A stretch of 64,000 nucleotides of DNA from Pirellulales bacterium (GTDB lineage Bacteria; Planctomycetota; Planctomycetia; Pirellulales; JADZDJ01): positions 1-64,000 of the forward strand of contig DASRSD010000145.1 in NCBI GenBank assembly GCA_035656635.1. The letters are read 5' to 3'. The notes below the pieces were generated by a model. The model was not told the DNA's origin and made no database searches. It saw only the letters and a list, made by a program, of their open reading frames with translations. This document shows, piece by piece, positions 1-64,000 of the stretch (position 1 is the first letter of the stretch; each line of letters starts with the position of its first letter). The position numbers were made by a program, and so were the translations under genes.

Positions 1-1
1 G

Positions 2-124
2 CTCCGCGATGGTGCCCAGCGAACCACCGACAAACTTTGGCAACTCTGCGGCAAAGTACTCGATCTATTCACCGAAAGCGAATGCCGCAACTACCTCCAA
101 CACTGTGGATGCCGCTACAATTAA
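2..124 (+). pseudogene. IS630-family transposase, C-terminal fragment
   Basis: An open frame enters from the left edge and stops at TAA 122-124. The translated tail contains [16 protein letters not shown], which resembles the extreme C-terminus of IS630/Tc1-mariner-type DDE transposases (typical ending: a TxxECxNYxxHxGY-like motif). Only about 40 residues are visible, so whether the full transposase upstream is intact cannot be judged. The same frame continues after the stop into a second short peptide (125-238), as expected at the edge of an insertion. It could instead belong to an unrelated protein with a similar tail. Confidence 0.6.
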
Positions 125-238
125 CCGACGACGGCACTAGATGCTGAGCTCAAGCACGAAATGATTTCCCGCGGCATGTCAGCGGAAGAAATCGAGCGGG
201 TGTTAGCCGCCAAAAGCTCGTCCAGCAAGAAAGCCTGA
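125..238 (+). pseudogene. C-terminal remnant of an unidentified gene
   Basis: After the transposase stop the same frame stays open to TGA at 236-238 and encodes a hydrophilic tail with KHEMISRGMSAEEIERVLAA and a Ser/Lys-rich end. This helical piece looks like the C-terminus of a planctomycete protein whose upstream part lies outside the window or was separated by the insertion element. An ATG at 161 could start a 25-residue peptide, but no ribosome binding site precedes it. No function can be assigned. Confidence 0.3.
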
Positions 239-261
239 GTGTGATCAGACAGGTGCGATTC

Positions 262-2418
262 TTACGGCGACAGTTGGAATTTATTTTCGCCGCTGCCGAC
301 GTCGTCGATCCACAGCGTACTGTCTTCGAGCGTCCCTTTTTGCGGCTTCCCGTTGACGAGCATCTGTTCTGATTTTCCGCTCGCTGGCAATCCCACCCGC
401 GCCGTCATGTTGGCGGGAAGCGAAACCTGCAACGTCATTCCACCATGTTCGGCCTTGTCGATGCGTACGTGAATCGGCCCGCGAATCGTGGGCACGGTGG
501 CCTCGGCCCATTTCAGCGGTCCCAATTGCGGCTGTATCATCACCTTTTCAAAGCCCGGCGCTACCGGCCGGACGCCAATCAAATAGCGCGAAATAATATT
601 CGCCGGCGCCGCGCCCCAGGCATGGTTCCAATCCAAATTCGGCTTGAATTGCATGTCCCACGCTTCCAACGTCATCGTCGAGCCCAAGTCGAGCATGTGT
701 AGCCAGCCGCGTGGGCCGGGATCGGTCATCAATTGGCAGGCGTAATCGGCCTGCCCCGCTTCGTACAACGCTTCCAGCAAATATTGGGCACCGTAAACAC
801 TGCAAGCCATACCGCGGGTTTTGATGAAATCGACGACCGTTGCCTGATGTTCCTGGGGCACCAATCCAAAATCTAGCGCGAACATATTGGTGTGCAGCGA
901 CGCGTGATCGGTCCCTTCCCCATCCACATACACGCCGCGCTGCGCATTGAAGAACATCTTATTGAACGCATCGTAAACCTGCTGCGCCATCGCTTTGTAA
1001 TGCGCCGCATCGTCCGTTTTTCCCAAGGCTTCGGCAATTTGGCCCATCAACACCAGCGAGCGGTAGTAAAAGGCGTTCACGACCGCATTCACCGGCGTGT
1101 GCACAAAGCCATCGCGCTCGCCTGTTGGCCAATCGACAATATCGTCGTGGCTGACCTGCTGCTTATTGCTGCCGAGTAAACCGTCGGGCCGGGCCCGGTC
1201 TTGGAGAGTTTTCTTTTGCAGCGAGGCATAATTGTGGGCCAGTGATTCGCAGTTGCCGGTGTACAGGTAGTCGGCCCAGGCCATGAAAATTGAATGGAAT
1301 TTCCACTCCGTGGGCCAGGTGGGGTGCTCCAGCAAATACTCATGGCTATGCCGGGCCAGTGCGTATTCGCGGTCCAGCACATAATGATCGATCTGATTAA
1401 TGTACGCATCGGCCTCGTAGGGAATTCGCTCTCGATCGCCGTCAATGTACGTTCCCGCAAACGTGGTGGCTTCAATGGTGTGCTTGCACAACTCCCAAAT
1501 TTTGTTCAGCCGCTCGTCGCTGCAAGAAAACTGCGCCGCCTGCTCATCGAAGGGGTAGGCCACCATCACTTGCCGCACATTCGCCGTGATTAACTCCACC
1601 GGGCAATCTTCAATTTCCACATACCGAAACGGCGTAAGCACCCCGGTGGCGGCAGGCAATTTGATTGCGGCGCCTGTGGTGTTTCGCTTGTCGGCCTGCG
1701 GATGCACGTCGTACGATTTTTTTTTAGGCGACAATTCCACTTTCGCTTCGGAATATCGAATCGTGCCGCCGGGTTTGCGGTCAATTTCATTCGGCGATTT
1801 CAGCTTTTCTCCAAAACGCACCGTCAGCGTTTGTTCCGCCGCTGGAACATCAATATTCAACCGCAAAAAACCGAATGCCGCCTGGCCGAAATCGATGAAA
1901 TAGCTGTGCGGCCCGGTCGATTCCACCTTCACTGCGGCAATTTCCCGCGGCAGCGGCTCGAAGGTGGGCGTTTTATACCGATCAAGATTCGATCCGGTGC
2001 GAAATATCTGCGATGCTGACCAGGTGCTGGGCGCATCGTCATGATTCCAAGTCCGCACCTTCCAAAAATAATTCGTGTTGGCCGCCAGCGGCTTGCCGGC
2101 AAACTCGACACTAAGTGAAGCCGACGAATCAACCTTGCCGCTATCCCATACATCGCCTTGATTGCGGTCGAGCAAATCTTGACTGGATGCGACCAAAATC
2201 TGGTAGGCAGTTTGTCGATCGTTGGGCTTGGTCAGCGGCACAATCCAGCCCAGTTGCGGCTTCGGATTGTCAATACCGGTGACATCTTGCGCTCCGGCCA
2301 AATCTCGCTTCGAAAGCAATTCGCACATCAGGCCCGTCGGAGCCAGCTGTTTTTCCGATGCGATCGCGCAGCAACACGCCACGATTATCCCAATCCAGGC
2401 CAGGGCAATACGTTTCAT
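262..2418 (-). CDS. GH78 alpha-L-rhamnosidase-like secreted glycoside hydrolase
   Basis: A 718-aa protein of the bacterial alpha-L-rhamnosidase family (GH78), which cleaves terminal rhamnose from plant or microbial polysaccharides. It starts with a signal peptide (MKRIALAWIGIIVACCCAIA), so export is expected. That is why ATG 2418 is chosen over the upstream ATG at 2436. A fibronectin-like N-terminal domain (about 30-150) precedes a beta domain and the (alpha/alpha)6 catalytic domain. The family's acidic catalytic-entry motif is visible as DGDRERIPYEADAY near residue 326, followed by a C-terminal beta-sandwich. It lies 14 bp downstream of the esterase gene and is probably co-transcribed with it. 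The substrate is inferred from the family only. Confidence 0.85.
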   Translation of the reverse strand: MKRIALAWIGIIVACCCAIASEKQLAPTGLMCELLSKRDLAGAQDVTGIDNPKPQLGWIVPLTKPNDRQTAYQILVASSQDLLDRNQGDVWDSGKVDSSASLSVEFAGKPLAANTNYFWKVRTWNHDDAPSTWSASQIFRTGSNLDRYKTPTFEPLPREIAAVKVESTGPHSYFIDFGQAAFGFLRLNIDVPAAEQTLTVRFGEKLKSPNEIDRKPGGTIRYSEAKVELSPKKKSYDVHPQADKRNTTGAAIKLPAATGVLTPFRYVEIEDCPVELITANVRQVMVAYPFDEQAAQFSCSDERLNKIWELCKHTIEATTFAGTYIDGDRERIPYEADAYINQIDHYVLDREYALARHSHEYLLEHPTWPTEWKFHSIFMAWADYLYTGNCESLAHNYASLQKKTLQDRARPDGLLGSNKQQVSHDDIVDWPTGERDGFVHTPVNAVVNAFYYRSLVLMGQIAEALGKTDDAAHYKAMAQQVYDAFNKMFFNAQRGVYVDGEGTDHASLHTNMFALDFGLVPQEHQATVVDFIKTRGMACSVYGAQYLLEALYEAGQADYACQLMTDPGPRGWLHMLDLGSTMTLEAWDMQFKPNLDWNHAWGAAPANIISRYLIGVRPVAPGFEKVMIQPQLGPLKWAEATVPTIRGPIHVRIDKAEHGGMTLQVSLPANMTARVGLPASGKSEQMLVNGKPQKGTLEDSTLWIDDVGSGENKFQLSP

Positions 2419-2432
2419 GTCGCCTTTCCCAC

Positions 2433-3512
2433 TCACTTTCCGTTTGGAGCGGCCACATCGGTTTTCGCCGCAGCGGAATCATTTTTCGCATCGGCCGATT
2501 GTGCAGGCACTGCCGCGTCATTGCTTACGGCCTGATTGAACGACCGTTCCAATTTGTCGGTGGCGTCGGTCGATACCGCATGATCGCGCCACAGCCAGCG
2601 CAGCATGTCGGGCAAAATGGCGCCTCCTTGTTTCTGCCCGTGCAATCCAATGCCCCAGGCATAATTTACGTCGTACCCTTTTTTTGTGAGCGCTTCGGCC
2701 AACCGCACATTTTGATAAAACCAATCTCTGCTTTGATCGTATGGGCCTCCATTGCGCCCCTCGCCTCGGTGATCGTTGCGGCCATCCTGCATAAAAATGC
2801 GAATCGGCTTTTTCTCGCTGGCCAAAACCTTGTCCGCATAACTACTGCCGCTGCCGGGACCGCGCAAATCGGTGAAGCTCCCCACGATAGTAATCACTTT
2901 GTGGAACACTTCCGGGCGCTCCCAGGCCACGGTGAATGCCGCAATGCCGCCGGAACTGGCGCCGGCGATGCCGTGCTGATCGGGATCGCGCGATAGGTTG
3001 TATTCCTTGTACAGCACCGGCAGTAGTTCATCGACAATCGCCCGCGCATATTTGTCGTTCAAATCGTTATATTCGGCCGGGCGATTTGTGTTCCGGTCTC
3101 CCCAATCTTTGGGCGTGGGCTCGGGCTGCTCCGGCGTGTGGCCGGGATTGATGAACACGGCAATCATCACCGGCAGCTCGCGCCGAAAAATCAAGTTGTC
3201 CAGCACGTTGGGCGCCCGAACACTGGCCTTTTCGCCCATGTCGACCATCGCCTGCCCGTCGTTAAAAATCATCAGACTGGCCGGCTTCGTCGGATCGTAT
3301 TGGGCTGGCACATACACCCAGTACGTGTGGCTGGTGCCGGGAAACACTTCGCTGGGAAGCTTTAGCGGCCCAACCAGTTTTCCCTTCGGCACGCCTTCCT
3401 GCGGCGATGAATCGGGTCCCAGCTTGTAATAATCGTCTTCCCCTGCCGCGCCTGCCTTTCCGCACACGCCAATCACCAACAACGCCGCCAAGCCAAGCGA
3501 AAAATATTTCAT
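2433..3512 (-). CDS. Secreted putative esterase (enterochelin-esterase-like fold)
   Basis: A 359-aa alpha/beta hydrolase of the 'putative esterase' group (esterase D / Fes / feruloyl esterase relatives). The signal peptide is [22 protein letters not shown], and ATG 3512 is preferred because the upstream extension is not signal-like. The nucleophile elbow is GASSGG at residues 184-189 (Ser186). Other hallmarks are [21 protein letters not shown] and a late Gly-Leu-His that may supply the catalytic His. It lies directly upstream of the GH78 gene, which suggests joint deacylation and deglycosylation of a polysaccharide, though that is inference. Confidence 0.8.
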
Positions 3513-3627
3513 GGCCGACTCCCCAAATAAAATGCGCCACATTAGTTGCTGCCTAACTCTCGGATTGTACAAGCGATGCATCCGCGTTGAAACCGTCTAG
3601 ACACAATTCTCTCGCATGCAGCTGGGT

Positions 3628-5685
3628 TCAATACCCTACGGGCTGGCGCTCGCGCAGAGTTTGCCACAAAGAGCGCAAATGCTCCACGCTCGCAGCCGGC
3701 AGTGTGCCCGGGGCATAAGCGGCACGGCTGTACAATTCGGCCAACGCGCGGGCCGGCTTCGCGACTTCTTCCGCATGGCCCCCCACTTTCCGCGCGAACT
3801 CGTAGGCGGTTTGGTCGGCGTCGCGTGGCCAGCCGTTGTCTCGGGCCCAGGCTTCAAAGGCTTCGAATGTGTAACGCACAAGCTCGGCGGGAGAAAACTG
3901 TCCGGCCTGGCCGGAAGCAAACGGATCGGTGTAATCGTAAAAAGATTTATGCCGCGGGGCCGGCGGAATCACCTCTGCTTGTTTGCGATCTCGCCGTCGG
4001 CCCAACAGCCCCCACAAATCGCGCCAGCCTGTGAGAAACGCCAGCAGCCAGGCCAGCAATTCCTCTCGATGCTGCCAGGCCCACCACGCCGCAGTCAGAA
4101 TGACCGCACCGTAAAATATCCATTTAAAAAGCGCCGCCAGCGAATCGCTAACGAACGAAACATCGGGCGTGGACGGCGTTTCCGGCGGCGAAGTTTCCCC
4201 TTGTGATTGGCTCGATTCCTGCTTCGATTGATCCGACTTTTGCTCCTGCAGATTTTGCGATTGGGCCGTCTGCGAGCTGTTCGATTTTTCTGCGCTGGAC
4301 TGGTTTTCTGAGCTGGACTGGGCTTGTGAACTTTTCGCTTTCTCGCCGCTGGAGGCGGTCGACTGACTCTCTTTTGACGCTTCGCTCTTGCCGCTTCCGC
4401 CGTCAGATTTTCCCGATTGCGAGTCGCCTTTTTTACCATCGCCCGATTTACCACCGGCAAGTTTCGACTCGCCATTAGCCGGCGCGCCCGATTGATTTTT
4501 GCTCGTGCTGCTAGTTCCCGAGCCACTTTGCTTTTGCTCGCTGGCTTGCTCATCGTTTTCGGGCCGGCTGCGCTCGCCGGAGGCGTTTTTCGCCTGATCA
4601 TCGCGCGTGCCTTCTTTTCCGACGGCCATTCGCGACGAATCGTGCTCCGTCGATCCAGCAGCGAGCGGCATTTGCGAAATGGCATATTCCGCATTCGGCC
4701 GTGGCAGCAACATCGTGATCACGAGTAGGCAGATAATTAACACGGTGCCTGTAATTAACCACGTGTTCGCCATGGCCAGCGGCATCTCCAGGCGCCGCTG
4801 CCGTAAATATCGCCGCAAGCCCAAGAAGCTGGTGGTCATCAGCAATCCCAGGCCGGTGGCCACGTACACGCACAACAACACGAACGTATATCTGCGGCTG
4901 CCGGTGTTGGTCGTGGGAATGAAAACCTGACCGATGCCGAAAATCGGCAGCGCCGCTAATGAGAAATACACAACCCACACGCCCGGCGCATGAGGGCGGC
5001 GGCGGCGTTCCAGAAATTTATCCCACCACGATTTTTCATCACTGGATTTTTTAGCAGGTTTTTTTGCGGGCTTTTTCTCGGTCGACCAGGCCATGTCGTC
5101 GTCGAACGGGCGATCCGTTGGCTGACCGTGGGCTTTCTTTTCAGCTTCGGCTGGCGCGACCACCGGTCGCGGCTTTGTAGATTCGCTTCCCGCGGTTTCA
5201 TTTGTTTTTTCCGCAACGTCGGTTTCAGCTTGATCACCGCGGCTCTCCCGATCCAATCCCACGGCTTGCAGCAGCCCTTCGCCGGAAGCGTCCTGCGTTT
5301 CGTCAATCAGCGTGCAGTCCCACGTGAGTTGAATGGCGCACCACCAAATAATGGCAATCAGCCCGTAATTAATGAGCCAGCCGATCGTTTCGAAGCGGCT
5401 TCCGTCGTAACTCACAAACCGGTGCATTGCCAAACAAATAACGATGGCCAAGGCCGCGCCAAACGGGGCCGCATGATCCCACCCTTCTTCCATCGAAATT
5501 CGCGAGACAAGCACTGCGGCAAAGATGAACAGCGTCAAACAATAGTGCAGCCGCCCGGGATATTGCCCTTGGTAAAACATTTCCAGCAGAAAATAAATCA
5601 GGCTGCCAATCAGCATCATGATGAGCGCCGGGTTAATGGCGATCACCATGTAATCGAACAGCGTTGGTTTGAAGCGGCGAACCAT
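3628..5685 (-). CDS. DUF4129 membrane protein of a MoxR/DUF58 operon
   Basis: A 685-aa integral membrane protein. The N-terminal 130 residues hold several hydrophobic segments, followed by a charged Lys/Glu loop and more membrane helices (about 225-330). Next comes a long Ser/Gln/Lys-rich low-complexity linker (about 350-500), one further helix (about 515-535) and a C-terminal DUF4129 domain with SPAELVRYTFEAFEAWARD near 600. In related clusters the DUF4129 region is fused to or next to a transglutaminase-like protein; no transglutaminase core is visible here. It is the last gene of the operon, 9 bp after the DUF58 gene, and may act at the envelope. Confidence 0.75.
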   Translation of the reverse strand: MVRRFKPTLFDYMVIAINPALIMMLIGSLIYFLLEMFYQGQYPGRLHYCLTLFIFAAVLVSRISMEEGWDHAAPFGAALAIVICLAMHRFVSYDGSRFETIGWLINYGLIAIIWWCAIQLTWDCTLIDETQDASGEGLLQAVGLDRESRGDQAETDVAEKTNETAGSESTKPRPVVAPAEAEKKAHGQPTDRPFDDDMAWSTEKKPAKKPAKKSSDEKSWWDKFLERRRRPHAPGVWVVYFSLAALPIFGIGQVFIPTTNTGSRRYTFVLLCVYVATGLGLLMTTSFLGLRRYLRQRRLEMPLAMANTWLITGTVLIICLLVITMLLPRPNAEYAISQMPLAAGSTEHDSSRMAVGKEGTRDDQAKNASGERSRPENDEQASEQKQSGSGTSSTSKNQSGAPANGESKLAGGKSGDGKKGDSQSGKSDGGSGKSEASKESQSTASSGEKAKSSQAQSSSENQSSAEKSNSSQTAQSQNLQEQKSDQSKQESSQSQGETSPPETPSTPDVSFVSDSLAALFKWIFYGAVILTAAWWAWQHREELLAWLLAFLTGWRDLWGLLGRRRDRKQAEVIPPAPRHKSFYDYTDPFASGQAGQFSPAELVRYTFEAFEAWARDNGWPRDADQTAYEFARKVGGHAEEVAKPARALAELYSRAAYAPGTLPAASVEHLRSLWQTLRERQPVGY

Positions 5686-5694
5686 GGCAATTTC

Positions 5695-7005
5695 TCAGCG
5701 GAGTGCAAACTGTCGGCAAACATCGGTGACCGAAACTTCATCTTTCAAATGCTGTACGCTGATGCCGCTAGCCGTCAGTGTGGCGGCGGCTACGCCAAAT
5801 TCGTAATCGTCGTAAAAATTCAAAATCGCCGAAACGGCAAAGCCGCGGCGATGCAGCATTTGCAGCGCCAAAATGGTCGCTGCGCTGGCCGTGGGCAAAA
5901 TCGCCACCACCGTGGCGTCACGCGGCATGCGGCTGATGGTTTCCGTGACCAGATGCGCAAAATCAAATCCGTCGGTCAATTCCGCCCGAGCCAAGGTTTG
6001 CAAAATCTGCATCAATTGTTCGGGCCCGCGCCGTGTGGGAATCACCAGCGGCTGCAAGCGATCGCTCTTTTCGAGCATGCCCGCGGCCTTTCGAGCAGCG
6101 CTGCGAGTACGGTAATCGTCCGCGGACCAGCCTTCTTGCCGAATGCGGTCGGCGGCGTCACGCCCATTGCAAATGAAGCCGATTTGCTGCCCCATTTCGT
6201 ACACCGAATTGGCTAGCGAAGCGGTCGCCGTAATCGCCAGTTCCGATCGATACGGTTCATCTTTGGCAGCGTAGGAATCTTTATGAAAATCCAAAAGCAA
6301 CGTCGCCCCGGCAATGGTCGATGCCTCGTACACCTTGCTGTGCAGCACACCGGTTCGGGCGGTGGCGCGCCAATGAACACGGTTCATCGGATCGCCCGCC
6401 TCATATCGCCGTACACCGCCAATCCGCGTTGGGTCCTCGTACAGCCGATGCTGCAAGCGAATTTCGCCAATCGGCCGGCGCGAAGCAATGTCGTAACCCG
6501 AAAGTGGAATCACTTGCGGATACACGAGCAAAAAATGCGGCTCGGTGGCTACCCGATACCGCCGGTGCAGGCCGAACAAATCTCCCGTTTCCAGCACGAG
6601 CGGTCCAATTTGATAATATCCGCGGCGATTGCACTGGAGCGTATAGAGCAAGATGCCCCGACCACGGCTACGGAGCATCAGCAGTTGCAAGCGGCGTCCT
6701 TCGACGCCCAAGTTGGGCGGCTTGTAAATTAGCGCTGCGATGGGAAGCAAATCTTCCATCAGCAGCCACGCAATGGGTATCGCGCCCCGATTTTGCACGC
6801 TGATGTTCACGGCCACCCGATCGCCAATGCTGGCCGAAAGGCGATTGCACTCTCTCTGCGCCGCCAGACTTTCAATCCACACCCGGCTAAGCACGCGGCT
6901 GACTAACATAATGCCCAATAGCGCGTACATGGCATAAGTCAGCAGGCCCAGGCCGAAAGCCAGCGAAAACAGCAAGATCAATACGGCGCCGGCAAACCAA
7001 CGCAT
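5695..7005 (-). CDS. DUF58 domain protein
   Basis: A 436-aa protein with two N-terminal membrane helices (about 1-38). A beta-rich segment follows, then the DUF58 signature at 191-217 (DPTRIGGVRRYEAGDPMNRV then HWRATART) and a von Willebrand A-like C-terminal half. DUF58 proteins are usually encoded next to MoxR ATPases, and the pair is thought to act as a chaperone-like system for envelope or metalloprotein assembly. Spacing to the neighbours is 29 bp and 9 bp, so it is the middle gene of a three-gene operon. No catalytic activity is established for the family. Confidence 0.85.
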   Translation of the reverse strand: MRWFAGAVLILLFSLAFGLGLLTYAMYALLGIMLVSRVLSRVWIESLAAQRECNRLSASIGDRVAVNISVQNRGAIPIAWLLMEDLLPIAALIYKPPNLGVEGRRLQLLMLRSRGRGILLYTLQCNRRGYYQIGPLVLETGDLFGLHRRYRVATEPHFLLVYPQVIPLSGYDIASRRPIGEIRLQHRLYEDPTRIGGVRRYEAGDPMNRVHWRATARTGVLHSKVYEASTIAGATLLLDFHKDSYAAKDEPYRSELAITATASLANSVYEMGQQIGFICNGRDAADRIRQEGWSADDYRTRSAARKAAGMLEKSDRLQPLVIPTRRGPEQLMQILQTLARAELTDGFDFAHLVTETISRMPRDATVVAILPTASAATILALQMLHRRGFAVSAILNFYDDYEFGVAAATLTASGISVQHLKDEVSVTDVCRQFALR

Positions 7006-7034
7006 GGCAATTGCCTTGTCGATTCGATTTCAAA

Positions 7035-8006
7035 CTACGGCTCAAACACCGCGCGCCCGGTTTGGGGCTGCATGGTCGGTACAGGCGTTTCGCTAATGGT
7101 CTCTTCGATGACTTTGGCCGCGGTGATTTTTCTGAGCCGGCTTTCGGGACGCAAAATCACACGGTGCACCAAAATGGCCGTGGCCACGCGCTTGATGTCA
7201 TCGGGCTGAACAAAATTCCTTCCCAGCATAGCCGCCATGGCTTGCGATGCGCGAAACAGCGCCAGCGATGCCCGGGGACTGGCTCCCAGTGCTAAATCTT
7301 CGTTCTGCCTGGTGCGGTGGATGATTTCCACAATGTACCGCCGCACTTTGTCGTCGACATGAATTTGCCGCACGGCTTGTTGGCAGGCAATTATTTCCTC
7401 GGCTGACGTCACCGCTTTCAATTGTGAGAGCGGATGCACCTGCTTCAACATATCCAACATTTTGATTTCTTCTTCCGGCGTGGGGTAACCCAGGCTGAAC
7501 CGTATCAGAAACCGGTCCAATTGTGCTTCGGGCAGGGGAAATGTCCCCTCATGATCGATGGGATTTTGCGTGCCGATGACCAAAAACGGCGGCGCAAGTG
7601 TGTGGGTTTGGCCGTCCACCGTGACGCGGCTTTCGGCCATCGCTTCCAGCAATGCCGCCTGCGTGCGGGGCGTGGCGCGATTGATTTCGTCGGCCAGCAC
7701 CAGTTGCGCGAAAATGGGGCCCGGCCGGAATTCAAACTCCGTCGATTTCTGGTTGAACACCGAAACGCCCGTCACGTCGGTTGGCAACAGGTCGGGCGTA
7801 CACTGAATACGCTTGAACGAGCAGCCAATGCTCGCCGCCAACGCCCGGGCTAGCATGGTTTTGGCGACACCGGGGACATCTTCCAGCAGAATATGCCCTT
7901 CGGAAAACCAGGCGACAAGCGAAAGCACAATTTGTTGCCGCTTGCCGACAATCGCTTGTTCGACATTGGCGATAATTTTTTTCGCCGTCGTAGTGACTTC
8001 TACCAT
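7035..8006 (-). CDS. MoxR family AAA+ ATPase
   Basis: A 323-aa cytoplasmic AAA+ ATPase of the MoxR group. The Walker A region is EDVPGVAKT (residues 42-50) and Walker B is LVLADEINR (102-110). Sensor-region motifs such as VIGTQNPIDHEGTFPLPEAQ follow, and the C-terminal lid contains GASPRASLALFRASQA. It opens an operon with DUF58 and DUF4129 genes, the standard MoxR arrangement. The length is normal for the family. MoxR ATPases are generally regarded as remodelling chaperones; the client here is unknown. Confidence 0.92.
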   Translation of the reverse strand: MVEVTTTAKKIIANVEQAIVGKRQQIVLSLVAWFSEGHILLEDVPGVAKTMLARALAASIGCSFKRIQCTPDLLPTDVTGVSVFNQKSTEFEFRPGPIFAQLVLADEINRATPRTQAALLEAMAESRVTVDGQTHTLAPPFLVIGTQNPIDHEGTFPLPEAQLDRFLIRFSLGYPTPEEEIKMLDMLKQVHPLSQLKAVTSAEEIIACQQAVRQIHVDDKVRRYIVEIIHRTRQNEDLALGASPRASLALFRASQAMAAMLGRNFVQPDDIKRVATAILVHRVILRPESRLRKITAAKVIEETISETPVPTMQPQTGRAVFEP

Positions 8007-8105
8007 GCTGCGGCCGGTGAATGAGTTGAGTTCCAGGTCGCCGAAAGGCGAACTTCAAGAGACCCACTCATTGTAACCGCGGCCCTGCTGCCAAGAAACC
8101 GGCCG

Positions 8106-8963
8106 TTAGCAATGGACAAGGCATTTCGCCAAGGTCAGCAGCCGAAACTGCTTCCTGGCAATGAGCAGCAGGCCCACGCCAATCGTGCCAAGCAGCCAGG
8201 TTGCGGGCTCCGGCACGGTGGCGGTTCCGTCAAATGTGCCGGCACCGCTGGCATTGGCGGAGGCGAAGAAACCACTGATAAGGTCTTGCGCTAGACCGTT
8301 GCCATCGCCAGTGTTGGTCCAGGAGCTGAACGTCAGCGAAAAATCTTTCTCCGCCGAATTATTGAATGTTAAAAAGTCGGAACTGTAAGTCACTGTGAAT
8401 GCAGCTCCTAATCCGGTGTCGCTGCTGAGCTGCGGCGTACGGCCGTTAATCACCCCCAGCAGTTGCCCGGTGAAAGTTAACGTGAGCAAGTTGGTGCGCG
8501 TGTTGTTGCCTTCCGCCGCCGGCAAGTTGCGGGTAATGGTAATGGTGTCGCTTAGTGTTCCGGCCCCGGTAAGCATTTGATTTCCAACAATTCCGCCCAG
8601 CAGCGTGGTCGCGCCTTTGGTGCTGGAAGTCATGCTCAGTGTGGCATTCTGATTTCCCAACAAATCGGCCGGCAGCGAGCCCCCGACAGTCAGATAAGTG
8701 AAGTTCACAGGAACGGTGGCGCCCAGCGGTCCGCCAGTGCTGGTGCCAAATTGCGCCTCGGTGCTGTTATCCAGATAGGAAAATAAATTTCCGCCCGGAT
8801 TCGCTTCCGCAAATTGGGCGAAGCTGATCGATGACGCCTGAACCCACGTCGGCGCCAGAACAGCCGCCAACAAAACAATTCCCGCGGTAAACAACCGCCG
8901 GGCTGTGCGCAAAGAAAGAAAATATGCGCGGACAGAGTACGATCCGACACGGTGCCTCTTCAC
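8106..8963 (-). CDS. PEP-CTERM sorting domain surface protein
   Basis: An exported protein with a signal-like hydrophobic segment (FTAGIVLLAAVLAPTWVQA), a Ser/Thr/Gly-rich beta-type body and a C-terminal PEP-CTERM tripartite signal. The signal has VPEPATWLLG, a hydrophobic stretch, then the basic end ARKQFR. This signal is recognised by exosortase/archaeosortase-type transpeptidases. I chose GTG at 8963 because GGAGG lies five bases upstream (8969-8973). The ATG at 8975 would place that ribosome binding site inside the gene. An unusual 13-residue tail follows the basic cluster. The body matches no domain I recognise. Confidence 0.75.
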   Translation of the reverse strand: MKRHRVGSYSVRAYFLSLRTARRLFTAGIVLLAAVLAPTWVQASSISFAQFAEANPGGNLFSYLDNSTEAQFGTSTGGPLGATVPVNFTYLTVGGSLPADLLGNQNATLSMTSSTKGATTLLGGIVGNQMLTGAGTLSDTITITRNLPAAEGNNTRTNLLTLTFTGQLLGVINGRTPQLSSDTGLGAAFTVTYSSDFLTFNNSAEKDFSLTFSSWTNTGDGNGLAQDLISGFFASANASGAGTFDGTATVPEPATWLLGTIGVGLLLIARKQFRLLTLAKCLVHC

Positions 8964-9239
8964 AGTTGCCTCCATCTGTTGCGCCGCGGGTTCCAGCCGC
9001 AGCTAATCCGATTAGGCAATACAGTAACACATTCTGGTGGGGAAAGAAAGAACTTTTTTCGCGACGATTTTGCATAGTAGCTTCGGCAGCGATTTGCCGG
9101 GCGATGCCTGCCAATTCGACGGCGTTTCCACGCATTTTAATCGAGGAATATCGAGGGCAATGCTTGAAAACCATTCTAACGGTGGGGTAGATTGAATCGC
9201 TGCTGTCACCCGCTCTTCATCGCACATTCCGGTGCCATC

Positions 9240-12218
9240 ATGGGCCCCTCCATCGTCCATTTCTGCAATTTTGGCCTGTGTGCGCGACGGTGGTTGCACG
9301 CCGCCTTGCTGTTGGCGGTTAGTTTGGCACTGTGCGCACAATCGGCAGCTCAATCGCCAGCCGAGTTTTTAGAACCCGCGCCGGCCCCACCACACGAATT
9401 CAATGTCGACAAGCAAGCCAAGAAAAATATCAAGCCGCTGCGCGAACTGGTGGGGCATCACGATCGCATCAACAGCGTGCAATTTGTTCCTCCTGATGGC
9501 AAACAAGCGGTTTCCTGCTCCGATGACGGAACTTTGCGGCTGTGGCAATTGGAAGACGGTCGCGAAGTGCGCAGCATCACGGGCCTGGAGGGCCAATTAA
9601 AAGCGTTGGTCGTTCTCGCAGGCAGCAAACAAGTCATCACGGCCGGATCCAGTAAAGTTCTGTATGTTTGCAATTTGGAAACGGGAACCGTGGAGCAATC
9701 GTTAGCAGGCCCAACGAGCTGCATCGTTCATTTGGGCGTCACGGTCGACCGCAACTACGTCGTGGCGCTGGACGACGCGGGCAACGCTTATACCTGGAAG
9801 CTGACCGATGCATCGCCGCAATGCACGCCGCTGCCAAAACATCCGGCCGCAACCGGCCCTCTGTTTTCCATTCGGTTCAGCCCTGATGGAAAAACATTGT
9901 GGGCCACCGGCGATTTTCTTGATGTCTGCCGCTGGTCGGTCGGCGATTGGACGCCGCTGGAAAAAGTTACTCTGCAAAGCGCCAGCCCGAACCGGAATTT
10001 CGCCATTTCCACTAACGGCAAGTTCCTGCTGACGGCCACCCATCACACCTTTTGCACGGCGGCACAAATTCCCGATTCTGATAAGTTCGACACCTCCATC
10101 CGTGTGATGCACGTCAGCAGCTTGTCCAACATCGAACGAGTGCTGCCGATCGGCAGCGATTACTTTGCGCTGCTCGGCGGCGACGGTGCCATTGAATTCT
10201 GGCGCGCTAAGGACGAGCAATTCGCCGGACAATTTCCCATGCCGGTTTCCGCCGTAACGGCAACCACGTTTGCGCTTCGGCAGCACCAATCGCTGACGGG
10301 GCACGTCAACGGTAAATTGTATTTGTGGGACGTGAATTGCCTGCGCGAACGGCCGGAAGATGACGTGTGGACCGCCGCGAACGAAACGCGCCAATGGCTG
10401 CAAGACAAGCAATTCGACAAACTCACAGCCAAGGCCGACGAATATCGCAAAACGCGCGGCTGCTTTGCCAGTGGCGAATCGACGCTGTCGGCGTTCTACA
10501 TCAACCTCAACCTGCCGAAAGATAACGATTGGGCCGCTTTTCAGGCTCTGCTGGACGAGTGGCACACTGCAAAGCCCGATTCTATTGCGCCACTGGTCGA
10601 GAAAGCCGAGGCTTTGGTGAGCGAAGGCTGGGCGGCGCGAGGCAGCGGCTGGGCGAGCACGGTTACTCAGGAAGGGTGGCGCACTTTTCACGAAAAGTTG
10701 AATGCGGCGCTGGACGTCATTGCAGACGCCGAAAAACTGGACGAGAAAGATCCGGAACTGTATCGCATTCAAATGATCATTTGCATGGGCATTAGTCTTC
10801 CCCGCGAGCAAATGGATGCGGCTTTCAAAAAGGGAACCGACATCGACCCGTTTTACTTCCCATTGTACGAGCAGGCGGCTTCCGCTCGGCTGCCGCGCTG
10901 GAGTGGCGCAAATGGTGAATTGGCCGACTGGGCCAGCGACACGTGCGATACGCTTTTGGACCGCGGCGACGAAGTGTATGCCCGCATTGCCTTATCGCTG
11001 GCAGGCTATAACACGACCGATTACTTTGCCGAAATGCAGCTCGATTGGAATCGCATCAAGCGCGGCCTGAAACCGCTGTTGGAAACATACGACGATTCCA
11101 GTTACATCGCCGGTCGGGCAGGCATGCTGGCCCTGCTGAAGTACGATCACGAAATCGCCGCCAAAGCGCTGCCGATTTTGGGGTTCCATCGGCAAGAGGT
11201 CAACCTATTGGGTTCGGGAATACAATTGCGCCGTTGGCAAAAGTGGGCCGAGGCCGACGAGGCTGCTGGCGACGAGGAAAAGTTGATTGTCGTCGATCCC
11301 AAGGGCGTTTCTTGTGCGGCGCTGTCGGCGGACGGACGTTATTTGGTGACCGAAGGGGATGGTTACGGAATTCAATTCCGCTTCTGGGACACCAGTACGT
11401 GGCAGCCGTTCCGCCAGGAGCCGACGTTCGGTCGCGATTCAACCGTCATGGCGCTGCATCCCAGCGAGCCCATGATTGCCGTAGCCGGCGGACCCATTGC
11501 TCAGGCGCAAGCGGGCGTGCGGGCCGGTCTTTCGTTTGGCCTGGAATTGTGCGATTTTTCCAAAGGCCAGCAAGATTTCGCGGCCCTGCTGGGACATAAC
11601 GACGTGATTCAAGCATTGGCGTTTTCTCCCGATGGCGCGCTGCTGGCCAGCGGCGGGAAAGATCGCCTCGTCTGCTTGCGAAAAATTCCGCTGGAAGCGC
11701 ACGCCGACACGCTCAATCTGCCTTCTGAAGTTATGGGCGTTGTTTTCACCGCCGACGGAAAAACTTTGGCGGTGGCCACAAAAAACGACGGCGTCACGCT
11801 ATGGGACGTCCCCTCGAGAAAACAAATCGACAAGCTGCCGGACGCCGCCGCCAAATACGTCAGCGGCAAGGCCCTGGCCACCTCCCACAATGGCTTGAAA
11901 TTCGCTTACCTGAATGCGGACCGCCGTGTGACCATTTACGATTGGCAAGCGAAAGCGAACATCTCTACCCTCCGGCATGTCGGCGGCGAAACATTGGTCA
12001 TCGCTTTTTCGTCCGACGATAAACTATTGGCCACCGCCGGCGATTCCGCCAAAGTGCAACTCTGGGATGTCGCCACCGGCAAGGAGTTGCACGGCTTTTT
12101 CGGCCACTTCCAGCCCATCCGCAATCTCTTCTTTTTACCCGATGGAAACAAATTGGTTTCCGTGGCCGACGACGCCACGCTGCGTGTCTGGGATATTTCC
12201 GCCTATGCCGGAAACTAG
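9240..12218 (+). CDS. WD40-repeat protein with central helical domain, exported
   Basis: A 992-aa protein with a signal peptide ending near AQSAAQ. WD40 repeats are visible in the N-terminal third (for example ELVGHHDRINSVQF and DDGTLRLWQLEDG) and again in the C-terminal third (LLGHNDVIQALAFSPDGALL, LATAGDSAKVQLWDVATG, DDATLRVWDISAYAG). A roughly 250-residue helical TPR-like region lies between them. The layout suggests two beta-propellers joined by a solenoid, acting as a periplasmic or cell-surface scaffold. A TTG at 9192 could extend the N-terminus by 16 residues; ATG 9240 gives a cleaner signal peptide. No enzymatic motif is seen. Confidence 0.85.
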   Translation: MGPSIVHFCNFGLCARRWLHAALLLAVSLALCAQSAAQSPAEFLEPAPAPPHEFNVDKQAKKNIKPLRELVGHHDRINSVQFVPPDGKQAVSCSDDGTLRLWQLEDGREVRSITGLEGQLKALVVLAGSKQVITAGSSKVLYVCNLETGTVEQSLAGPTSCIVHLGVTVDRNYVVALDDAGNAYTWKLTDASPQCTPLPKHPAATGPLFSIRFSPDGKTLWATGDFLDVCRWSVGDWTPLEKVTLQSASPNRNFAISTNGKFLLTATHHTFCTAAQIPDSDKFDTSIRVMHVSSLSNIERVLPIGSDYFALLGGDGAIEFWRAKDEQFAGQFPMPVSAVTATTFALRQHQSLTGHVNGKLYLWDVNCLRERPEDDVWTAANETRQWLQDKQFDKLTAKADEYRKTRGCFASGESTLSAFYINLNLPKDNDWAAFQALLDEWHTAKPDSIAPLVEKAEALVSEGWAARGSGWASTVTQEGWRTFHEKLNAALDVIADAEKLDEKDPELYRIQMIICMGISLPREQMDAAFKKGTDIDPFYFPLYEQAASARLPRWSGANGELADWASDTCDTLLDRGDEVYARIALSLAGYNTTDYFAEMQLDWNRIKRGLKPLLETYDDSSYIAGRAGMLALLKYDHEIAAKALPILGFHRQEVNLLGSGIQLRRWQKWAEADEAAGDEEKLIVVDPKGVSCAALSADGRYLVTEGDGYGIQFRFWDTSTWQPFRQEPTFGRDSTVMALHPSEPMIAVAGGPIAQAQAGVRAGLSFGLELCDFSKGQQDFAALLGHNDVIQALAFSPDGALLASGGKDRLVCLRKIPLEAHADTLNLPSEVMGVVFTADGKTLAVATKNDGVTLWDVPSRKQIDKLPDAAAKYVSGKALATSHNGLKFAYLNADRRVTIYDWQAKANISTLRHVGGETLVIAFSSDDKLLATAGDSAKVQLWDVATGKELHGFFGHFQPIRNLFFLPDGNKLVSVADDATLRVWDISAYAGN

Positions 12219-12426
12219 CTCGCAGGTTGGTGTTGATTTCTGCCGTGCATGCTACGAGCCCAGGAATTCGTAGGCCAACAAAAGCGTCCCCGGAATTGCA
12301 AGATCGAGGGCGATCAACAGAGAATTCCGGTAAAAACCCTGCCCTGGGGCGCCGCATGGCAATGTGCATGTAGATTTTCCCGCGACCATGCGCTTTCCGG
12401 AACGGCAGCCAGCATCAGTGCCAGGC

Positions 12427-13326
12427 TCAGGAGAAAATGCCCAGCACCCAGCGAATAATTCGTGCCACCACGCTCCCTCCCAAGTCAAAATTTCGGGAGG
12501 GACGAGCAGGCTGAATATTGCTTTCAATCAATTCCGCCTCCGCCTTGGCCTGGGATTGCTGTCGGGCTTGCTCTGCGGCCTGCCGCTGCGCCGCTTGGTT
12601 GTTCATCCACACCAGTCCGCCGGCATGAATCCAATCGATAATCCGCGGCAAGGCATCCGCATCAAGCCATACTCCGTGCTTGCCGCACACATCAACGAGT
12701 ACGCCGCTATGGCTGTAATTTTGCTTCAACATCAGTTGATGGCACATCACGCACGGTCGGTAATGTACGCCATCGTGGGGAAGGGGCACGTCGACTTGCG
12801 GCGCGCGAGCCAGCGCTGGCGTCCAACGCGGATCGTTCTGCACGCCTTCCTTCGCTGCCTGGTCGGTGAGCTGCTTGAATGCTTCGTTGCTCAGCCACAA
12901 ACCGGCACAGCGCTGGCACTCCAGGGCAGAAACGTTGCCGTAGGCCCGGCTGGTAAGGGTGTGCCCTTCGCCGCAGGCTGGACAAATCAACTGCGAAGTT
13001 TCGCCCGCCGACATTTCCGGATGAATCGCCGTTCCGCAAAACTCGCAAAACCGAGCCTGGTTGCTCACCCGCGCAAAGCAGTGCGGGCAAACGGTATCCA
13101 AATCGCGATCGTGCAGTGTAAACTCGGCCCCGCAATAGGCGCAGCTCAGCGCGCCTTCTGGCCGTGGGGCACCGCAGTGCGAACAGCACGTCACCGCCGC
13201 GGCATGGGCCTGCGGCGATTGCACCGTGAGTACTTGCCCACAACGGCAATGGAAGCGCGTGCCCACCCCGAGTTGGGTTGCATCATACTGGCGCTTGCAT
13301 TGCGGACAGGCGACAAGCAGACGCAT
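12427..13326 (-). CDS. Multi zinc-ribbon protein
   Basis: A 299-aa protein with successive CxxC pairs: CPQC/CRCG at the start, then CSHCGAP/CAYCGAEF, CPHCF/CEFCG, and CPACGEGHTL/CQRCAGLWL (zf-TFIIB-like), then CVMCHQLM/CGKHGVWLD. This gives about five zinc-binding modules in the first 210 residues. An Ala/Gln-rich helical linker (about 240-265) and a short hydrophobic C-terminus (VVARIIRWVLGIFS), perhaps a membrane-associated helix, follow. It probably acts as a protein- or nucleic-acid-binding factor. It converges on the WD40 gene with a 208-bp featureless gap. The specific function is unknown. Confidence 0.8.
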   Translation of the reverse strand: MRLLVACPQCKRQYDATQLGVGTRFHCRCGQVLTVQSPQAHAAAVTCCSHCGAPRPEGALSCAYCGAEFTLHDRDLDTVCPHCFARVSNQARFCEFCGTAIHPEMSAGETSQLICPACGEGHTLTSRAYGNVSALECQRCAGLWLSNEAFKQLTDQAAKEGVQNDPRWTPALARAPQVDVPLPHDGVHYRPCVMCHQLMLKQNYSHSGVLVDVCGKHGVWLDADALPRIIDWIHAGGLVWMNNQAAQRQAAEQARQQSQAKAEAELIESNIQPARPSRNFDLGGSVVARIIRWVLGIFS

Positions 13327-13597
13327 AAATCATTCGCCGTGAGACTTGCGAATTGTCAACATTCCGTCATCAAGAAAATGAGGATGCCAATGCTTCTGGA
13401 GCGACCACTCTCTTGCTGTTCGCTATTTCCGAAGCAATCTTGCCCTTTGGGGAAGTACGCGGGATAAACTATTTCGTTCGTTCATCATAAGCTAGCGATC
13501 GCTGCATGGCAGGCCCCTCAACCGCCGCCACGCAGTGGAATATTTCAACCCAGGGCTGATCTCAACGAACATTGTATTCTCGCCGCCGGCCGCAAAC

Positions 13598-14550
13598 TCA
13601 GGGCTTTTGTGTCGGATGCGGAAGCGGAGCCATCGATGATGGAGCCGGCACGCCGTCAATCGTTTGCGGCTCCATCAATTCCACTCTCGTGCCGTCGGGA
13701 TCGTAAATATTCATTTGCCGCTTGCGATTCACGCCCGTCTGAATTTGCATGGGCCGCGTGTAATTGATTTTTTCGGCCCGCCCTTCCAAAGTTTTCTGCG
13801 CCGCTTCCACGTCGGGAACTTCCAGACACAAATGGTGCTGGCCGCCGCGCTTATCGGCATCGGGTAGCTGCGCGTACAGCATCAGTTCCAAATATCCAGT
13901 GCCCTCGGGCACTCGTTCGTTCACCCACGACAAAGCGTCCGGGCTTTTCGCTCCCCGCCAAAATTCTTTGCAGCCCAGAGTTCCCTCGTAAAATTGCTTG
14001 GCGGCTTCCAGGTTCCCCTCCAAAATGCCACGTGCGCCAGAGTTTTCGAAATGCGCGTGTCGGGCAAAAACTTGCCTTTGTTTTGCACCGTCATGCCGTC
14101 CGGCAAGTACTGCACAATTTCCACCGTGCGACCGTCCGGATCGGTAATGAAATAATTCGCATTGCCGATTCTCCCCTTGGGCGTTTGGTCCGGTACTTTG
14201 ACGCCTTGCGCGGCGAGATACTGCCGCATTGCTTCGGCATCGTCGGTCTCCAGCGCAATATGATACAGCCGATCGGTATTCGGCTCCTTTTCCGGAAATA
14301 GCTCGATGCTTTGTCGATCGTTGATTTTGATGAACGTTAGGTGCAGCGTGCCGTCGGGGTTTTTCAACGAATACGGTTCGTCAAATCCCAAGAAGTCTTT
14401 ATAAAACGCCCGCGACTGATCGAGGTCGTGGCAGTACAATGCAATGTGCGAGAGGCCCGTAATTGGTGGCCTTGTGGGCATTGCCGTTTGGGCAGCCACC
14501 GATGTCACGGTCAACAAAACCGTCAACACAGCGGTCAATCTCATACTCAT
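13598..14550 (-). pseudogene. Two-domain VOC (glyoxalase-like) protein, frameshifted
   Basis: Two overlapping frames encode two tandem vicinal-oxygen-chelate domains. The first frame (14550 downwards) has a signal peptide (MRLTAVLTVLLTVTSVAAQ) and a full VOC domain (GLSHIALYCHDLDQSRAFYK to DPDGRTVEIVQYLPDG). It then enters a second domain at SKTLAHV and loses frame. The continuation (EGNLEAAKQFYEGTLGCKEF to DPDGTRVELMEPQ) is in the next frame. Adding one G (C on the plus strand) near 14026-14030 restores a continuous HVGILEGNLEAAKQFY. Either a real single-base deletion has inactivated it or this is a sequence error. The substrate is unknown. Confidence 0.8.
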
Positions 14551-14686
14551 CTCCCAATAAATCGCTCATGCCAAAATGCACCAAAGCAGGTGAATTATAC
14601 TAGATCCTTTAAGACGGTCGAAAGGATCGGTATTCGTCGCAGCGCACATCCGCCTGGTTAGAATTGATCAATTAGGAGAAGTTACA

Positions 14687-15262
14687 ATGGCTGGCAAAAC
14701 GTCCAAAAAGCTGTCACCAAAGCAATGCGAGGAACTCCTCCGAGCATTGAAAGCCCGATTTGAGAAAAACATGAACCGTCATCAAGGTCTCAAGTGGGCT
14801 AATGTCGAGGCAAAGCTGGAAGCCAATACCGAAAAACTCTGGTCGCTCCATGAAATGGAACGTACTGGCGGTGAACCGGACGTCGTTGGTCGTGAAAAAA
14901 AGACGAGCGAATTCATTTTTTATGATTGTTCAGCGGAAAGTCCCCAAGGCCGTAGAAATGTTTGTTACGACCGAGAGGCCCAGAAGGCGAACATTAAAGG
15001 AAGACCGGATGCATCAGCCAACGTAATTGACATGGCAGCCGCGATGGGCATCGAGCTGTTGACGGAAGAAGAATATCGTCAACTGCAGAAGCTTGGCGTC
15101 TTCGATGCGAAAACATCGAGCTGGGTAAAAACACCTTCTGCTATTAGAAAACTTGGCGGCGCCCTGTTTTGTGATCGCCGCTACGACCACGTCTTCGTGT
15201 GTCATAACGGACCGCAGTCTTACTACTCAGGCAGAGGCTTCCGCGGCTGGCTCCGGGTCTAA
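14687..15262 (+). CDS. DUF4256 domain protein
   Basis: A 191-aa cytoplasmic protein that matches the DUF4256 family over its whole length. Recognisable family segments are LLRALKARFEKNMNRHQGL, EKLWSLHEMERTGGEPDVVG, FYDCSAESPQGRRNVCYDRE, AMGIELLTEEEYRQLQKLG and KLGGALFCDRRYDHVF. An AGGAGA ribosome binding site at 14674-14679 fixes the ATG at 14687. The family has no established function. The gene lies just outside the tRNA-Pro repeat boundary at 15291, and its codon use is less GC-rich than the genes to its left, so it may also be acquired. Confidence 0.88.
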   Translation: MAGKTSKKLSPKQCEELLRALKARFEKNMNRHQGLKWANVEAKLEANTEKLWSLHEMERTGGEPDVVGREKKTSEFIFYDCSAESPQGRRNVCYDREAQKANIKGRPDASANVIDMAAAMGIELLTEEEYRQLQKLGVFDAKTSSWVKTPSAIRKLGGALFCDRRYDHVFVCHNGPQSYYSGRGFRGWLRV

Positions 15263-15290
15263 GAAAATGACCTTTCGGCAATTTACTGTC

Positions 15291-15334
15291 AGTCGGGGCG
15301 AAAGGATTTGAACCTTCGGCCTCTTGGTCCCAAA
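15291..15334. repeat. 44-bp direct repeat of the tRNA-Pro 3' half (distal att-like site)
   Basis: This stretch is identical over 44 bp to 19015-19058, which covers the anticodon loop to discriminator base of the intact tRNA-Pro. It begins AGTCGGGGCGAAAGGATTTG and ends GGTCCCAAA. Identity ends abruptly on both sides and no 5' half of a tRNA is present. A lone 3' tRNA half in direct orientation, 3.7 kb beyond the 3' end of the intact gene, is the classical footprint left by an element integrating into a tRNA gene. Confidence 0.85.
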
Positions 15335-15422
15335 TGTCAAACTCTAGGCGACCTGCGGAAGAGGATAACGCTTTAACAGATAAATAGTTGCGTTAATTCT
15401 TGCCGATTTTGCGTCTCATTCC

Positions 15423-15484
15423 TTCGTCACTCTAAGTGCTTATTCGTCACTGTTCGTCACAACCAAGCTCTGACATTCTCTGAC
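15423..15484. other. Iterated short motifs just inside the distal repeat
   Basis: TTCGTCAC occurs three times (15423-15430, 15443-15450, 15453-15460). CTCTGAC occurs twice with 10-bp periodicity (15468-15474, 15478-15484). The CTCTGAC pair recurs with the same 10-bp spacing next to the other 44-bp repeat (18982-18998). An inverted TTCGTCA lies there too (18985-18991). Such helically phased repeats next to a core site resemble arm-type binding sites for a tyrosine recombinase or accessory factor. That role is inference. Confidence 0.5.
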
Positions 15485-15569
15485 GTCGCGTATATCGTAC
15501 TCAACTTCAAACGCGATGCAACTAGAGCGCTTGGTCAGGAATCAAGCGCTCTCCGTAGCTGGTTTGGTG

Positions 15570-16541
15570 CTACGGAGCTTCGTTGTCTGGAACCCACTGT
15601 ATCCATTTCGCGTAGTCCTCGTTGGGCAGGAAAACGTCATAATTCTGAGTCACGTTTCTCACGCAACCACGACCGAGTAGCGCCACGATCAAATCCGAAT
15701 TTGCGCGAGTCACGCCCCATATTTGGCCGGTAATTTGCCAGTTGTTCGTGACGTTGAAATGCGCCGGTGTGCCCGGACTCGCCGCTAGATTTTCGATTTC
15801 CAACTCAAATACTCGACTATTTGCATACTGAATGTTGTTCTGAACGTCATTGTTGTTAGACCAGCCGACCGTGACGCGAAGTATCGTTTCACCAGTTACG
15901 TAGACTGCCATCGGTGTATACGGCACGCCGCCAATTGGTTGTAGGCCGAGTTCAATGCCAGTAATACCACGCATCAAGTCGCCCACGTTCAATCGGTTAG
16001 TCCCATTCGTCCGAACAAACCTTAACGTATCGCTGTCACAGGAGACGAGAACGCCTGCGCGGTAATACAATTCATTGGGTCCGCCTGCTCCGTTAGGTTG
16101 CTTTATCGGACTGTAGTCACCTTGGCTAAGTTGCTGGTTCCATACCAAGTTCCAAAGACTGCTGTTCCCGGAAGCCCATAGCACTCCGTCAAGCGTCGCA
16201 GCAATCCCAGCCTGTGGTCCAGAATTCCCACCTGGTCCAATCAACGATGTTAGAATCGGTGTGAGCGGACAACCGTTCTGACTCCAAAAGAAAAGACCCT
16301 CCCCATTGGTCACGAAGATGCGCTTCGACGCGATGGTGAAACCCCACCTGTTCGGATCACCTGCGGCCTTGGCGACGTATGGAAACTGAGGAAGAACGAA
16401 TCCATTTGCGGGATTGAAATTGTCGGGCAATTTCCAGATGCCAGTATTTGGACCTGCGACATACAGCATTGGATTATCTCCGTTGACGTGAGAAGCCAGG
16501 GCTTTCAGCCGTATTTTTGCGGACTCAGCCTTCCACTGCAA
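15570..16541 (-). CDS. Hypothetical beta-rich protein, island cargo
   Basis: A 323-aa protein without a recognisable family. It has no signal peptide and no membrane helix. Repeating segments such as LYVAGPNTGIWKLPDN, RIFVTNGEGLFFW, DGVLWASGNSSLWNLVW and TLRFVRTNGTNRLNV suggest a beta-propeller-like fold that reads out values. The start is uncertain: ATG 16541, or the in-frame ATG 24 codons later that begins MLYVAGP. It is the only leftward gene in the island and is divergent from the gene at 16688. No catalytic motif is evident. Confidence 0.55.
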   Translation of the reverse strand: MQWKAESAKIRLKALASHVNGDNPMLYVAGPNTGIWKLPDNFNPANGFVLPQFPYVAKAAGDPNRWGFTIASKRIFVTNGEGLFFWSQNGCPLTPILTSLIGPGGNSGPQAGIAATLDGVLWASGNSSLWNLVWNQQLSQGDYSPIKQPNGAGGPNELYYRAGVLVSCDSDTLRFVRTNGTNRLNVGDLMRGITGIELGLQPIGGVPYTPMAVYVTGETILRVTVGWSNNNDVQNNIQYANSRVFELEIENLAASPGTPAHFNVTNNWQITGQIWGVTRANSDLIVALLGRGCVRNVTQNYDVFLPNEDYAKWIQWVPDNEAP

Positions 16542-16687
16542 TATCCTAAACGGGCCTCGGAATGGTTAGCCGGAATTGTTGCCTCCTCTTTTGGCTACTG
16601 TTAGAATGCCGGGCTGCCGTGCGGTTTGTCGTTTCCTGGCAGTTCTCTTGTCCCCAAACGTCTCGTCACGTAACTGGAGATTCGACC

Positions 16688-17122
16688 ATGTTCGGTTCGC
16701 CTCGCTACTTAATTGTTCTGGCGGTCGGATTTGTACTAGGACTTCTTGCGTCGAATCTCAGTATCATCTCTCTCGCTTTCGCTTTCACACGGCACTCGGA
16801 ATGCGTCTGGACTGAAAATAGCCCGCAGTACCTTGTAACGTTCGGCCAAAAGTGTCCGCATTGCGGGGAAAAGCAACCCGACCGCTGCTTCATCATGGGG
16901 CAAATTAAGGGAACTAGGGACCTAGACGGCGCGGTCTTTTACACTTTTTTGGTTGACGAATTCTATGATAAAAAAATTCCTCATGATCTCGCCGCTAATC
17001 CAAATCGAACATGGGACCATTGGAACCAAGTGAGTCCAACCGTGAACTTTTGGGATGAAGCTAAATTCAACACTTGGTGCAAGACCGGGAAAAACCCCAC
17101 CGAAGATTTGGAAAAAAAGTGA
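16688..17122 (+). CDS. Small membrane-anchored hypothetical protein, island cargo
   Basis: A 144-aa protein beginning MFGSPRYLIVLAVGFVLGLL, a single N-terminal membrane anchor or uncleaved signal. A soluble part follows with a CPHCGEKQPDRC cysteine cluster that could bind metal or form disulphides. ATG 16688 is preferred because GGAG at 16676-16679 precedes it; the longer frame from 16562 lacks such a site. The region is AT-rich compared with the flanking chromosome. It is followed after 39 bp by the TPR gene and probably shares its transcript. No family is recognised. Confidence 0.6.
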   Translation: MFGSPRYLIVLAVGFVLGLLASNLSIISLAFAFTRHSECVWTENSPQYLVTFGQKCPHCGEKQPDRCFIMGQIKGTRDLDGAVFYTFLVDEFYDKKIPHDLAANPNRTWDHWNQVSPTVNFWDEAKFNTWCKTGKNPTEDLEKK

Positions 17123-17161
17123 AACTGTATCATGCAATCCAATATCTACTGAGGAACATCA

Positions 17162-18085
17162 ATGCGACACCGCAAGTTTTGCATTTACTTTTTAGCGATT
17201 TCCGTATCGTCCCTATTTTCGGCAGCCGCATATGCTCAGACCTACAAACCTGGCGACAAGGTAATGGTCAAAACCTGGGACGCCAAGCTGGCCGAGAGCG
17301 GCAAGGATGTGAACACGCACATTGAACTTGGCGACATATTCACCGTTACCAAAACCAACGGCGACTGGCTTTGGGTGAGCCACGGTTGGATTCAGAAAGC
17401 AGATGTGGTGCCGCTGGCTCAAGCCATCGCATACTTTACCGCAAAAATCCAAAATGATCCCAATGACTATCGCAATTATCACAACAGGGCTTGGGCTTGC
17501 AAAAAAATGGGTGAATTAGATAAAGCCATCGCCGATGAAGGGGAAGCAATTCGGCTCTATCCCACGTGGGCCTATTTCTATAACAACCGAGGCATGATGT
17601 GGAATGCCAAGGGCGAGTACGACATTGCAATCACCGACTACAATGAAGCGATCCGGCGTGCTCCGGGCGATGCGCTGTGCCGCAATGATCGTGGAGAAGC
17701 CTATCGCCACAAAGGAAGCTACGAAAAAGCGATAGCGGATTATAATGAAGCGATTCGTCTCGATCCAAAGCACTACTGGGCGTACGCCAACCGCGCTTGG
17801 ATTTTGGCGACCTGCCCGGATGAGCAATTTCGTGATGGAGTAAAAGCCATCGAATCCGGCTCCAAGGCTTGTGACTTGAGCGATTGGCGATTTGCCGATC
17901 CAATTGACACTCTCGCCGCAGCCTACGCAGCAAAAGGAGACTACGATTCTGCCATCAGATGGGAAACTAAGGCGATTGATTTGGGGCTTGAGTCCGAAAG
18001 CGACAAAAAGCCCGAGGACCTCCGCGCCCGGCTGGAACTCTACAAAGCGGGCAAACCGTACCGTGAAGAACCTAAAGCGAAGTGA
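17162..18085 (+). CDS. Exported SH3-like/TPR repeat protein, island cargo
   Basis: A 307-aa protein with a signal peptide (cleavage probably after YAQ at residues 24-26). An SH3-like segment (PGDKVMVKTWDAKL to DWLWVSHGWIQKADVV) is followed by at least four TPR units (YRNYHNRAWACKKMGELDKA, NNRGMMWNAKGEYDIAITDY, CRNDRGEAYRHKGSYEKAI, DTLAAAYAAKGDYDSAIRWE). It is probably a periplasmic protein-protein interaction scaffold. A TGAGGAAC ribosome binding site precedes the ATG. Similar SH3-TPR proteins are common as multicopy families in planctomycetes. No partner is identifiable. Confidence 0.78.
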   Translation: MRHRKFCIYFLAISVSSLFSAAAYAQTYKPGDKVMVKTWDAKLAESGKDVNTHIELGDIFTVTKTNGDWLWVSHGWIQKADVVPLAQAIAYFTAKIQNDPNDYRNYHNRAWACKKMGELDKAIADEGEAIRLYPTWAYFYNNRGMMWNAKGEYDIAITDYNEAIRRAPGDALCRNDRGEAYRHKGSYEKAIADYNEAIRLDPKHYWAYANRAWILATCPDEQFRDGVKAIESGSKACDLSDWRFADPIDTLAAAYAAKGDYDSAIRWETKAIDLGLESESDKKPEDLRARLELYKAGKPYREEPKAK

Positions 18086-18212
18086 GACGTTGAAATGAAG
18101 GCAGCCATTTCATGTGGGCACTCAATCCTATGCAATACCAAGCCCTTTGATTTCACGTATGCTTGTAGCTCATCGCGACGCCGCTTTTTCACCTGAAACG
18201 GAGTGAAATATC

Positions 18213-18773
18213 ATGCCAAGAACCCTAACAACCGACGACTTGGACTATCTAAACAGTGAATACTTTTTGGTTCGCAAACAAACCAAAATCCTCTTGGTTT
18301 GGCTATTCGGAATTGCCGGTTTAATCGTAACGCCAGCCGCCGCTTTTACAGCGGCGTTCGCGGCCGCCAAGTTAGCGATCAATAATGGTGCTGCCGCGAT
18401 AGCGACCAATGAGATCGAGAAGATGAGACAAACTGCAAAGACAGACTGTGATAAGATTCGAGACAGCCTCGATCAGCTCACTCTTCCAATTGTTACTACG
18501 GGTGCGGTGAGGGCGGGCAATTTCCAAACTGGAAGCCCCAGTGTGACCACGAATGCAGGCACACGGACGGGCGAGACAAACGTAAAGTTCGACCCTACCC
18601 CATTTACAAAACCGCCGCAGGTTGTCGTGACGCCGCGCGTTTCCGATTACATTGCGAACTACGCGGTATCGATTTACAACGTCTCGAACAAAGGTTTCTC
18701 TGTTTGTACAGTGGACATGGCAAATCATCCCACCAACATAGACTTCGACTTTGTTGCCATCCAACCAAAATGA
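18213..18773 (+). CDS. Membrane-anchored protein with H-type-lectin-like C-terminus
   Basis: A 186-aa protein. After about 25 polar residues comes one membrane helix (ILLVWLFGIAGLIVTPAAAF), then a helical stalk (IEKMRQTAKTDCDKIRDSL) and a C-terminal beta domain. The C-terminal pattern VKFDPTPFTKPPQVVVTPRV, AVSIYNVSNKGFSVCTVD and FDFVAIQPK follows the H-type lectin layout (gain-in-F, P-V-V, GF-V, WIA-like ending). This suggests a surface carbohydrate-binding protein. A GGAG site precedes the start. The lectin call rests on pattern alone; no sugar-binding residues can be confirmed. Confidence 0.6.
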   Translation: MPRTLTTDDLDYLNSEYFLVRKQTKILLVWLFGIAGLIVTPAAAFTAAFAAAKLAINNGAAAIATNEIEKMRQTAKTDCDKIRDSLDQLTLPIVTTGAVRAGNFQTGSPSVTTNAGTRTGETNVKFDPTPFTKPPQVVVTPRVSDYIANYAVSIYNVSNKGFSVCTVDMANHPTNIDFDFVAIQPK

Positions 18774-18896
18774 AGTTCCCTGCTTGACAGGCCACTGCTC
18801 TAATGGCTGGCCTAGCCATCAAGTTTCTTCGGCCACATCGACCCCCCCTGGAGAGAAAAGAGGACATTATGGCTTTCCGTAGAATGTCCCCCGTGG

Positions 18897-18969
18897 TCGG
18901 GGAGACAGGATTTTAACCTGCGACTTCCAGCTCCCAAAGCTGGCGCTCTGCCAGGCTGCAAAGTGCCCG
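18897..18969 (-). pseudogene. Decayed tRNA-Pro(UGG) copy
   Basis: The region folds partly as a tRNA. The anticodon stem-loop is intact (CCAGC, TTTGGGA, GCTGG; anticodon TGG) and the T stem is recognisable. The T loop reads TTAAAAT instead of TTCAAAT, so the invariant C56 is lost. The D stem is broken, and the acceptor stem (CGGGCAC against CTCCCCG) has two mismatches. It has the same orientation as the intact tRNA-Pro 48 bp away, but its stems are clearly diverged. It may be an older tRNA-Pro displaced by an integration event. Confidence 0.7.
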
Positions 18970-18981
18970 CTTCCGGCTAAT

Positions 18982-18998
18982 CTCTGACGAACTCTGAC
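18982..18998. other. CTCTGAC motif pair at the tRNA-proximal end of the island
   Basis: Two CTCTGAC copies (18982-18988 and 18992-18998) are spaced by exactly 10 bp, and TGACGAA between them is the inverse of TTCGTCA. The pair ends 16 bp before the tRNA-proximal 44-bp repeat. It matches the motif pair at 15468-15484, inside the other end of the island, in spacing and orientation. It may be a recombinase or excisionase binding site. Confidence 0.5.
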
Positions 18999-19014
18999 AG
19001 GCATCGTCGTAAGT

Positions 19015-19058
19015 AGTCGGGGCGAAAGGATTTGAACCTTCGGCCTCTTGGTCCCAAA
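19015..19058. repeat. 44-bp direct repeat inside tRNA-Pro (proximal att-like site)
   Basis: This is the partner of the repeat at 15291-15334. It covers the 3' half of the intact tRNA-Pro, from the anticodon loop through the discriminator base, plus two flanking bases. The span from one repeat start to the other is 3,724 bp. Confidence 0.85.
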
Positions 19059-19090
19059 CCAAGCGCTCTGCCAGGCTGAGCTACGCCCCG
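19017..19090 (-). tRNA. tRNA-Pro(UGG)
   Basis: A complete 74-nt cloverleaf. The acceptor stem CGGGGCG pairs with CGCCCCG, the D arm is AGCTCAGCCTGGCAGAGC, the anticodon stem-loop is CTTGG TTTGGGA CCAAG with anticodon TGG, and the T arm carries GGTTCAAATCC. The discriminator is A and CCA is not encoded. Its 3' half is the repeat that bounds the island, and integration there would leave the mature tRNA unchanged. Confidence 0.96.
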
Positions 19091-19131
19091 GAGGAAACTG
19101 CAATCTTATCTGATTGACCCAGAAATGACAA

Positions 19132-19167
19132 CGGCCATTAAGTGTTCATGTGAACACTTAATGGCCG
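19132..19167. repeat. Large near-perfect palindrome between parB and tRNA-Pro
   Basis: Two 17-bp arms (19132-19148 and 19151-19167) are exact inverted complements around a 2-bp centre TG. The central ten bases TTCATGTGAA differ from the parS core TTCACGTGAA by one C-to-T change. No T-run follows on either side, so a classical intrinsic terminator is doubtful. It could be a degenerate partition site or a transcript-end hairpin for parB. Confidence 0.6.
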
Positions 19168-19206
19168 ATTAAACAATCGCATGAACTGAAGCGATCCAGC
19201 GAATGA

Positions 19207-19234
19207 CCGCTCCGCTTGCGCGTCGCGGCTAAAC
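19207..19234. repeat. Short interspersed palindromic repeat, copy 1
   Basis: A 28-bp unit starting CCGCTCCGCTTGCGCGTCGC and ending GGCTAAAC. It recurs at 20365-20392 with one substitution. The two copies bracket parB. It resembles the many short GC-rich interspersed repeats of planctomycete genomes. Confidence 0.7.
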
Positions 19235-19294
19235 GGCTCTCCGAAAATCTTTTCCGCTCCGTGGCCTCTGTGCCTCCGTGGTGAAATTAGCGGT

Positions 19295-20314
19295 TCACCC
19301 CGTTTGCGCTTGCGGCTGAACGCCATGCGTCAACTGCCCGCGGAGGCGTTCAAATTCGTCGTGGTTGGCAAAGTGGATCACAATTTTCCCTTTGCCTTTG
19401 GCCGTTTGGCTAATTTGCACTTTGGTGCCCAACGCCCCTTTGAACTCCTGCTCCAACGACGCCGTTTGCCGGCTGCGGGTTCGTCGGCGCGAAGCTGCGG
19501 CCGGATGCGATTCGCCGTTTTCATCCACTACCGTCAACTGCACCTCGCCGGCTTGGTCCAACGTTTCCTGCACCAATTGCTCGGTGGTGCGGACACTCAA
19601 TTCCTCATTTTTAATTTTTTCACAAAATTCTGCTTGGCGCTGCTGATCGCCCAACGGCAGCAAAGCCCGGGCGTGCCCAGCACTGATGGCGCCTTTGCAC
19701 ACGGCTTCCTGCACCACTTCGGGCAATTCCAACAAACGGATCAGATTGGCCACGGTGGAACGGTCGACCGCCAATCGGCCGGCCAGCTCTTCCTGCGTGC
19801 AGCCGTAGTTGTTGAGATATTGCTGGAACGAAGCCGCTTTTTCAATGGCGTTCAAATCCTTGCGCTGCAAGTTTTCGATGATGGCCAGCTCGGCCACTTG
19901 CCGATCGTCGGCCTCGCGAATTTGGGCCGGCACCTGCGACCAACCGGCTTTAATGGCCGCGCGTAAACGACGTTCGCCGGCAATGAGTTGATACCGATCG
20001 CCCAACCGGCGAACCACAATCGGCTGGATCAGCCCATGATCGCGCAAGCTTTGGGTTAGCGATTCCAAGTCGGCATCGTTAAAATCGTCGCGCGGCTGGT
20101 GTGGGCTGCCGTCGATATCGTACACGCTAAGCTGCGTCATGCCGCTGGGCAGTTGCGTATCGGCAATGGCTTCGGGCTGCACGGCAACCAGCGCTTCGAC
20201 AGAAATTGGCGTGGATGACTCGGCCGGTGCATTTTCGTTGTTTTCTCCCGTGCTGCCAAAGGGATGGCCCAGCAGCGCTTCCAATCCGCGGCCCAGTCGA
20301 CGTGTGGTGCTCAT
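19295..20314 (-). CDS. parB: Chromosome partitioning protein ParB
   Basis: A 339-aa ParB/Spo0J family protein that binds parS and spreads as a CTP-dependent clamp. Visible features are the start RRLGRGLEALLG, the CTPase region with GERRLRAA (113-120) and ENLQRKDLN (147-155), and the helix-turn-helix EELAGRLAVDRSTVANLIRL (175-194). A C-terminal dimerisation domain ends the protein. A CGGAGG ribosome binding site precedes the ATG. It lies downstream of parA in the same orientation, and three parS sites lie upstream of parA. Confidence 0.95.
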   Translation of the reverse strand: MSTTRRLGRGLEALLGHPFGSTGENNENAPAESSTPISVEALVAVQPEAIADTQLPSGMTQLSVYDIDGSPHQPRDDFNDADLESLTQSLRDHGLIQPIVVRRLGDRYQLIAGERRLRAAIKAGWSQVPAQIREADDRQVAELAIIENLQRKDLNAIEKAASFQQYLNNYGCTQEELAGRLAVDRSTVANLIRLLELPEVVQEAVCKGAISAGHARALLPLGDQQRQAEFCEKIKNEELSVRTTEQLVQETLDQAGEVQLTVVDENGESHPAAASRRRTRSRQTASLEQEFKGALGTKVQISQTAKGKGKIVIHFANHDEFERLRGQLTHGVQPQAQTG

Positions 20315-20364
20315 GAAAAAACCTCCGGGTTAGTTTGATTTAGTGATTCGCTGTTTTGAAAATC

Positions 20365-20392
20365 CCGCTCCGCTAGCGCGTCGCGGCTAAAC
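20365..20392. repeat. Short interspersed palindromic repeat, copy 2
   Basis: Same 28-bp unit as 19207-19234, with A for T at the eleventh base, in the parA-parB intergenic gap. Its presence in the gap argues for separate or at least interrupted parA and parB transcripts. Confidence 0.7.
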
Positions 20393-20444
20393 TTTTATTT
20401 GGCAATCTGCTTTCTGCCGGCCGCCTGCCGCCCACTGCATTTCC

Positions 20445-21188
20445 CTACGCCGCTTCCAGCACTTCGCGGCAAAGTTCCACGTAAGCCCAGGCGCCGCGGG
20501 ATCGAGGGGCGTATTCAATCACGGCCAACCCGTGGCTGGGGGCTTCGCAAACCGCCACGTCGCGGGGAATGACCGTGCGGTACACAATTTCTCCAAAAAA
20601 ATCGCGCACCTGATCCTCCACCTCACGGGTCAATTCCAAGCTGTCATCGACCATCGTCAGCACGATGCCGCCAAACTGCAGGCGCTGGTCTTTTTCTTTC
20701 ATCACCTGGCGAATCACTTCAATCATTTGGGCCAAGCCTTCCATGGCGAAGTATTCGCATTGAATGGGCATGACCACTTCGGTGCTGTTGGCCAAAGCCG
20801 TGCGCGTCAGTTGCCCCAAGGATGGTGGACAATCGATCAGCACAAAATCGTACGAACTCAACCCGCTGGCCATGTGCTGCCGCAAAGTAGCCGCCTGGCT
20901 GTTGGGACCGGCCAAAGCTTCCACATCTTGAAAGCTGCGACTGCCCGGCAGCAGCTCCAATTTCGCCAACTTCGTTGGCAGCAGCGATTCCTTCCAGGGC
21001 GCTTGCGAAACCAGCGGGTGCCGTGCGACCGGTTTTTGCCCGACGCCGCTAGTGGCGTTGCACTGCGGGTCTAAATCGATCAGCAAGGTCTGCCTCCCTC
21101 CGAGCGCCAGCCCGACGGCCAGGTTTACCGCGGTGGTCGTTTTGCCGACGCCACCCTTTTGATTTGCCACACACAAAATTCGGCCCAC
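20445..21188 (-). CDS. parA: Chromosome partitioning ATPase ParA (Soj)
   Basis: A 247-aa deviant-Walker ATPase that drives ParB-parS segregation by nonspecific DNA binding. The motif KGGVGKTT is at residues 11-18, the switch region includes LLIDLDPQCNATSG, and the Walker B region is VLIDCPPSLGQLT. The start is GTG (MGRILCVANQKGG), with AGGA upstream. The length fits short chromosomal ParA proteins without an N-terminal DNA-binding domain, which favours a chromosomal rather than a plasmid system. Confidence 0.95.
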   Translation of the reverse strand: MGRILCVANQKGGVGKTTTAVNLAVGLALGGRQTLLIDLDPQCNATSGVGQKPVARHPLVSQAPWKESLLPTKLAKLELLPGSRSFQDVEALAGPNSQAATLRQHMASGLSSYDFVLIDCPPSLGQLTRTALANSTEVVMPIQCEYFAMEGLAQMIEVIRQVMKEKDQRLQFGGIVLTMVDDSLELTREVEDQVRDFFGEIVYRTVIPRDVAVCEAPSHGLAVIEYAPRSRGAWAYVELCREVLEAA

Positions 21189-21347
21189 GTGGGAATTCCT
21201 TTTCCAACTGATAAAGCCGTGACCCAGCAGTGGCGCTGTAACGCTGGAGTGACAAGAAGGTGTCAGCCCCGCCGTAATGCTTTTCGGACCGCCGCGGGGT
21301 CAGGTTATAACGAGCTTGCCGAAGGCAGCGGATATCCCATAACCGGA

Positions 21348-21363
21348 CGTTTCACGTGAAACC
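21348..21363. promoter_or_regulatory. parS site 1
   Basis: The 14-bp core GTTTCACGTGAAAC (21349-21362) is a perfect palindrome that matches the bacterial parS consensus TGTTNCACGTGAAACA, except for the outermost bases. It lies upstream of parA. Confidence 0.9.
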
Positions 21364-21384
21364 CTACGGTTCCACAAAAGCGCC

Positions 21385-21400
21385 TGTTCCACGTGAAACA
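21385..21400. promoter_or_regulatory. parS site 2
   Basis: TGTTCCACGTGAAACA, an exact match to the canonical 16-bp parS, 37 bp after site 1. Confidence 0.95.
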
Positions 21401-21434
21401 CCCAAAATATGCAAGCATTGCTGGCGTGATAGCC

Positions 21435-21450
21435 GGTTCCACGTGAAACA
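21435..21450. promoter_or_regulatory. parS site 3
   Basis: GGTTCCACGTGAAACA, one base off the canonical 16-mer, 50 bp after site 2. Three clustered sites would form a strong ParB loading zone. Confidence 0.92.
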
Positions 21451-21460
21451 GGGGGGAAAT

Positions 21461-21572
21461 GCAGAAGGCAGAAAGCTGAATGCAGAAAGCAGAAGACGGA
21501 AGATAGAAGGTAGAAGGCGGAGCCAAACCAGTAGCTTTTGAATTCTGCCCTCTGCCTTCTGCTTTCTGCCTT
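21461..21572. repeat. Purine-rich / pyrimidine-rich imperfect inverted repeat
   Basis: A GCAGAAGGCAGAAAGC-type purine run with several internal variants is mirrored about 80 bp later by CTGCCTTCTGCTTTCTGCC. It sits directly downstream of the DUF1015 gene and next to the parS cluster. It looks like an interspersed repeat; no coding potential is seen. Confidence 0.55.
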
Positions 21573-21576
21573 TTAT

Positions 21577-22938
21577 TCACTCCAGCGGATTAATCACCAG
21601 GCCGCTGACCAGTTTCGGATAGAAATATGTGCTTTTCGCTGGCATCCGTTCGCCGTGCTGGCTGATCTGCCGAATATGCTCGACCGTGGCGGGCATCACT
21701 AGGGCCGCGAATTCAAACCGGCCCCCCTGCCCCATCACCCCGGTGGCATCGCGCGTAGCGGCATCTCCCTGTTCCAAACTTTGCACGACTTCGTCCACCG
21801 TGTGCACGTACTTGGGCTTGGGCAAATCCTTGGCGGCCAGCAGCGTGTCTACGACCAAGCGATGCAGCAGCGATACGCCCAGGCCTTGCCAATCGGCCGA
21901 ATGCTCGGCGGCAATTTCCGCCATCCGCTTGCGGCCCGCTTCGGTTACTTTGGCCACGGTCCAACGTTCATCCTGGCCGGTGAAGAAACCCAACGTGCCT
22001 TGCTGCTCGGCCGCTTCGATTTCGTCCCACACGGTCGGCGCTAAATCGGCCCCTTCCCCGGCCACCCTGGTTGTGAAGTGCGGGCCAAGTTTGTCCGCCA
22101 ACTGTTTGGAATCCATTGCCGCCAGTCCGCGAAACAGCCTGTGCGTGGGGAGCACCAACAGGCCGGAGTCGTTCATGCCCACGCACATCATCAGCACGTA
22201 GTTGGCCGGATGATCGGGCGTCAGCTTGCCGGCGGTCTCCAGTTCGTCTCGATAGTTGCATGCCGTTTCGTAGCGATGATGCCCATCGGCAATGAACATC
22301 GGCTTGGGTTCCATCAGGTCCGTGAGCCGCTTGATCACGGCCTCATCGGTCACCGTCCACATGCGGTGCACCAAGCCCAAGTGATCGGTCGCCTCCACCG
22401 GTGTCTGCTCGGCCACGGCCTGTTCCAGCAATTCCTGTGCGGCATTTTCTGCATCCGGATACAGGCCAAAAATTTGGCTCAGGTTGGCACGACAGGCGCG
22501 CGTCAGCAACAGCCGATCGGCCTTCGGCCCAGAGAGCGTTTCCTCGTGCGGATAAATTTCCCCCTCGCCAAACCGTTCCAGCCGACAGCGCACCATGAAG
22601 CCCCGCCGGGTGTGCTTTTTCCCGGCGTACTCAAACGATTGATGATACACATACACCGCCGGCTTGGGCTCCTCGTACAGCACGCCTTCGCTCCGCCAAT
22701 TCTTTAGGAACTTCGCCGCCCGAGAATAGCGCTGGTTGGCATCCGGGTTGTTGATGTCCCCATCCCCCGGCTCATCGCGATTCAATTCCATGCGAACAAC
22801 ATTCGCCGGATGCAGCTTGTAGAGTTTGTTTTGCAAATCGGAATCGATCACGTCGTACGGTGGGCAGATGACGTTCGACAGCGAATCGACCTGCTTCAGG
22901 TCGTAGCGAAGTGCGCGGAACGGAGCGATGGTGGGCAT
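21577..22938 (-). CDS. DUF1015 family protein
   Basis: A 453-aa DUF1015 (COG4198) protein. Family segments visible are PFRALRYDLKQVDSLSNVIC followed by PPYDVID, FMVRCRLERF, YPHEETLSGPKADRL, FIADGHHRYETACNYRDE and LLVLPTHRLFRG. The long frame starts further upstream, but ATG 22938 (MPTIAPFRALRYD) is the family start. The upstream extension overlaps intergenic repeat sequence. The function is unproven; homologues are often placed near serine or one-carbon metabolism genes. The gene downstream on this strand is parA, beyond the parS cluster. Confidence 0.88.
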   Translation of the reverse strand: MPTIAPFRALRYDLKQVDSLSNVICPPYDVIDSDLQNKLYKLHPANVVRMELNRDEPGDGDINNPDANQRYSRAAKFLKNWRSEGVLYEEPKPAVYVYHQSFEYAGKKHTRRGFMVRCRLERFGEGEIYPHEETLSGPKADRLLLTRACRANLSQIFGLYPDAENAAQELLEQAVAEQTPVEATDHLGLVHRMWTVTDEAVIKRLTDLMEPKPMFIADGHHRYETACNYRDELETAGKLTPDHPANYVLMMCVGMNDSGLLVLPTHRLFRGLAAMDSKQLADKLGPHFTTRVAGEGADLAPTVWDEIEAAEQQGTLGFFTGQDERWTVAKVTEAGRKRMAEIAAEHSADWQGLGVSLLHRLVVDTLLAAKDLPKPKYVHTVDEVVQSLEQGDAATRDATGVMGQGGRFEFAALVMPATVEHIRQISQHGERMPAKSTYFYPKLVSGLVINPLE

Positions 22939-23150
22939 GGCATGTAGTGATTGGTGGTCAGTGGTCAGTGCACTGAGGTTGAAATCAGTTTTCGCGGTCA
23001 GTAATCCGCTTGCGGTTTCGTCCTCTTGCGCCACGTTTATCTCCCAACCCTGCCCCTCTGTCAAACCCCCGCCGATGCTGCCAAACTCTTGATTTTCTGT
23101 TACAATGCCATTGTGCGATAACAATGGAGGCTGCCGTGGGAATTGACACA

Positions 23151-23570
23151 ATGGGCCGAGTAACGGTTACGGCGTTGATTGAAAACTTGGAAGACCTCAC
23201 GCTGGCCGATAATGGCAAACTTGCGGGTGCTGACATCCGACGAATTGAAGTTTCCGATGCACTTGTCGACACAGGCGCATCGACTCTCTCCATGCCGATC
23301 AGCATGATCCAGAAACTCGGGCTCAAACTTCACCGTAAGAGACGTACCATGACAGCCGGAGGAGCACGAGAGATAGGCGTATTTAGCGGTGTTCGCGTTA
23401 CGATTCAAGATCGGGATTGCATCGTCGAAGTGAACGAATTACCAGACGGATGTCCTGTCCTAATTGGACAGATACCATTGGAAGCCATGGATTGGGTTGT
23501 CGATCCAAATCGTCAACGGCTAATTGGCAATCCAGCCCATGGCGGAGTATGGACGACTGAACAGTATTAG
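23151..23570 (+). CDS. Retropepsin-like aspartic protease (clan AA)
   Basis: A 139-aa single-domain aspartyl protease relative. The catalytic motif is ALVDTGASTLSMP with DTG at residues 40-42, followed by the flap region and the hydrophobic turn CPVLIGQIPLEAMDWVVD, which corresponds to the ILG element. Like retroviral enzymes it would need to dimerise. ATG 23151 is chosen because GTGGGA lies about ten bases upstream; ATG 23124 is an alternative that adds nine residues. It is unlinked to any mobile-element gene. Its substrate is unknown. Confidence 0.8.
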   Translation: MGRVTVTALIENLEDLTLADNGKLAGADIRRIEVSDALVDTGASTLSMPISMIQKLGLKLHRKRRTMTAGGAREIGVFSGVRVTIQDRDCIVEVNELPDGCPVLIGQIPLEAMDWVVDPNRQRLIGNPAHGGVWTTEQY

Positions 23571-23647
23571 TCGAACGAGAGTTTCAGGCAGAAGTATGTA
23601 CTTGGCGATTGCGAGAGATAATTTTAAATCTCAATTGCAACCCTGCA

Positions 23648-24967
<1,320 letters not shown>

Positions 24968-25118
24968 AGTGAACTCCTGAAATCGGTTCGAGTGCAAAAT
25001 CGATGCTAACTCTTTACGGTGCAAGTGCTTCCGAAATTGCGTAAACGATCCATTCTAAACGCGGACAGGCATTTTCGCAAGCGTGGCGATTGAACGCTGC
25101 GTCCTAACCCACGGCCGT

Positions 25119-25868
25119 TTAAGACACTGCAGCGAAAGCGCGTTTGGCTTCCTCGATGAATGCTTTCACCCGCGCCGGATCTTTTTTGCCCGGAGTGTTT
25201 TCACGTAGCCGAGTTTCTCCGAAACTCGGGTCCGCGTCTCGGAGAGGCGCGGCTACACTAAATTCCACGCCGCTGGCGGTGTCCACCGCATCGGGCTTCA
25301 CGATCCGAATTGCCTCGGCCACATTTTCCGGCGTCAATCCGCCGGCCAGCACCAGCGGAACATCGAACTGTTTTTTTTCGCGCCATCGGGCAATCGCTTC
25401 CCAATCGGCGGTCTCGCCCGTGCCACCATATTCGCCCGGCTTGTGCGCATCGATCAGCACCGCATCGGGCAAACAATTCAGCGCCGCACACTGCTTCAGA
25501 TATTCATCAATGGGCGTGCTTCCTTCCGGCCCCCAACGCAAGGCGCGCATGATTGGCAAATCCACCGCCTCCTTCACATGCTTGATTACCTTAGGCAATT
25601 CATCCCCATGCAGTTGCACCCACGTGGGTTCGACGTGGGTCACAATGCTGGCGATCTCGCTGACCGTGTGGTTCACAAACACGCCAACAACTGCTAGCTC
25701 GTGGGAATCGACCCGCGCGATATTTTGCGCCTCCAATGGATCGATGTGTCGCCGGCTGCCAGTAAAAAAATTCAAACCGATCGCGCCGGCCCCATGTTCA
25801 ATCGCGACCGCCGCATCTTCCGACGACGTCACCCCGCAAATTTTGATTTGAAACGGCAATCGGCTCAT
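25119..25868 (-). CDS. trpF: Phosphoribosylanthranilate isomerase with in-frame repeat insertion
   Basis: A 249-aa TrpF of tryptophan biosynthesis, which converts phosphoribosylanthranilate to CdRP. Conserved pieces include KICGVTSSEDA (catalytic Cys), GLNFFTGSRRHI, VLIDAHKPGEYGGTG (catalytic Asp), LVLAGGLTPENVAEAI and DTASGVE. Between SGVEFSVA and the usual APGKKDP-like ending lies extra sequence (PLRDADPSFGETRLRENT) encoded by an interspersed palindrome at 25205-25256. The frame is preserved, so the enzyme may be functional with an enlarged loop near the C-terminal helix. ATG 25868 follows a GGGTG site. No other trp gene is adjacent. Confidence 0.92.
   Translation of the reverse strand: MSRLPFQIKICGVTSSEDAAVAIEHGAGAIGLNFFTGSRRHIDPLEAQNIARVDSHELAVVGVFVNHTVSEIASIVTHVEPTWVQLHGDELPKVIKHVKEAVDLPIMRALRWGPEGSTPIDEYLKQCAALNCLPDAVLIDAHKPGEYGGTGETADWEAIARWREKKQFDVPLVLAGGLTPENVAEAIRIVKPDAVDTASGVEFSVAAPLRDADPSFGETRLRENTPGKKDPARVKAFIEEAKRAFAAVS
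25205..25256. repeat. 52-bp interspersed palindromic repeat within trpF
   Basis: It is bounded by GTAGCC (25205-25210) and GGCTAC (25251-25256). Internally it forms two hairpins: CCGAGTTT/AAACTCGG, then CGCGTCTC/GAGGCGCG with one wobble pair. Unit structure and location show a repeat captured inside a coding sequence. It adds a charged loop to the enzyme. Confidence 0.75.
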
Positions 25869-26144
25869 CAATACACCCGGCGAAATTCACAAAGCATGGC
25901 GTCCAAAAATCGGCAGCCCACAATTATACGCTAGCACTCCCCTTTCGTTAGCCCGGGCGGCCACGCCGGGCGGCGTTACAACGCGGCCAGGGCAAAACCC
26001 TTTCATGCTGTCTGGATTGACCGGCCGATACCGAACGATGTGTGATAGCGTTCGCCTATCGATCCCGTTCCGAATGACACCCTGCCCGTCTGACACAGTC
26101 GGGCTATGTAATATCTGCCCGCTGTCTACCGCCAGCCGCCTGCA

Positions 26145-27551
26145 ATGCCTACTACAACCCAAACCGCTTGGCGACGCCTGTACGTGTTTGTGGCCGTGGC
26201 GCTGGCGGTGTTTTTGTTGGCGCTGGTTGGCGTGGGATTCATCTGCCATGGTTTCGCCATGCCAGCTGAAGGCACGCCCACGATCTCCACCGGCGCGGAT
26301 TCCTCGGCCGATGCAATCGCAGAGAACGATTCACAACCGCTATCCATTCCGGCGAAATTGATCTCCGCCGTTGCCGCCGCCAACGAGGAGGGATCGACCG
26401 CCTACCGTGCCGCGCAGCAAGCGGTCGATCATTACCAAACGACCGAAATTGAATTGCAAGATTTGCTCAGCCAGCATTTCGACGACTTGCTGCGCACAGC
26501 CGCTCAATACAGTGCCCCGCCCGCCGAGGCGCAACCGGCCAGCTCGGGCGAGGAAATTCCTCAACCGCCGCTGGCACTCGAACGGGCTGCTGCTCCTGCC
26601 GCTACAGCACAGCCCGCTGCGTCAGCAATTTCACAGCCTGCCGACAAAGTGACCGATCAACCGGCTAATGAAAACTCCTCCGGGCCGCTTGTGGCCATCA
26701 ACCCGCAGTGGCAGGACTTGCACGACAAGCTGGATGATCTGGAAGCGCAACATACCAAGCTCGCCGCCAACATGCTGCCAACCCACCCGGCATTGCAGGC
26801 GTTGGAACAATCGATCGCCGATCTGCAGGAGCGGCTGAAAAACGTGCCCAAGGAAGTGGCGATGAAACAGGATCCATCTGCCGCTATGCCAGCCGCGGAG
26901 CAAAAGGCCGTCACCCAGACAGCCCCGCCGCAAATTTCACCGACGCTGCCTACAACTGCCACGCCTAAGACGCCCGCGACGGCGAGCATTTTCACGATGC
27001 TACTCCCCGAATGGAAAAGCACCGCCGATCAATACCGAGAGCTAACCGCTCGTCTGCAAAACGAGAAGGGAATCTGCTACCAGGCGCTGAACACCGAAAG
27101 CGCCGCCTGGCAGCGCAAAGCGCAAATTCCGGTCGATTATTTGGCCACGCTTAAGGTGCCCAACCCCGTTATCATCTCGTCGCCCACGACGACCATGATC
27201 GGCGCCAGTCCGCAGTTGGCAATTTACTGGTGCGGCGCGCTGGCATTCATCGCGGCGGCGCTTGTTGCCCGGTCGGCGCGCGTTTCCGAAGCCGTGTTCA
27301 ACACCGCCGCCGAAGTAGGGCAACGGCTGGCGATTTCGATTCTGGGTTTTCTGCCAACCAGGCCGGCGAGTGCTGCCCGCGAAAATCGAGGCCGCGAGCC
27401 CCGCTGGATTGCCCGCACGCTGCTCTTGGCGGAACTATCTCTGGTAGCGATGGTGGCAATGTTGACGATTGTTTCGCTGATGGATCAGCAATTTTTCAAT
27501 CATTTGCTGGCCAATCCGCTGGCCGCTTGCTCGCAGAAATTCTTTTGCTAG
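26145..27551 (+). CDS. Wzz/GumC-like membrane protein of the EPS cluster
   Basis: A 468-aa protein with an N-terminal membrane helix (LYVFVAVALAVFLLALVGVGF). A long periplasmic helical region follows with LHDKLDDLEAQHTKLAANML and ALEQSIADLQERLKNVPKEV, both coiled-coil-like. After Pro/Ala-rich linkers come C-terminal membrane helices (LAIYWCGALAFIAAALVA; LLLAELSLVAMVAMLTIVSL). The topology and the neighbours (ExeA-type ATPase, BY-kinase-like protein, glycosyltransferase) fit a chain-length co-polymerase role. No canonical Wzz domain motif is certain, so the function is inference. Confidence 0.6.
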   Translation: MPTTTQTAWRRLYVFVAVALAVFLLALVGVGFICHGFAMPAEGTPTISTGADSSADAIAENDSQPLSIPAKLISAVAAANEEGSTAYRAAQQAVDHYQTTEIELQDLLSQHFDDLLRTAAQYSAPPAEAQPASSGEEIPQPPLALERAAAPAATAQPAASAISQPADKVTDQPANENSSGPLVAINPQWQDLHDKLDDLEAQHTKLAANMLPTHPALQALEQSIADLQERLKNVPKEVAMKQDPSAAMPAAEQKAVTQTAPPQISPTLPTTATPKTPATASIFTMLLPEWKSTADQYRELTARLQNEKGICYQALNTESAAWQRKAQIPVDYLATLKVPNPVIISSPTTTMIGASPQLAIYWCGALAFIAAALVARSARVSEAVFNTAAEVGQRLAISILGFLPTRPASAARENRGREPRWIARTLLLAELSLVAMVAMLTIVSLMDQQFFNHLLANPLAACSQKFFC

Positions 27552-27623
27552 CACGACCCTGCTGTCCGGCCCTAATCTGCCCTGCTGCCAAACGCCGAAG
27601 CTATCTAACAGCGCCCCGGTGAG

Positions 27624-27692
27624 AATGACCAAGCACCAATTGACCAATCGCAGGTACATCATTTTTGGCCATTGGGATTTGGTCATTGGTTA
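27624..27692. repeat. Imperfect inverted interspersed repeat (ATGACCAA / TTGGTCAT)
   Basis: GAATGACCAAGCACCAATTG is mirrored by GGGATTTGGTCATTGG within 70 bp. A related GTGGTCAGTGGTCAGTG stretch lies at about 22947-22972. It sits between two EPS-cluster genes, and its hairpin could attenuate readthrough. Confidence 0.5.
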
Positions 27693-27735
27693 TTGATTCG
27701 CCAGTCGCCCATACCATCACTTAAGAAGAGACTTC

Positions 27736-29385
27736 ATGTACGAAGCGTGTTTTGGTTTCAACGAGCGTCCGTTTGCCGCGGCGGTTTCGGCGAAGCGCTA
27801 TTTTCCGGGCGATTCCATCGACGCGGCCCGCGAAAATTTGGCCCGCTGCATCGATCGGGCCGAAGGGGTGGGTCTGCTCGTGGGTCCGGCCGGAACGGGC
27901 AAATCGCTGTTGTGCCAGGTGTTGGCGGAACAGTTTCGCCGCGCGCTGCAGGTGGCGCTCTTGGCCAGCGGTCAACTGTGCACCCGCCGGGCGCTGTTGC
28001 AAGCCATTTCGTTTGAGTTGGGGCTGCCATACCGTGGCATGGAAGAAGGTGATTTGCGGCTAGCGCTGGTCGATCATCTTTCGCCGCGCAGCAAGGCAGG
28101 CGAAACGACAAGTCCGGATCAGGCTTCATTGGCCGGCGCGCCGCTGTTGCTTATCGTTGACGAAGCGCACACGCTTCCCATGCGGCTGCTGGAAGAGTTG
28201 CGACTCATTACCAATTTGATTCGCAATGGCCAGCCGCGCGTCAGGCTGGTGCTCGCCGGCAGCCCGCAATTGGAAGATCGCTTTGCGCATCCGAAAATGG
28301 AATCCTTCAATCAGCGCGTGGCCACGCGCTGTTATTTGGAAGCGCTCGATCGGCAGCAAACGATCGAATACGTTCGGCACCAAATACGCCAGGTGGGAGG
28401 CGAGCCGGAGCGCATTTTCACCCCCGACGCGCTGGAAGCCATTCCCAAAGCCACCGACGGCATTCCGCGGCTCATCAACCAAGTGTGCGATCACGTGCTG
28501 CTGTTGGCGTTTGCTGGCGGCATGCAACAAATTACCGCTTTGGGCATCGAAGAAGCCTGGGCCGATTTGCAGCAGTTGCCCACTCCCTGGAATGCGGCGC
28601 AGGGCGCGCCGGCGCCAGTCGATGGAAAAAATGTCGTCGAGTTCGGCACGCTGGATGACGAGCTGCTGGACGATTTGCCCGCAGCGGTTCCATTTCGCTC
28701 CGCCACACAACCGGACGATGCGCCCGCCGCCACGGAAACCGATGCGCTCGCCAGCCTGCGGGAAGTAATTGCCCCGCCGCACGAATATCACGACGATTTC
28801 CACCCGGCCGGCAGCATTGGGCCCGAAGTAGAATTAATATTTCCGCAAGGGTCGAATCCGTTTCGGAACGATTTCCGCGAAGAAGAAGTGGTCCTCGATC
28901 GCTATACCAGCCTGGAAACCAATGCGCTGGCCAATCGGCCGCTGGTCCGTAGCCCCGAAAGCCGAGATTTGGCCGCGCTGTTGAAAGCCGCCAACGCCAC
29001 GGTGAAAGAGCTCGCCTCGCCACGTCCCGCGATGGCCGTGGCGCCCGCCACCTGGCCGGGCGGAGTTCCCACTGCGGCCGAACAACCATCGGCCGCGTCG
29101 CAGGCGGCGGCAGCTTCTGGCTTCGAGCCAATGAGCGATTCGGCAGCGAGTTTACCGCAAGTGCCGGCGGCCAATGAAAGTGTCGCAGCGGCAATTGCCA
29201 ATTCGAGCGAATCGCCGGCAGCGACGCCGAAAGTCTTGGCGCAACTTTCCACCACTTCCATCAACGACGACGATTTAATCGTCATCGAAGATCCCCCGGA
29301 AATGAGACCGCCGGTGCAGCAACCACCGGCGCGCGTGCGTCGCCAGGAGTATCGTCAATTGTTTGCCAAACTGCGGCGCGGGTAA
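27736..29385 (+). CDS. ExeA/GspA-type AAA ATPase with long C-terminal tail
   Basis: A 549-aa protein. Residues 1-285 form an ExeA/GspA-type AAA ATPase beginning MYEACFGFNERPF, with Walker A GPAGTGKS (50-57), Walker B LLLIVDEAHTLP (137-148) and sensor-region RLVLAGSPQLEDRF. A 260-residue Pro/Ala/Glu-rich tail of low complexity follows. In exosortase-linked EPS clusters this ATPase type sits next to chain-length and tyrosine-kinase-like genes, as it does here. No peptidoglycan-binding domain is evident. It probably energises assembly or export of surface polymer or proteins. Confidence 0.82.
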   Translation: MYEACFGFNERPFAAAVSAKRYFPGDSIDAARENLARCIDRAEGVGLLVGPAGTGKSLLCQVLAEQFRRALQVALLASGQLCTRRALLQAISFELGLPYRGMEEGDLRLALVDHLSPRSKAGETTSPDQASLAGAPLLLIVDEAHTLPMRLLEELRLITNLIRNGQPRVRLVLAGSPQLEDRFAHPKMESFNQRVATRCYLEALDRQQTIEYVRHQIRQVGGEPERIFTPDALEAIPKATDGIPRLINQVCDHVLLLAFAGGMQQITALGIEEAWADLQQLPTPWNAAQGAPAPVDGKNVVEFGTLDDELLDDLPAAVPFRSATQPDDAPAATETDALASLREVIAPPHEYHDDFHPAGSIGPEVELIFPQGSNPFRNDFREEEVVLDRYTSLETNALANRPLVRSPESRDLAALLKAANATVKELASPRPAMAVAPATWPGGVPTAAEQPSAASQAAAASGFEPMSDSAASLPQVPAANESVAAAIANSSESPAATPKVLAQLSTTSINDDDLIVIEDPPEMRPPVQQPPARVRRQEYRQLFAKLRRG

Positions 29386-29430
29386 AATTTCGCTGGCGTC
29401 TTGCGCACCTAAGGAATTCCGACTTCTGCC

Positions 29431-30897
29431 ATGGGCCTGTTCCTCAATTCGTTGACGCGAATCGAATCTCGCTCGCCGAATGCGCTGGGCGAGGCCAACT
29501 CGGCTTCTCCCGTTGCGCCTGCTGCTAGTAGTGAGAATGCGCCAAACATGGCGTTGCCGCCCGAAACCACGACGCCGCAGTTGCCACAGAGCCCAGTGCC
29601 GGCGGAATTGGCCGGCACAACGGCGGATCATCCCTTCCCGCTCGAAGAATTGACGCCGCTGCCGGACATTTTGTCGGCGCTCGATGAGCCGGCTGCGCCC
29701 CAGCCAAGCAGCGAAGTGCGCGCCCCCGTCGAACTCGGTGGCGAGCAATCGGCCGCGGACCTCGATTGGCGCCGCCTGGAAGAACTGCAGAAAATGGTGC
29801 TGGCCGACCTGGCAGATCTCAAGTCGCCAAAATTCGATTTCGCAGCATCGAAAGCCGATTGCGACCCGCCCGGCGCGCCGCCACCAGCCGCGGCCTCGCA
29901 GCTTAGCGACAGCACAGCGGCGCCAGCGGAATTTAGCCCCAGCGTCGAAATCGTTTCTTCACTCGGGTCTGAAGTTACACGGTTGGATGTCGCAGCGTCG
30001 GCGGAAGAAGATCCCTCTCCGCTGTTGCAGCCCTGTTGCACGGTGATTGAACCGCCCCCGCCGCTGGCCGACCTGCCGTGCGAACAAGCTTCCCGCCCAA
30101 AGCCACCGGAAACGGCGCCCATTGTTAGCCCCGCGCCGGCAGTTGCGCCGAAAACGTGGCCCAGCGGCACACCCTTGCCTCCGGTGGTTCCGCCAGCGGA
30201 GGCAGCACCAGCGATGGCAACATTCGCTGCTGCCTCGCCCACGCCAACAATACAACCGCCGTTGAATCTCCAGCCGGAATTTCGAGAACTGCGCGATCAA
30301 TTGCTCGCCCAGCTCGATTTAACCACACACCCCACGCTGCTGCTGGTAGATGCTGGCCGTGAAACAAACAACGCGGCTTGGCTATGGCCGCTGGCCACGG
30401 GCGTGGTCGACAAACTGAACGCCGCCCGTCGCGATGCTGAATCGCGCATATTGCTGGTGGAAGCGGCCGGCCCAAATTGCGGATTGGCCAACACCCTGGG
30501 CATCGACACGCATGTGGGATTGAACTACGTGCTCAACGGCCGATCCGAATGGCCGGGGGCCATTCAATCCACATTGCATCCGCAAATCAAATTGCTAACC
30601 CGCGGATCGGAAGCGCTCGAGCCGGGCGCAATGCAGCGGATGAAAGCTGCCTGGGCGGAATTATCGCGCCAGTTTGATTTGCTGTTGGTGGCCGTGGGAT
30701 CGATCATCGCCGAGGCGCACTCCGACCATTCGACTGGGCCAAAAAACCTCGCCTGCGATTTGTTTCTGCCGCTGGCGACCGCAGCCATGCTGTACGTGGA
30801 GCTTGGCTGCACCTCACCGGAAGCGGCCGACCACGCCAAACGACTGCTCGACGCGCAGGGCATCAAGCTGCTAGGCTGTGTCATTCAATCGGAGTAG
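29431..30897 (+). CDS. BY-kinase-like protein lacking a P-loop
   Basis: A 488-aa protein. The first 280 residues are a disordered Ala/Pro/Glu/Ser-rich region. The C-terminal 200 residues follow the layout of CpsD/Wzc bacterial tyrosine kinases: FRELRDQLLAQL, then TLLLVDAGRETNNAAWLWPL where Walker A is expected, then ESRILLVEAAGPNCGLANTLG, GLNYVLNG, and QFDLLLVAVGSI where Walker B is expected. No GxxxxGK[ST] is present, so ATP hydrolysis is unlikely. It may be a regulatory pseudo-kinase in EPS control. It follows the ExeA-type gene by 45 bp. Confidence 0.6.
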   Translation: MGLFLNSLTRIESRSPNALGEANSASPVAPAASSENAPNMALPPETTTPQLPQSPVPAELAGTTADHPFPLEELTPLPDILSALDEPAAPQPSSEVRAPVELGGEQSAADLDWRRLEELQKMVLADLADLKSPKFDFAASKADCDPPGAPPPAAASQLSDSTAAPAEFSPSVEIVSSLGSEVTRLDVAASAEEDPSPLLQPCCTVIEPPPPLADLPCEQASRPKPPETAPIVSPAPAVAPKTWPSGTPLPPVVPPAEAAPAMATFAAASPTPTIQPPLNLQPEFRELRDQLLAQLDLTTHPTLLLVDAGRETNNAAWLWPLATGVVDKLNAARRDAESRILLVEAAGPNCGLANTLGIDTHVGLNYVLNGRSEWPGAIQSTLHPQIKLLTRGSEALEPGAMQRMKAAWAELSRQFDLLLVAVGSIIAEAHSDHSTGPKNLACDLFLPLATAAMLYVELGCTSPEAADHAKRLLDAQGIKLLGCVIQSE

Positions 30898-30982
30898 GCT
30901 TACGTTCTTTTCCTCCGCTTCGGCGCAGGGAAATATAGTTCGCTCGGACCGCCTGCACAAGTCGTAGGTCATCTTCCATCGC

Positions 30983-31816
30983 ATGGCATCGGTAGTTCCA
31001 AAGCAGCCTGTTGCGCAAGCCCCTGTCGATGAGCCGCGTGCGCCGTCTGGCAAAACGCTGGTGATGTGCGCCACTTATAACGAGATTGAAAACTTGCCGC
31101 AGTTGATCGCGGAAATTTTCGCGGCCGCTCCGCAGGTCGATTTTTTGGCCATTGACGACAACTCCCCGGACGGCACCGGCCAATGGTGCGATGCCCAGGC
31201 CGCCGCCGATCGCCGCATTCACTGCCTGCACCGGACCGGCAAACAGGGCCTGGGAACCGCGATTGTCGCCGGCATGCAGTACGCCATGCAGCACGGCTAC
31301 GATTACGTGCTGAACATGGATGGCGATTTCAGCCACCACCCGCGCTACTTGCCAGCCATGCTGGCCGGCATGGAAGGAAAGCATCTTCCTCGCCCTTTGG
31401 GAGAGGGTCGGGGTAAGGGTGCTGTGCCCGTCGATGTGATGATTGGCTCGCGCTACATTCCCGGCGGCGGCACGGTCGGCTGGCCGCTGAAGCGGAAGCT
31501 GATGAGTCGGGCTGTCAATTTATACGCACGGTGGATGCTCTGGCTTATGCCCAAAGACGTCAGCGGCGGTTATCGCTGTTATCGTGTGGCGAAGCTGCGG
31601 GAGTTGCCCTTCGATCAAATTCGTTCCCGCGGTTATTCATTTCAGGAGGAAGTGCTTTGGCTGTTGCGCCGCCGCCGGGCGCGCTTCGGCGAAACGCCCA
31701 TTTTGTTTGCCGATCGTGAACGCGGCCAATCGAAAATCAACCGCGGCGAAGCCTGGGAAGCGCTGCGGATTATTTTACAGCTGGGTCTGGCGAACCTCTG
31801 CGGCCGTTCAGCGTGA
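30983..31816 (+). CDS. Polyprenol-phosphate mannose synthase-like GT2 glycosyltransferase
   Basis: A 277-aa family 2 glycosyltransferase related to DPM1. It has LVMCATYNEIENLP, the nucleotide-sugar-binding IDDNSPDGTG (58-66) and the metal-binding DGD within NMDGDFSHHP (113-115). The acceptor-side motifs are GSRYIPGGG and SGGYRCYR. No C-terminal membrane helices are visible, so it is the short soluble class. Residues about 132-148 (KHLPRPLGEGRGKGAVP) are an insertion encoded by an interspersed repeat. It probably loads a lipid carrier with a sugar for EPS or glycoprotein assembly. Confidence 0.88.
   Translation: MASVVPKQPVAQAPVDEPRAPSGKTLVMCATYNEIENLPQLIAEIFAAAPQVDFLAIDDNSPDGTGQWCDAQAAADRRIHCLHRTGKQGLGTAIVAGMQYAMQHGYDYVLNMDGDFSHHPRYLPAMLAGMEGKHLPRPLGEGRGKGAVPVDVMIGSRYIPGGGTVGWPLKRKLMSRAVNLYARWMLWLMPKDVSGGYRCYRVAKLRELPFDQIRSRGYSFQEEVLWLLRRRRARFGETPILFADRERGQSKINRGEAWEALRIILQLGLANLCGRSA
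31386..31420. repeat. Interspersed repeat inside the GT2 gene
   Basis: A GC-rich unit reading CCTCGCCCTTTGGGAGAGGG followed by TCGGGGTAAGGG. The internal CCCT and AGGG segments can pair around TTGGGAG. It encodes LPRPLGEGRGKG in frame. It is recognisable as the type of short dispersed repeat seen elsewhere in planctomycete genomes. Confidence 0.65.
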
Positions 31817-31825
31817 AATTGTCGT

Positions 31826-33466
31826 TCACGCTCGGTGCTTCCGAACCGCAAACAGCGCGAGCATTGCCAGACCCAGCAAAGTTGCTCCGGATGGCTCGGG
31901 AACCAAGATGTCGTAAATCGCCACGTCGTTGCCGCCGGTCAGTGTGCTGGTGGCCTGGTTGCCGGTCCAATTCGCGTGATAGGTGACCTTTCCCGTAATC
32001 CCATTGCCGAGGCTGATGGTCGTGCCTTCGTTGATGGCGTCAAACGGCTGATTCTCTTGAAATATACCTGCGTCCGACCGTGTCAAAATGTAAAACACGT
32101 CATGGAAAGCGGGCAGAAAGCCGTTCACCAAGCTCACACTCAGCCGCGCCGTTTGCAAGGTTACTTTGCCGGCGTCGACCTGATCGTAAAACCCCGCGCC
32201 ATCGCCGGGTGTTGTGCCACCCAATTCCGCGACCAGCCGTCCGGTTGTGGCAAACGTCAACGATCCGTTGATATTCAATACGCCCGAACCGTTGTCGCCG
32301 GCCGCCAATATGCCGGAGCTGACGGTGACTATCTGATTAGCATTGGCCAAATTAATTGTGCCAATGCCACCTAACACGGCGGCGCTGGTGGTCACAATGT
32401 AGCTGCCCGCCGAGTTGTGCGTGCCATCGACCAGCAGCGTGCCCCCGGAAATGGTCGTCGTGCCGCGATAGCTGTCCGTGCCCGACAGCGTTTGTGTGCC
32501 GGTGCCCGTTTTCAAGATGCTCAATGTGCCCGCATTGGTGGGATTCGTAATTGACCCGGCAAATGCGGCCGTGGCGTTGTTGCCGCCCAGCATCAACGTC
32601 GTAGCAAATTGTCCCGATGAATTCGTCACGACGGCCGTTGTGGAAGTGGCGGATAGCCCGTTAATGGTTTCGGCCGTGGCCGCACCAATCTGCAACAACC
32701 CATTGCCTTGCAAAACCACATTGCCGGCGGTGCTGCCGCTGGGAAGCACGTTGTTCAAATCAAGCTTGAGAATCCCGCCATTTCCAATCGTGGTATCGCC
32801 GCCGTAGATTTCCGGGGTGGTGGTAAAGTCAACGATGCCTTGACTGTTGCCCACAATTTGCACGCCCCAGGTTTGTCCCAGCGGCGACTGCGAGATTCCC
32901 CCGCTAATCGTAAACGTCGAATCCAAACTATTGATCACCGCCGCCAGCGATCCGCTCACACCGTTGCCCAAAACCAGTGGGGCGGTAATCGCATTGCCAC
33001 TACCGGATTTCACGTTGATCGACACAAACTTCGTGACGCCGTCGGCGGTGGCCGGGTCGGCGCTAAGCAACGTCAGGCTGTTGGTTAATGCGGCGCCCGA
33101 ATTGACGTGAATGGTTTTGCCGCTCCCGGGATCCAGCGTTAATCCGTATGCCGTTTGATTCGCATCCAATGTCACGGATGCCGGCGAACTGGGCTGCGTG
33201 GCGGGTTGGCCAATCGTGGCATCTTCCAAAATGGTTGGCGTGTGTCCGTTTTCCCAATTGACCACACTGTTCCAACTACCACCTTCTGGAAGATCCCAGC
33301 CATTTACCGTCGGAGTGACCGCCAATGCGCCTGATGCAGCGACAGATAAAAAACCGGCGGCCAAATAGGCTACGGCCCAAGACAATTTCAGTCCCCTAGG
33401 CGACGCGCCTTCCGCTCGCCGCAAAACGTATTTCAGCCAACACTGCCGATCAACCACTGAATACAT
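31826..33466 (-). CDS. PEP-CTERM protein with autotransporter-associated beta strand repeats
   Basis: A 546-aa exported protein. A long N-region precedes a signal segment (LSWAVAYLAAGFLSVAASGALA). A beta-helix-type body contains autotransporter-associated repeat units such as SILKTGTGTQTLSGTDSYRG and TTTISGGTLLVDGTH. The C-terminus is a PEP-CTERM signal, VPEPSGATLLGLAMLALFAV then RKHRA. Exosortase-dependent surface anchoring is expected, in line with the upstream EPS cluster. It is convergent with the GT2 gene (9-bp gap). An alternative start inside the N-region cannot be excluded. Confidence 0.88.
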   Translation of the reverse strand: MYSVVDRQCWLKYVLRRAEGASPRGLKLSWAVAYLAAGFLSVAASGALAVTPTVNGWDLPEGGSWNSVVNWENGHTPTILEDATIGQPATQPSSPASVTLDANQTAYGLTLDPGSGKTIHVNSGAALTNSLTLLSADPATADGVTKFVSINVKSGSGNAITAPLVLGNGVSGSLAAVINSLDSTFTISGGISQSPLGQTWGVQIVGNSQGIVDFTTTPEIYGGDTTIGNGGILKLDLNNVLPSGSTAGNVVLQGNGLLQIGAATAETINGLSATSTTAVVTNSSGQFATTLMLGGNNATAAFAGSITNPTNAGTLSILKTGTGTQTLSGTDSYRGTTTISGGTLLVDGTHNSAGSYIVTTSAAVLGGIGTINLANANQIVTVSSGILAAGDNGSGVLNINGSLTFATTGRLVAELGGTTPGDGAGFYDQVDAGKVTLQTARLSVSLVNGFLPAFHDVFYILTRSDAGIFQENQPFDAINEGTTISLGNGITGKVTYHANWTGNQATSTLTGGNDVAIYDILVPEPSGATLLGLAMLALFAVRKHRA

Positions 33467-33658
33467 CCGCGCGCTCCAAAGAAAAGAGTGCTCGTCCGTT
33501 GCGATGTCGGACTTGGTATCTATTGCCGGCGCGGCCGGTTACTATCACCCTTAGACGCTAGTGGGAAGCGGATCGTTGGCGCATTTTTTTTTCAAAATTT
33601 GCGCCAACACTCGGCGTGTGCCCTGCGTCTAAACCCATAGCTGGCTGGAAAGCAACCG

Positions 33659-34222
33659 GTGACACAACCGTCAGAAAACGCTCTTGTGAAGCGCATCCTA
33701 GCGGGCAACCGCGAGGCATGCGCTGAATTGATTGGGCAATACCATGCGCCCATCTATCGGCTGTTGGTCCATCTGTGCCGCGATGCCCACCTGGCCGAAG
33801 ACTTGGCCCAAGAAAGCTTTCTGGCGGCCTGGGCGAAAATCGGCAGCTTCAACGCCGCCAGCTCGCTCAACACTTGGTTGCACACCATTGCCTACCGTAA
33901 ATTCGTCGACAACCATCGCCGCCAGGAGCGCGCGGTCGCCGCGCACTCCGACACGCCACTGGAACAGGTACAATCCAACACACCAAATCCCTATGACAGT
34001 GCGATGTTCAACGATCAAAGCCGCCGGCTGTATCAAGCGCTCGATGGTCTGGCGCCGGCCGAGCGCGATGCGGTCATTCTGCACTACTTGCAGGACCTAA
34101 GTTACGAAGAAATGGCCGCGGTCCTCGGCCAACCCAGCGGCACGATAAAGTGGCGCACCCACCAGGCATTGGAAAATTTGCGAAGCATTTTAACCGGCAA
34201 ACGAAATTCACTCGAACCATGA
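33659..34222 (+). CDS. ECF-type RNA polymerase sigma factor
   Basis: A 187-aa sigma-70 family factor. Region 2 includes YRLLVHLCRDAHLAEDLAQE and SFLAAWAKIGSFNAASSLNT followed by WLHTIAYRKFVDNHRR. Region 4 includes LYQALDGLAPAERDAVILHY and YEEMAAVLGQPSGTIKWRTH. The start is GTG 33659, where only a weak GGAA precedes. The stop codon overlaps the start of the next gene (ATGA), a typical sigma / partner arrangement. The regulon cannot be inferred. Confidence 0.92.
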   Translation: MTQPSENALVKRILAGNREACAELIGQYHAPIYRLLVHLCRDAHLAEDLAQESFLAAWAKIGSFNAASSLNTWLHTIAYRKFVDNHRRQERAVAAHSDTPLEQVQSNTPNPYDSAMFNDQSRRLYQALDGLAPAERDAVILHYLQDLSYEEMAAVLGQPSGTIKWRTHQALENLRSILTGKRNSLEP

Positions 34223-34794
34223 GCCAGGCCGTGCCCCCCTCGCCGCAGCCCGATCTACACCAGCGTCCTCTGGAATCACTGGAGGAGCAATTGCGCGCAC
34301 TGCCGCCTCCCACGGTGCCCGCGGCACTGCCTGCCAAGCTCATCGCCGCCCTGCCTGCCACGGCGGCCACGGCCACTTTCGCCGCTGGCTCAGCCAAACT
34401 TTGGCTTTGGCTCGTCGGCATTGGCGCGGCAGTCGTGTTGTTAGCGGCATTGATGATTACTGGGCTGACGCATTCCGGTTCCAACGCTCCGCCAGAACCC
34501 AAACCCGCCGCCGCTAATTCAGCCGCCACAGCGAATTCAACGCTGGTCCCCGCTGCAGTTTCTAAAACAATCGAAAATTACCAGCAGGCCGTGACCGTCG
34601 ATCCCTACAACGCCGATGCCTGGTTCAATCTGGCCAAAGCGCAGGCTGCGGCACAGCTTTCCGCCGATGCCATTTCGTCGGCCAAAAAGGCCATCGACAT
34701 TGCCCATTCCCGTAACCAAACAACATTCGTTAGCACTATCGAAGCGTGGCTCCGATCCTATCGTGCCACATTGCCGGGGCAATCTGCAAAATAA
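34219..34794 (+). CDS. Membrane-anchored TPR protein, putative sigma-factor partner
   Basis: A 191-aa protein translationally coupled to the sigma factor by a 4-bp ATGA overlap. The N-terminal 60 residues are cytosolic and helical. One membrane helix follows ([20 protein letters not shown]), then a linker and a periplasmic TPR-like pair ([35 protein letters not shown]). Position and topology suggest an anti-sigma role, but no zinc-binding anti-sigma motif (HxxxCxxC) is present. A longer frame starting at 34150 lies inside the sigma gene and is rejected. Confidence 0.65.
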
Positions 34795-34865
34795 ATTGCC
34801 ACGCTGACCGGATTCGCCAATGTTGCTTGCAATGTTCCCCGGTGCAATGCAAAATCAACTGCGCC

Positions 34866-35981
34866 ATGCCAGCCTTCACACGCCATCATCGCGCTTGTTA
34901 TCGTGCAGCGACATTCCACCGCCTGCCCAGAGCATTTACGCTGGTGGAATTGCTCGTCGTCATTGCCGTCATCGGCATTTTAATTGCAATGCTGCTGCCG
35001 GCGGTGCAATCGGCGCGCGAAGCGGCTCGGAATGTCGAATGTAAAAATCACCTCAAGCAAATTGGTCTGGCCTGGGAAAACCATCATACGGCTCAAAAGT
35101 TTTACCCGACCGGCGGCTGGGGATCGAACTGGGCCGGCGATCCCGATCAAGGCTTCGATAAGCACCAACCCGGCGGTTGGGCATACAATATCTTGCCTTA
35201 TCTGGAAGAACGTTACATTCATGACGTGGGCAAAGCCATGCGCTATGGCGGCACGCCCGACAAAAAAGACGCTCTGTCCGCAGCGGCCCAATCCGTGGCC
35301 GCAATTTTTCTGTGCCCTTCGCGCCGGCCGCAAGCCAGCCTGTTTGCGTTCACCCAGCAAGCAAATTCTTACGCCAACATCAACCTCCGCAATGTGTCGA
35401 CCGTTTGGCGCGGTGATTACTGCGCCAACGCGGGCGATCAGGCCTTTAATGGTGAATTGGCCAGCCCCCCCACCGCCAATCAAATTGACGATTCGCAGTT
35501 CCCTTTCGATCGCACCGATAATCCCGCGCTGCGCGGCTATTCCAACGGCGTATCGTACTATCAAAGCACGATTTCGCTGCGGCAAATCACCGATGGCGCT
35601 TCGCACAAATACATGGTGGGCGAAAAATTCCTCTACACCGATAAATATTTCACCGGTGACGATCCTGGCGACAACGCTTGGCTGTGGACCGGATGGGATG
35701 ATGATCTGTATCGCACCGCTGGCATCAATTACCACGGCAGCACAGGGCCCAGCCCTAGCACGCCCTCCCCCATTCCGCCGCAGGCCGATATGCCTTCCAC
35801 GCACGCCGATCCAACCACAAAAACTTATGAAGCCGACATGTGGGGCAGCCCGCATCCGACCGCCTTCAACATGGTGTTTTGCGATGGTTCGGTTCACTCA
35901 CTCCCCTACGGCATCGATTTGCTCACCCACCGCCGCCTGCACAACCGTGCCTCGGGATATTCGGACTCTCCACCCGAGTGA
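34866..35981 (+). CDS. DUF1559 protein with prepilin-type N-terminus
   Basis: A 371-aa member of the DUF1559 family, greatly expanded in planctomycetes. The prepilin-like motif [20 protein letters not shown] begins near residue 22, followed by [20 protein letters not shown] and the DUF1559 body. Late motifs include [20 protein letters not shown] and the C-terminal [18 protein letters not shown], an H-X9-DG type ending. These proteins are processed like type IV pilins or pseudopilins. ATG 34866 is the last start before the motif. The function is unknown. Confidence 0.92.
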
Positions 35982-36019
35982 CTCTCTTACCGCGACATGG
36001 GCTGCCCGGACAGTTTCCA

Positions 36020-37312
36020 GTGCCTGAACATCATCCACTTGCCGCCGATTCGAATTGGCAGGTGGTGGTCATTGGCGCCGGCGCTGCCGGACTGGTGGCG
36101 GCGGAACGGGCGGCTTCGCGCGGGCTGAAAACCCTGCTGCTCGAGCGAAATCGCAAGCCGGGCGTAAAAATTTTGATGTCCGGCGGCACGCGCTGCAACC
36201 TCACACAAAATACGGACTGCCGGGGCATTGTGGCCGCTTACGGTCCGCCCGGCCGCTTTTTGCACTCGGCCCTGGCGGCACTGGGCCCGCAAGAGTTGGT
36301 GGCCTTGGTCGAAGGCGAAGGCGTACCGACGAAAATCGAAGAAACCGGCAAGATTTTCCCGGTCAGCGATAAAGCCACGGACGTGCTGCAGGCATTCATG
36401 GAGCGATTGCACCGCAGCGGCTGCGAGCTGGCGCTGGAAGAATCGCTGATCGAACTGGAGCGAATCGAAAACTCAAGCGCCGAACACTGCTTTCGCCTGT
36501 CAACCTCTAAACGCACTTTGACCGCCGGCCGCGTCATCATCACCACCGGCGGACAATCGTATCCCGGCAGCGGCACCACCGGCGACGGTTACCATTGGGC
36601 CGCGGCTTTCGGCCACACGATTGTTCCGCCCCGGCCGGCGCTGGTGCCCATCACCACTTCCGCACCCTGGGTACGCAAACTTTCGGGCATCACCATTCCC
36701 GACGTGGCGCTACGTTTGTTGGAACCCGATCCGAACCAATCCAGTCCTAAACAAAAAATTTTGGACATCCGCCGCGGATCGCTATTGTTCACCCATTTTG
36801 GATTGTCCGGCCCGGTGGTGCTCGACATCAGCCGCCACGTCAGCGGCCACCCGCAGCCGCAAACTTTGCAACTGGAGTGCGATTTTCTGCCCGACATTAA
36901 ATTGCATGAGTTAGATCATCAGCTTCACCAGCAAGCTGTCAGCGAAGGCAAGAAGCAACTTCTTTCGCTAGTGCCGGAAGTTTTGCCGCGCCGTTTAGCG
37001 GAAGTGTTGCTGCAGGAGGTCAGCCTGCCCGCCGACAAAAAAGCAGGTGAACTCAGCAACGCCAACCGCGCCGCCCTGCTCCGCGCACTCAAGCAACTGC
37101 CAATTTCGGTCACCGGCACGCGCGGCTTCGCCAAGGCGGAAGTCACCGCCGGCGGCGTGCGGCTGGATGAAATCGATTCCAGCACGCTCGAAAGCAAGCT
37201 TGTGCCCGGCCTGTATTTTGCCGGCGAAGTGCTCGACCTGGACGGCCCCATCGGCGGCTACAATTTCCAGGCCGCCTTCAGCACCGGCTGGCTAGCGGGC
37301 ATGAGTGTGTGA
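36020..37312 (+). CDS. HI0933-family FAD-dependent oxidoreductase
   Basis: A 430-aa flavoprotein (HI0933/BaiN-like). The Rossmann motif is VVVIGAGAAGLVAAERAASR, then LLERNRKPGVKILMSGGTRC followed by NLTQ, which is diagnostic for the family. Later come ITTGGQSYPGSGTTGDGY and the C-terminal FAGEVLDLDGPIGGYNFQAA. A GTG at 36020 is proposed as start because no in-frame ATG precedes the Rossmann motif closely. A longer frame runs back into the DUF1559 gene. The substrate is unknown; a role in cofactor or steroid-like reduction is only known for some relatives. Confidence 0.88.
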   Translation: MPEHHPLAADSNWQVVVIGAGAAGLVAAERAASRGLKTLLLERNRKPGVKILMSGGTRCNLTQNTDCRGIVAAYGPPGRFLHSALAALGPQELVALVEGEGVPTKIEETGKIFPVSDKATDVLQAFMERLHRSGCELALEESLIELERIENSSAEHCFRLSTSKRTLTAGRVIITTGGQSYPGSGTTGDGYHWAAAFGHTIVPPRPALVPITTSAPWVRKLSGITIPDVALRLLEPDPNQSSPKQKILDIRRGSLLFTHFGLSGPVVLDISRHVSGHPQPQTLQLECDFLPDIKLHELDHQLHQQAVSEGKKQLLSLVPEVLPRRLAEVLLQEVSLPADKKAGELSNANRAALLRALKQLPISVTGTRGFAKAEVTAGGVRLDEIDSSTLESKLVPGLYFAGEVLDLDGPIGGYNFQAAFSTGWLAGMSV

Positions 37313-37356
37313 CCAAATACGGCACTGTCTGTGCGGTTTGCATCGTGTCCGCAAGT

Positions 37357-38133
37357 TTAACTTTCCTGCCCGACGCTGCCGACTGCAAACGACGGCGTCT
37401 GCTTTGTCGTGAGACTTGTGTAGATGATGCAACTCGTAAGGATTCCGGCCAGTACCAGCGTGGAGCCGATGGTGCCAAAGCCCACTCCGCCCTTTTCGGC
37501 CGGTTTGGTCAGCAAATCGCCAAACGTGGCCCCAAACGGCCGCGTTAACACGAATGCAATCCAAAACAACAGCACGTGGTTTAACCGGGTAAACATGGCA
37601 GCCAGCGCCACCAGTGCAATCAATCCGCCGATGAGTGCCGCTCCGCCTAAAAATCCCAGGCCTGAATTGTCGGCCAAAAAATCTCCCAGTGCCGTGCCCA
37701 AGGTGTTGGAAAACAAAATCGCGATCCAATAAAACAGCTCCGCTTTGGTAGTGCGAATGTTGCTGACCGACAGGCTTTTCTCACTCAACCGCCACACCAG
37801 CAGCACGACAGCTAAGCACGTCATCAAAATGAGCGACCCTTTGGCATAGCCCAGGCCCAGCGTGCGGTCCATGAAGTCCGACATGGTAGTGCCGGCCATG
37901 CTGGTCGTGAGAATCACCGTCCAATACAACGCGGGAATGAAGCGGCTGGCTTTCAACTGCGCGACCAGCGAAATGAAAAACAGGCTGATGAGAATGACCG
38001 AACTGAGCCCGTAGCCCACGTTCAGGGTCATGGAAATCAAATCGCCCGCCGTTTCTCCCAGCGTGGTGGCGCAGATTTTCATGATCCAAAACGCCAGCGT
38101 AACCTGCGCAACTTTATTGGCATGAGCCGGCAT
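37357..38133 (-). CDS. COG4705-type membrane protein with four internal repeats
   Basis: A 258-aa membrane protein with about eight hydrophobic helices. Four copies of a helix-loop unit are visible: KICATTLGETAGDLISMTLN, ILTTSMAGTTMSDFMDRTLG, ILFSNTLGTALGDFLADNSG and VLTRPFGATFGDLLTKPAE. Each has a conserved T-x-G-x-x-x-[GS]-D core, so the protein arose by internal duplication. The repeated polar residues inside membrane segments suggest a transport path. ATG 38133 is chosen because it precedes the first repeat closely. No substrate is known. Confidence 0.75.
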   Translation of the reverse strand: MPAHANKVAQVTLAFWIMKICATTLGETAGDLISMTLNVGYGLSSVILISLFFISLVAQLKASRFIPALYWTVILTTSMAGTTMSDFMDRTLGLGYAKGSLILMTCLAVVLLVWRLSEKSLSVSNIRTTKAELFYWIAILFSNTLGTALGDFLADNSGLGFLGGAALIGGLIALVALAAMFTRLNHVLLFWIAFVLTRPFGATFGDLLTKPAEKGGVGFGTIGSTLVLAGILTSCIIYTSLTTKQTPSFAVGSVGQES

Positions 38134-38170
38134 TGTTAGCGCTCTACATTTGCTATTCCGCATTCCCCAT

Positions 38171-39031
38171 TCACTTCTTCTCGCCCAACACTTCCGACAC
38201 TTTGGGTTCAATCGCCGCGGCCCAAATTTCGTAGCCCTTAGCATTGGGATGCAAATGGTCGGGCATAATGTCGTCGGGCAACGTGCCGTCCGCTTCTAAA
38301 AATTTATCGCCGATGTCGATGTAAAAAATCAATTTGCCGTCGGCCAGCTTGGAAATGATGGCGTTGGCGTCGGCGATTTTCTTCCGCTGCACTTTGGTGA
38401 CTTCCTTGGCGGCGGCAATTCGCGCCGGCATGTCCGCCGGATCTACCGTGCGCTTGCCGTTTTGCGTTACCACGCCTTCCAATTGGGCATCAGAGGTGGC
38501 GCCGCGGGGGAAGATTCCCATCAACAGAATTTTGGCGTCGGGCAGCTTTTGTCGCATTTGCTCCACAATGGCCTTCACGCCGTCGGCAATTTGCTCAGCA
38601 GTATTTTCGCTCCCCGGTGCGTTATTGGTGCCAATCATAATGACGGCGAGTTTGGGATGAATGCCGTCGATGTTGCCTTGCTCGTGCCGATACAAGACAT
38701 GCTGCGTGCAGTCACCGCTAATGCCGTCGTTCATGGCCTTGCGATTGCCGTAATACTTTTCCCACACGTCCTTGCCGCGCGTTTCCCAACCCTGCGTGAT
38801 GGAATCGCCCACGAACAGCAAATCAACATCCCCTTCTTTGGCGCGCTGGCTGATTTTATCGATTCGCGATTGTGTTCCCGAATGAATCACCGGCGCCACG
38901 GCGGTATTTTTCGCCGGTTCGGTGGCGGTGGCCGTGCCGGAATCGTCGGCGGCCGAGGCGAAACGGCTGTTTAACAAAACCAGCGAGATCGGCAGTGCCA
39001 GCAACAACACACGGCGGTGCAGCAATTTCAT
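38171..39031 (-). CDS. SGNH/GDSL-family secreted hydrolase
   Basis: A 286-aa exported esterase-like protein. The signal peptide is MKLLHRRVLLLALPISLVLL. Block I is LLFVGDSITQGWETRG (nucleophile Ser in GDS). The Gly block lies near KAMNDGISGDCTQHVLYRHE, the Asn block is MIGTNNAPGSENT, and the catalytic DxxH is in DDIMPDHLHPNAKGYEIWA. It resembles the platelet-activating-factor acetylhydrolase group, which in planctomycetes often deacetylates sugars. A GGAG site precedes ATG 39031. Confidence 0.9.
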   Translation of the reverse strand: MKLLHRRVLLLALPISLVLLNSRFASAADDSGTATATEPAKNTAVAPVIHSGTQSRIDKISQRAKEGDVDLLFVGDSITQGWETRGKDVWEKYYGNRKAMNDGISGDCTQHVLYRHEQGNIDGIHPKLAVIMIGTNNAPGSENTAEQIADGVKAIVEQMRQKLPDAKILLMGIFPRGATSDAQLEGVVTQNGKRTVDPADMPARIAAAKEVTKVQRKKIADANAIISKLADGKLIFYIDIGDKFLEADGTLPDDIMPDHLHPNAKGYEIWAAAIEPKVSEVLGEKK

Positions 39032-39401
39032 GGTTGGGCTCCAATTTTGGCGTGAAAAGGTGGTCCGTAGGCGCTTCCCCCAAGCGGCTGTCAACCACAA
39101 ATCAGCATAAACGCCGCGCACTGCCAAGGGAAGCCGCCGATGCCTGCCGGTCAACCGATGCCTGCCGGCCAGCGGAACGGCTGCCTCTGGCAACCTTCGC
39201 GATTCTAGCCCCGTAGCTAAATTTAGAATGAATCTTTTAATCCCGCTTGCAAAACGCATCGGAATAGCAAACGATAGTAGAGAAGGGCATCCGGCGATTG
39301 AGTTGCGCCGGGAATCAGGGTATGCTATTTGGATTGTCTGTCGCTCCCGGGGGGGAGGCTGTCAGAAATTGTTTCCCTCCATCTTTTGCGGAGCATGTGC
39401 C

Positions 39402-40799
39402 ATGCGTTGCATGCCGGTCGGTTTTGTGCGGACCTGGCGGTGGATTGCAGTCGTAGTTTTTTTACACGCTGCGGCAATCACCGCCGAGGCTGCCACCAAT
39501 TCCATCAGCCTGTCGATTGCTGCCGGCGATCACAACCGCTTGAACACACCGGTCTGCGTGGAGTTGGCCGTCGATAGCGCGCTGAAAAACGCCACTTGGG
39601 CCATGCTCAGCGATGGCGCCGGCCACACCTTGGTGGGGCAAGTGACGCCGCCCAGCTTGCTGGCCGCGCCCGGGAGTGCCAAGGGAGACACGGTCCGCCG
39701 AGAGCTGCACTTCATTCTGCCCGATTTGAAGTCGGGCCAAACCGCCAACTATACCGCTACGTTGTCGGAAGCACCTCCATCGGATGTCGAACATGCGACG
39801 GTCTTCCGCTGGGAAGATACCGCCGGCGATCATGACGATTTGCTTTTCGGCTCTCGCCCCGTAATTCGCTACATGTATCAAAAGCTGGACGAAAGCTCCA
39901 CTGATGCGCGGATGGCCACGTTCAAGCCGTACCATCATGTGTTCGATCCGGAAACCGGCACGCAGCTCCTCACCAAAGGCGCCGAAGGAGCCCATGACGA
40001 ATGGCCGCATCATCACGGCGTGTTTTACGGCTTCCGGGAAGTCACGTACGATGGCGGCAAAAAATGCGATATTTGGCACTGCCCCGCCGCGTTTCAGGAG
40101 CATGCCGCATTTTTATCGACAGCCGCCGGCCCGGTGTTAGGTCGTCAGTTGATGGAAATCAATTGGGTCGCGGAGCCCAGCAAGGGAGATGCTCTCAACC
40201 ATCACCCGGCCACGCCCGATGCTCCCAATGCCACCTTCGCCAAAGAAAAGCGCGAAGTCACCGTGTACAACATTCCCGGCGGCACGCTGTTGGAATTTGC
40301 TTCCAGCCTGAACGCCATTTTGCCCCCGGTGCATCTGGATGGCGATCCGCAACATTCCGGCTTCCACTTCCGCGCCAATAACGAAGTGATGCAAAAAACC
40401 AAAGGCGAAACCTATTTCCTGCGTCCCGACGGCCAAGGCCCGCTCACCGTGCACGAAGGCAAGGGAGCCACCGGCGATGAAACCCGCAATTGGGATCCCA
40501 AATCGAAAAATCCCGACCCACGCACCATCAACATGCCGTGGGATGCCATGAGCGTGATGATCGGCGGCAAGCGCTACACCGTGGCTTATTTGGATAACAG
40601 CCACAATCCCAAGCCTTCCCGCGGCAGCGAGCGCGAATACGGCCGCATCGGCAATTACTTTGTGGCCGATTTGACCAACGAAGAACGGCCGCTGGATGTC
40701 GATTATCGCCTCTGGATTCAATCCGGCGAAATGAACATTCCGCAGTGCACCGCGCTGGATGAAGACTTCAACGATCCGCCGGTGGTGACGGTTAAATAG
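39402..40799 (+). CDS. PmoA family (DUF6807) secreted protein, copy 1
   Basis: A 465-aa exported protein. A signal peptide (WRWIAVVVFLHAAAITAEAA) precedes an N-terminal beta domain and the DUF6807/PmoA core. Core segments are RPVIRYMYQKLDESS, PYHHVFDPETG, DEWPHHHGVFYGFREVTYDG, GFHFRANNEV and PWDAMSVMIGGKRYTVAYLD. The His-rich DEWPHHHG is the family hallmark. The family name comes from a proposed methane oxygenase relation, but planctomycete members more likely act on sugars. ATG 39402 follows a GGAG; a longer frame reaches to 39228. A paralogue lies at 58595-59665. Confidence 0.85.
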   Translation: MRCMPVGFVRTWRWIAVVVFLHAAAITAEAATNSISLSIAAGDHNRLNTPVCVELAVDSALKNATWAMLSDGAGHTLVGQVTPPSLLAAPGSAKGDTVRRELHFILPDLKSGQTANYTATLSEAPPSDVEHATVFRWEDTAGDHDDLLFGSRPVIRYMYQKLDESSTDARMATFKPYHHVFDPETGTQLLTKGAEGAHDEWPHHHGVFYGFREVTYDGGKKCDIWHCPAAFQEHAAFLSTAAGPVLGRQLMEINWVAEPSKGDALNHHPATPDAPNATFAKEKREVTVYNIPGGTLLEFASSLNAILPPVHLDGDPQHSGFHFRANNEVMQKTKGETYFLRPDGQGPLTVHEGKGATGDETRNWDPKSKNPDPRTINMPWDAMSVMIGGKRYTVAYLDNSHNPKPSRGSEREYGRIGNYFVADLTNEERPLDVDYRLWIQSGEMNIPQCTALDEDFNDPPVVTVK

Positions 40800-40996
40800 C
40801 CCGCAGTGAAATCAGGCGTTTGTACAAAGCCGCGGCCGTCGATCGCGCCACACGAAGGCATTTCGTCCGCCGGAGGGTGGCCAAGGTTGAGCGCAGCGGG
40901 CCCCCGGAGAATCCGGCGGTTTGACCGTCCGTCCCGGCAACTCTAAAATCGCCATTCTCTGGCGATTTTCGTTCCTTTCTCGTGGGGAGCCCGCTC

Positions 40997-42976
<1,980 letters not shown>

Positions 42977-42990
42977 AGATCGATGATCAG

Positions 42991-43588
42991 CTACGGATTG
43001 ATCGGTCTTAAGGCGTCAGAGAATGAATCTGCTAGCTTACAACTCCATTCGCTGAGGTTCGCGATGATATTTGGCGTTCCAAAATCCTTCCAATTCTTCG
43101 TGGCGAATACTGCATCTGGAGTTTGACGTTGTTTGAGATCCTCAACGATGCTACCCCAGGATGATCGCATCTTGTGGCGAGAGGCCATGACGAGATTCCT
43201 GGAGCAATGCCTCTGCGAATTCAAGTTCGGTTAACGGGATAGATCGGCCTACGTTAATGAGCCTCGAAATAGTCTTCTCAAGCTGGTTCCTTTCGGATTG
43301 CTCGATTGCGGCTAGCTGAGATGCCACCATTTCAACCTTCTTAGTCAACGGCACATGGAGCCAAGATCGCTGCAAATCCTGTAATTCAACTGAAAGCTGG
43401 CTTATAAGTCGCTGTCTATTACGGCTACGTTGCGATATCGTAGAAAACGGCTCACAGAGCGCAAATACTGGTATAGCGAGTTCTATCGTTCCTTTTTCCG
43501 CAAGTGCAAGGAGTTGTTCTGCTTGATTGCTTTCCTGCTGTTGCAATGCAAGTTCTAAGACAAAATTCGATTCGAGGTAAAGTCTCAA
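42991..43588 (-). pseudogene. PIN-domain protein with one-base frameshift
   Basis: The first frame (TTG 43588, just after the upstream gene's stop and preceded by GGAGTAGG) encodes a PIN-like start RLYLESNFVLELAL. It continues through an alpha-helical middle to HGLSPQDAIILG and then meets a stop. The next frame continues with SIVEDLKQRQTPDAVFATKN then WKDFGTPNIIANL, the expected PIN C-terminal half. Removing one G (plus-strand C) in the run at 43154-43157 joins both parts into about 199 residues. Candidate acidic residues are E6 and the Asp in PQDAI. PIN proteins are usually RNases; this is either a broken gene or a sequence error. Confidence 0.7.
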
Positions 43589-43592
43589 TTAC

Positions 43593-44043
43593 CTACTCCG
43601 CCGATACGGAACTACCTCGAACTGCTGAAATGAATCCTAGAGATTCAATTTTCTTTTCAGAATCAGAGAGAGCTAGTCGCGAGTCTCCAGAAAGATCAAT
43701 TAACCATTGTTGAACTAATAGCTCTAATTCTCTTCCCCGCAGTCGCTTTGACCGGTCTATGTTCTCCGAATAACGAGTCAGAATCGGCTGCATGTCGACC
43801 TCCAAATCCGGTAGGGAATCTATACTGGATTCCGCACGATTCTTCCACAAGAACAAATGGTCCTCGGAAGTTAGAAGAAAAATAGGGTGCGTTCCCGGGC
43901 ATTCCATGCGAGAGTAAATTCCTGCGAATCGCAGTTGCGGCCTCTTTAGAAAGTCGTTCCTGATTTTTTACTTCAACGAACGCCAGCGGTTCTCCGTTTT
44001 GAGAACGTACGACTAAATCAAATGTGGGCGAACTAGTTGACAT
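43593..44043 (-). pseudogene. Putative PD-(D/E)XK nuclease-like partner of the PIN gene, frameshifted
   Basis: From ATG 44043 the protein reads MSTSSPTFDLVVRSQNGEPL then AFVEVKNQERLSKE. The FDLVV...FVEVK spacing resembles the D-(x)n-ExK core of restriction-type nucleases. At SHGMPG the frame is lost; the other frame continues THPIFLLTSEDHLFLWKN to LRGRELELLVQQWLIDLSG. Dropping one G (plus-strand C) in CCCGGG near 43894-43899 restores about 150 residues. Its stop (43593) is 4 bp from the PIN start, so the two form a unit. The nuclease assignment is tentative, as no full fold can be confirmed. Confidence 0.6.
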
Positions 44044-44670
44044 AATGATGTGCTTTCATTTCTCACCGTATTATTCATTATCTCATACAATTCATCAAAT
44101 AGATATTTTTCTCTCGGAATTTCGACTCGGCTGCAATGGGGTATTGGAAAGAGCATGAATGCCCACATTTATACGTTCTTATAGCTAAACCACCGACATC
44201 TTTGTTGCCGTCATGTTCCTGAGGGCCGCCCTACCCCATCTTCTGCATCCGCGCAATTGCAGCGACATCGCCGCCGGCAAAAAAACCCGACGAATTGTTC
44301 TTACGCATCGAAAAAGCTAATCCTTCGCGCTCTTCGCGCCTTCACGGTTCCTAACCATTCTGCAAGCTTACACCGTGCTGGCCAACTCTGTTTCAGCCGC
44401 TATCTCTGTGTTCCTCTGCGTCCTCTGTGGTGATCCGTTCGATTCGGTGAAAGAGGCTAAGCTGAGCGAATGCGATACAGTCTGATGCGCCATAGCTCGA
44501 CTCAAATTATTTGGTTCCTCGGTCGCTCTCCACACTAAGTGCGCCGTCGCTTTATTTCCGATCTCGCGGCAGCGGTGGCACAATCCTTGCACTTGAACGC
44601 CTGGGTTACTTTCTGTTTTCGCACCTAGGGCCGCACGCGCCTCACCATATTCCACGCAAGGACTCCTGCC
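44044..44670. other. Intergenic region with one interspersed repeat
   Basis: No gene is supported. The first 150 bp is AT-rich and may hold the promoter of the leftward nuclease/PIN module. Around 44403-44435 lies a CTGTGTTCCTCTGCGTCCTC-type stretch ending in TGTGGTGA, related to 19253-19283 (CCGTGGCCTCTGTGCCTCCG then TGGTGA), a dispersed repeat. The last 60 bp precede the Asn-rich protein gene. Confidence 0.5.
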
Positions 44671-46710
44671 ATGAAAATCGCTATTAGCACTTTTTGCCTT
44701 TTCGCAGCAAGTTTTGCCTTCTCGCTGAATTCTGCTTTTGCCGCCGGCGCAGCGGCTAATGGAGGAACTGCTGCCGCTGCTCCAGCTAGTGCAGGAGGAA
44801 CTGTCGCAAGCACCCCAGCCACTACCGGAACAGCTGCCGCCACAGGCGCTCCAGCCACGGGAGCAACGGCGGCGGGCGCAACAGGCACATCGGGGGCTAC
44901 ACCAGGCCGCGGACCATTCGGAGCCGGGAACGCTCCCACCGGCCGTGGCCCTTTCGGCAAAATACCGGTTAATCCGCCAATTCCGGGCGCAATCAATGGC
45001 GGCGTGCCCGGGACAAGTACTATCCCTGGGATGAATAACAATAAGACCACCAACAATGGCGCTACCAACGGCGCCAACAACAATGGCGCAATCAACAACG
45101 GCACCGGCAACAACGCAACTAACAATGGCGCTCAAAGCACCGGCACCATGGGTAGCACTCCAGCCACTCAACAAGCTGCTCAAGCGATGGGTGCAGTTGG
45201 GACTCCATCCACCACTGGCACCGTGGGTGTCAACGCGGCCGGAAATGCTGCCGCAGCTGCGTCGACAGGCACGGGAACCTCCAATACGTCTTCGACCAAT
45301 GGCGTTCCTGGCGCTTCAGGCAACACGAACTTTGCCAATGGAGTGCCGGGCGCTTCAGGCAATACCAACTTTGCTAATGGAGTGCCGGGCGCCTCAGGCA
45401 ACACGAACTTCGCTAATGGAGTGCCGGGGACTTCCGGAAACACTGGCACTGGCAATGCAACAAACGGCGTGAACAATGGCGGACAGAATCCCACGAGCAG
45501 CAGCACCCCCACTTCCGGTGCGACATCTGTCAATATGAATACCGGCGCAACCACCGGCGGTACATCCACCCCGGCTGTGTCCGCCTCCGGCTCCGCCGTG
45601 CTGGATGGCTCCGCATCCGCCGGTCTGGAAACAGCTTCCCCGACCGATGCAGCCGCTGCACGTGCCAGTCAATTCCCCGCCGCGGCGCATAGCAACAACA
45701 CGAATGTGGATATGTCGAATGGCACCATTACCAATGCCACCAGCAACAGCGGTGTCATCGGCGGCCCAAATGGTACACCAAGCAGCATCACAGGAACCCA
45801 AACCACCGGCACGGGAACCAATGGTGCGAACCCCGGGCCATTTCGCAGAGTTCCTGCCACCATGAACCCCTTCAATGGGTCCGGCACCGGCACGATCCAG
45901 AGCAATAATACCACCGGCACCACGCAAGGCGCTGCCACGAGTACCGAAAATAGCAAATCTCAAACTACCAGTGCCAATGGCATCGGTATCACTTCCGGCA
46001 ATACGGAAAATGGAACATCAGCCACTGGAACAGCCGGAACCCCTGCGAACAATTCCGCCAACAGCAATTCCACGAATGGCACTTCCCCCAACAATACTAA
46101 TTCCACCAGCAGCAATTCCAACAGTAACACCAACACCGGCACGGTAGGATCGAAAGTCGGCGCTTTTATCGACCGTCTTACAGGCAACGCGAACGCAAAT
46201 GGGATGGTCAACGTAAATGGCAGCGCAAGTACCGGGCTCAATGGCAAAACGAATACCGTTTCTGGCAGCGCCAGCGGTAATACCTCGGGCAGCAACGGCA
46301 CCGGAACGAACAACTCGAGCACAAATGCGGGTATTCAATTTGTTCCCGCGAATGGGAATACAGGCTTAAATCCGACTAATGCGAATTCGCCCACCGCCAC
46401 GCAAAATCCCGCGGGTAGTGATCCGCGAATGATCTTTCGCGATGGTCACTGGTTATATCACAACCAGAACAACACTTGGAGCCGTTACAACAACGGCCAA
46501 TGGAGCCCGCTGATTGGAGACCCACCGCACCTGATGAATGGCACATCATCCAGCAGAACCTCCTCTCCTACCACGACACCCAACAGCGCGGCCACTCCTA
46601 GTTCCGACAATTCCAGCTCGATGCTCCGGAACGATTCGGGGAATCCCACGAATCCTACCGATCCCATCTTGCAACTCCCCAAGTCTTCGGATGCTAAGAC
46701 CAATCCTTAA
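44671..46710 (+). CDS. Secreted Asn/Gly/Thr/Ser-rich repeat protein
   Basis: A 679-aa protein with signal peptide MKIAISTFCLFAASFAFSLN and cleavage near SAFAAG. An Ala/Thr/Gly-rich segment is followed by long runs rich in Asn, Gly, Thr and Ser. Four 13-residue tandem units NGVPGASGNTNFA lie at about 210-260. Near the C-terminus a small ordered patch stands out (DPRMIFRDGHWLYHNQNNTW then SRYNNGQWSPL), which looks like a W-x-Y-x-x-x-G-x-W module. Few charged residues are present. It may be a surface adhesin or matrix protein. No family is recognised, and composition alone makes homology calls unreliable. Confidence 0.75.
   Translation: MKIAISTFCLFAASFAFSLNSAFAAGAAANGGTAAAAPASAGGTVASTPATTGTAAATGAPATGATAAGATGTSGATPGRGPFGAGNAPTGRGPFGKIPVNPPIPGAINGGVPGTSTIPGMNNNKTTNNGATNGANNNGAINNGTGNNATNNGAQSTGTMGSTPATQQAAQAMGAVGTPSTTGTVGVNAAGNAAAAASTGTGTSNTSSTNGVPGASGNTNFANGVPGASGNTNFANGVPGASGNTNFANGVPGTSGNTGTGNATNGVNNGGQNPTSSSTPTSGATSVNMNTGATTGGTSTPAVSASGSAVLDGSASAGLETASPTDAAAARASQFPAAAHSNNTNVDMSNGTITNATSNSGVIGGPNGTPSSITGTQTTGTGTNGANPGPFRRVPATMNPFNGSGTGTIQSNNTTGTTQGAATSTENSKSQTTSANGIGITSGNTENGTSATGTAGTPANNSANSNSTNGTSPNNTNSTSSNSNSNTNTGTVGSKVGAFIDRLTGNANANGMVNVNGSASTGLNGKTNTVSGSASGNTSGSNGTGTNNSSTNAGIQFVPANGNTGLNPTNANSPTATQNPAGSDPRMIFRDGHWLYHNQNNTWSRYNNGQWSPLIGDPPHLMNGTSSSRTSSPTTTPNSAATPSSDNSSSMLRNDSGNPTNPTDPILQLPKSSDAKTNP
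45298..45453 (+). repeat. 39-bp coding tandem repeat (four units)
   Basis: Units begin at 45298, 45337, 45376 and 45415. The first three encode NGVPGASGNTNFA with mostly synonymous differences; the fourth reads NGVPGTSGNTGTG. Sequence drift at third positions suggests selection on the peptide. Spacer-free units rule out a CRISPR. Confidence 0.85.
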
Positions 46711-46813
46711 AGGTCGGCCATAAGAATTGCCACTGTTACGGCGACTTTTATTCCGTACGAACGCGGCTTGTGAGAGAGATCGTTCGCCCCTCAAGGCGGC
46801 GAAGTCTTAGCCA

Positions 46814-47479
46814 TTATTTTCCGGCCTGTCGACAAATTATGAATACCATCAGAGTGGAAAGCCCAACCAAGGATAAAGCCCCTGTCGAAGGCTCCGGCAC
46901 TGGCAACACGGTGAAGTTTGCGAAGCCCGTTTCAAACGTCGGATAAGAAACAAAATTGTCATCTGCATTCGTTGTCGTCACATTCATGGTCAGGTGGTAA
47001 TCCCCTACATCTAAGCCGCCAATCGGGAGCAAATATTCTTGGGGACCATAAAGCGTATTGCCGACAATGTCACCGAACCGCATCGTCGCATTCACCGTGA
47101 TGACGTTTCCAACAATCGTGTCCGACACACTTACATTTGCATACGAGGGAAGATGCGATAATTGTGGGATGACCACTGTCAGCGGCGCGCCAGCCAGCAG
47201 CGAGAAACTGCTTTGAGCAGGCGAACTTGGCCCTACATATGAAAGTGCCTCGTCGAAGGAAGTTACAATGCGGGGCGGAAAAAACCGCCAGGTATGGTCA
47301 GCTTCGACAGGGTTGCTCGGTTCGATCGTCAATTGCAGACCACTGCCGGTGCTAGTGAGATCGCCCAAATCATAGGTTCCGCCGCCTTCTTATGCCTCGG
47401 CGGGCGTATGGCCGACGACTGCCAGAAGAAAACCAGCGACGGCAATCGCCATTCGACCCGCGGAAATTTGCCGTGCCAT
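46814..47479 (-). pseudogene. PEP-CTERM protein gene with in-frame stop after the signal peptide
   Basis: From ATG 47479, preceded by GGGGGC, the frame encodes a signal peptide (MARQISAGRMAIAVAGFLLA then VVGHTPAEA). It then meets TAA at 47390-47392 and continues in the same frame as EGGGTYDLGDLTSTGSGLQL for about 190 residues, ending in the PEP-CTERM signal VPEPSTGALSLVG, a hydrophobic run and CRQAGK. The body reading frame is intact, so the damage is a single nonsense change. Readthrough or an internal TTG start at 47368 cannot be excluded, but the latter would lack export. Confidence 0.8.
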
Positions 47480-47592
47480 GAGAGCCCCCATATTCCGGCA
47501 ACTGAAAAATAAAGCCAGCCACAATCTTCGCCGAAGGCGCTCGTGGTGTCAATTGATTTTATCGGGCCAAATCTCAGGCGATTGCTAAGAAG

Positions 47593-47722
47593 AGGCTGTT
47601 TCAAAACTGGACTTCCTTCAAGGGTGGCTGGGGTCGAGTGCCGCCGAGCCCCCAGTGAATAGGCTGCTGGGGGCTCCCTTCGGTCGACCCCAGCCACCCG
47701 ATTCCTAGTTTTGAAACAGCCT
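47593..47722. repeat. Nested palindromic (MITE-like) element, copy A
   Basis: Three concentric perfect inverted pairs: outer AGGCTGTTTCAAAACT (47593-47608 with 47707-47722), middle GGGTGGCTGGGGTCGA (47622-47637 with 47684-47699) and inner GAGCCCCCAG (47646-47655 with 47667-47676). The middle and inner parts recur at 63305-63382, but the outer stem there is a different sequence. It has no coding capacity. It could form a long cruciform or RNA hairpin. Confidence 0.8.
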
Positions 47723-48210
47723 GTAAGTAAATGGTTTGCCATGGTCATCCGGCGATACCATCGCCGGCTTAGTGCGTGGCCCAAAAAGTGTGTTGAGCTT
47801 TCCGAGCAATGCCGCTATAGTGTACACATGTTCCGAAAGTGTTTTATCGCTGTGATGTTTTTGAATCCGCGCAGGGTGGACTGCGCGCGGCTTGGCATGG
47901 GCATAAGTCTTTCGCCCAGATACTCACAACGCCCGCCGGTTAACGACAATCGATCAGCGGAACAAGATCACACCGAGATCTACAATTCACCGAAAATGCT
48001 TGTTCCCAGCCTGAAACTCCCCGTGCTTTGTCAGCAGCAGTCCGCAAGCGGCACTGTGTTTTCGCGGCCAATTGGCAAACGTCGCAGACTAGATTATCCC
48101 TTTTTGTCCGAAAACTTTTTCTCGTGGGCAAAAACAAAAAGTTCTCAAACACTTTCGGCCCAATCAGTTGGTGAAAAACAGAATCTTCATACTGAAGTCG
48201 TTTTGCAAAC
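47723..48210. other. Intergenic region without a supported gene
   Basis: Between the nested palindrome and the cysK terminator. Frames here (including one of 115 codons on the minus strand that crosses the terminator, and one of 849 codons on the plus strand that runs antisense through cysK) lack family similarity and ribosome binding sites. I see nothing else convincing. Confidence 0.5.
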
Positions 48211-48243
48211 AAAAAAAGCCCGGGGATCAAAATCCCCGGGCTT
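48211..48243 (-). terminator. Intrinsic terminator of cysK
   Basis: On the minus strand a 12-bp perfect stem AAGCCCGGGGAT / ATCCCCGGGCTT with a 4-base loop TTTG is followed by a T-run (plus-strand A tract at 48211-48217). It lies 40 bp after the cysK stop. Confidence 0.95.
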
Positions 48244-48283
48244 GATTGTGTGGATTGCTTGTTCCAAGTTTGGACTGTTGCCA

Positions 48284-49252
48284 TCATTCCGGAAACAATT
48301 TTGTGGAGAGATACCGTTCGCCCAGGTCGGGCAGGACGACGACAATCAGTTTGCCTTTGTTTTCCGGGCGTTTGGCCAATTCAATAGCAGCCCAGGCGGC
48401 GGCGCCGGAGCTAATGCCGCACATCAGGCCTTCCTGCTTGGCAAGTTGGCGGGTTGTTTCCGCGGCGTCTTCGTCCTGGACTTGAATCACATCATCGATA
48501 ATGTCGACATTCAGCACGTCGGGAATGAACCCGGCGCCCAACCCTTGAATGGTGTGCCGACCTGGCTTCAGCGGTTCGCCTTTGCGACGCTGGGTAATTA
48601 CGGGGCTGTTGACCGGCTCGACCGCAATCATTTTCACGCCCGACTTTCGTTTCTTCAGCACTTCGCCCACGCCGGTAATGGTGCCGCCGGTGCCCACGCC
48701 GCTGACCACAATATCGACCTGGCCGTCAGTATCTTTCCAAATTTCCTCGGCCGTGGTTTTGCGATGCACTTCCGGATTGGCCGGGTTCTTGAATTGCTGC
48801 GGCATGAAGTAGTTTTTGTTTTGAGCGATCAACTCTTCCGCCTTGCGAATGGCGCCCGGCATTCCTTCGGCAGCCGGGGTGAGCACCAATTCCGCGCCCA
48901 GCGCTCGCAGCATTCGGCGGCGTTCCAAGCTCATGCTCTCCGGAAGAGTAACCACCAATTTATAACCCCGGGCTGCGCACACAAACGCCAGGCCGATGCC
49001 GGTGTTGCCGCTCGTGGGCTCGATGATCACGGTGTCTTTGTTGATTTTGCCATCGCGCTCTGCGGCGTCGATCATTGCCCGGCCGATGCGGTCTTTCACG
49101 CTCCACAATGGGTTGAGGTTTTCCAGCTTGGCAACCACCGTGGCTCCGCAACCTGCCGTCAGCCGGCGCAGCTTGACCAACGGAGTATTGCCGACGCAAC
49201 GGGTAATATCTTGCTTGATGCCGGCGGGAGTCAATGCAGTGGCAGTGGCCAT
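48284..49252 (-). CDS. cysK: Cysteine synthase (O-acetylserine sulfhydrylase)
   Basis: A 322-aa PLP enzyme that makes cysteine from O-acetylserine and sulfide. The PLP lysine is K53 in [11 protein letters not shown]. The substrate loop is [11 protein letters not shown] (78-88), the phosphate-binding region is [15 protein letters not shown], and [15 protein letters not shown] is near the C-terminus. ATG 49252 follows GAGGT; an in-frame TTG six bases upstream is less likely. The length is standard. It ends before a strong terminator and is monocistronic. Confidence 0.95.
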
Positions 49253-49540
49253 GTTCAAACCTCACAGTCTGGGAACAATAAAAAATCGGGCATTTCAACG
49301 GCGGTTGCCCGCAATTCCAGCCCGATTATAAAACTTTGCCAAACCGCAGGTCAACCGCGGAAGCGGGCGATTATTCGCCGGCGCGGTGCAGAAAAATTGC
49401 TCAATCAGCCGGTAAGAAATGCGTTGCGGCGAATAAATTACGCCAAGTGGGACCGCAGGAATGACCGCAGTGGATCGATTTTCAACCCGCTGCAATTGCC
49501 GGCGCACCGGCGGATTTCCGGGCGTCAAACTCTGGCCCAC

Positions 49541-50122
49541 CTAGTTGCGGAACTGCAGCAAGCCGACGCGGAAGCCCAAATCGTGGAGTTCTTCCTGCAT
49601 TTGCAGCAATTCCCATTCGGCGGCTTCTTGCGGCGAGATTTTGTTGAGCAGCGAAGCGGCATCGTATCGGGCTTTGGCCAAATCGACATCGGCCTGGCGG
49701 CGGTCCAACTCCACTTTGCCAATGGCGCCGGGCACTTTTGTATTCACGCTTTGCGCCTGCTGCAAATTCTCCTGAGCGAAGGCCAGCGCATCTTTGGCCG
49801 CAATCATATAGGGGTTCTCGCCGCCTGGCGTTGCGTCGCCTTTCATCACACTCACTCGAGCTTGGGCCACGGCTACGTCGTTTTGCAAACCACGAACCAC
49901 GGAACTGGGAATGGTTTCCGCCGCCCGAGTGTTTGCTGCGCGAGCTTTCGCCAGATCGGCCTGGGCGACGGCCAGTACCGCTTGTGCATAAGCGATTTTC
50001 GCTTGCTTCCACTGGTCATTGTTTTTGTTGTCTTGGCCGGAAACGATTTTGCCCACGCCGCTGTAGGACAAGAAACACACGACCAGCAGCCCAACAAACA
50101 CCCACACGATTTTTGTGTTCAT
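49541..50122 (-). CDS. Membrane-anchored coiled-coil hypothetical protein
   Basis: A 193-aa protein with an N-terminal anchor (IVWVFVGLLVVCFLSYSGVG). A largely helical body rich in Ala, Gln and Lys follows (KQAKIAYAQAVLAVAQADLA; YMIAAKDALAFAQENLQQAQ; ELDRRQADVDLAKARYDAAS). The periodicity suggests an alpha-hairpin like that of HlyD adaptor or TolC-like proteins, but no lipoyl domain is present. AAGGAAA precedes the ATG. No family is recognised; it is probably a periplasmic structural or adaptor protein. Confidence 0.65.
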   Translation of the reverse strand: MNTKIVWVFVGLLVVCFLSYSGVGKIVSGQDNKNNDQWKQAKIAYAQAVLAVAQADLAKARAANTRAAETIPSSVVRGLQNDVAVAQARVSVMKGDATPGGENPYMIAAKDALAFAQENLQQAQSVNTKVPGAIGKVELDRRQADVDLAKARYDAASLLNKISPQEAAEWELLQMQEELHDLGFRVGLLQFRN

Positions 50123-50396
50123 GATATTTTCCTTAGCGCATTTTTAGCAGCGGCCAGGGGGGCTTCCACCAAAGGATCGCGGCCTTGCTGTAGTATTCGT
50201 TACAATTCCGGCCGGCAGGCAGCCGCAACCCGTCATATTTGTTACAAGCGATACCACTAAACCCCATGTTCGTCACAACTGCAAGCCTAGCACACTTTGC
50301 AGCCCCCAAGTTAAGACAGCGGGCCGGCACAAGCAGCGTAGACAGCGCTCGCCTGAGTGCAGAAAGCGCCGGGCAAAATGCGACGTGGACTGATTG

Positions 50397-51077
50397 CTAT
50401 TCCACGGGTGGCAGAACGACGTGGTCCGTTGGGTGTGCGGTTGCCGCCGGTGCAAATAGGGGCTTACGACGATGCTGAACGAATTCCCAGACCGCCAGAT
50501 CGACAAATTTTACGAAGTAGTACAACACGGAAATGATCACAAAATAACGAAGCACCATGAGCGCCCCGTAGTGATCGGCAATGAATGACTGAATAGCCTG
50601 ATGCGCCAAACGCTGCGGTTTGGTGACAATATCCCAGGTATTCAAGCGCAAGTAACGGCCCCAGAATACCCCGATGGCACACAAAAAATTCAGGGCCAAT
50701 TCCTCAAAAACAACCCATTTCCGATGATGACGCCAACGCAAGTAATTACCGACCAAGATCAGCGAGATAACATGGGCTTGGAATCCCAGAAAAATGAACA
50801 GCGCGTACTTGGGAATGACAATGTAGGCGACGCTCCATTCCGGCAGCTTCGTTTCTTCGTCGCGCACTTCATCGATGAAATGAATGATGTCGGTCAGCGT
50901 GTAGGCGGCATTCGGCAAAAACAAAATGAACGCCACAAACAGCGGCCACCACAGCCAACCTCGCTGCTGAGTGCGCCGGAACAGCCACAAAGCCAAACCC
51001 AATGGCACCAGCGCCAGAAACAGGTTCCAGCCCAAATGAAAGTGCGGCCGCAGAGCGAGATAAATCCAATCCATCAT
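50397..51077 (-). CDS. DUF1361 membrane protein
   Basis: A 226-aa integral membrane protein of the DUF1361 family. Family motifs are FLPNAAYTLTDIIHF, ending the third helix, and GRYLRLNTWDIVTKP in the second half. Five to six hydrophobic helices are visible, including LFLALVPLGLALWLF and YFVIISVLYYFVKFVDLAVW. It lies 53 bp after the HEAT protein stop but is transcribed in the opposite order of any obvious pathway. No function is established for the family. Confidence 0.88.
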   Translation of the reverse strand: MMDWIYLALRPHFHLGWNLFLALVPLGLALWLFRRTQQRGWLWWPLFVAFILFLPNAAYTLTDIIHFIDEVRDEETKLPEWSVAYIVIPKYALFIFLGFQAHVISLILVGNYLRWRHHRKWVVFEELALNFLCAIGVFWGRYLRLNTWDIVTKPQRLAHQAIQSFIADHYGALMVLRYFVIISVLYYFVKFVDLAVWEFVQHRRKPLFAPAATAHPTDHVVLPPVE

Positions 51078-51130
51078 GGCACAGGCTTAATGACGAATGT
51101 CGACCAAAATGGCAAACGGAACAGATCGCG

Positions 51131-52909
51131 TCATTTAGCGGCTTGGATTTTTTTCAGCGCCTCTTGGGCTGCGGCACGGACTTTGGGCGATTCGGCTTCT
51201 TGGGCTGCTTTTTGCAGCGCAGGAATGGCCGATTTCGCTGCCGCCCCGATCATTCCCAAAGCCGATGCGGATTCTTCCTTTACCAACTCCCGGTCCGACT
51301 CTTCCAGCGACTTGGCTAACAACGGCACCGCCATTGTTTGCAAAGCCTTATCGGTTGGTTGGATGTGTAGCAGTGCCCAAACGCTGGCCACTTTCAAGAA
51401 CTTGTCATCGCTGGTCACGTTATCGCGCAATTTCGGGATGGCAGCGGCGGCATCTGGCCCGATCTTGCCCAGCGCGTAACAGGCCGTGTAGCGGACGCGC
51501 GGTTCGTCGCTGGTCAAATGCTCAATCAACGTCGGAACAGCGGCCTTAGATGCCGGGCCGATGGCCGCTAGGGCGAATTCCACTTCGCGGCGATATTCCG
51601 GATCAGGATCCTTCATCTCCAAAATTAAAGCTGGCACGGCATCCTTTGCCTTGGGACCCAACCGCCGTAAAACTTCTACGGCTAACGCTTGCATGTCGTC
51701 GTTTTCCAGCGCTTTAATGAGTCGTGGCACCGCCGCCTCGCCTAGAGACGAAATGGCATCGACCACATTGGCACGAACGCCGGGGTCTTTGTCGGCCAAT
51801 AAGTCGGCCATCGCCGACATGACTACATCCTGCGGAGCATGCAACTCCAACAATCCCCGAGCAGCAGCGCCCCGGACATGCTGGTTGTCGTCCTTAAGGC
51901 CAATGACCAACATCGAAACCGCCCGATCTACGCTCTTCCTATCTTCCGGGTTGATTTTCGCGAGCGACCAGGCGGAAATCATTCGCATGAAGTGATCGTC
52001 GCTATCCAACAACTTGGTCAAATCGGGCGTGGCTTCCTTGATGCCAATACGACCAACGGCAAACGCCGCCGCGTACTTCACAGAATTTTGAGAGTCGGAA
52101 AGCGCCTTCACCAATTGCGCGGCAGCGGGCTTAGCATCGGGCCCAATTTCGCCTAGCGCCATGATCGCTTCTCTTCGTACTGCAGGATGCCTATCCTGCG
52201 TCACACGAGCAAGCTCTGGAACTGCCTCTTTGGCTTTCGGACCTGCGTCAGCCAAGGCAATGCAGGCTGAGAATACCGCTTTGTCGTTTTTGAGTTCGCC
52301 GATGAGTACTTTGATGCCTTCATCGCCGGCATCTGCCAGCGCGTTGAGGGCGGGAACTGTGAGCGAGGGATCCATGTTGCCTTCTTCTAACGCACGCTTC
52401 AAAATCGGGATCAACGTCTCGGGCTTGAGATGGATGCCCACAATCGCGTCCATGGCCGCCCGGCGAACATCACCATTTTTGTCGGTCAACAGCGATCCTA
52501 GAGCTGGCGCTGCGGGTTGGCTGGCATCGCCAATGTCTTCTAGCGCGTTGGCCGCATATCCGCGGACCATGTCGTCGTTGCTATTCAGCGCCGTAATCAA
52601 AGCCGGCACTGCCTCTTTTGCCGCAGGGCCGATTGCACTCAAAGCGCGGGCAGCATGCCATTGCACTTTCGGATCGCCTCCAACAAGTGCCTTGATCAGC
52701 GCCGGCACGGCTGACTTGGCCGCCGGTCCCAGCGCGACAATATCGTCCGTGGCTTTTAATTGTGCAGCAGTATCGCCGGTTTCCAAAGTTTTCATCAAAT
52801 TCGTGAGTTTCGGATCATCTGCAGCGATGGCCCGTCCCTCACGAATTGTTAACTGTGACAGAAGGATAAGAAGCAGCAAAGACAGCTGTACCGCCTTCCG
52901 CGAGGACAT
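51131..52909 (-). CDS. Exported HEAT-repeat protein
   Basis: A 592-aa protein with a signal peptide (LSLLLLILLSQLTIREGRAIA) followed almost entirely by HEAT/PBS-lyase-type repeats of about 37 residues. Typical units are AKSAVPALIKALVGGDPKVQ, AKEAVPALITALNSNDDMVR, SKAAVPTLIEHLTSDEPRVR and AAAIPKLRDNVTSDDKFLK. An alpha-solenoid for protein binding in the periplasm is expected. Such proteins are common and multicopy in planctomycetes. No catalytic residues are seen, and the partners are unknown. Confidence 0.9.
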   Translation of the reverse strand: MSSRKAVQLSLLLLILLSQLTIREGRAIAADDPKLTNLMKTLETGDTAAQLKATDDIVALGPAAKSAVPALIKALVGGDPKVQWHAARALSAIGPAAKEAVPALITALNSNDDMVRGYAANALEDIGDASQPAAPALGSLLTDKNGDVRRAAMDAIVGIHLKPETLIPILKRALEEGNMDPSLTVPALNALADAGDEGIKVLIGELKNDKAVFSACIALADAGPKAKEAVPELARVTQDRHPAVRREAIMALGEIGPDAKPAAAQLVKALSDSQNSVKYAAAFAVGRIGIKEATPDLTKLLDSDDHFMRMISAWSLAKINPEDRKSVDRAVSMLVIGLKDDNQHVRGAAARGLLELHAPQDVVMSAMADLLADKDPGVRANVVDAISSLGEAAVPRLIKALENDDMQALAVEVLRRLGPKAKDAVPALILEMKDPDPEYRREVEFALAAIGPASKAAVPTLIEHLTSDEPRVRYTACYALGKIGPDAAAAIPKLRDNVTSDDKFLKVASVWALLHIQPTDKALQTMAVPLLAKSLEESDRELVKEESASALGMIGAAAKSAIPALQKAAQEAESPKVRAAAQEALKKIQAAK

Positions 52910-53172
52910 ATTTCACTCCTAAGATGACCAAATGTCTGAAAAGATACAGGCAAAAATGACTGCCAGCGCCTGCGGAGTTGATTCACAAGTGCCTTCCATT
53001 ATAGTATTGAAGGGCTGGCAGGATTGCAAACCACCGCTGACACAGCACTGGCTTTTAACGTCAAAATGAGGAATGTGTTTTGTCACCGAGGAATGTACCT
53101 AATAAAATGAGTGAGGCGGTATATCGCGATTAAGCACAGTTGCTACACCCAATGCCTCTTCGGAGGTTATCT

Positions 53173-53832
53173 ATGAATCGCACAACCACGTTCGCGCTGG
53201 CTTTTGTTTTGACCGCAGTGTCTCGCGCTGCTCACGGGCAATATCCGTATTCGACATATCCCTATCCGTATTACAACGGCGGCGGTGCAAGCACCGTCGG
53301 ACAAAGTTACGCCATGGGCATGGCCGATTTAGTGCGCGCTGCCGGTGACCGAAACTTGAACAATAGCCAAGCGTCCATCAATTACGAACAGGCCGATTCA
53401 ATGGACCTCGATAACCAGATGAAGGGCGAACAAACCTATTTTGAAATGCGGAAGATGAACCGTTCCTATCGCAAAGCGGAGGAAAGCCCGGGCCTGACTT
53501 CTGAGGACTCCTGGCGCTATGCGCAAATGTTCTCACCCAAGCGGTTAACTTCAACGCAATTAGATCCCGTCACCGGCAAAATATATTGGCCAATGTTTTT
53601 TCAAGATCCGCGGTACACCAAGTATTGCGATGAACTCAATAATCTATTTGTGCAACGCGAAGCTTCGCATGGTGGAATCGGGTACCAATCTTACCTGGAA
53701 ATTCAAAAAATTACCGATACGCTTAAAGCAGAGTTACAAAAGAATATTAATCTGTATCAGCCCAACGATTACATCTCTATGAAAAACTTCGTCGAAAGCC
53801 TGGCATATGAAGCCAAGTTGCCGGCGGTCTGA
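53173..53832 (+). CDS. Secreted hypothetical protein
   Basis: A 219-aa protein with signal peptide MNRTTTFALAFVLTAVSRAA and cleavage near HGQ. A Tyr/Pro-rich start (YPYSTYPYPYYNGGGAS) is followed by a helical body with QSYAMGMADLVRAAGDRNLN, SWRYAQMFSPKRLTSTQLDP and TGKIYWPMFFQDPRYTKYCD. GGAGG at 53162-53166 fixes ATG 53173. The pattern (many Tyr, helix-rich, small) is typical of a planctomycete-specific secreted family of unknown role. Confidence 0.7.
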   Translation: MNRTTTFALAFVLTAVSRAAHGQYPYSTYPYPYYNGGGASTVGQSYAMGMADLVRAAGDRNLNNSQASINYEQADSMDLDNQMKGEQTYFEMRKMNRSYRKAEESPGLTSEDSWRYAQMFSPKRLTSTQLDPVTGKIYWPMFFQDPRYTKYCDELNNLFVQREASHGGIGYQSYLEIQKITDTLKAELQKNINLYQPNDYISMKNFVESLAYEAKLPAV

Positions 53833-54145
53833 TCGGACATAGAGCGGCGTTCGTTGCCGGCTGTTCTTCCGCCCGCACAATCGTTACGAACATTCTCATC
53901 GAAGTGCGGATTCTGGGGGCAGTATCAATTGCACGGTCGATGGTGTGAAAAAACAACGGCTGCGTTGTCTTTTCGCTACACGTTGCCAAAACGCATGCTA
54001 CGCTTTCCAGTGAAGGAATTTATAGTTTGTCTGCGCGCACATGTTTGTTGAACCCGCGCATATTTACACGCTCCCCGTGGAGCATGGAGGCGAAAGGGGG
54101 CGACACCAACTCGAAGCTCGTTTCGCCAGCGCAGACGAAATTCGA
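53833..54145. other. Intergenic region, probable promoter of the DUF11 gene
   Basis: No gene is supported. It separates two rightward secreted-protein genes and becomes AT-richer around 53990-54030, where a promoter might lie. No clear -35/-10 pair or terminator hairpin was found. Confidence 0.4.
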
Positions 54146-56329
54146 ATGAAATCCCTAAACCGTAATTTGAACGTCTTTGCTAGCCATCGATGGCTTATGC
54201 AGTTATGCGCTATCGCAATGCTCTTGGCCGGCCGGATTTCGCTCGCTCAGCAAACAGCGCCTTCGGGGCACAACTGGTTTCATTCCTCGGCCGTCGAAAC
54301 GATGGAGTATCCGGGCGAAAAGCACTTTTGGAATCAGGCTGGGTTGGTGATTAGCCCAGCACGAATTCTCGCACAAGTTGGCACAGAAGTGCCAATGTTC
54401 GCGGCCGTGTGTGATGGCAAAGGGCAATTGCAGCCGTACGAGAAAGTCGAATGGATGTTAGATCAAAGCAGCGTCGGATCGCTGGTATCGGTCAACGAAC
54501 CGTATCGCCCTTTCTATCTCGATTTGTTTTCGAACACACCTAAAAAAATCGACAACAGCTATGCCTGGTCGGAAACATTGCCGATCAATGTCATTCTCAC
54601 TCGTGGTACACTACAAATTAACGACGACATGGTTATGCCTCGCGGCTATGCGTGGGTGACGGTTACCTCGCCGCGCGAAGGCATCAGCTACATTACCGCC
54701 TATGCCCCCGACGTGTATTCGTGGGAAGTACGGCAGAAGTCGGCGACCATTCGCTGGATCGATGCCGAATGGGTTTTTCCTGAACCCGCCTGTGTTCCCA
54801 TGGGCGAACACGCCTTGCTAACGACCTGCGTGCGGCGGCATACGACCAAGGGACCGGTTAGTGATTGGATTGTAAAGTATTGCATTACCGGCGGAGCAGA
54901 AGCGACGTTCGGCCATGATGGAAGCAAATCGACAGAAATAGCCACCGATGCGGACGGCAAAGCAACGATCGAAGTAATCCCGGCTGCTGCTGCAAACGGA
55001 GCAACCTGCATTTCGATGGAGTTAATTCGTTCCGAGTGTGCGAATCCGAGTGAGCAGGAACGAATTTCGATCGCGAGTGCCGCCACCCAAGTAAGTTGGG
55101 CAATTAAAGACGGTTCAGGAGCTGCTACCACTCCTGCACCCGTCAATCAACCGTCGACTGGAGCAAGCCCCCCGCTTCCACGACCGACCTTACCGTCAAC
55201 TCCGCCTCCAACTGCCCCGCCCGTCACGCCGCCCGCTACACAACCGCCACAGCCTGCCGCAAGTCCAAAAATCTCGCTCAACGTCACCGGCCCCGAAACA
55301 GCACAACCGGGAAATGATATCGAATTTGTGATGGAAGTGGCCAACCAAGGCAATGCCCCGGCCGAAAATTTAATCATTACCGATCGCTACGATCAGGGCT
55401 TGGAGCATGAATCCAAGAATAATCCGATACAACGGAAGCTGGGAACGCTCGACCCTGGAAAAACCACCAAAGTTGGAATCAAGTTCCGAGTGATTCGCGC
55501 CGGCAAGCTGTGTCATGTTGTGGATGTGATCGGTCCGACCGGCATTCACGAGACAAAAACAGTATGCGTCAATGTGACCGGTGAGCCGGCTGTTCAGCAA
55601 CCTGCCATGGAACTTAACATTGCCACGCCGCAAAAATCCTACACAGTAGGCAGTCGTGTGCTCTTCACAATCGAAGTGACGAATACAGATGCCAACATTG
55701 CCGGTCACCAGATTCGGTGGGTCACTAACTTTGATCCAGCGCTGCGTGTGGAGCAGGGAACATCCGGCGCACAATGGACCAGTAACGGTGGCGTGCAGTT
55801 CACGGTCGAGAATCTTCCACCGGGAGACAAAGAGACACGGCAAATCGAATGCACTTGCATTACCCCTTCACCACATGCCTGCGGTCGTGCAACGCTTTCG
55901 AATATCAATATTGCTCATGAAGCATGCATCGAAATTCAGCCAGTGCCACCCCGCGCGGCGCCGCAGAGTAATTTGCGATTGACCGTGACGCCGCTGAATA
56001 ATCCTCTGAAGTTAGGAGGCACAGAAACGTTTCGCATTACCGTAACCAATGCCGGCGCCAATCCGGAGTCCAATGTGCGGCTGGCGATTGTAGTTCCTGA
56101 TTCGATGACGTATATGAATACGACGTCGGCAGTGAACGTTGCCGCCATCGATGCGCCCAATATTCGGTTCGATCCAATTCTGGAGTTACGTGCCGGCGAA
56201 CCGATTATTTTCGACGTGCAATTGAAAGCGAATGGTGCAGGTGCTGCTCAATTGAACGCTCAAGTCACAAGCGTCAACCAAACGCAGCCATTGACGGCCT
56301 CAGGAACTGTGACTATTCTCGCGCAATAG
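54146..56329 (+). CDS. Secreted DUF11-repeat protein
   Basis: A 727-aa exported protein. The signal peptide is near WLMQLCAIAMLLAGRISLAQ. An N-terminal Ig-like part (VISPARILAQVGTEVPMFAA and VTVTSPREGISYITAYAPDV) is followed by a Pro/Thr linker (PSTGASPPLPRPTLPSTPPP). Three DUF11-type beta-sandwich domains follow, for example SLNVTGPETAQPGNDIEFVM and LRLTVTPLNNPLKLGGTETF, with NxGxxxAxNxxxxD-type cores. DUF11 proteins are commonly outer-surface structural proteins. ATG 54146 is assumed; an ATG at 54194, directly before the hydrophobic segment, is an alternative. Confidence 0.82.
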   Translation: MKSLNRNLNVFASHRWLMQLCAIAMLLAGRISLAQQTAPSGHNWFHSSAVETMEYPGEKHFWNQAGLVISPARILAQVGTEVPMFAAVCDGKGQLQPYEKVEWMLDQSSVGSLVSVNEPYRPFYLDLFSNTPKKIDNSYAWSETLPINVILTRGTLQINDDMVMPRGYAWVTVTSPREGISYITAYAPDVYSWEVRQKSATIRWIDAEWVFPEPACVPMGEHALLTTCVRRHTTKGPVSDWIVKYCITGGAEATFGHDGSKSTEIATDADGKATIEVIPAAAANGATCISMELIRSECANPSEQERISIASAATQVSWAIKDGSGAATTPAPVNQPSTGASPPLPRPTLPSTPPPTAPPVTPPATQPPQPAASPKISLNVTGPETAQPGNDIEFVMEVANQGNAPAENLIITDRYDQGLEHESKNNPIQRKLGTLDPGKTTKVGIKFRVIRAGKLCHVVDVIGPTGIHETKTVCVNVTGEPAVQQPAMELNIATPQKSYTVGSRVLFTIEVTNTDANIAGHQIRWVTNFDPALRVEQGTSGAQWTSNGGVQFTVENLPPGDKETRQIECTCITPSPHACGRATLSNINIAHEACIEIQPVPPRAAPQSNLRLTVTPLNNPLKLGGTETFRITVTNAGANPESNVRLAIVVPDSMTYMNTTSAVNVAAIDAPNIRFDPILELRAGEPIIFDVQLKANGAGAAQLNAQVTSVNQTQPLTASGTVTILAQ

Positions 56330-56377
56330 GAGAGAACCCGCCAGCTTTAAAGTCCATATCGTTCCGGAAGTAACCTC

Positions 56378-56833
56378 ATGCCGCGTTTTGTGATTTTGCG
56401 CCACGAACTTCCAGGACCCCAACGCGGTGGTGTCCATTTTGATTTCATGCTGGAGCACGACGGGATATTGCTCACGTGGGCTTTAAAAGAAGAACCGATT
56501 GTGGGACGCGAACTGCATGCTGACAGGCTCGCCAATCATCGAACCGTTTATTTGGACTACGAGGGCCCAGTTTCCAATAATCGCGGAAGTGTTTCACGCT
56601 GGGATTCGGGAAAATATGAGCTGATGGGCGCTAAGCTAGATCTAAATGTTCCGACGGAAATGGTAGTTCGTCTTCATGGCCAGCGTTTGATAGGTACGGC
56701 GCGCCTATGGCCCACGGACGTTGAATTTCAGCGCTGGAGATTCATTGTTTCCGTATGCGTTTCGGCGGAGGATGTCCGTTGCGGATCGGTAGAGGCATCT
56801 CGTCCGGAAAATTGTCCGTCAGGCAATTCGTGA
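56378..56833 (+). CDS. Standalone LigD N-terminal (3'-phosphoesterase-type) domain protein
   Basis: A 151-aa protein that matches the DNA polymerase-ligase N-terminal domain. It has RFVILRHELPGPQRGGVHFD then FMLEHDGILLTWAL, HRTVYLDYEGPVSNNRGSVS and RWDSGKYEL. In bacterial NHEJ this domain trims 3' ends, using the conserved His (H9, H20) and Asp. No ligase or Ku gene is in the window, so it may have another role. The C-terminal 35 residues overlap the convergent gene by 106 bp. Confidence 0.85.
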   Translation: MPRFVILRHELPGPQRGGVHFDFMLEHDGILLTWALKEEPIVGRELHADRLANHRTVYLDYEGPVSNNRGSVSRWDSGKYELMGAKLDLNVPTEMVVRLHGQRLIGTARLWPTDVEFQRWRFIVSVCVSAEDVRCGSVEASRPENCPSGNS

Positions 56834-57633
56834 TCCGACGGCGTCGATTTGATGACTTCCCGGCTTGCCAATTCATGACCAATTGGCTCTCGATTGGTCA
56901 ACGGTCGTTGTGCAACCGTGCTGAAAGGCTCGCCATTTTGGCTGTGCCCAGCCAAAAAAATCTCCCCGCCATTTATTTCTAGCGATTCTAAGCTTAGCGA
57001 CAGTTTGTCGCCAGAAGTATCCGCCCAGGGCATAGTAATCACTAAAAGTGGATCGCCTTCAACTTGCTCCGCTTCTATCTGCAAACCAGCTTTCTTACCA
57101 GAAACAATCAAATCAGTTAGTAATCCGGCCAACGGAAGGGGCAAAAGCCCGGCCCTAGCTTTGCAAATGCGAATAGCAACCACATTCGTTTCGCGCAGAT
57201 AAACTTCTGTTTCCAGTGAAACGACCGCCGTCCATCCAAACTTGCGCCAGAGAAACGCAATTTGCGCCCGATTATTTTCAATCGATACGCGGGGATCTTT
57301 AACGCTTGGCGGAAATAAATGCGGATGATTTTGCAGTACATCGTAAGCCAGCCAGCCGTTGATTTGATCAGCCGTAAATAACGCATGCCATTGTCCCGGC
57401 CGACGAAGATTGCTGGCCAGATGCGCCGCTTCTCTCAGTAACGCATCGCTTGCTTCCTTCACTGCATACTGATCGCGAACCAACGATTGATCGTAGAAGG
57501 CTGGTGATTGCTGACAGGCCCAATATGCGGCCGCGATCAATGTCGCCAAGAAAAATGCCGCGACCATTCCGAAAATCAAGCTTATTCGGATTCTTTTTGG
57601 CACAGGAAGCGCGCATCCGTAGGGTAAAGACAC
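56728..57633 (-). CDS. Membrane-anchored hypothetical protein
   Basis: A 301-aa protein, likely started by GTG (57633) with CAGGG just upstream. One N-terminal membrane helix (ISLIFGMVAAFFLATLIAAA) precedes a soluble body with WHALFTADQINGWLAYDVLQ, FPPSVKDPRVSIENNRAQIA and LVITMPWADTSGDKLSLSLE. The middle resembles the large planctomycete family of membrane proteins with an LPS-assembly-like beta domain, but the match is weak. The C-terminal 60 residues are hydrophilic and Ser/Thr-rich. Its 3' end overlaps the LigD-N gene. Confidence 0.6.
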   Translation of the reverse strand: MSLPYGCALPVPKRIRISLIFGMVAAFFLATLIAAAYWACQQSPAFYDQSLVRDQYAVKEASDALLREAAHLASNLRRPGQWHALFTADQINGWLAYDVLQNHPHLFPPSVKDPRVSIENNRAQIAFLWRKFGWTAVVSLETEVYLRETNVVAIRICKARAGLLPLPLAGLLTDLIVSGKKAGLQIEAEQVEGDPLLVITMPWADTSGDKLSLSLESLEINGGEIFLAGHSQNGEPFSTVAQRPLTNREPIGHELASREVIKSTPSDHELPDGQFSGRDASTDPQRTSSAETHTETMNLQR

Positions 57634-57769
57634 CCCTGCAAAAAAATGAAATCCGCCATTTCTCCTTAGAAATAGCTGATTCCAGTGGAGAGATAGTAGA
57701 AATCAGCCTGCGAACAGTCAATGCGGATCAAGCCCGTCATTAACCTGCTAGCACGTACTATTTCGCAAG

Positions 57770-57973
57770 CTAGGTGAGGGCTACATTCGAGCCAGATGAC
57801 TCGGTCGGGCGGCTAGGCACGGCTCGTGTATCTAACTCATCACGAAGTACGACCATATCGGCCGGGGCGTCAATTCCCAATCGGACTTTATCGCCCGCCA
57901 CGCGCACCACGGTGACTATAATGTCTTTTCCCAAACGAATCCGCTCGCTTTGTTTTCGAGACAATACCAACAT
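57770..57973 (-). CDS. csrA: Carbon storage regulator CsrA
   Basis: A 67-aa CsrA/RsmA translational regulator. MLVLSRKQSERIRLGKDIIV, then TVVRVAGDKVRLGIDAP, carries the beta strand that recognises GGA in target leaders. The extra tail after residue 45 is slightly longer than in Escherichia coli. GGAGGG precedes the ATG. No flagellar gene neighbours are present, although csrA often sits beside them. Confidence 0.95.
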   Translation of the reverse strand: MLVLSRKQSERIRLGKDIIVTVVRVAGDKVRLGIDAPADMVVLRDELDTRAVPSRPTESSGSNVALT

Positions 57974-58084
57974 ATCCTTACCCTCCGTGAATTCTTTGTT
58001 TATGAACTTTTGTACAGTAACGCGCGCGTTCCGTCAAGGACGAAATTGCGTTCGATATTGAAGTTCGTCTTGGCGAAAGACCAT

Positions 58085-58381
58085 TTATGCCGCGCAGGGG
58101 AGCAAAGCCGGAGCACTAGTTAATCGCGTTCGGTGAAACCGCTCCCCTGTCGAATTGTAAAACAGAATCGTGTTGCGCTCCGTTTCCCAAATTGCCGTCA
58201 CTTTTACCGCTCGAGGGCCGTGCAAGCAAAAGAAAACCCCACACGGTTTGCTACCCCGCAACAAAATCCGTTCAGTCATTCGGAACGCGTCCACCTCAAG
58301 CTGATCGTGCTGGCATAAGATTCGATTGACATAGTTTCGTAATGTATCCAGGTTTTGCAGTCGCTCCATGTTTGTCAACAT
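58085..58381 (-). CDS. Small conserved hypothetical protein
   Basis: A roughly 98-aa cytoplasmic protein with the pattern LDTLRNYVNRILCQHDQL, MTERILLRGSKPCGVFFCLH and GPRAVKVTAIWETERNTILF, then YNSTGERF. I recognise this as a conserved planctomycete small protein, without a known function. ATG 58381 is assumed because AGGAG lies upstream, although with a long spacing of about 12 bases. ATG 58408 adds nine residues. It lies upstream of csrA in the same direction, with 111 bp between. Confidence 0.65.
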   Translation of the reverse strand: MLTNMERLQNLDTLRNYVNRILCQHDQLEVDAFRMTERILLRGSKPCGVFFCLHGPRAVKVTAIWETERNTILFYNSTGERFHRTRLTSAPALLPCAA

Positions 58382-58594
58382 TGGATGCGTTGTCTCCTGT
58401 ATGTGCACAACAGTAGATAAATATGGGCTACTGTGCGGATTGGATAAGCGAGGGCAACTACCGATAGATTAAGCTATCGGCAATTTGGCCAATGTTACTT
58501 CGCAGCTAGCACTCGAGTTTGTAGAAAAGCCAGAAACGTCTTTGGCGGTCTCGAGACGCAATCGCAAAAATGAATTCGCGCAACTTATTTCGGC

Positions 58595-59665
58595 TCACGG
58601 TTTTTCGGCTGCATATTTCGCAAAGGCTTCAGCGATGTGACCTTCTTTTTCGTCTCCCTTGTGAAAAATTACACGAAAATAAAATTTCATGGTGTCGCCG
58701 GCTTTGAGTGTTGTGCTGGCCTTAGGAAGCATCTCATCGAATACGTGTTGGCCAAACACATTGGCTGCAAACAGGCCGTAATCGCGCGTGTGCCAGCGGG
58801 TTGGGTAACCAAAGCTGGTGGGATGTTCCAGAATAGCAATTCCAAGTTTTTCTCCTTCGACAGGCCCGTGATAATCAACCCACGACGCCCGATTACCCCA
58901 TACGGCTCGCTTGCACTTGGGGTCGCCAGTTGCGCCCTTGGGAAAGTCATCAGGATTCTCGTCTTCGCCGACTTTTCCCTCGTTGTTGACAAAACTCCCT
59001 CCCTGCTTGGCGTCGACACGCATGGTGTCAGGCACGCGCAATCCAAACACGCCATCCTTCTCATCGCCAAACACCACGTCACCTTCGGTAGCCTTTAGCG
59101 TGATGTCGAAATCGATGATCCGATTATCGCCATCGGTCATGCACGTAATTGTGCGCTCGTCTTCCAACAATTTTTTTCCGTTGGGATCGAGCCAATCGTT
59201 ACGGGTCACAATTTTCGCGGTTGGTCCGCCGGAAACTTGCACAAACTCCTTGTGCTTGGTGGAACCCGTCGGCGGGTTGGCATGTTCTTCCCATAAATTG
59301 TTGCCGTTCACGCTTTGGTAGCTGAACCACAGCGAGCGGTGCCACGAATGGTCGTCGGAAAGGATGTCGCCTTTTGGAAGCTTGCCCCCTTTGGCCGTCT
59401 TTTCGGCATCGACTGCGGCGGTGTCCATGGGCCAAGGCCGGGTCATTGGCTTGCCCGTGGGACCAATAATCGGCCACAAGATGGGCTTTTTCCCCGATTG
59501 AATTTCGTATTTTGTGAACAACTTGCCGTCGAGATTTACAGTTACGCCGTCGGCGGTCTTATCGACCGTGAATTCCGCAGCCGAGGATTGCATGGCAATT
59601 CCACCGGCCAGAATCAATCCAACGAGACTGCTCAAAGCTCGCACTTTGTATTGGCACAAATGCAT
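58595..59665 (-). CDS. PmoA family (DUF6807) secreted protein, copy 2
   Basis: A 356-aa exported protein. Signal peptide around LSSLVGLILAGGIAMQSSAA; DUF6807/PmoA core with KPILWPIIGPTGKPMTRPWP, DDHSWHRSLWFSYQSVNGNN and ASWVDYHGPVEGEKLGIAIL. The hallmark DxSWHRSLWF replaces the DEWPHHHG of the paralogue at 39402-40799, so the two belong to different subgroups. GGGAG precedes ATG 59665. No pathway neighbours are evident; a sugar-related oxidoreductase or binding role is possible. Confidence 0.88.
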   Translation of the reverse strand: MHLCQYKVRALSSLVGLILAGGIAMQSSAAEFTVDKTADGVTVNLDGKLFTKYEIQSGKKPILWPIIGPTGKPMTRPWPMDTAAVDAEKTAKGGKLPKGDILSDDHSWHRSLWFSYQSVNGNNLWEEHANPPTGSTKHKEFVQVSGGPTAKIVTRNDWLDPNGKKLLEDERTITCMTDGDNRIIDFDITLKATEGDVVFGDEKDGVFGLRVPDTMRVDAKQGGSFVNNEGKVGEDENPDDFPKGATGDPKCKRAVWGNRASWVDYHGPVEGEKLGIAILEHPTSFGYPTRWHTRDYGLFAANVFGQHVFDEMLPKASTTLKAGDTMKFYFRVIFHKGDEKEGHIAEAFAKYAAEKP

Positions 59666-59838
59666 GACGAATGCTCCCAGTAGATTTTGAATTGTTTCCG
59701 GATTGTCGCCGCTTGCCGCATCGTCGGCAACTCTCACGGATGCGAGCCGCCAAACATCTCCTCTGGCCTACGGCACTAATGCTAACAGCGGCCGCGGGGC
59801 GTTTCCAGCAGGCGGTAAATACTGAGCATTACTCGGCA

Positions 59839-62067
59839 CTATTTTTCAGCCGGCGCGGGCGCAGTTGGCTTCGCCTCCGGTGGTGAGCCCGTGACCCTGA
59901 AAACAAACAAAACACGTTGCGGGAAGGCAGGCGGCACGGATGCCGTGGCCGTCATAGGCGGCTCAGAAGCTAACGAGGCAGCCGGCGGGGAACCAACCGG
60001 CGAGTTAACAGGTGTATCGGTAGGAACGGACTGAGACGTATTCGTGGAAAGCTTGTTTTTATTTTCCGACAGTACGCCACGACCTCCGTAATCCAATTTG
60101 TCGGCGGCGCCTTCTCTTCCATCGACCGCTCCACCGCCGCCGATGCCACCCATTCCGCTGATGCCGCCAAATGTACCACCATATCCGGGTGCGCCTGCGT
60201 TGGCGTGACCGTTGCTGCTGCCGACGCCTTCTTTGACTACAGGCTGGCGCGTAACGGTCGATAATTTCTCGTCGCTGCTGAGCGGTAACATCAGCCTCAC
60301 GGCATAGCTTTCTGTAGGAGATGAAGCGGCAAAGCGACGCGATCGCTCTCCTCCGACCGAACGATGTTCGCCAGTGGGCGGCTGCTCTGCTTTTAATTGC
60401 AAACCCAGCTGCGGCGTCGTCGGCGATTGCGAGCTTTGCTGTTGCTGCGGTTTCGCGGCGCCGAATCGCTCCGATTGCGCTAGATTTTCCTGCTCCAAAC
60501 CTTTCCGGAAGTCGTCGGAATTGGCGGGTTGATTCGCGCTCGATCGGCTTTGATCCTGCATGCTTTGCACGGCTGGGTTTTGTGCTTCGGTCTTCTTCGC
60601 CGCGGCAAGATCGGTCGTGCCTGGCGGCGCGGCTTCATCTCGGCCCGACAAATGCAGATCACCCGTCTCCTTATCGTTGATGGTTGATTCCAAATTTCCC
60701 GGCGAAGCGACGCTCACGCCAACCGCAGAAAACAGCGCCGGCGCCTGCTGCAATCCGGCCAACATTCGTTGGATTTGCTCCGGCGAAGCCACCACATATA
60801 CGGCATCAACTAATTTTGTGTCGCTCAAATCGGTTTCGGCATCCGAATCGAATGAAAAGTTATCAAGCTTCAATTCATCCCGATTCTTCGCCCGTTCGCT
60901 CAAATTTCCCTTCCGTGCGACATCCGCGCGGCTAGTTGGCGATGCGGTGCCGATCGAATAAGGCGCCGGCCGAGCAGCCGCAACGCCCGGCACAGTGGCT
61001 GTTGCACCAGGCATAGTGGCCGCGGAAGTAGAATTGGCAACGGTACCAGCATTTAGCTCACGCGAGGTTTCAGCGGGTGTGGCATCGCCGGCTTTCAACT
61101 TTTTCAGGTGCTTAAGCTCTGAGGCGTTTAAGTAAGAATTGAACGTTTGATCGGCGGGCTCCAGCCGAATGTGATTTTTGGCCAAGAGTTGCTCGAACTC
61201 ACCGTTTCGGACTGCACTGGGCATCAACGACACGTTCACAATCACCAAATTGTTAGGCGCGCGGCGCAACTGGTGCGTAGCGCCCAGCGGTGCAATTGTA
61301 TCGGCGGGCGTCTTGGCAAAATCGTGCTCCGCCTCGGCCAATGGCGTACTTAATGGGGCCACCGCCGATGCAGAATTCGATGGGGCGTTTAGCTTATTGC
61401 CATCCAAATTATTGCCTTTCAAAGAAAGACGATCGCCAATTGCGCCACTTAGACTCCCGCCCGAGAACTCTGCGGGATTACGATCGGCGGCGATTTGGTC
61501 TACAGAGGGCTGCGCAGCGGCCGGTGCGGTCAACGCAGGCATCTCTTCGGATTGTCCGATCGGCTGAGATGCAGAATGTGAAACTGCCAGTCTCGGTTCC
61601 GCAGCCGGCTCAGCAGCGCCACGATTTTGCTCGGCCTGCCGATTCGCCACCATCACCACAACCGCCGCGGCCACAGCCACAGCCGACCAAATAATGCCTC
61701 GGCGATTAATCGGCAAGCGGCGCGGAAGCAGCGGCGATGGCTGCGACATTGAGGATTGAGATGTTGACGGTTGAGCCTTGGGAATCGTTATTTGCGGCGT
61801 GGCCAACCCTGCAACCGCTTCCGTGGAGGCTATTTGACGATCGGCCATTTCTCGTTCAGCTCGCTGCAGCACATGCTGGGCAAAATCCAACTCCAATCGA
61901 TGCTGCGGCAAATCCTGCAAGCCGGCGCGCAAAGCCCGCAACTCATCGAGCAATTGCCGTGCTTCCCCACTGCTGGCGAGCAATTGCTCAACACGGGTGC
62001 GTTCCTCGCCGGTCAGTTCGCCGTCAAGGTAAGCGCTAATCAAAATGTCGTTTTCCGAATGGTCCAT
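59839..62067 (-). CDS. Large membrane anti-sigma factor
   Basis: A 742-aa protein. The N-terminal 80 residues form an anti-sigma domain (ILISAYLDGELTGEERTRVE then QLLASSGEARQLLDEL) without the zinc HxxxCxxC. A membrane helix lies near 145-165 (GIIWSAVAVAAAVVVMVANR). A very long Ala/Ser/Pro-rich periplasmic region follows, with a small folded segment VIVNVSLMPSAVRNGEFEQL. Gly-rich loops such as GYGGTFGGISGMGGIGGGG lie near the end. It is encoded 32 bp after the ECF sigma factor. The periplasmic part probably senses envelope conditions. Confidence 0.85.
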   Translation of the reverse strand: MDHSENDILISAYLDGELTGEERTRVEQLLASSGEARQLLDELRALRAGLQDLPQHRLELDFAQHVLQRAEREMADRQIASTEAVAGLATPQITIPKAQPSTSQSSMSQPSPLLPRRLPINRRGIIWSAVAVAAAVVVMVANRQAEQNRGAAEPAAEPRLAVSHSASQPIGQSEEMPALTAPAAAQPSVDQIAADRNPAEFSGGSLSGAIGDRLSLKGNNLDGNKLNAPSNSASAVAPLSTPLAEAEHDFAKTPADTIAPLGATHQLRRAPNNLVIVNVSLMPSAVRNGEFEQLLAKNHIRLEPADQTFNSYLNASELKHLKKLKAGDATPAETSRELNAGTVANSTSAATMPGATATVPGVAAARPAPYSIGTASPTSRADVARKGNLSERAKNRDELKLDNFSFDSDAETDLSDTKLVDAVYVVASPEQIQRMLAGLQQAPALFSAVGVSVASPGNLESTINDKETGDLHLSGRDEAAPPGTTDLAAAKKTEAQNPAVQSMQDQSRSSANQPANSDDFRKGLEQENLAQSERFGAAKPQQQQSSQSPTTPQLGLQLKAEQPPTGEHRSVGGERSRRFAASSPTESYAVRLMLPLSSDEKLSTVTRQPVVKEGVGSSNGHANAGAPGYGGTFGGISGMGGIGGGGAVDGREGAADKLDYGGRGVLSENKNKLSTNTSQSVPTDTPVNSPVGSPPAASLASEPPMTATASVPPAFPQRVLFVFRVTGSPPEAKPTAPAPAEK

Positions 62068-62099
62068 CGAAAGTTATTCAAAATTGAATTCCAACTTTG

Positions 62100-62657
62100 T
62101 CACTCCGTCACCAATACGCCCTTCAATAATTCGCGCAATTCCATCCGAGCCCGATGCAACCGGCTGCGGACGGTGCCCAGCGGCAGCTCGAGCATTTCGG
62201 CAATTGTTTCGTAGGGATGGCCGTCGATTTCGCGCAGCACCAACACCGTGCGAAAGTCGTCATCCAAGGCAGCCAGCGCCTCTTGAACTCGAGCCACCCG
62301 TTCTTGCTGCTCCAGCGGCTCCGAGGGTCGGCCTTCGCGCCCGACCGGTTCGTAGCCGGTTGCTTCGCGATGTTCGTCAACCGAGAGGGTCGGTTTCTTT
62401 CGTCTCCGGCGGCTGGCGGCCATGTTCAGTGCAATTCGGTACAGCCACGTGTAAAACGCGCTGGACCGCTGGAACGAGCGCAATTTGACGAATGCCTGAA
62501 CAAAGGCGTCCTGGCACACGTCGCGCGCCTCTTCCGCCGATCCTGTCACGTGGACCAGCGTGTTGTACAGCCGGTCCTGGTAACGCGTTACCAGGCGTCC
62601 AAAGGCCGACGAGTTCCCACATAGTGCTTCGTCAATGAGTTGCAGGTCGTCGTTCAC
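62100..62657 (-). CDS. ECF sigma factor (RpoE-like)
   Basis: A 185-aa sigma-70 family factor. Region 2 contains FGRLVTRYQDRLYNTLVHVT, CQDAFVQAFVKLRSFQRSSA and FYTWLYRIALNMAASRRRRK. Region 4 contains LDDDFRTVLVLREIDGHPYE, then TIAEMLELPLGTVRSRLHRA. The start is GTG 62657 with GGAG six bases upstream. It forms a sigma/anti-sigma operon with the gene at 59839-62067. The regulon is unknown. Confidence 0.94.
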   Translation of the reverse strand: MNDDLQLIDEALCGNSSAFGRLVTRYQDRLYNTLVHVTGSAEEARDVCQDAFVQAFVKLRSFQRSSAFYTWLYRIALNMAASRRRRKKPTLSVDEHREATGYEPVGREGRPSEPLEQQERVARVQEALAALDDDFRTVLVLREIDGHPYETIAEMLELPLGTVRSRLHRARMELRELLKGVLVTE

Positions 62658-63280
62658 CGTAACTCCAAGTATTAGACGTGCACCACCAAATAAAGTTCCG
62701 AAAATGGCATATCAGTCCGAGGGAGGTTAACTTTTCTGAAAATCTGCAAGGGAAATTCTAAATTCTGCAATGGCATGCGGTTAGGTTGAATTTTCCCGGC
62801 AGATTATTGGGCGATTCACTGATATTCTCCGGCAATTCGCCATTTCGATCAAAATTGGGCCACTTATTTTCCTCTTAATTTCCTCTTGAATTGGGCCACG
62901 GCAAAAAATCGGCTCGTGAAAACAAGGCATTTTCGTATGCCGAGGCGGTTTCCTTGAAAATCCCAAAGGGAAATTATGAAGCCACAAGTGGGGTTGAGCT
63001 CCCTGCATGGCCGCTTTCCTACAACAACTGTTTTTGATTGGAACCATGGCAGCCATCGCCCGCTTCTAGGCCACAATTTTGTTTCTTGGATGTTTTGGAG
63101 CATTTCACTTCTTCTGTTACGTCGCTCAACGCTTGCCGGCGGGTTTTTGATAATTCAGGATCGCTTTCGGATGATTCAGGTCAACTGTCGTAGCCATCCA
63201 GCATAACAAACCCATGGCCTAAAACTCGAAAGTTTTTTTCGCTCGCCGCCATTGGGGAACGTGTTTAAATTTTTGGTAGT
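62658..63280. other. AT-rich intergenic region without a supported gene
   Basis: No convincing gene: frames here are short and lack ribosome binding sites. The stretch holds tandem-like fragments, for example ATTGGGCCAC twice around 62855-62900. It may contain the promoter of the leftward sigma operon. With 63281-63401 it forms a repeat-rich gap between the sigma operon and the BlaI system. Confidence 0.45.
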
Positions 63281-63401
63281 GGGCCAGTTTGATGAAAACA
63301 ATTTGGGTGGCCGGGATCGAGTACCGCCGAGCCCCCAGAATTTCTGCGACTGGGGGCTCACTTCGTTCGACCCCAACCACCCTGAAAAATCAAACTGGCC
63401 C
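63281..63401. repeat. Nested palindromic (MITE-like) element, copy B
   Basis: Outer perfect arms GGGCCAGTTTGAT (63281-63293 with 63389-63401). Middle arms GGGTGGCCGGGATCGA (63305-63320) pair imperfectly with 63367-63382. Inner perfect arms are GAGCCCCCAG (63329-63338 with 63350-63359). The inner and middle parts are shared with copy A at 47593-47722, and the outer stem is different. It sits just upstream of the blaI promoter. Confidence 0.78.
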
Positions 63402-63423
63402 CCCAAATTTTTTGAAAAATCGC

Positions 63424-63452
63424 TTGCAAAGCAGTAAAGACCGTGCTACTAT
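63424..63452 (+). promoter_or_regulatory. Probable sigma-70-type promoter of blaI
   Basis: TTGCAA (63424-63429) and TACTAT (63447-63452) are separated by 17 bp. Downstream, ACTATA (63448-63453) is mirrored by TATAGT (63476-63481), and TGTGATCACA at 63483-63492 is a perfect palindrome. Either could be the BlaI autoregulatory operator. Confidence 0.6.
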
Positions 63453-63549
63453 AAAACCAAATCTAAATAACCAAATATAGTCTGTGATCACAAAGATCGG
63501 ATTTTCAAGCGAATTTTGCTGCGGTTCTGCCATATAGGAGAAGTTCAAA

Positions 63550-63936
63550 ATGGCTCGTCCCCGTGCCAAGGAATTAACCGAACGTGAATTGGAAGTCATG
63601 CAAATGTTTTGGAAGCACGGCGAGCTGAACGCCGTGGAAGCCCGCGAGAAGTTGGCGGCCGCTGGACTGGACCGGGCTTATACCACCATCGCCACGCTGA
63701 TCCGAATTTTGGTGGATAAGGAATGCTTGAGGCAACTACCGGGCAGCGAGCGGCCGTTTCTTTTTCGTCCCACACGCTCGCAGGACGAAGTTTCCGGGCG
63801 AATGCTGGCCGATGTCGTGGAGCGCGTGTTCCAAGGCTCGAGGGAACAGTTGTTGGTGCAACTACTCAAACAGAAAAAATTAACGGCCAAAGAGCGGGCC
63901 ACTTTGCAAGAACTCTTGAAGGAGCAAACGTCATGA
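63550..63936 (+). CDS. blaI: BlaI/MecI/CopY family transcriptional repressor
   Basis: A 128-aa winged-helix repressor. The DNA-binding part contains LTERELEVMQMFWKHGELNA then VEAREKLAAAGLDRAYTTIA and TLIRILVDKECLRQ. The C-terminal helical dimerisation part ends at LQELLKEQTS. AGGAG at 63536-63540 precedes the ATG. The stop overlaps the start of the BlaR1-like gene (ATGA), so the pair forms a sensor-repressor operon. In planctomycetes this system is widespread and not limited to beta-lactam resistance. Confidence 0.93.
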   Translation: MARPRAKELTERELEVMQMFWKHGELNAVEAREKLAAAGLDRAYTTIATLIRILVDKECLRQLPGSERPFLFRPTRSQDEVSGRMLADVVERVFQGSREQLLVQLLKQKKLTAKERATLQELLKEQTS

Positions 63937-64000
63937 ACGCTTTAACCTCGGCAATTTTGTGGATGGCAGTGCAAGTGCTGTTGTTTTCGCTGGTTGGCGG
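63933..64000 (+). CDS. BlaR1/M56 family membrane peptidase, N-terminal fragment
   Basis: ATG 63933 overlaps the blaI stop by four bases. The visible 22 residues (MNALTSAILWMAVQVLLFSL then VG) form the first membrane helix. The gene is cut by the window end. Gene order and coupling to blaI support a BlaR1-type M56 peptidase; its HExxH zinc motif would lie outside. Confidence 0.75.
   Translation, partial: MNALTSAILWMAVQVLLFSLVG

Follow-up and report, generated by a model that had tools for sequence, protein, structure and literature searches.

The window analysed here, a 64,000-nt stretch of DNA from a Pirellulales bacterium, contains two nested palindromes, at 47593-47722 and 63281-63401, just where the original prediction had placed them, and in each the outer arms are 100% complementary to one another though unlike those of the other copy. 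In copy 1, perfect pairing holds for both the outer arms (47593-47608 with 47707-47722) and the middle arms (47622-47637 with 47684-47699); in copy 2, it holds for the outer arms at 63281-63293 and 63389-63401. Both fold far better than dinucleotide-shuffled sequences (z = -11.3 for copy 1 and -6.8 for copy 2), and the core motif GGGTGGNNNGGNTCGAGNNCCGC occurs exactly in both copies and at no other place in the window.

The true extents are slightly larger. Copy 1 occupies 47592-47723 on the forward strand and is a complete mini-transposon of an end class that we denote A, with a left terminal inverted repeat (GAGGCTGTTTCAAAACT; 47592-47608, forward strand), a right terminal inverted repeat (47707-47723, reverse strand) whose inner 16 nt are complementary to the left arm, and, between them, the class A version of a shared 78-bp palindromic core (47622-47699, forward strand). 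The left repeat is found exactly at 13 places in the genome, all of them core copies, and the duplication flanking copy 1 is mismatched (GAA/TAA). Copy 2 spans 63275-63404 on the forward strand and is a class C mini-transposon with ends that we assign below to a putative IS1 type. Its left terminal inverted repeat (GGTAGTGGGCCAGTTTGAT) lies at 63275-63293 and the class C version of the core at 63305-63382, both on the forward strand, and its right terminal inverted repeat lies at 63389-63404 on the reverse strand. This right end is slightly decayed: comparison with three other copies (L036, L038 and L055) revealed that their outermost CACTACC has become CCCC. An 8-bp direct repeat, AAATTTTT, flanks copy 2 as left (63267-63274) and right (63405-63412) target-site duplication. 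In a relative of the same genus (G001), copy 2 is missing at the matching syntenic site, which adjoins a conserved promoter-proximal block upstream of a BlaI-type gene; the upstream sequence in G001 is too diverged for a base-exact join at the empty site, and no alignable flank adjoining copy 1 was found from which its empty site could be read.

The window is part of a 4.9-Mb draft genome (190 contigs, 95.6% complete), in which we counted at least 61 copies of the core, whether full or partial. Around the same core sequence (GGGTGGCYGGGGTCGA...TCGACCCCAGCCACCC) there are at least four outer-arm classes, each self-complementary and each present in several copies. The further copies thus do not share one constant outer arm, as they would had the two window copies been chance neighbours of other repeats. 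Class A (GAGGCTGTTTCAAAACT...) comprises 13 near-identical copies, including window copy 1, eight of which have identical cores; class B (GGTAGTGATGCAYTTTG...) comprises about 12; class C (GGTAGTGGGCCARTTTGAT...) includes window copy 2; and class D (GGTNGTCGCCTAATTTG...) consists of older, more decayed copies, many of those with this core (core 1) missing one arm. Complete A, B and C elements measure 130-134 bp in total, with a left arm of ~30 nt and a right arm of 24-25 nt, and the core boundary is clean in every class (GGGTGGC..GCCACCC). Of 26 copies examined, all but one fall between the called genes, in either orientation without preference, a count that is a rough guide only because the crude codon-based gene caller missed known genes. 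Beyond this genome, G001 has only degenerate core copies, none was seen in one other genome of the same family, and the exact core pattern had no match in the GTDB species genomes, a set that may lack the window's own genome or one very close to it.

Examining the arms revealed that classes B, C and D, together with a coreless 33-nt palindrome (L088, class F) that carries AATGGCTG at both flanks as an 8-bp duplication, have common ends of the form GGTNGT-n5-A(A/T)TTTG, and differ only in the middle five bases. Positions 1-6 (GGTNGT) and 12-17 (A, A/T/G, TTTG) are near constant, and positions 7-11, which read GATGC in B, GGGCC in C, CGCCT in D and GTCCT in F, change jointly at both ends of an element; at position 4, the two ends are often mismatched. 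Across 29 elements with ends of this type, the two ends are 89.7% complementary, as compared with 73.8% (maximum 81.9%) when arms were shuffled among elements. The covariation of outer stems for which the original prediction proposed to look is present, in the form of paired changes confined to positions 7-11 of the B, C, D and F ends. Judged from these sequences, the pattern is that of two binding sites for one enzyme, not that of a stem maintained as such. The ends of class A bear no relation to this series. Searching for the common-end pattern returned 58 matches, versus 3 in a reversed control, and among them were 14 elements of 119-142 bp in which D ends surround an unrelated palindromic core (E), most of them with 8-bp duplications.

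Target duplications, a further check suggested at the outset, were found in both end systems. On both sides of complete B, C and D elements stands a direct repeat of 8-9 bp (for example, GGGGCGTG, CACCGCGGC and AGGAAAAT), and the duplication score of 46 for these classes compares with -114 (sd 15) when right flanks were shuffled among elements, the highest of 5000 shuffles reaching -41 (n = 17 elements, including some whose boundaries were misplaced or that had lost an arm). In class A, TNA occurs on 23 of the 24 flanks examined, and the 3-bp duplication is exact in 9/12 elements. Here the shuffle test is weak, with 4.4% of shuffles reaching the observed value, because only TAA and TTA occur; the class A evidence rests on a fixed target at a fixed boundary. 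Five class A copies (L003, L008, L009, L073 and L074) lie within or beside a repeated tract resembling CCTGGCTTCCTTATAA, possibly a preferred class A target.

Short (~120-142 bp overall when complete), multicopy, devoid of coding capacity, and bounded by terminal inverted repeats with precise boundaries and a target duplication, these elements are MITEs, a known kind; what is new is one core common to unrelated ends. A literature search found no account of this core, nor of exchange between cores and ends. The elements resemble other bacterial MITEs (NEMIS/Correia, ERIC, RUP and Nezha) in being short, gene-less, palindromic, multicopy and mostly intergenic, with terminal inverted repeats and a target duplication, but differ from them in having several unrelated end pairs per core and several cores per end pair.

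A likely origin for one set of ends came from outside the genome. The 17-nt end of L088 (GGTAGTGTCCTAATTTG) is identical (17/17) to the ends of elements in other phyla that are bounded by terminal inverted repeats. Two of these, a 2,956-bp element from Verrucomicrobia (L141) and a 2,694-bp element from Armatimonadetes (L159), have the L088 arm at both ends and encode a protein of 275-277 aa that scores above the cut-off of PF03400 (DDE_Tnp_IS1); it also matches NF033558 (NCBIfam IS1) at E ~1e-18, below that model's own cut-off. The accompanying 8-bp duplications are perfect in L141, L138 and L146, and match at 7/8 positions in L159. Relative to these transposase-bearing ends, D differs at 2-3 positions, and in B and C the middle block is different, with GGTNGT and the inner TTTG retained. 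The ends identical to L088, the IS1 transposase between them and the duplications together mark the B, C, D and F ends as putatively of IS1-family type, and all four classes combine the end match with the 8-9 bp duplication expected of IS1-derived MITEs. An autonomous partner in the same genome, which is not strictly required of a MITE, was not found: PF03400 had no match at E <= 0.01 in the window's draft genome. This weakens the IS1 link, and the enzyme acting there is therefore one that we infer. Like the IS1 family and its non-autonomous derivatives, the B, C, D and F elements have ends beginning with GGT and 8-9 bp target duplications, and the 17-nt F end recurs identically around a PF03400 transposase gene in other phyla; unlike IS1, the window elements contain neither a transposase nor an IS1 remnant, the palindromic core is common to an unrelated end class, and one variant consists of ends only (33 nt).

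Some elements with IS1-type ends are of interest in themselves. The Verrucomicrobia element (L141:4340-7295) is unusually long for an IS1-type element (2.96 kb) and has extra ORFs beside the transposase, one of them with an HTH_3 domain. In a Desulfomonile MAG (L133:3002-6038), a 3,037-bp unit with the same ends (one mismatch) and an imperfect flanking repeat encodes a C5 DNA methylase together with a Vsr endonuclease, with no transposase seen, and is possibly restriction-modification cargo moved by IS1-type ends. A 929-bp unit in a Granulicella MAG (L146:20-948), whose IS1-type ends and 8-bp duplication (GGTTAGCG) are both perfect, contains nothing but an ORF that has no Pfam match.

Full-length elements bounded by class A, B or C ends were not found. 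Class A ends gave only two unpaired matches among 297 order-level genomes, both in other genomes of the order, and, in viral contigs, a single loose pair (4 mismatches, 1,036 bp) enclosing a frame that does not encode a transposase; class B ends had no paired occurrence in viral contigs. Class A ends appear most like those of the IS5/IS1031-type group, which has GAGNCTG ends and TNA targets. This assignment is predicted from the target sequence and the end consensus of the group: the class A elements share with the group the 3-bp TNA target, as would an IS5/IS1031-derived MITE, and an end beginning GAGNCTG, but no transposase with class A ends was found, and they are candidate members only.

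How firmly core and arms are tied to each other can be read from the cores themselves, which cluster by arm class into A, B, C and D versions, with C falling within D. Arms and core are therefore usually inherited together, and chimeras, nesting and inversion are rare. In one chimera (L030), a C left arm and C core are joined to a B right arm, without a target duplication. In L012 as compared with L008, the 29 bp between the stem repeats are inverted, leaving 1 residual mismatch versus 10 without the inversion. For two of the 12 B copies (C13 and C121), the distance to a D/E element is exactly one duplication, so IS1-ended elements sometimes insert at each other's edges, and from such stacked ends larger nested units could be mobilised. 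The rearranged copies thus illustrate ways in which cores and arms may have been exchanged. At least one transfer of the core between end systems is nonetheless needed, because A and B-D share the core and not the ends, and since D ends occur with both core 1 and core E, the interior is replaceable. Modular exchange, one of three origins that the original prediction had offered for the exchanged stems, is supported in outline by one core with different end pairs, D ends with different cores, a coreless palindrome and the C-B chimera. There is no need to invoke selection for a long stem of whatever sequence, because the termini are constant, the middles co-vary, position-4 mismatches are tolerated and target duplications are present; the arms behave as transposase recognition ends.

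These observations are most probably explained by two MITE families, one IS1-type-ended and one IS5-like-ended, that carry the same palindromic core as a passenger. The outer stems would be terminal inverted repeats, with a separate DDE-type transposase recognising each pair in trans, and their self-complementarity would follow from the need of both ends to present the same binding site. If the ends track transposase specificity, this would be the simplest cause of the joint change of the middle five bases in the B, C, D and F ends. The core would be a cassette between ends of ~30 and 24-25 nt, transferred at least once between the two end systems by capture or by recombination inside palindromes, and the elements in the window's genome would be mobilised in trans.

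Alternatively, the core may be a palindrome with mobility of its own, which acquires unrelated outer stems by inserting at the axis of other palindromes, among them elements made of terminal repeats only. We consider this unlikely, even if the identical sharp core boundaries in all arm classes fit it at least as well as passive capture. A coreless palindrome with an 8-bp duplication exists (L088); armless cores exist (e.g., L016 and L069), though these may be decayed elements; and in five copies (L051, L056, L068, L070 and L072) another palindrome stands in place of the core loop. Relatives of a dispersed palindrome found at 27624-27687 of the window (AATGACCAAGCACCAATTGACCAA / TTTGGCCATTGGGATTTGGTCATT) are what replaces the loop in these five. 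The insertion of a core into pre-existing palindromes, likewise proposed at the outset, may have occurred, and in L018 a whole core is nested within another core, but no target duplication consistently borders the core within the arms. Moreover, no dedicated transposase was found for the core, and the sorting of cores by arm class implies that few such events are needed. That the core moves between unrelated end pairs, by insertion into or recombination at palindrome axes, as part of an exchangeable kit within one bacterial genus, is similarly a doubtful proposition.

More improbable still is that the stems are kept because the 130-nt hairpin, once transcribed, functions as an RNA or terminator, with compensatory mutation changing its outer pairs. 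The very stable folds, the paired outer-stem changes and the position of the copies outside genes called by the crude method are in keeping with such a role. However, the changes fall within a single block of 5 bases flanked by constant termini, many elements have a mismatch at position 4, class A is unrelated to B-D rather than a compensatory variant of them, and the duplications mark precise insertion. A terminator role was rejected, as the elements lack the T-run typical of terminators and show no orientation bias in the crude gene map. No Rfam family matches the elements, the only known RNA in the window being a tRNA.

REPs have been reported from Planctomycetes (PMC3733652), and the genome has 16 Y1_Tnp matches. 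Descent from a REP/BIME-type repeat dispersed by a REP-associated tyrosine (Y1) transposase, whose proximity the original prediction had suggested checking, is nevertheless very remote: the core was not found in the eight best of the 16 Y1 loci, no palindrome pairing was seen around a weaker Y1 match that lies close to a class A copy where contig C116 ends, and the elements resemble DDE elements in having inverted repeats at two ends and target duplications of 3 bp or 8-9 bp. The likeness to REP/BIME repeats with RAYT genes extends to their being palindromic, multicopy and mostly intergenic; REPs are not known to have such target duplications or two-ended inverted repeats, and no RAYT association was seen for the window elements. 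Two of these eight Y1-transposase-like loci (L262:1253-2159 and L264:1235-1929) have palindrome pairs of their own (TCCGGGCCACCC..GGGTGGCCCGGA and CGACTCTGTGAGTCGGGTCG..CCGACTCACAGAGTCG, respectively), resembling the arrangement of RAYT genes with REPs.

With the two-family MITE reading, the ends and interior of miniature transposons can decouple within one genome: the same core is found with at least two unrelated end systems, and a single end type can enclose different cores or no core at all. Together, the B, C, D and F ends form a natural series of paired changes at five positions, making transposase end specificity directly testable. They also call for caution, in that perfect covariation of a hairpin stem can stem from transposon ends rather than from RNA structure. 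Palindromes of a different kind occur elsewhere in the window, where the region at 19295-21449 contains ParB and ParA genes together with three GTTTCACGTGAAAC-like palindromes (21349-21449) that are probably parS sites.
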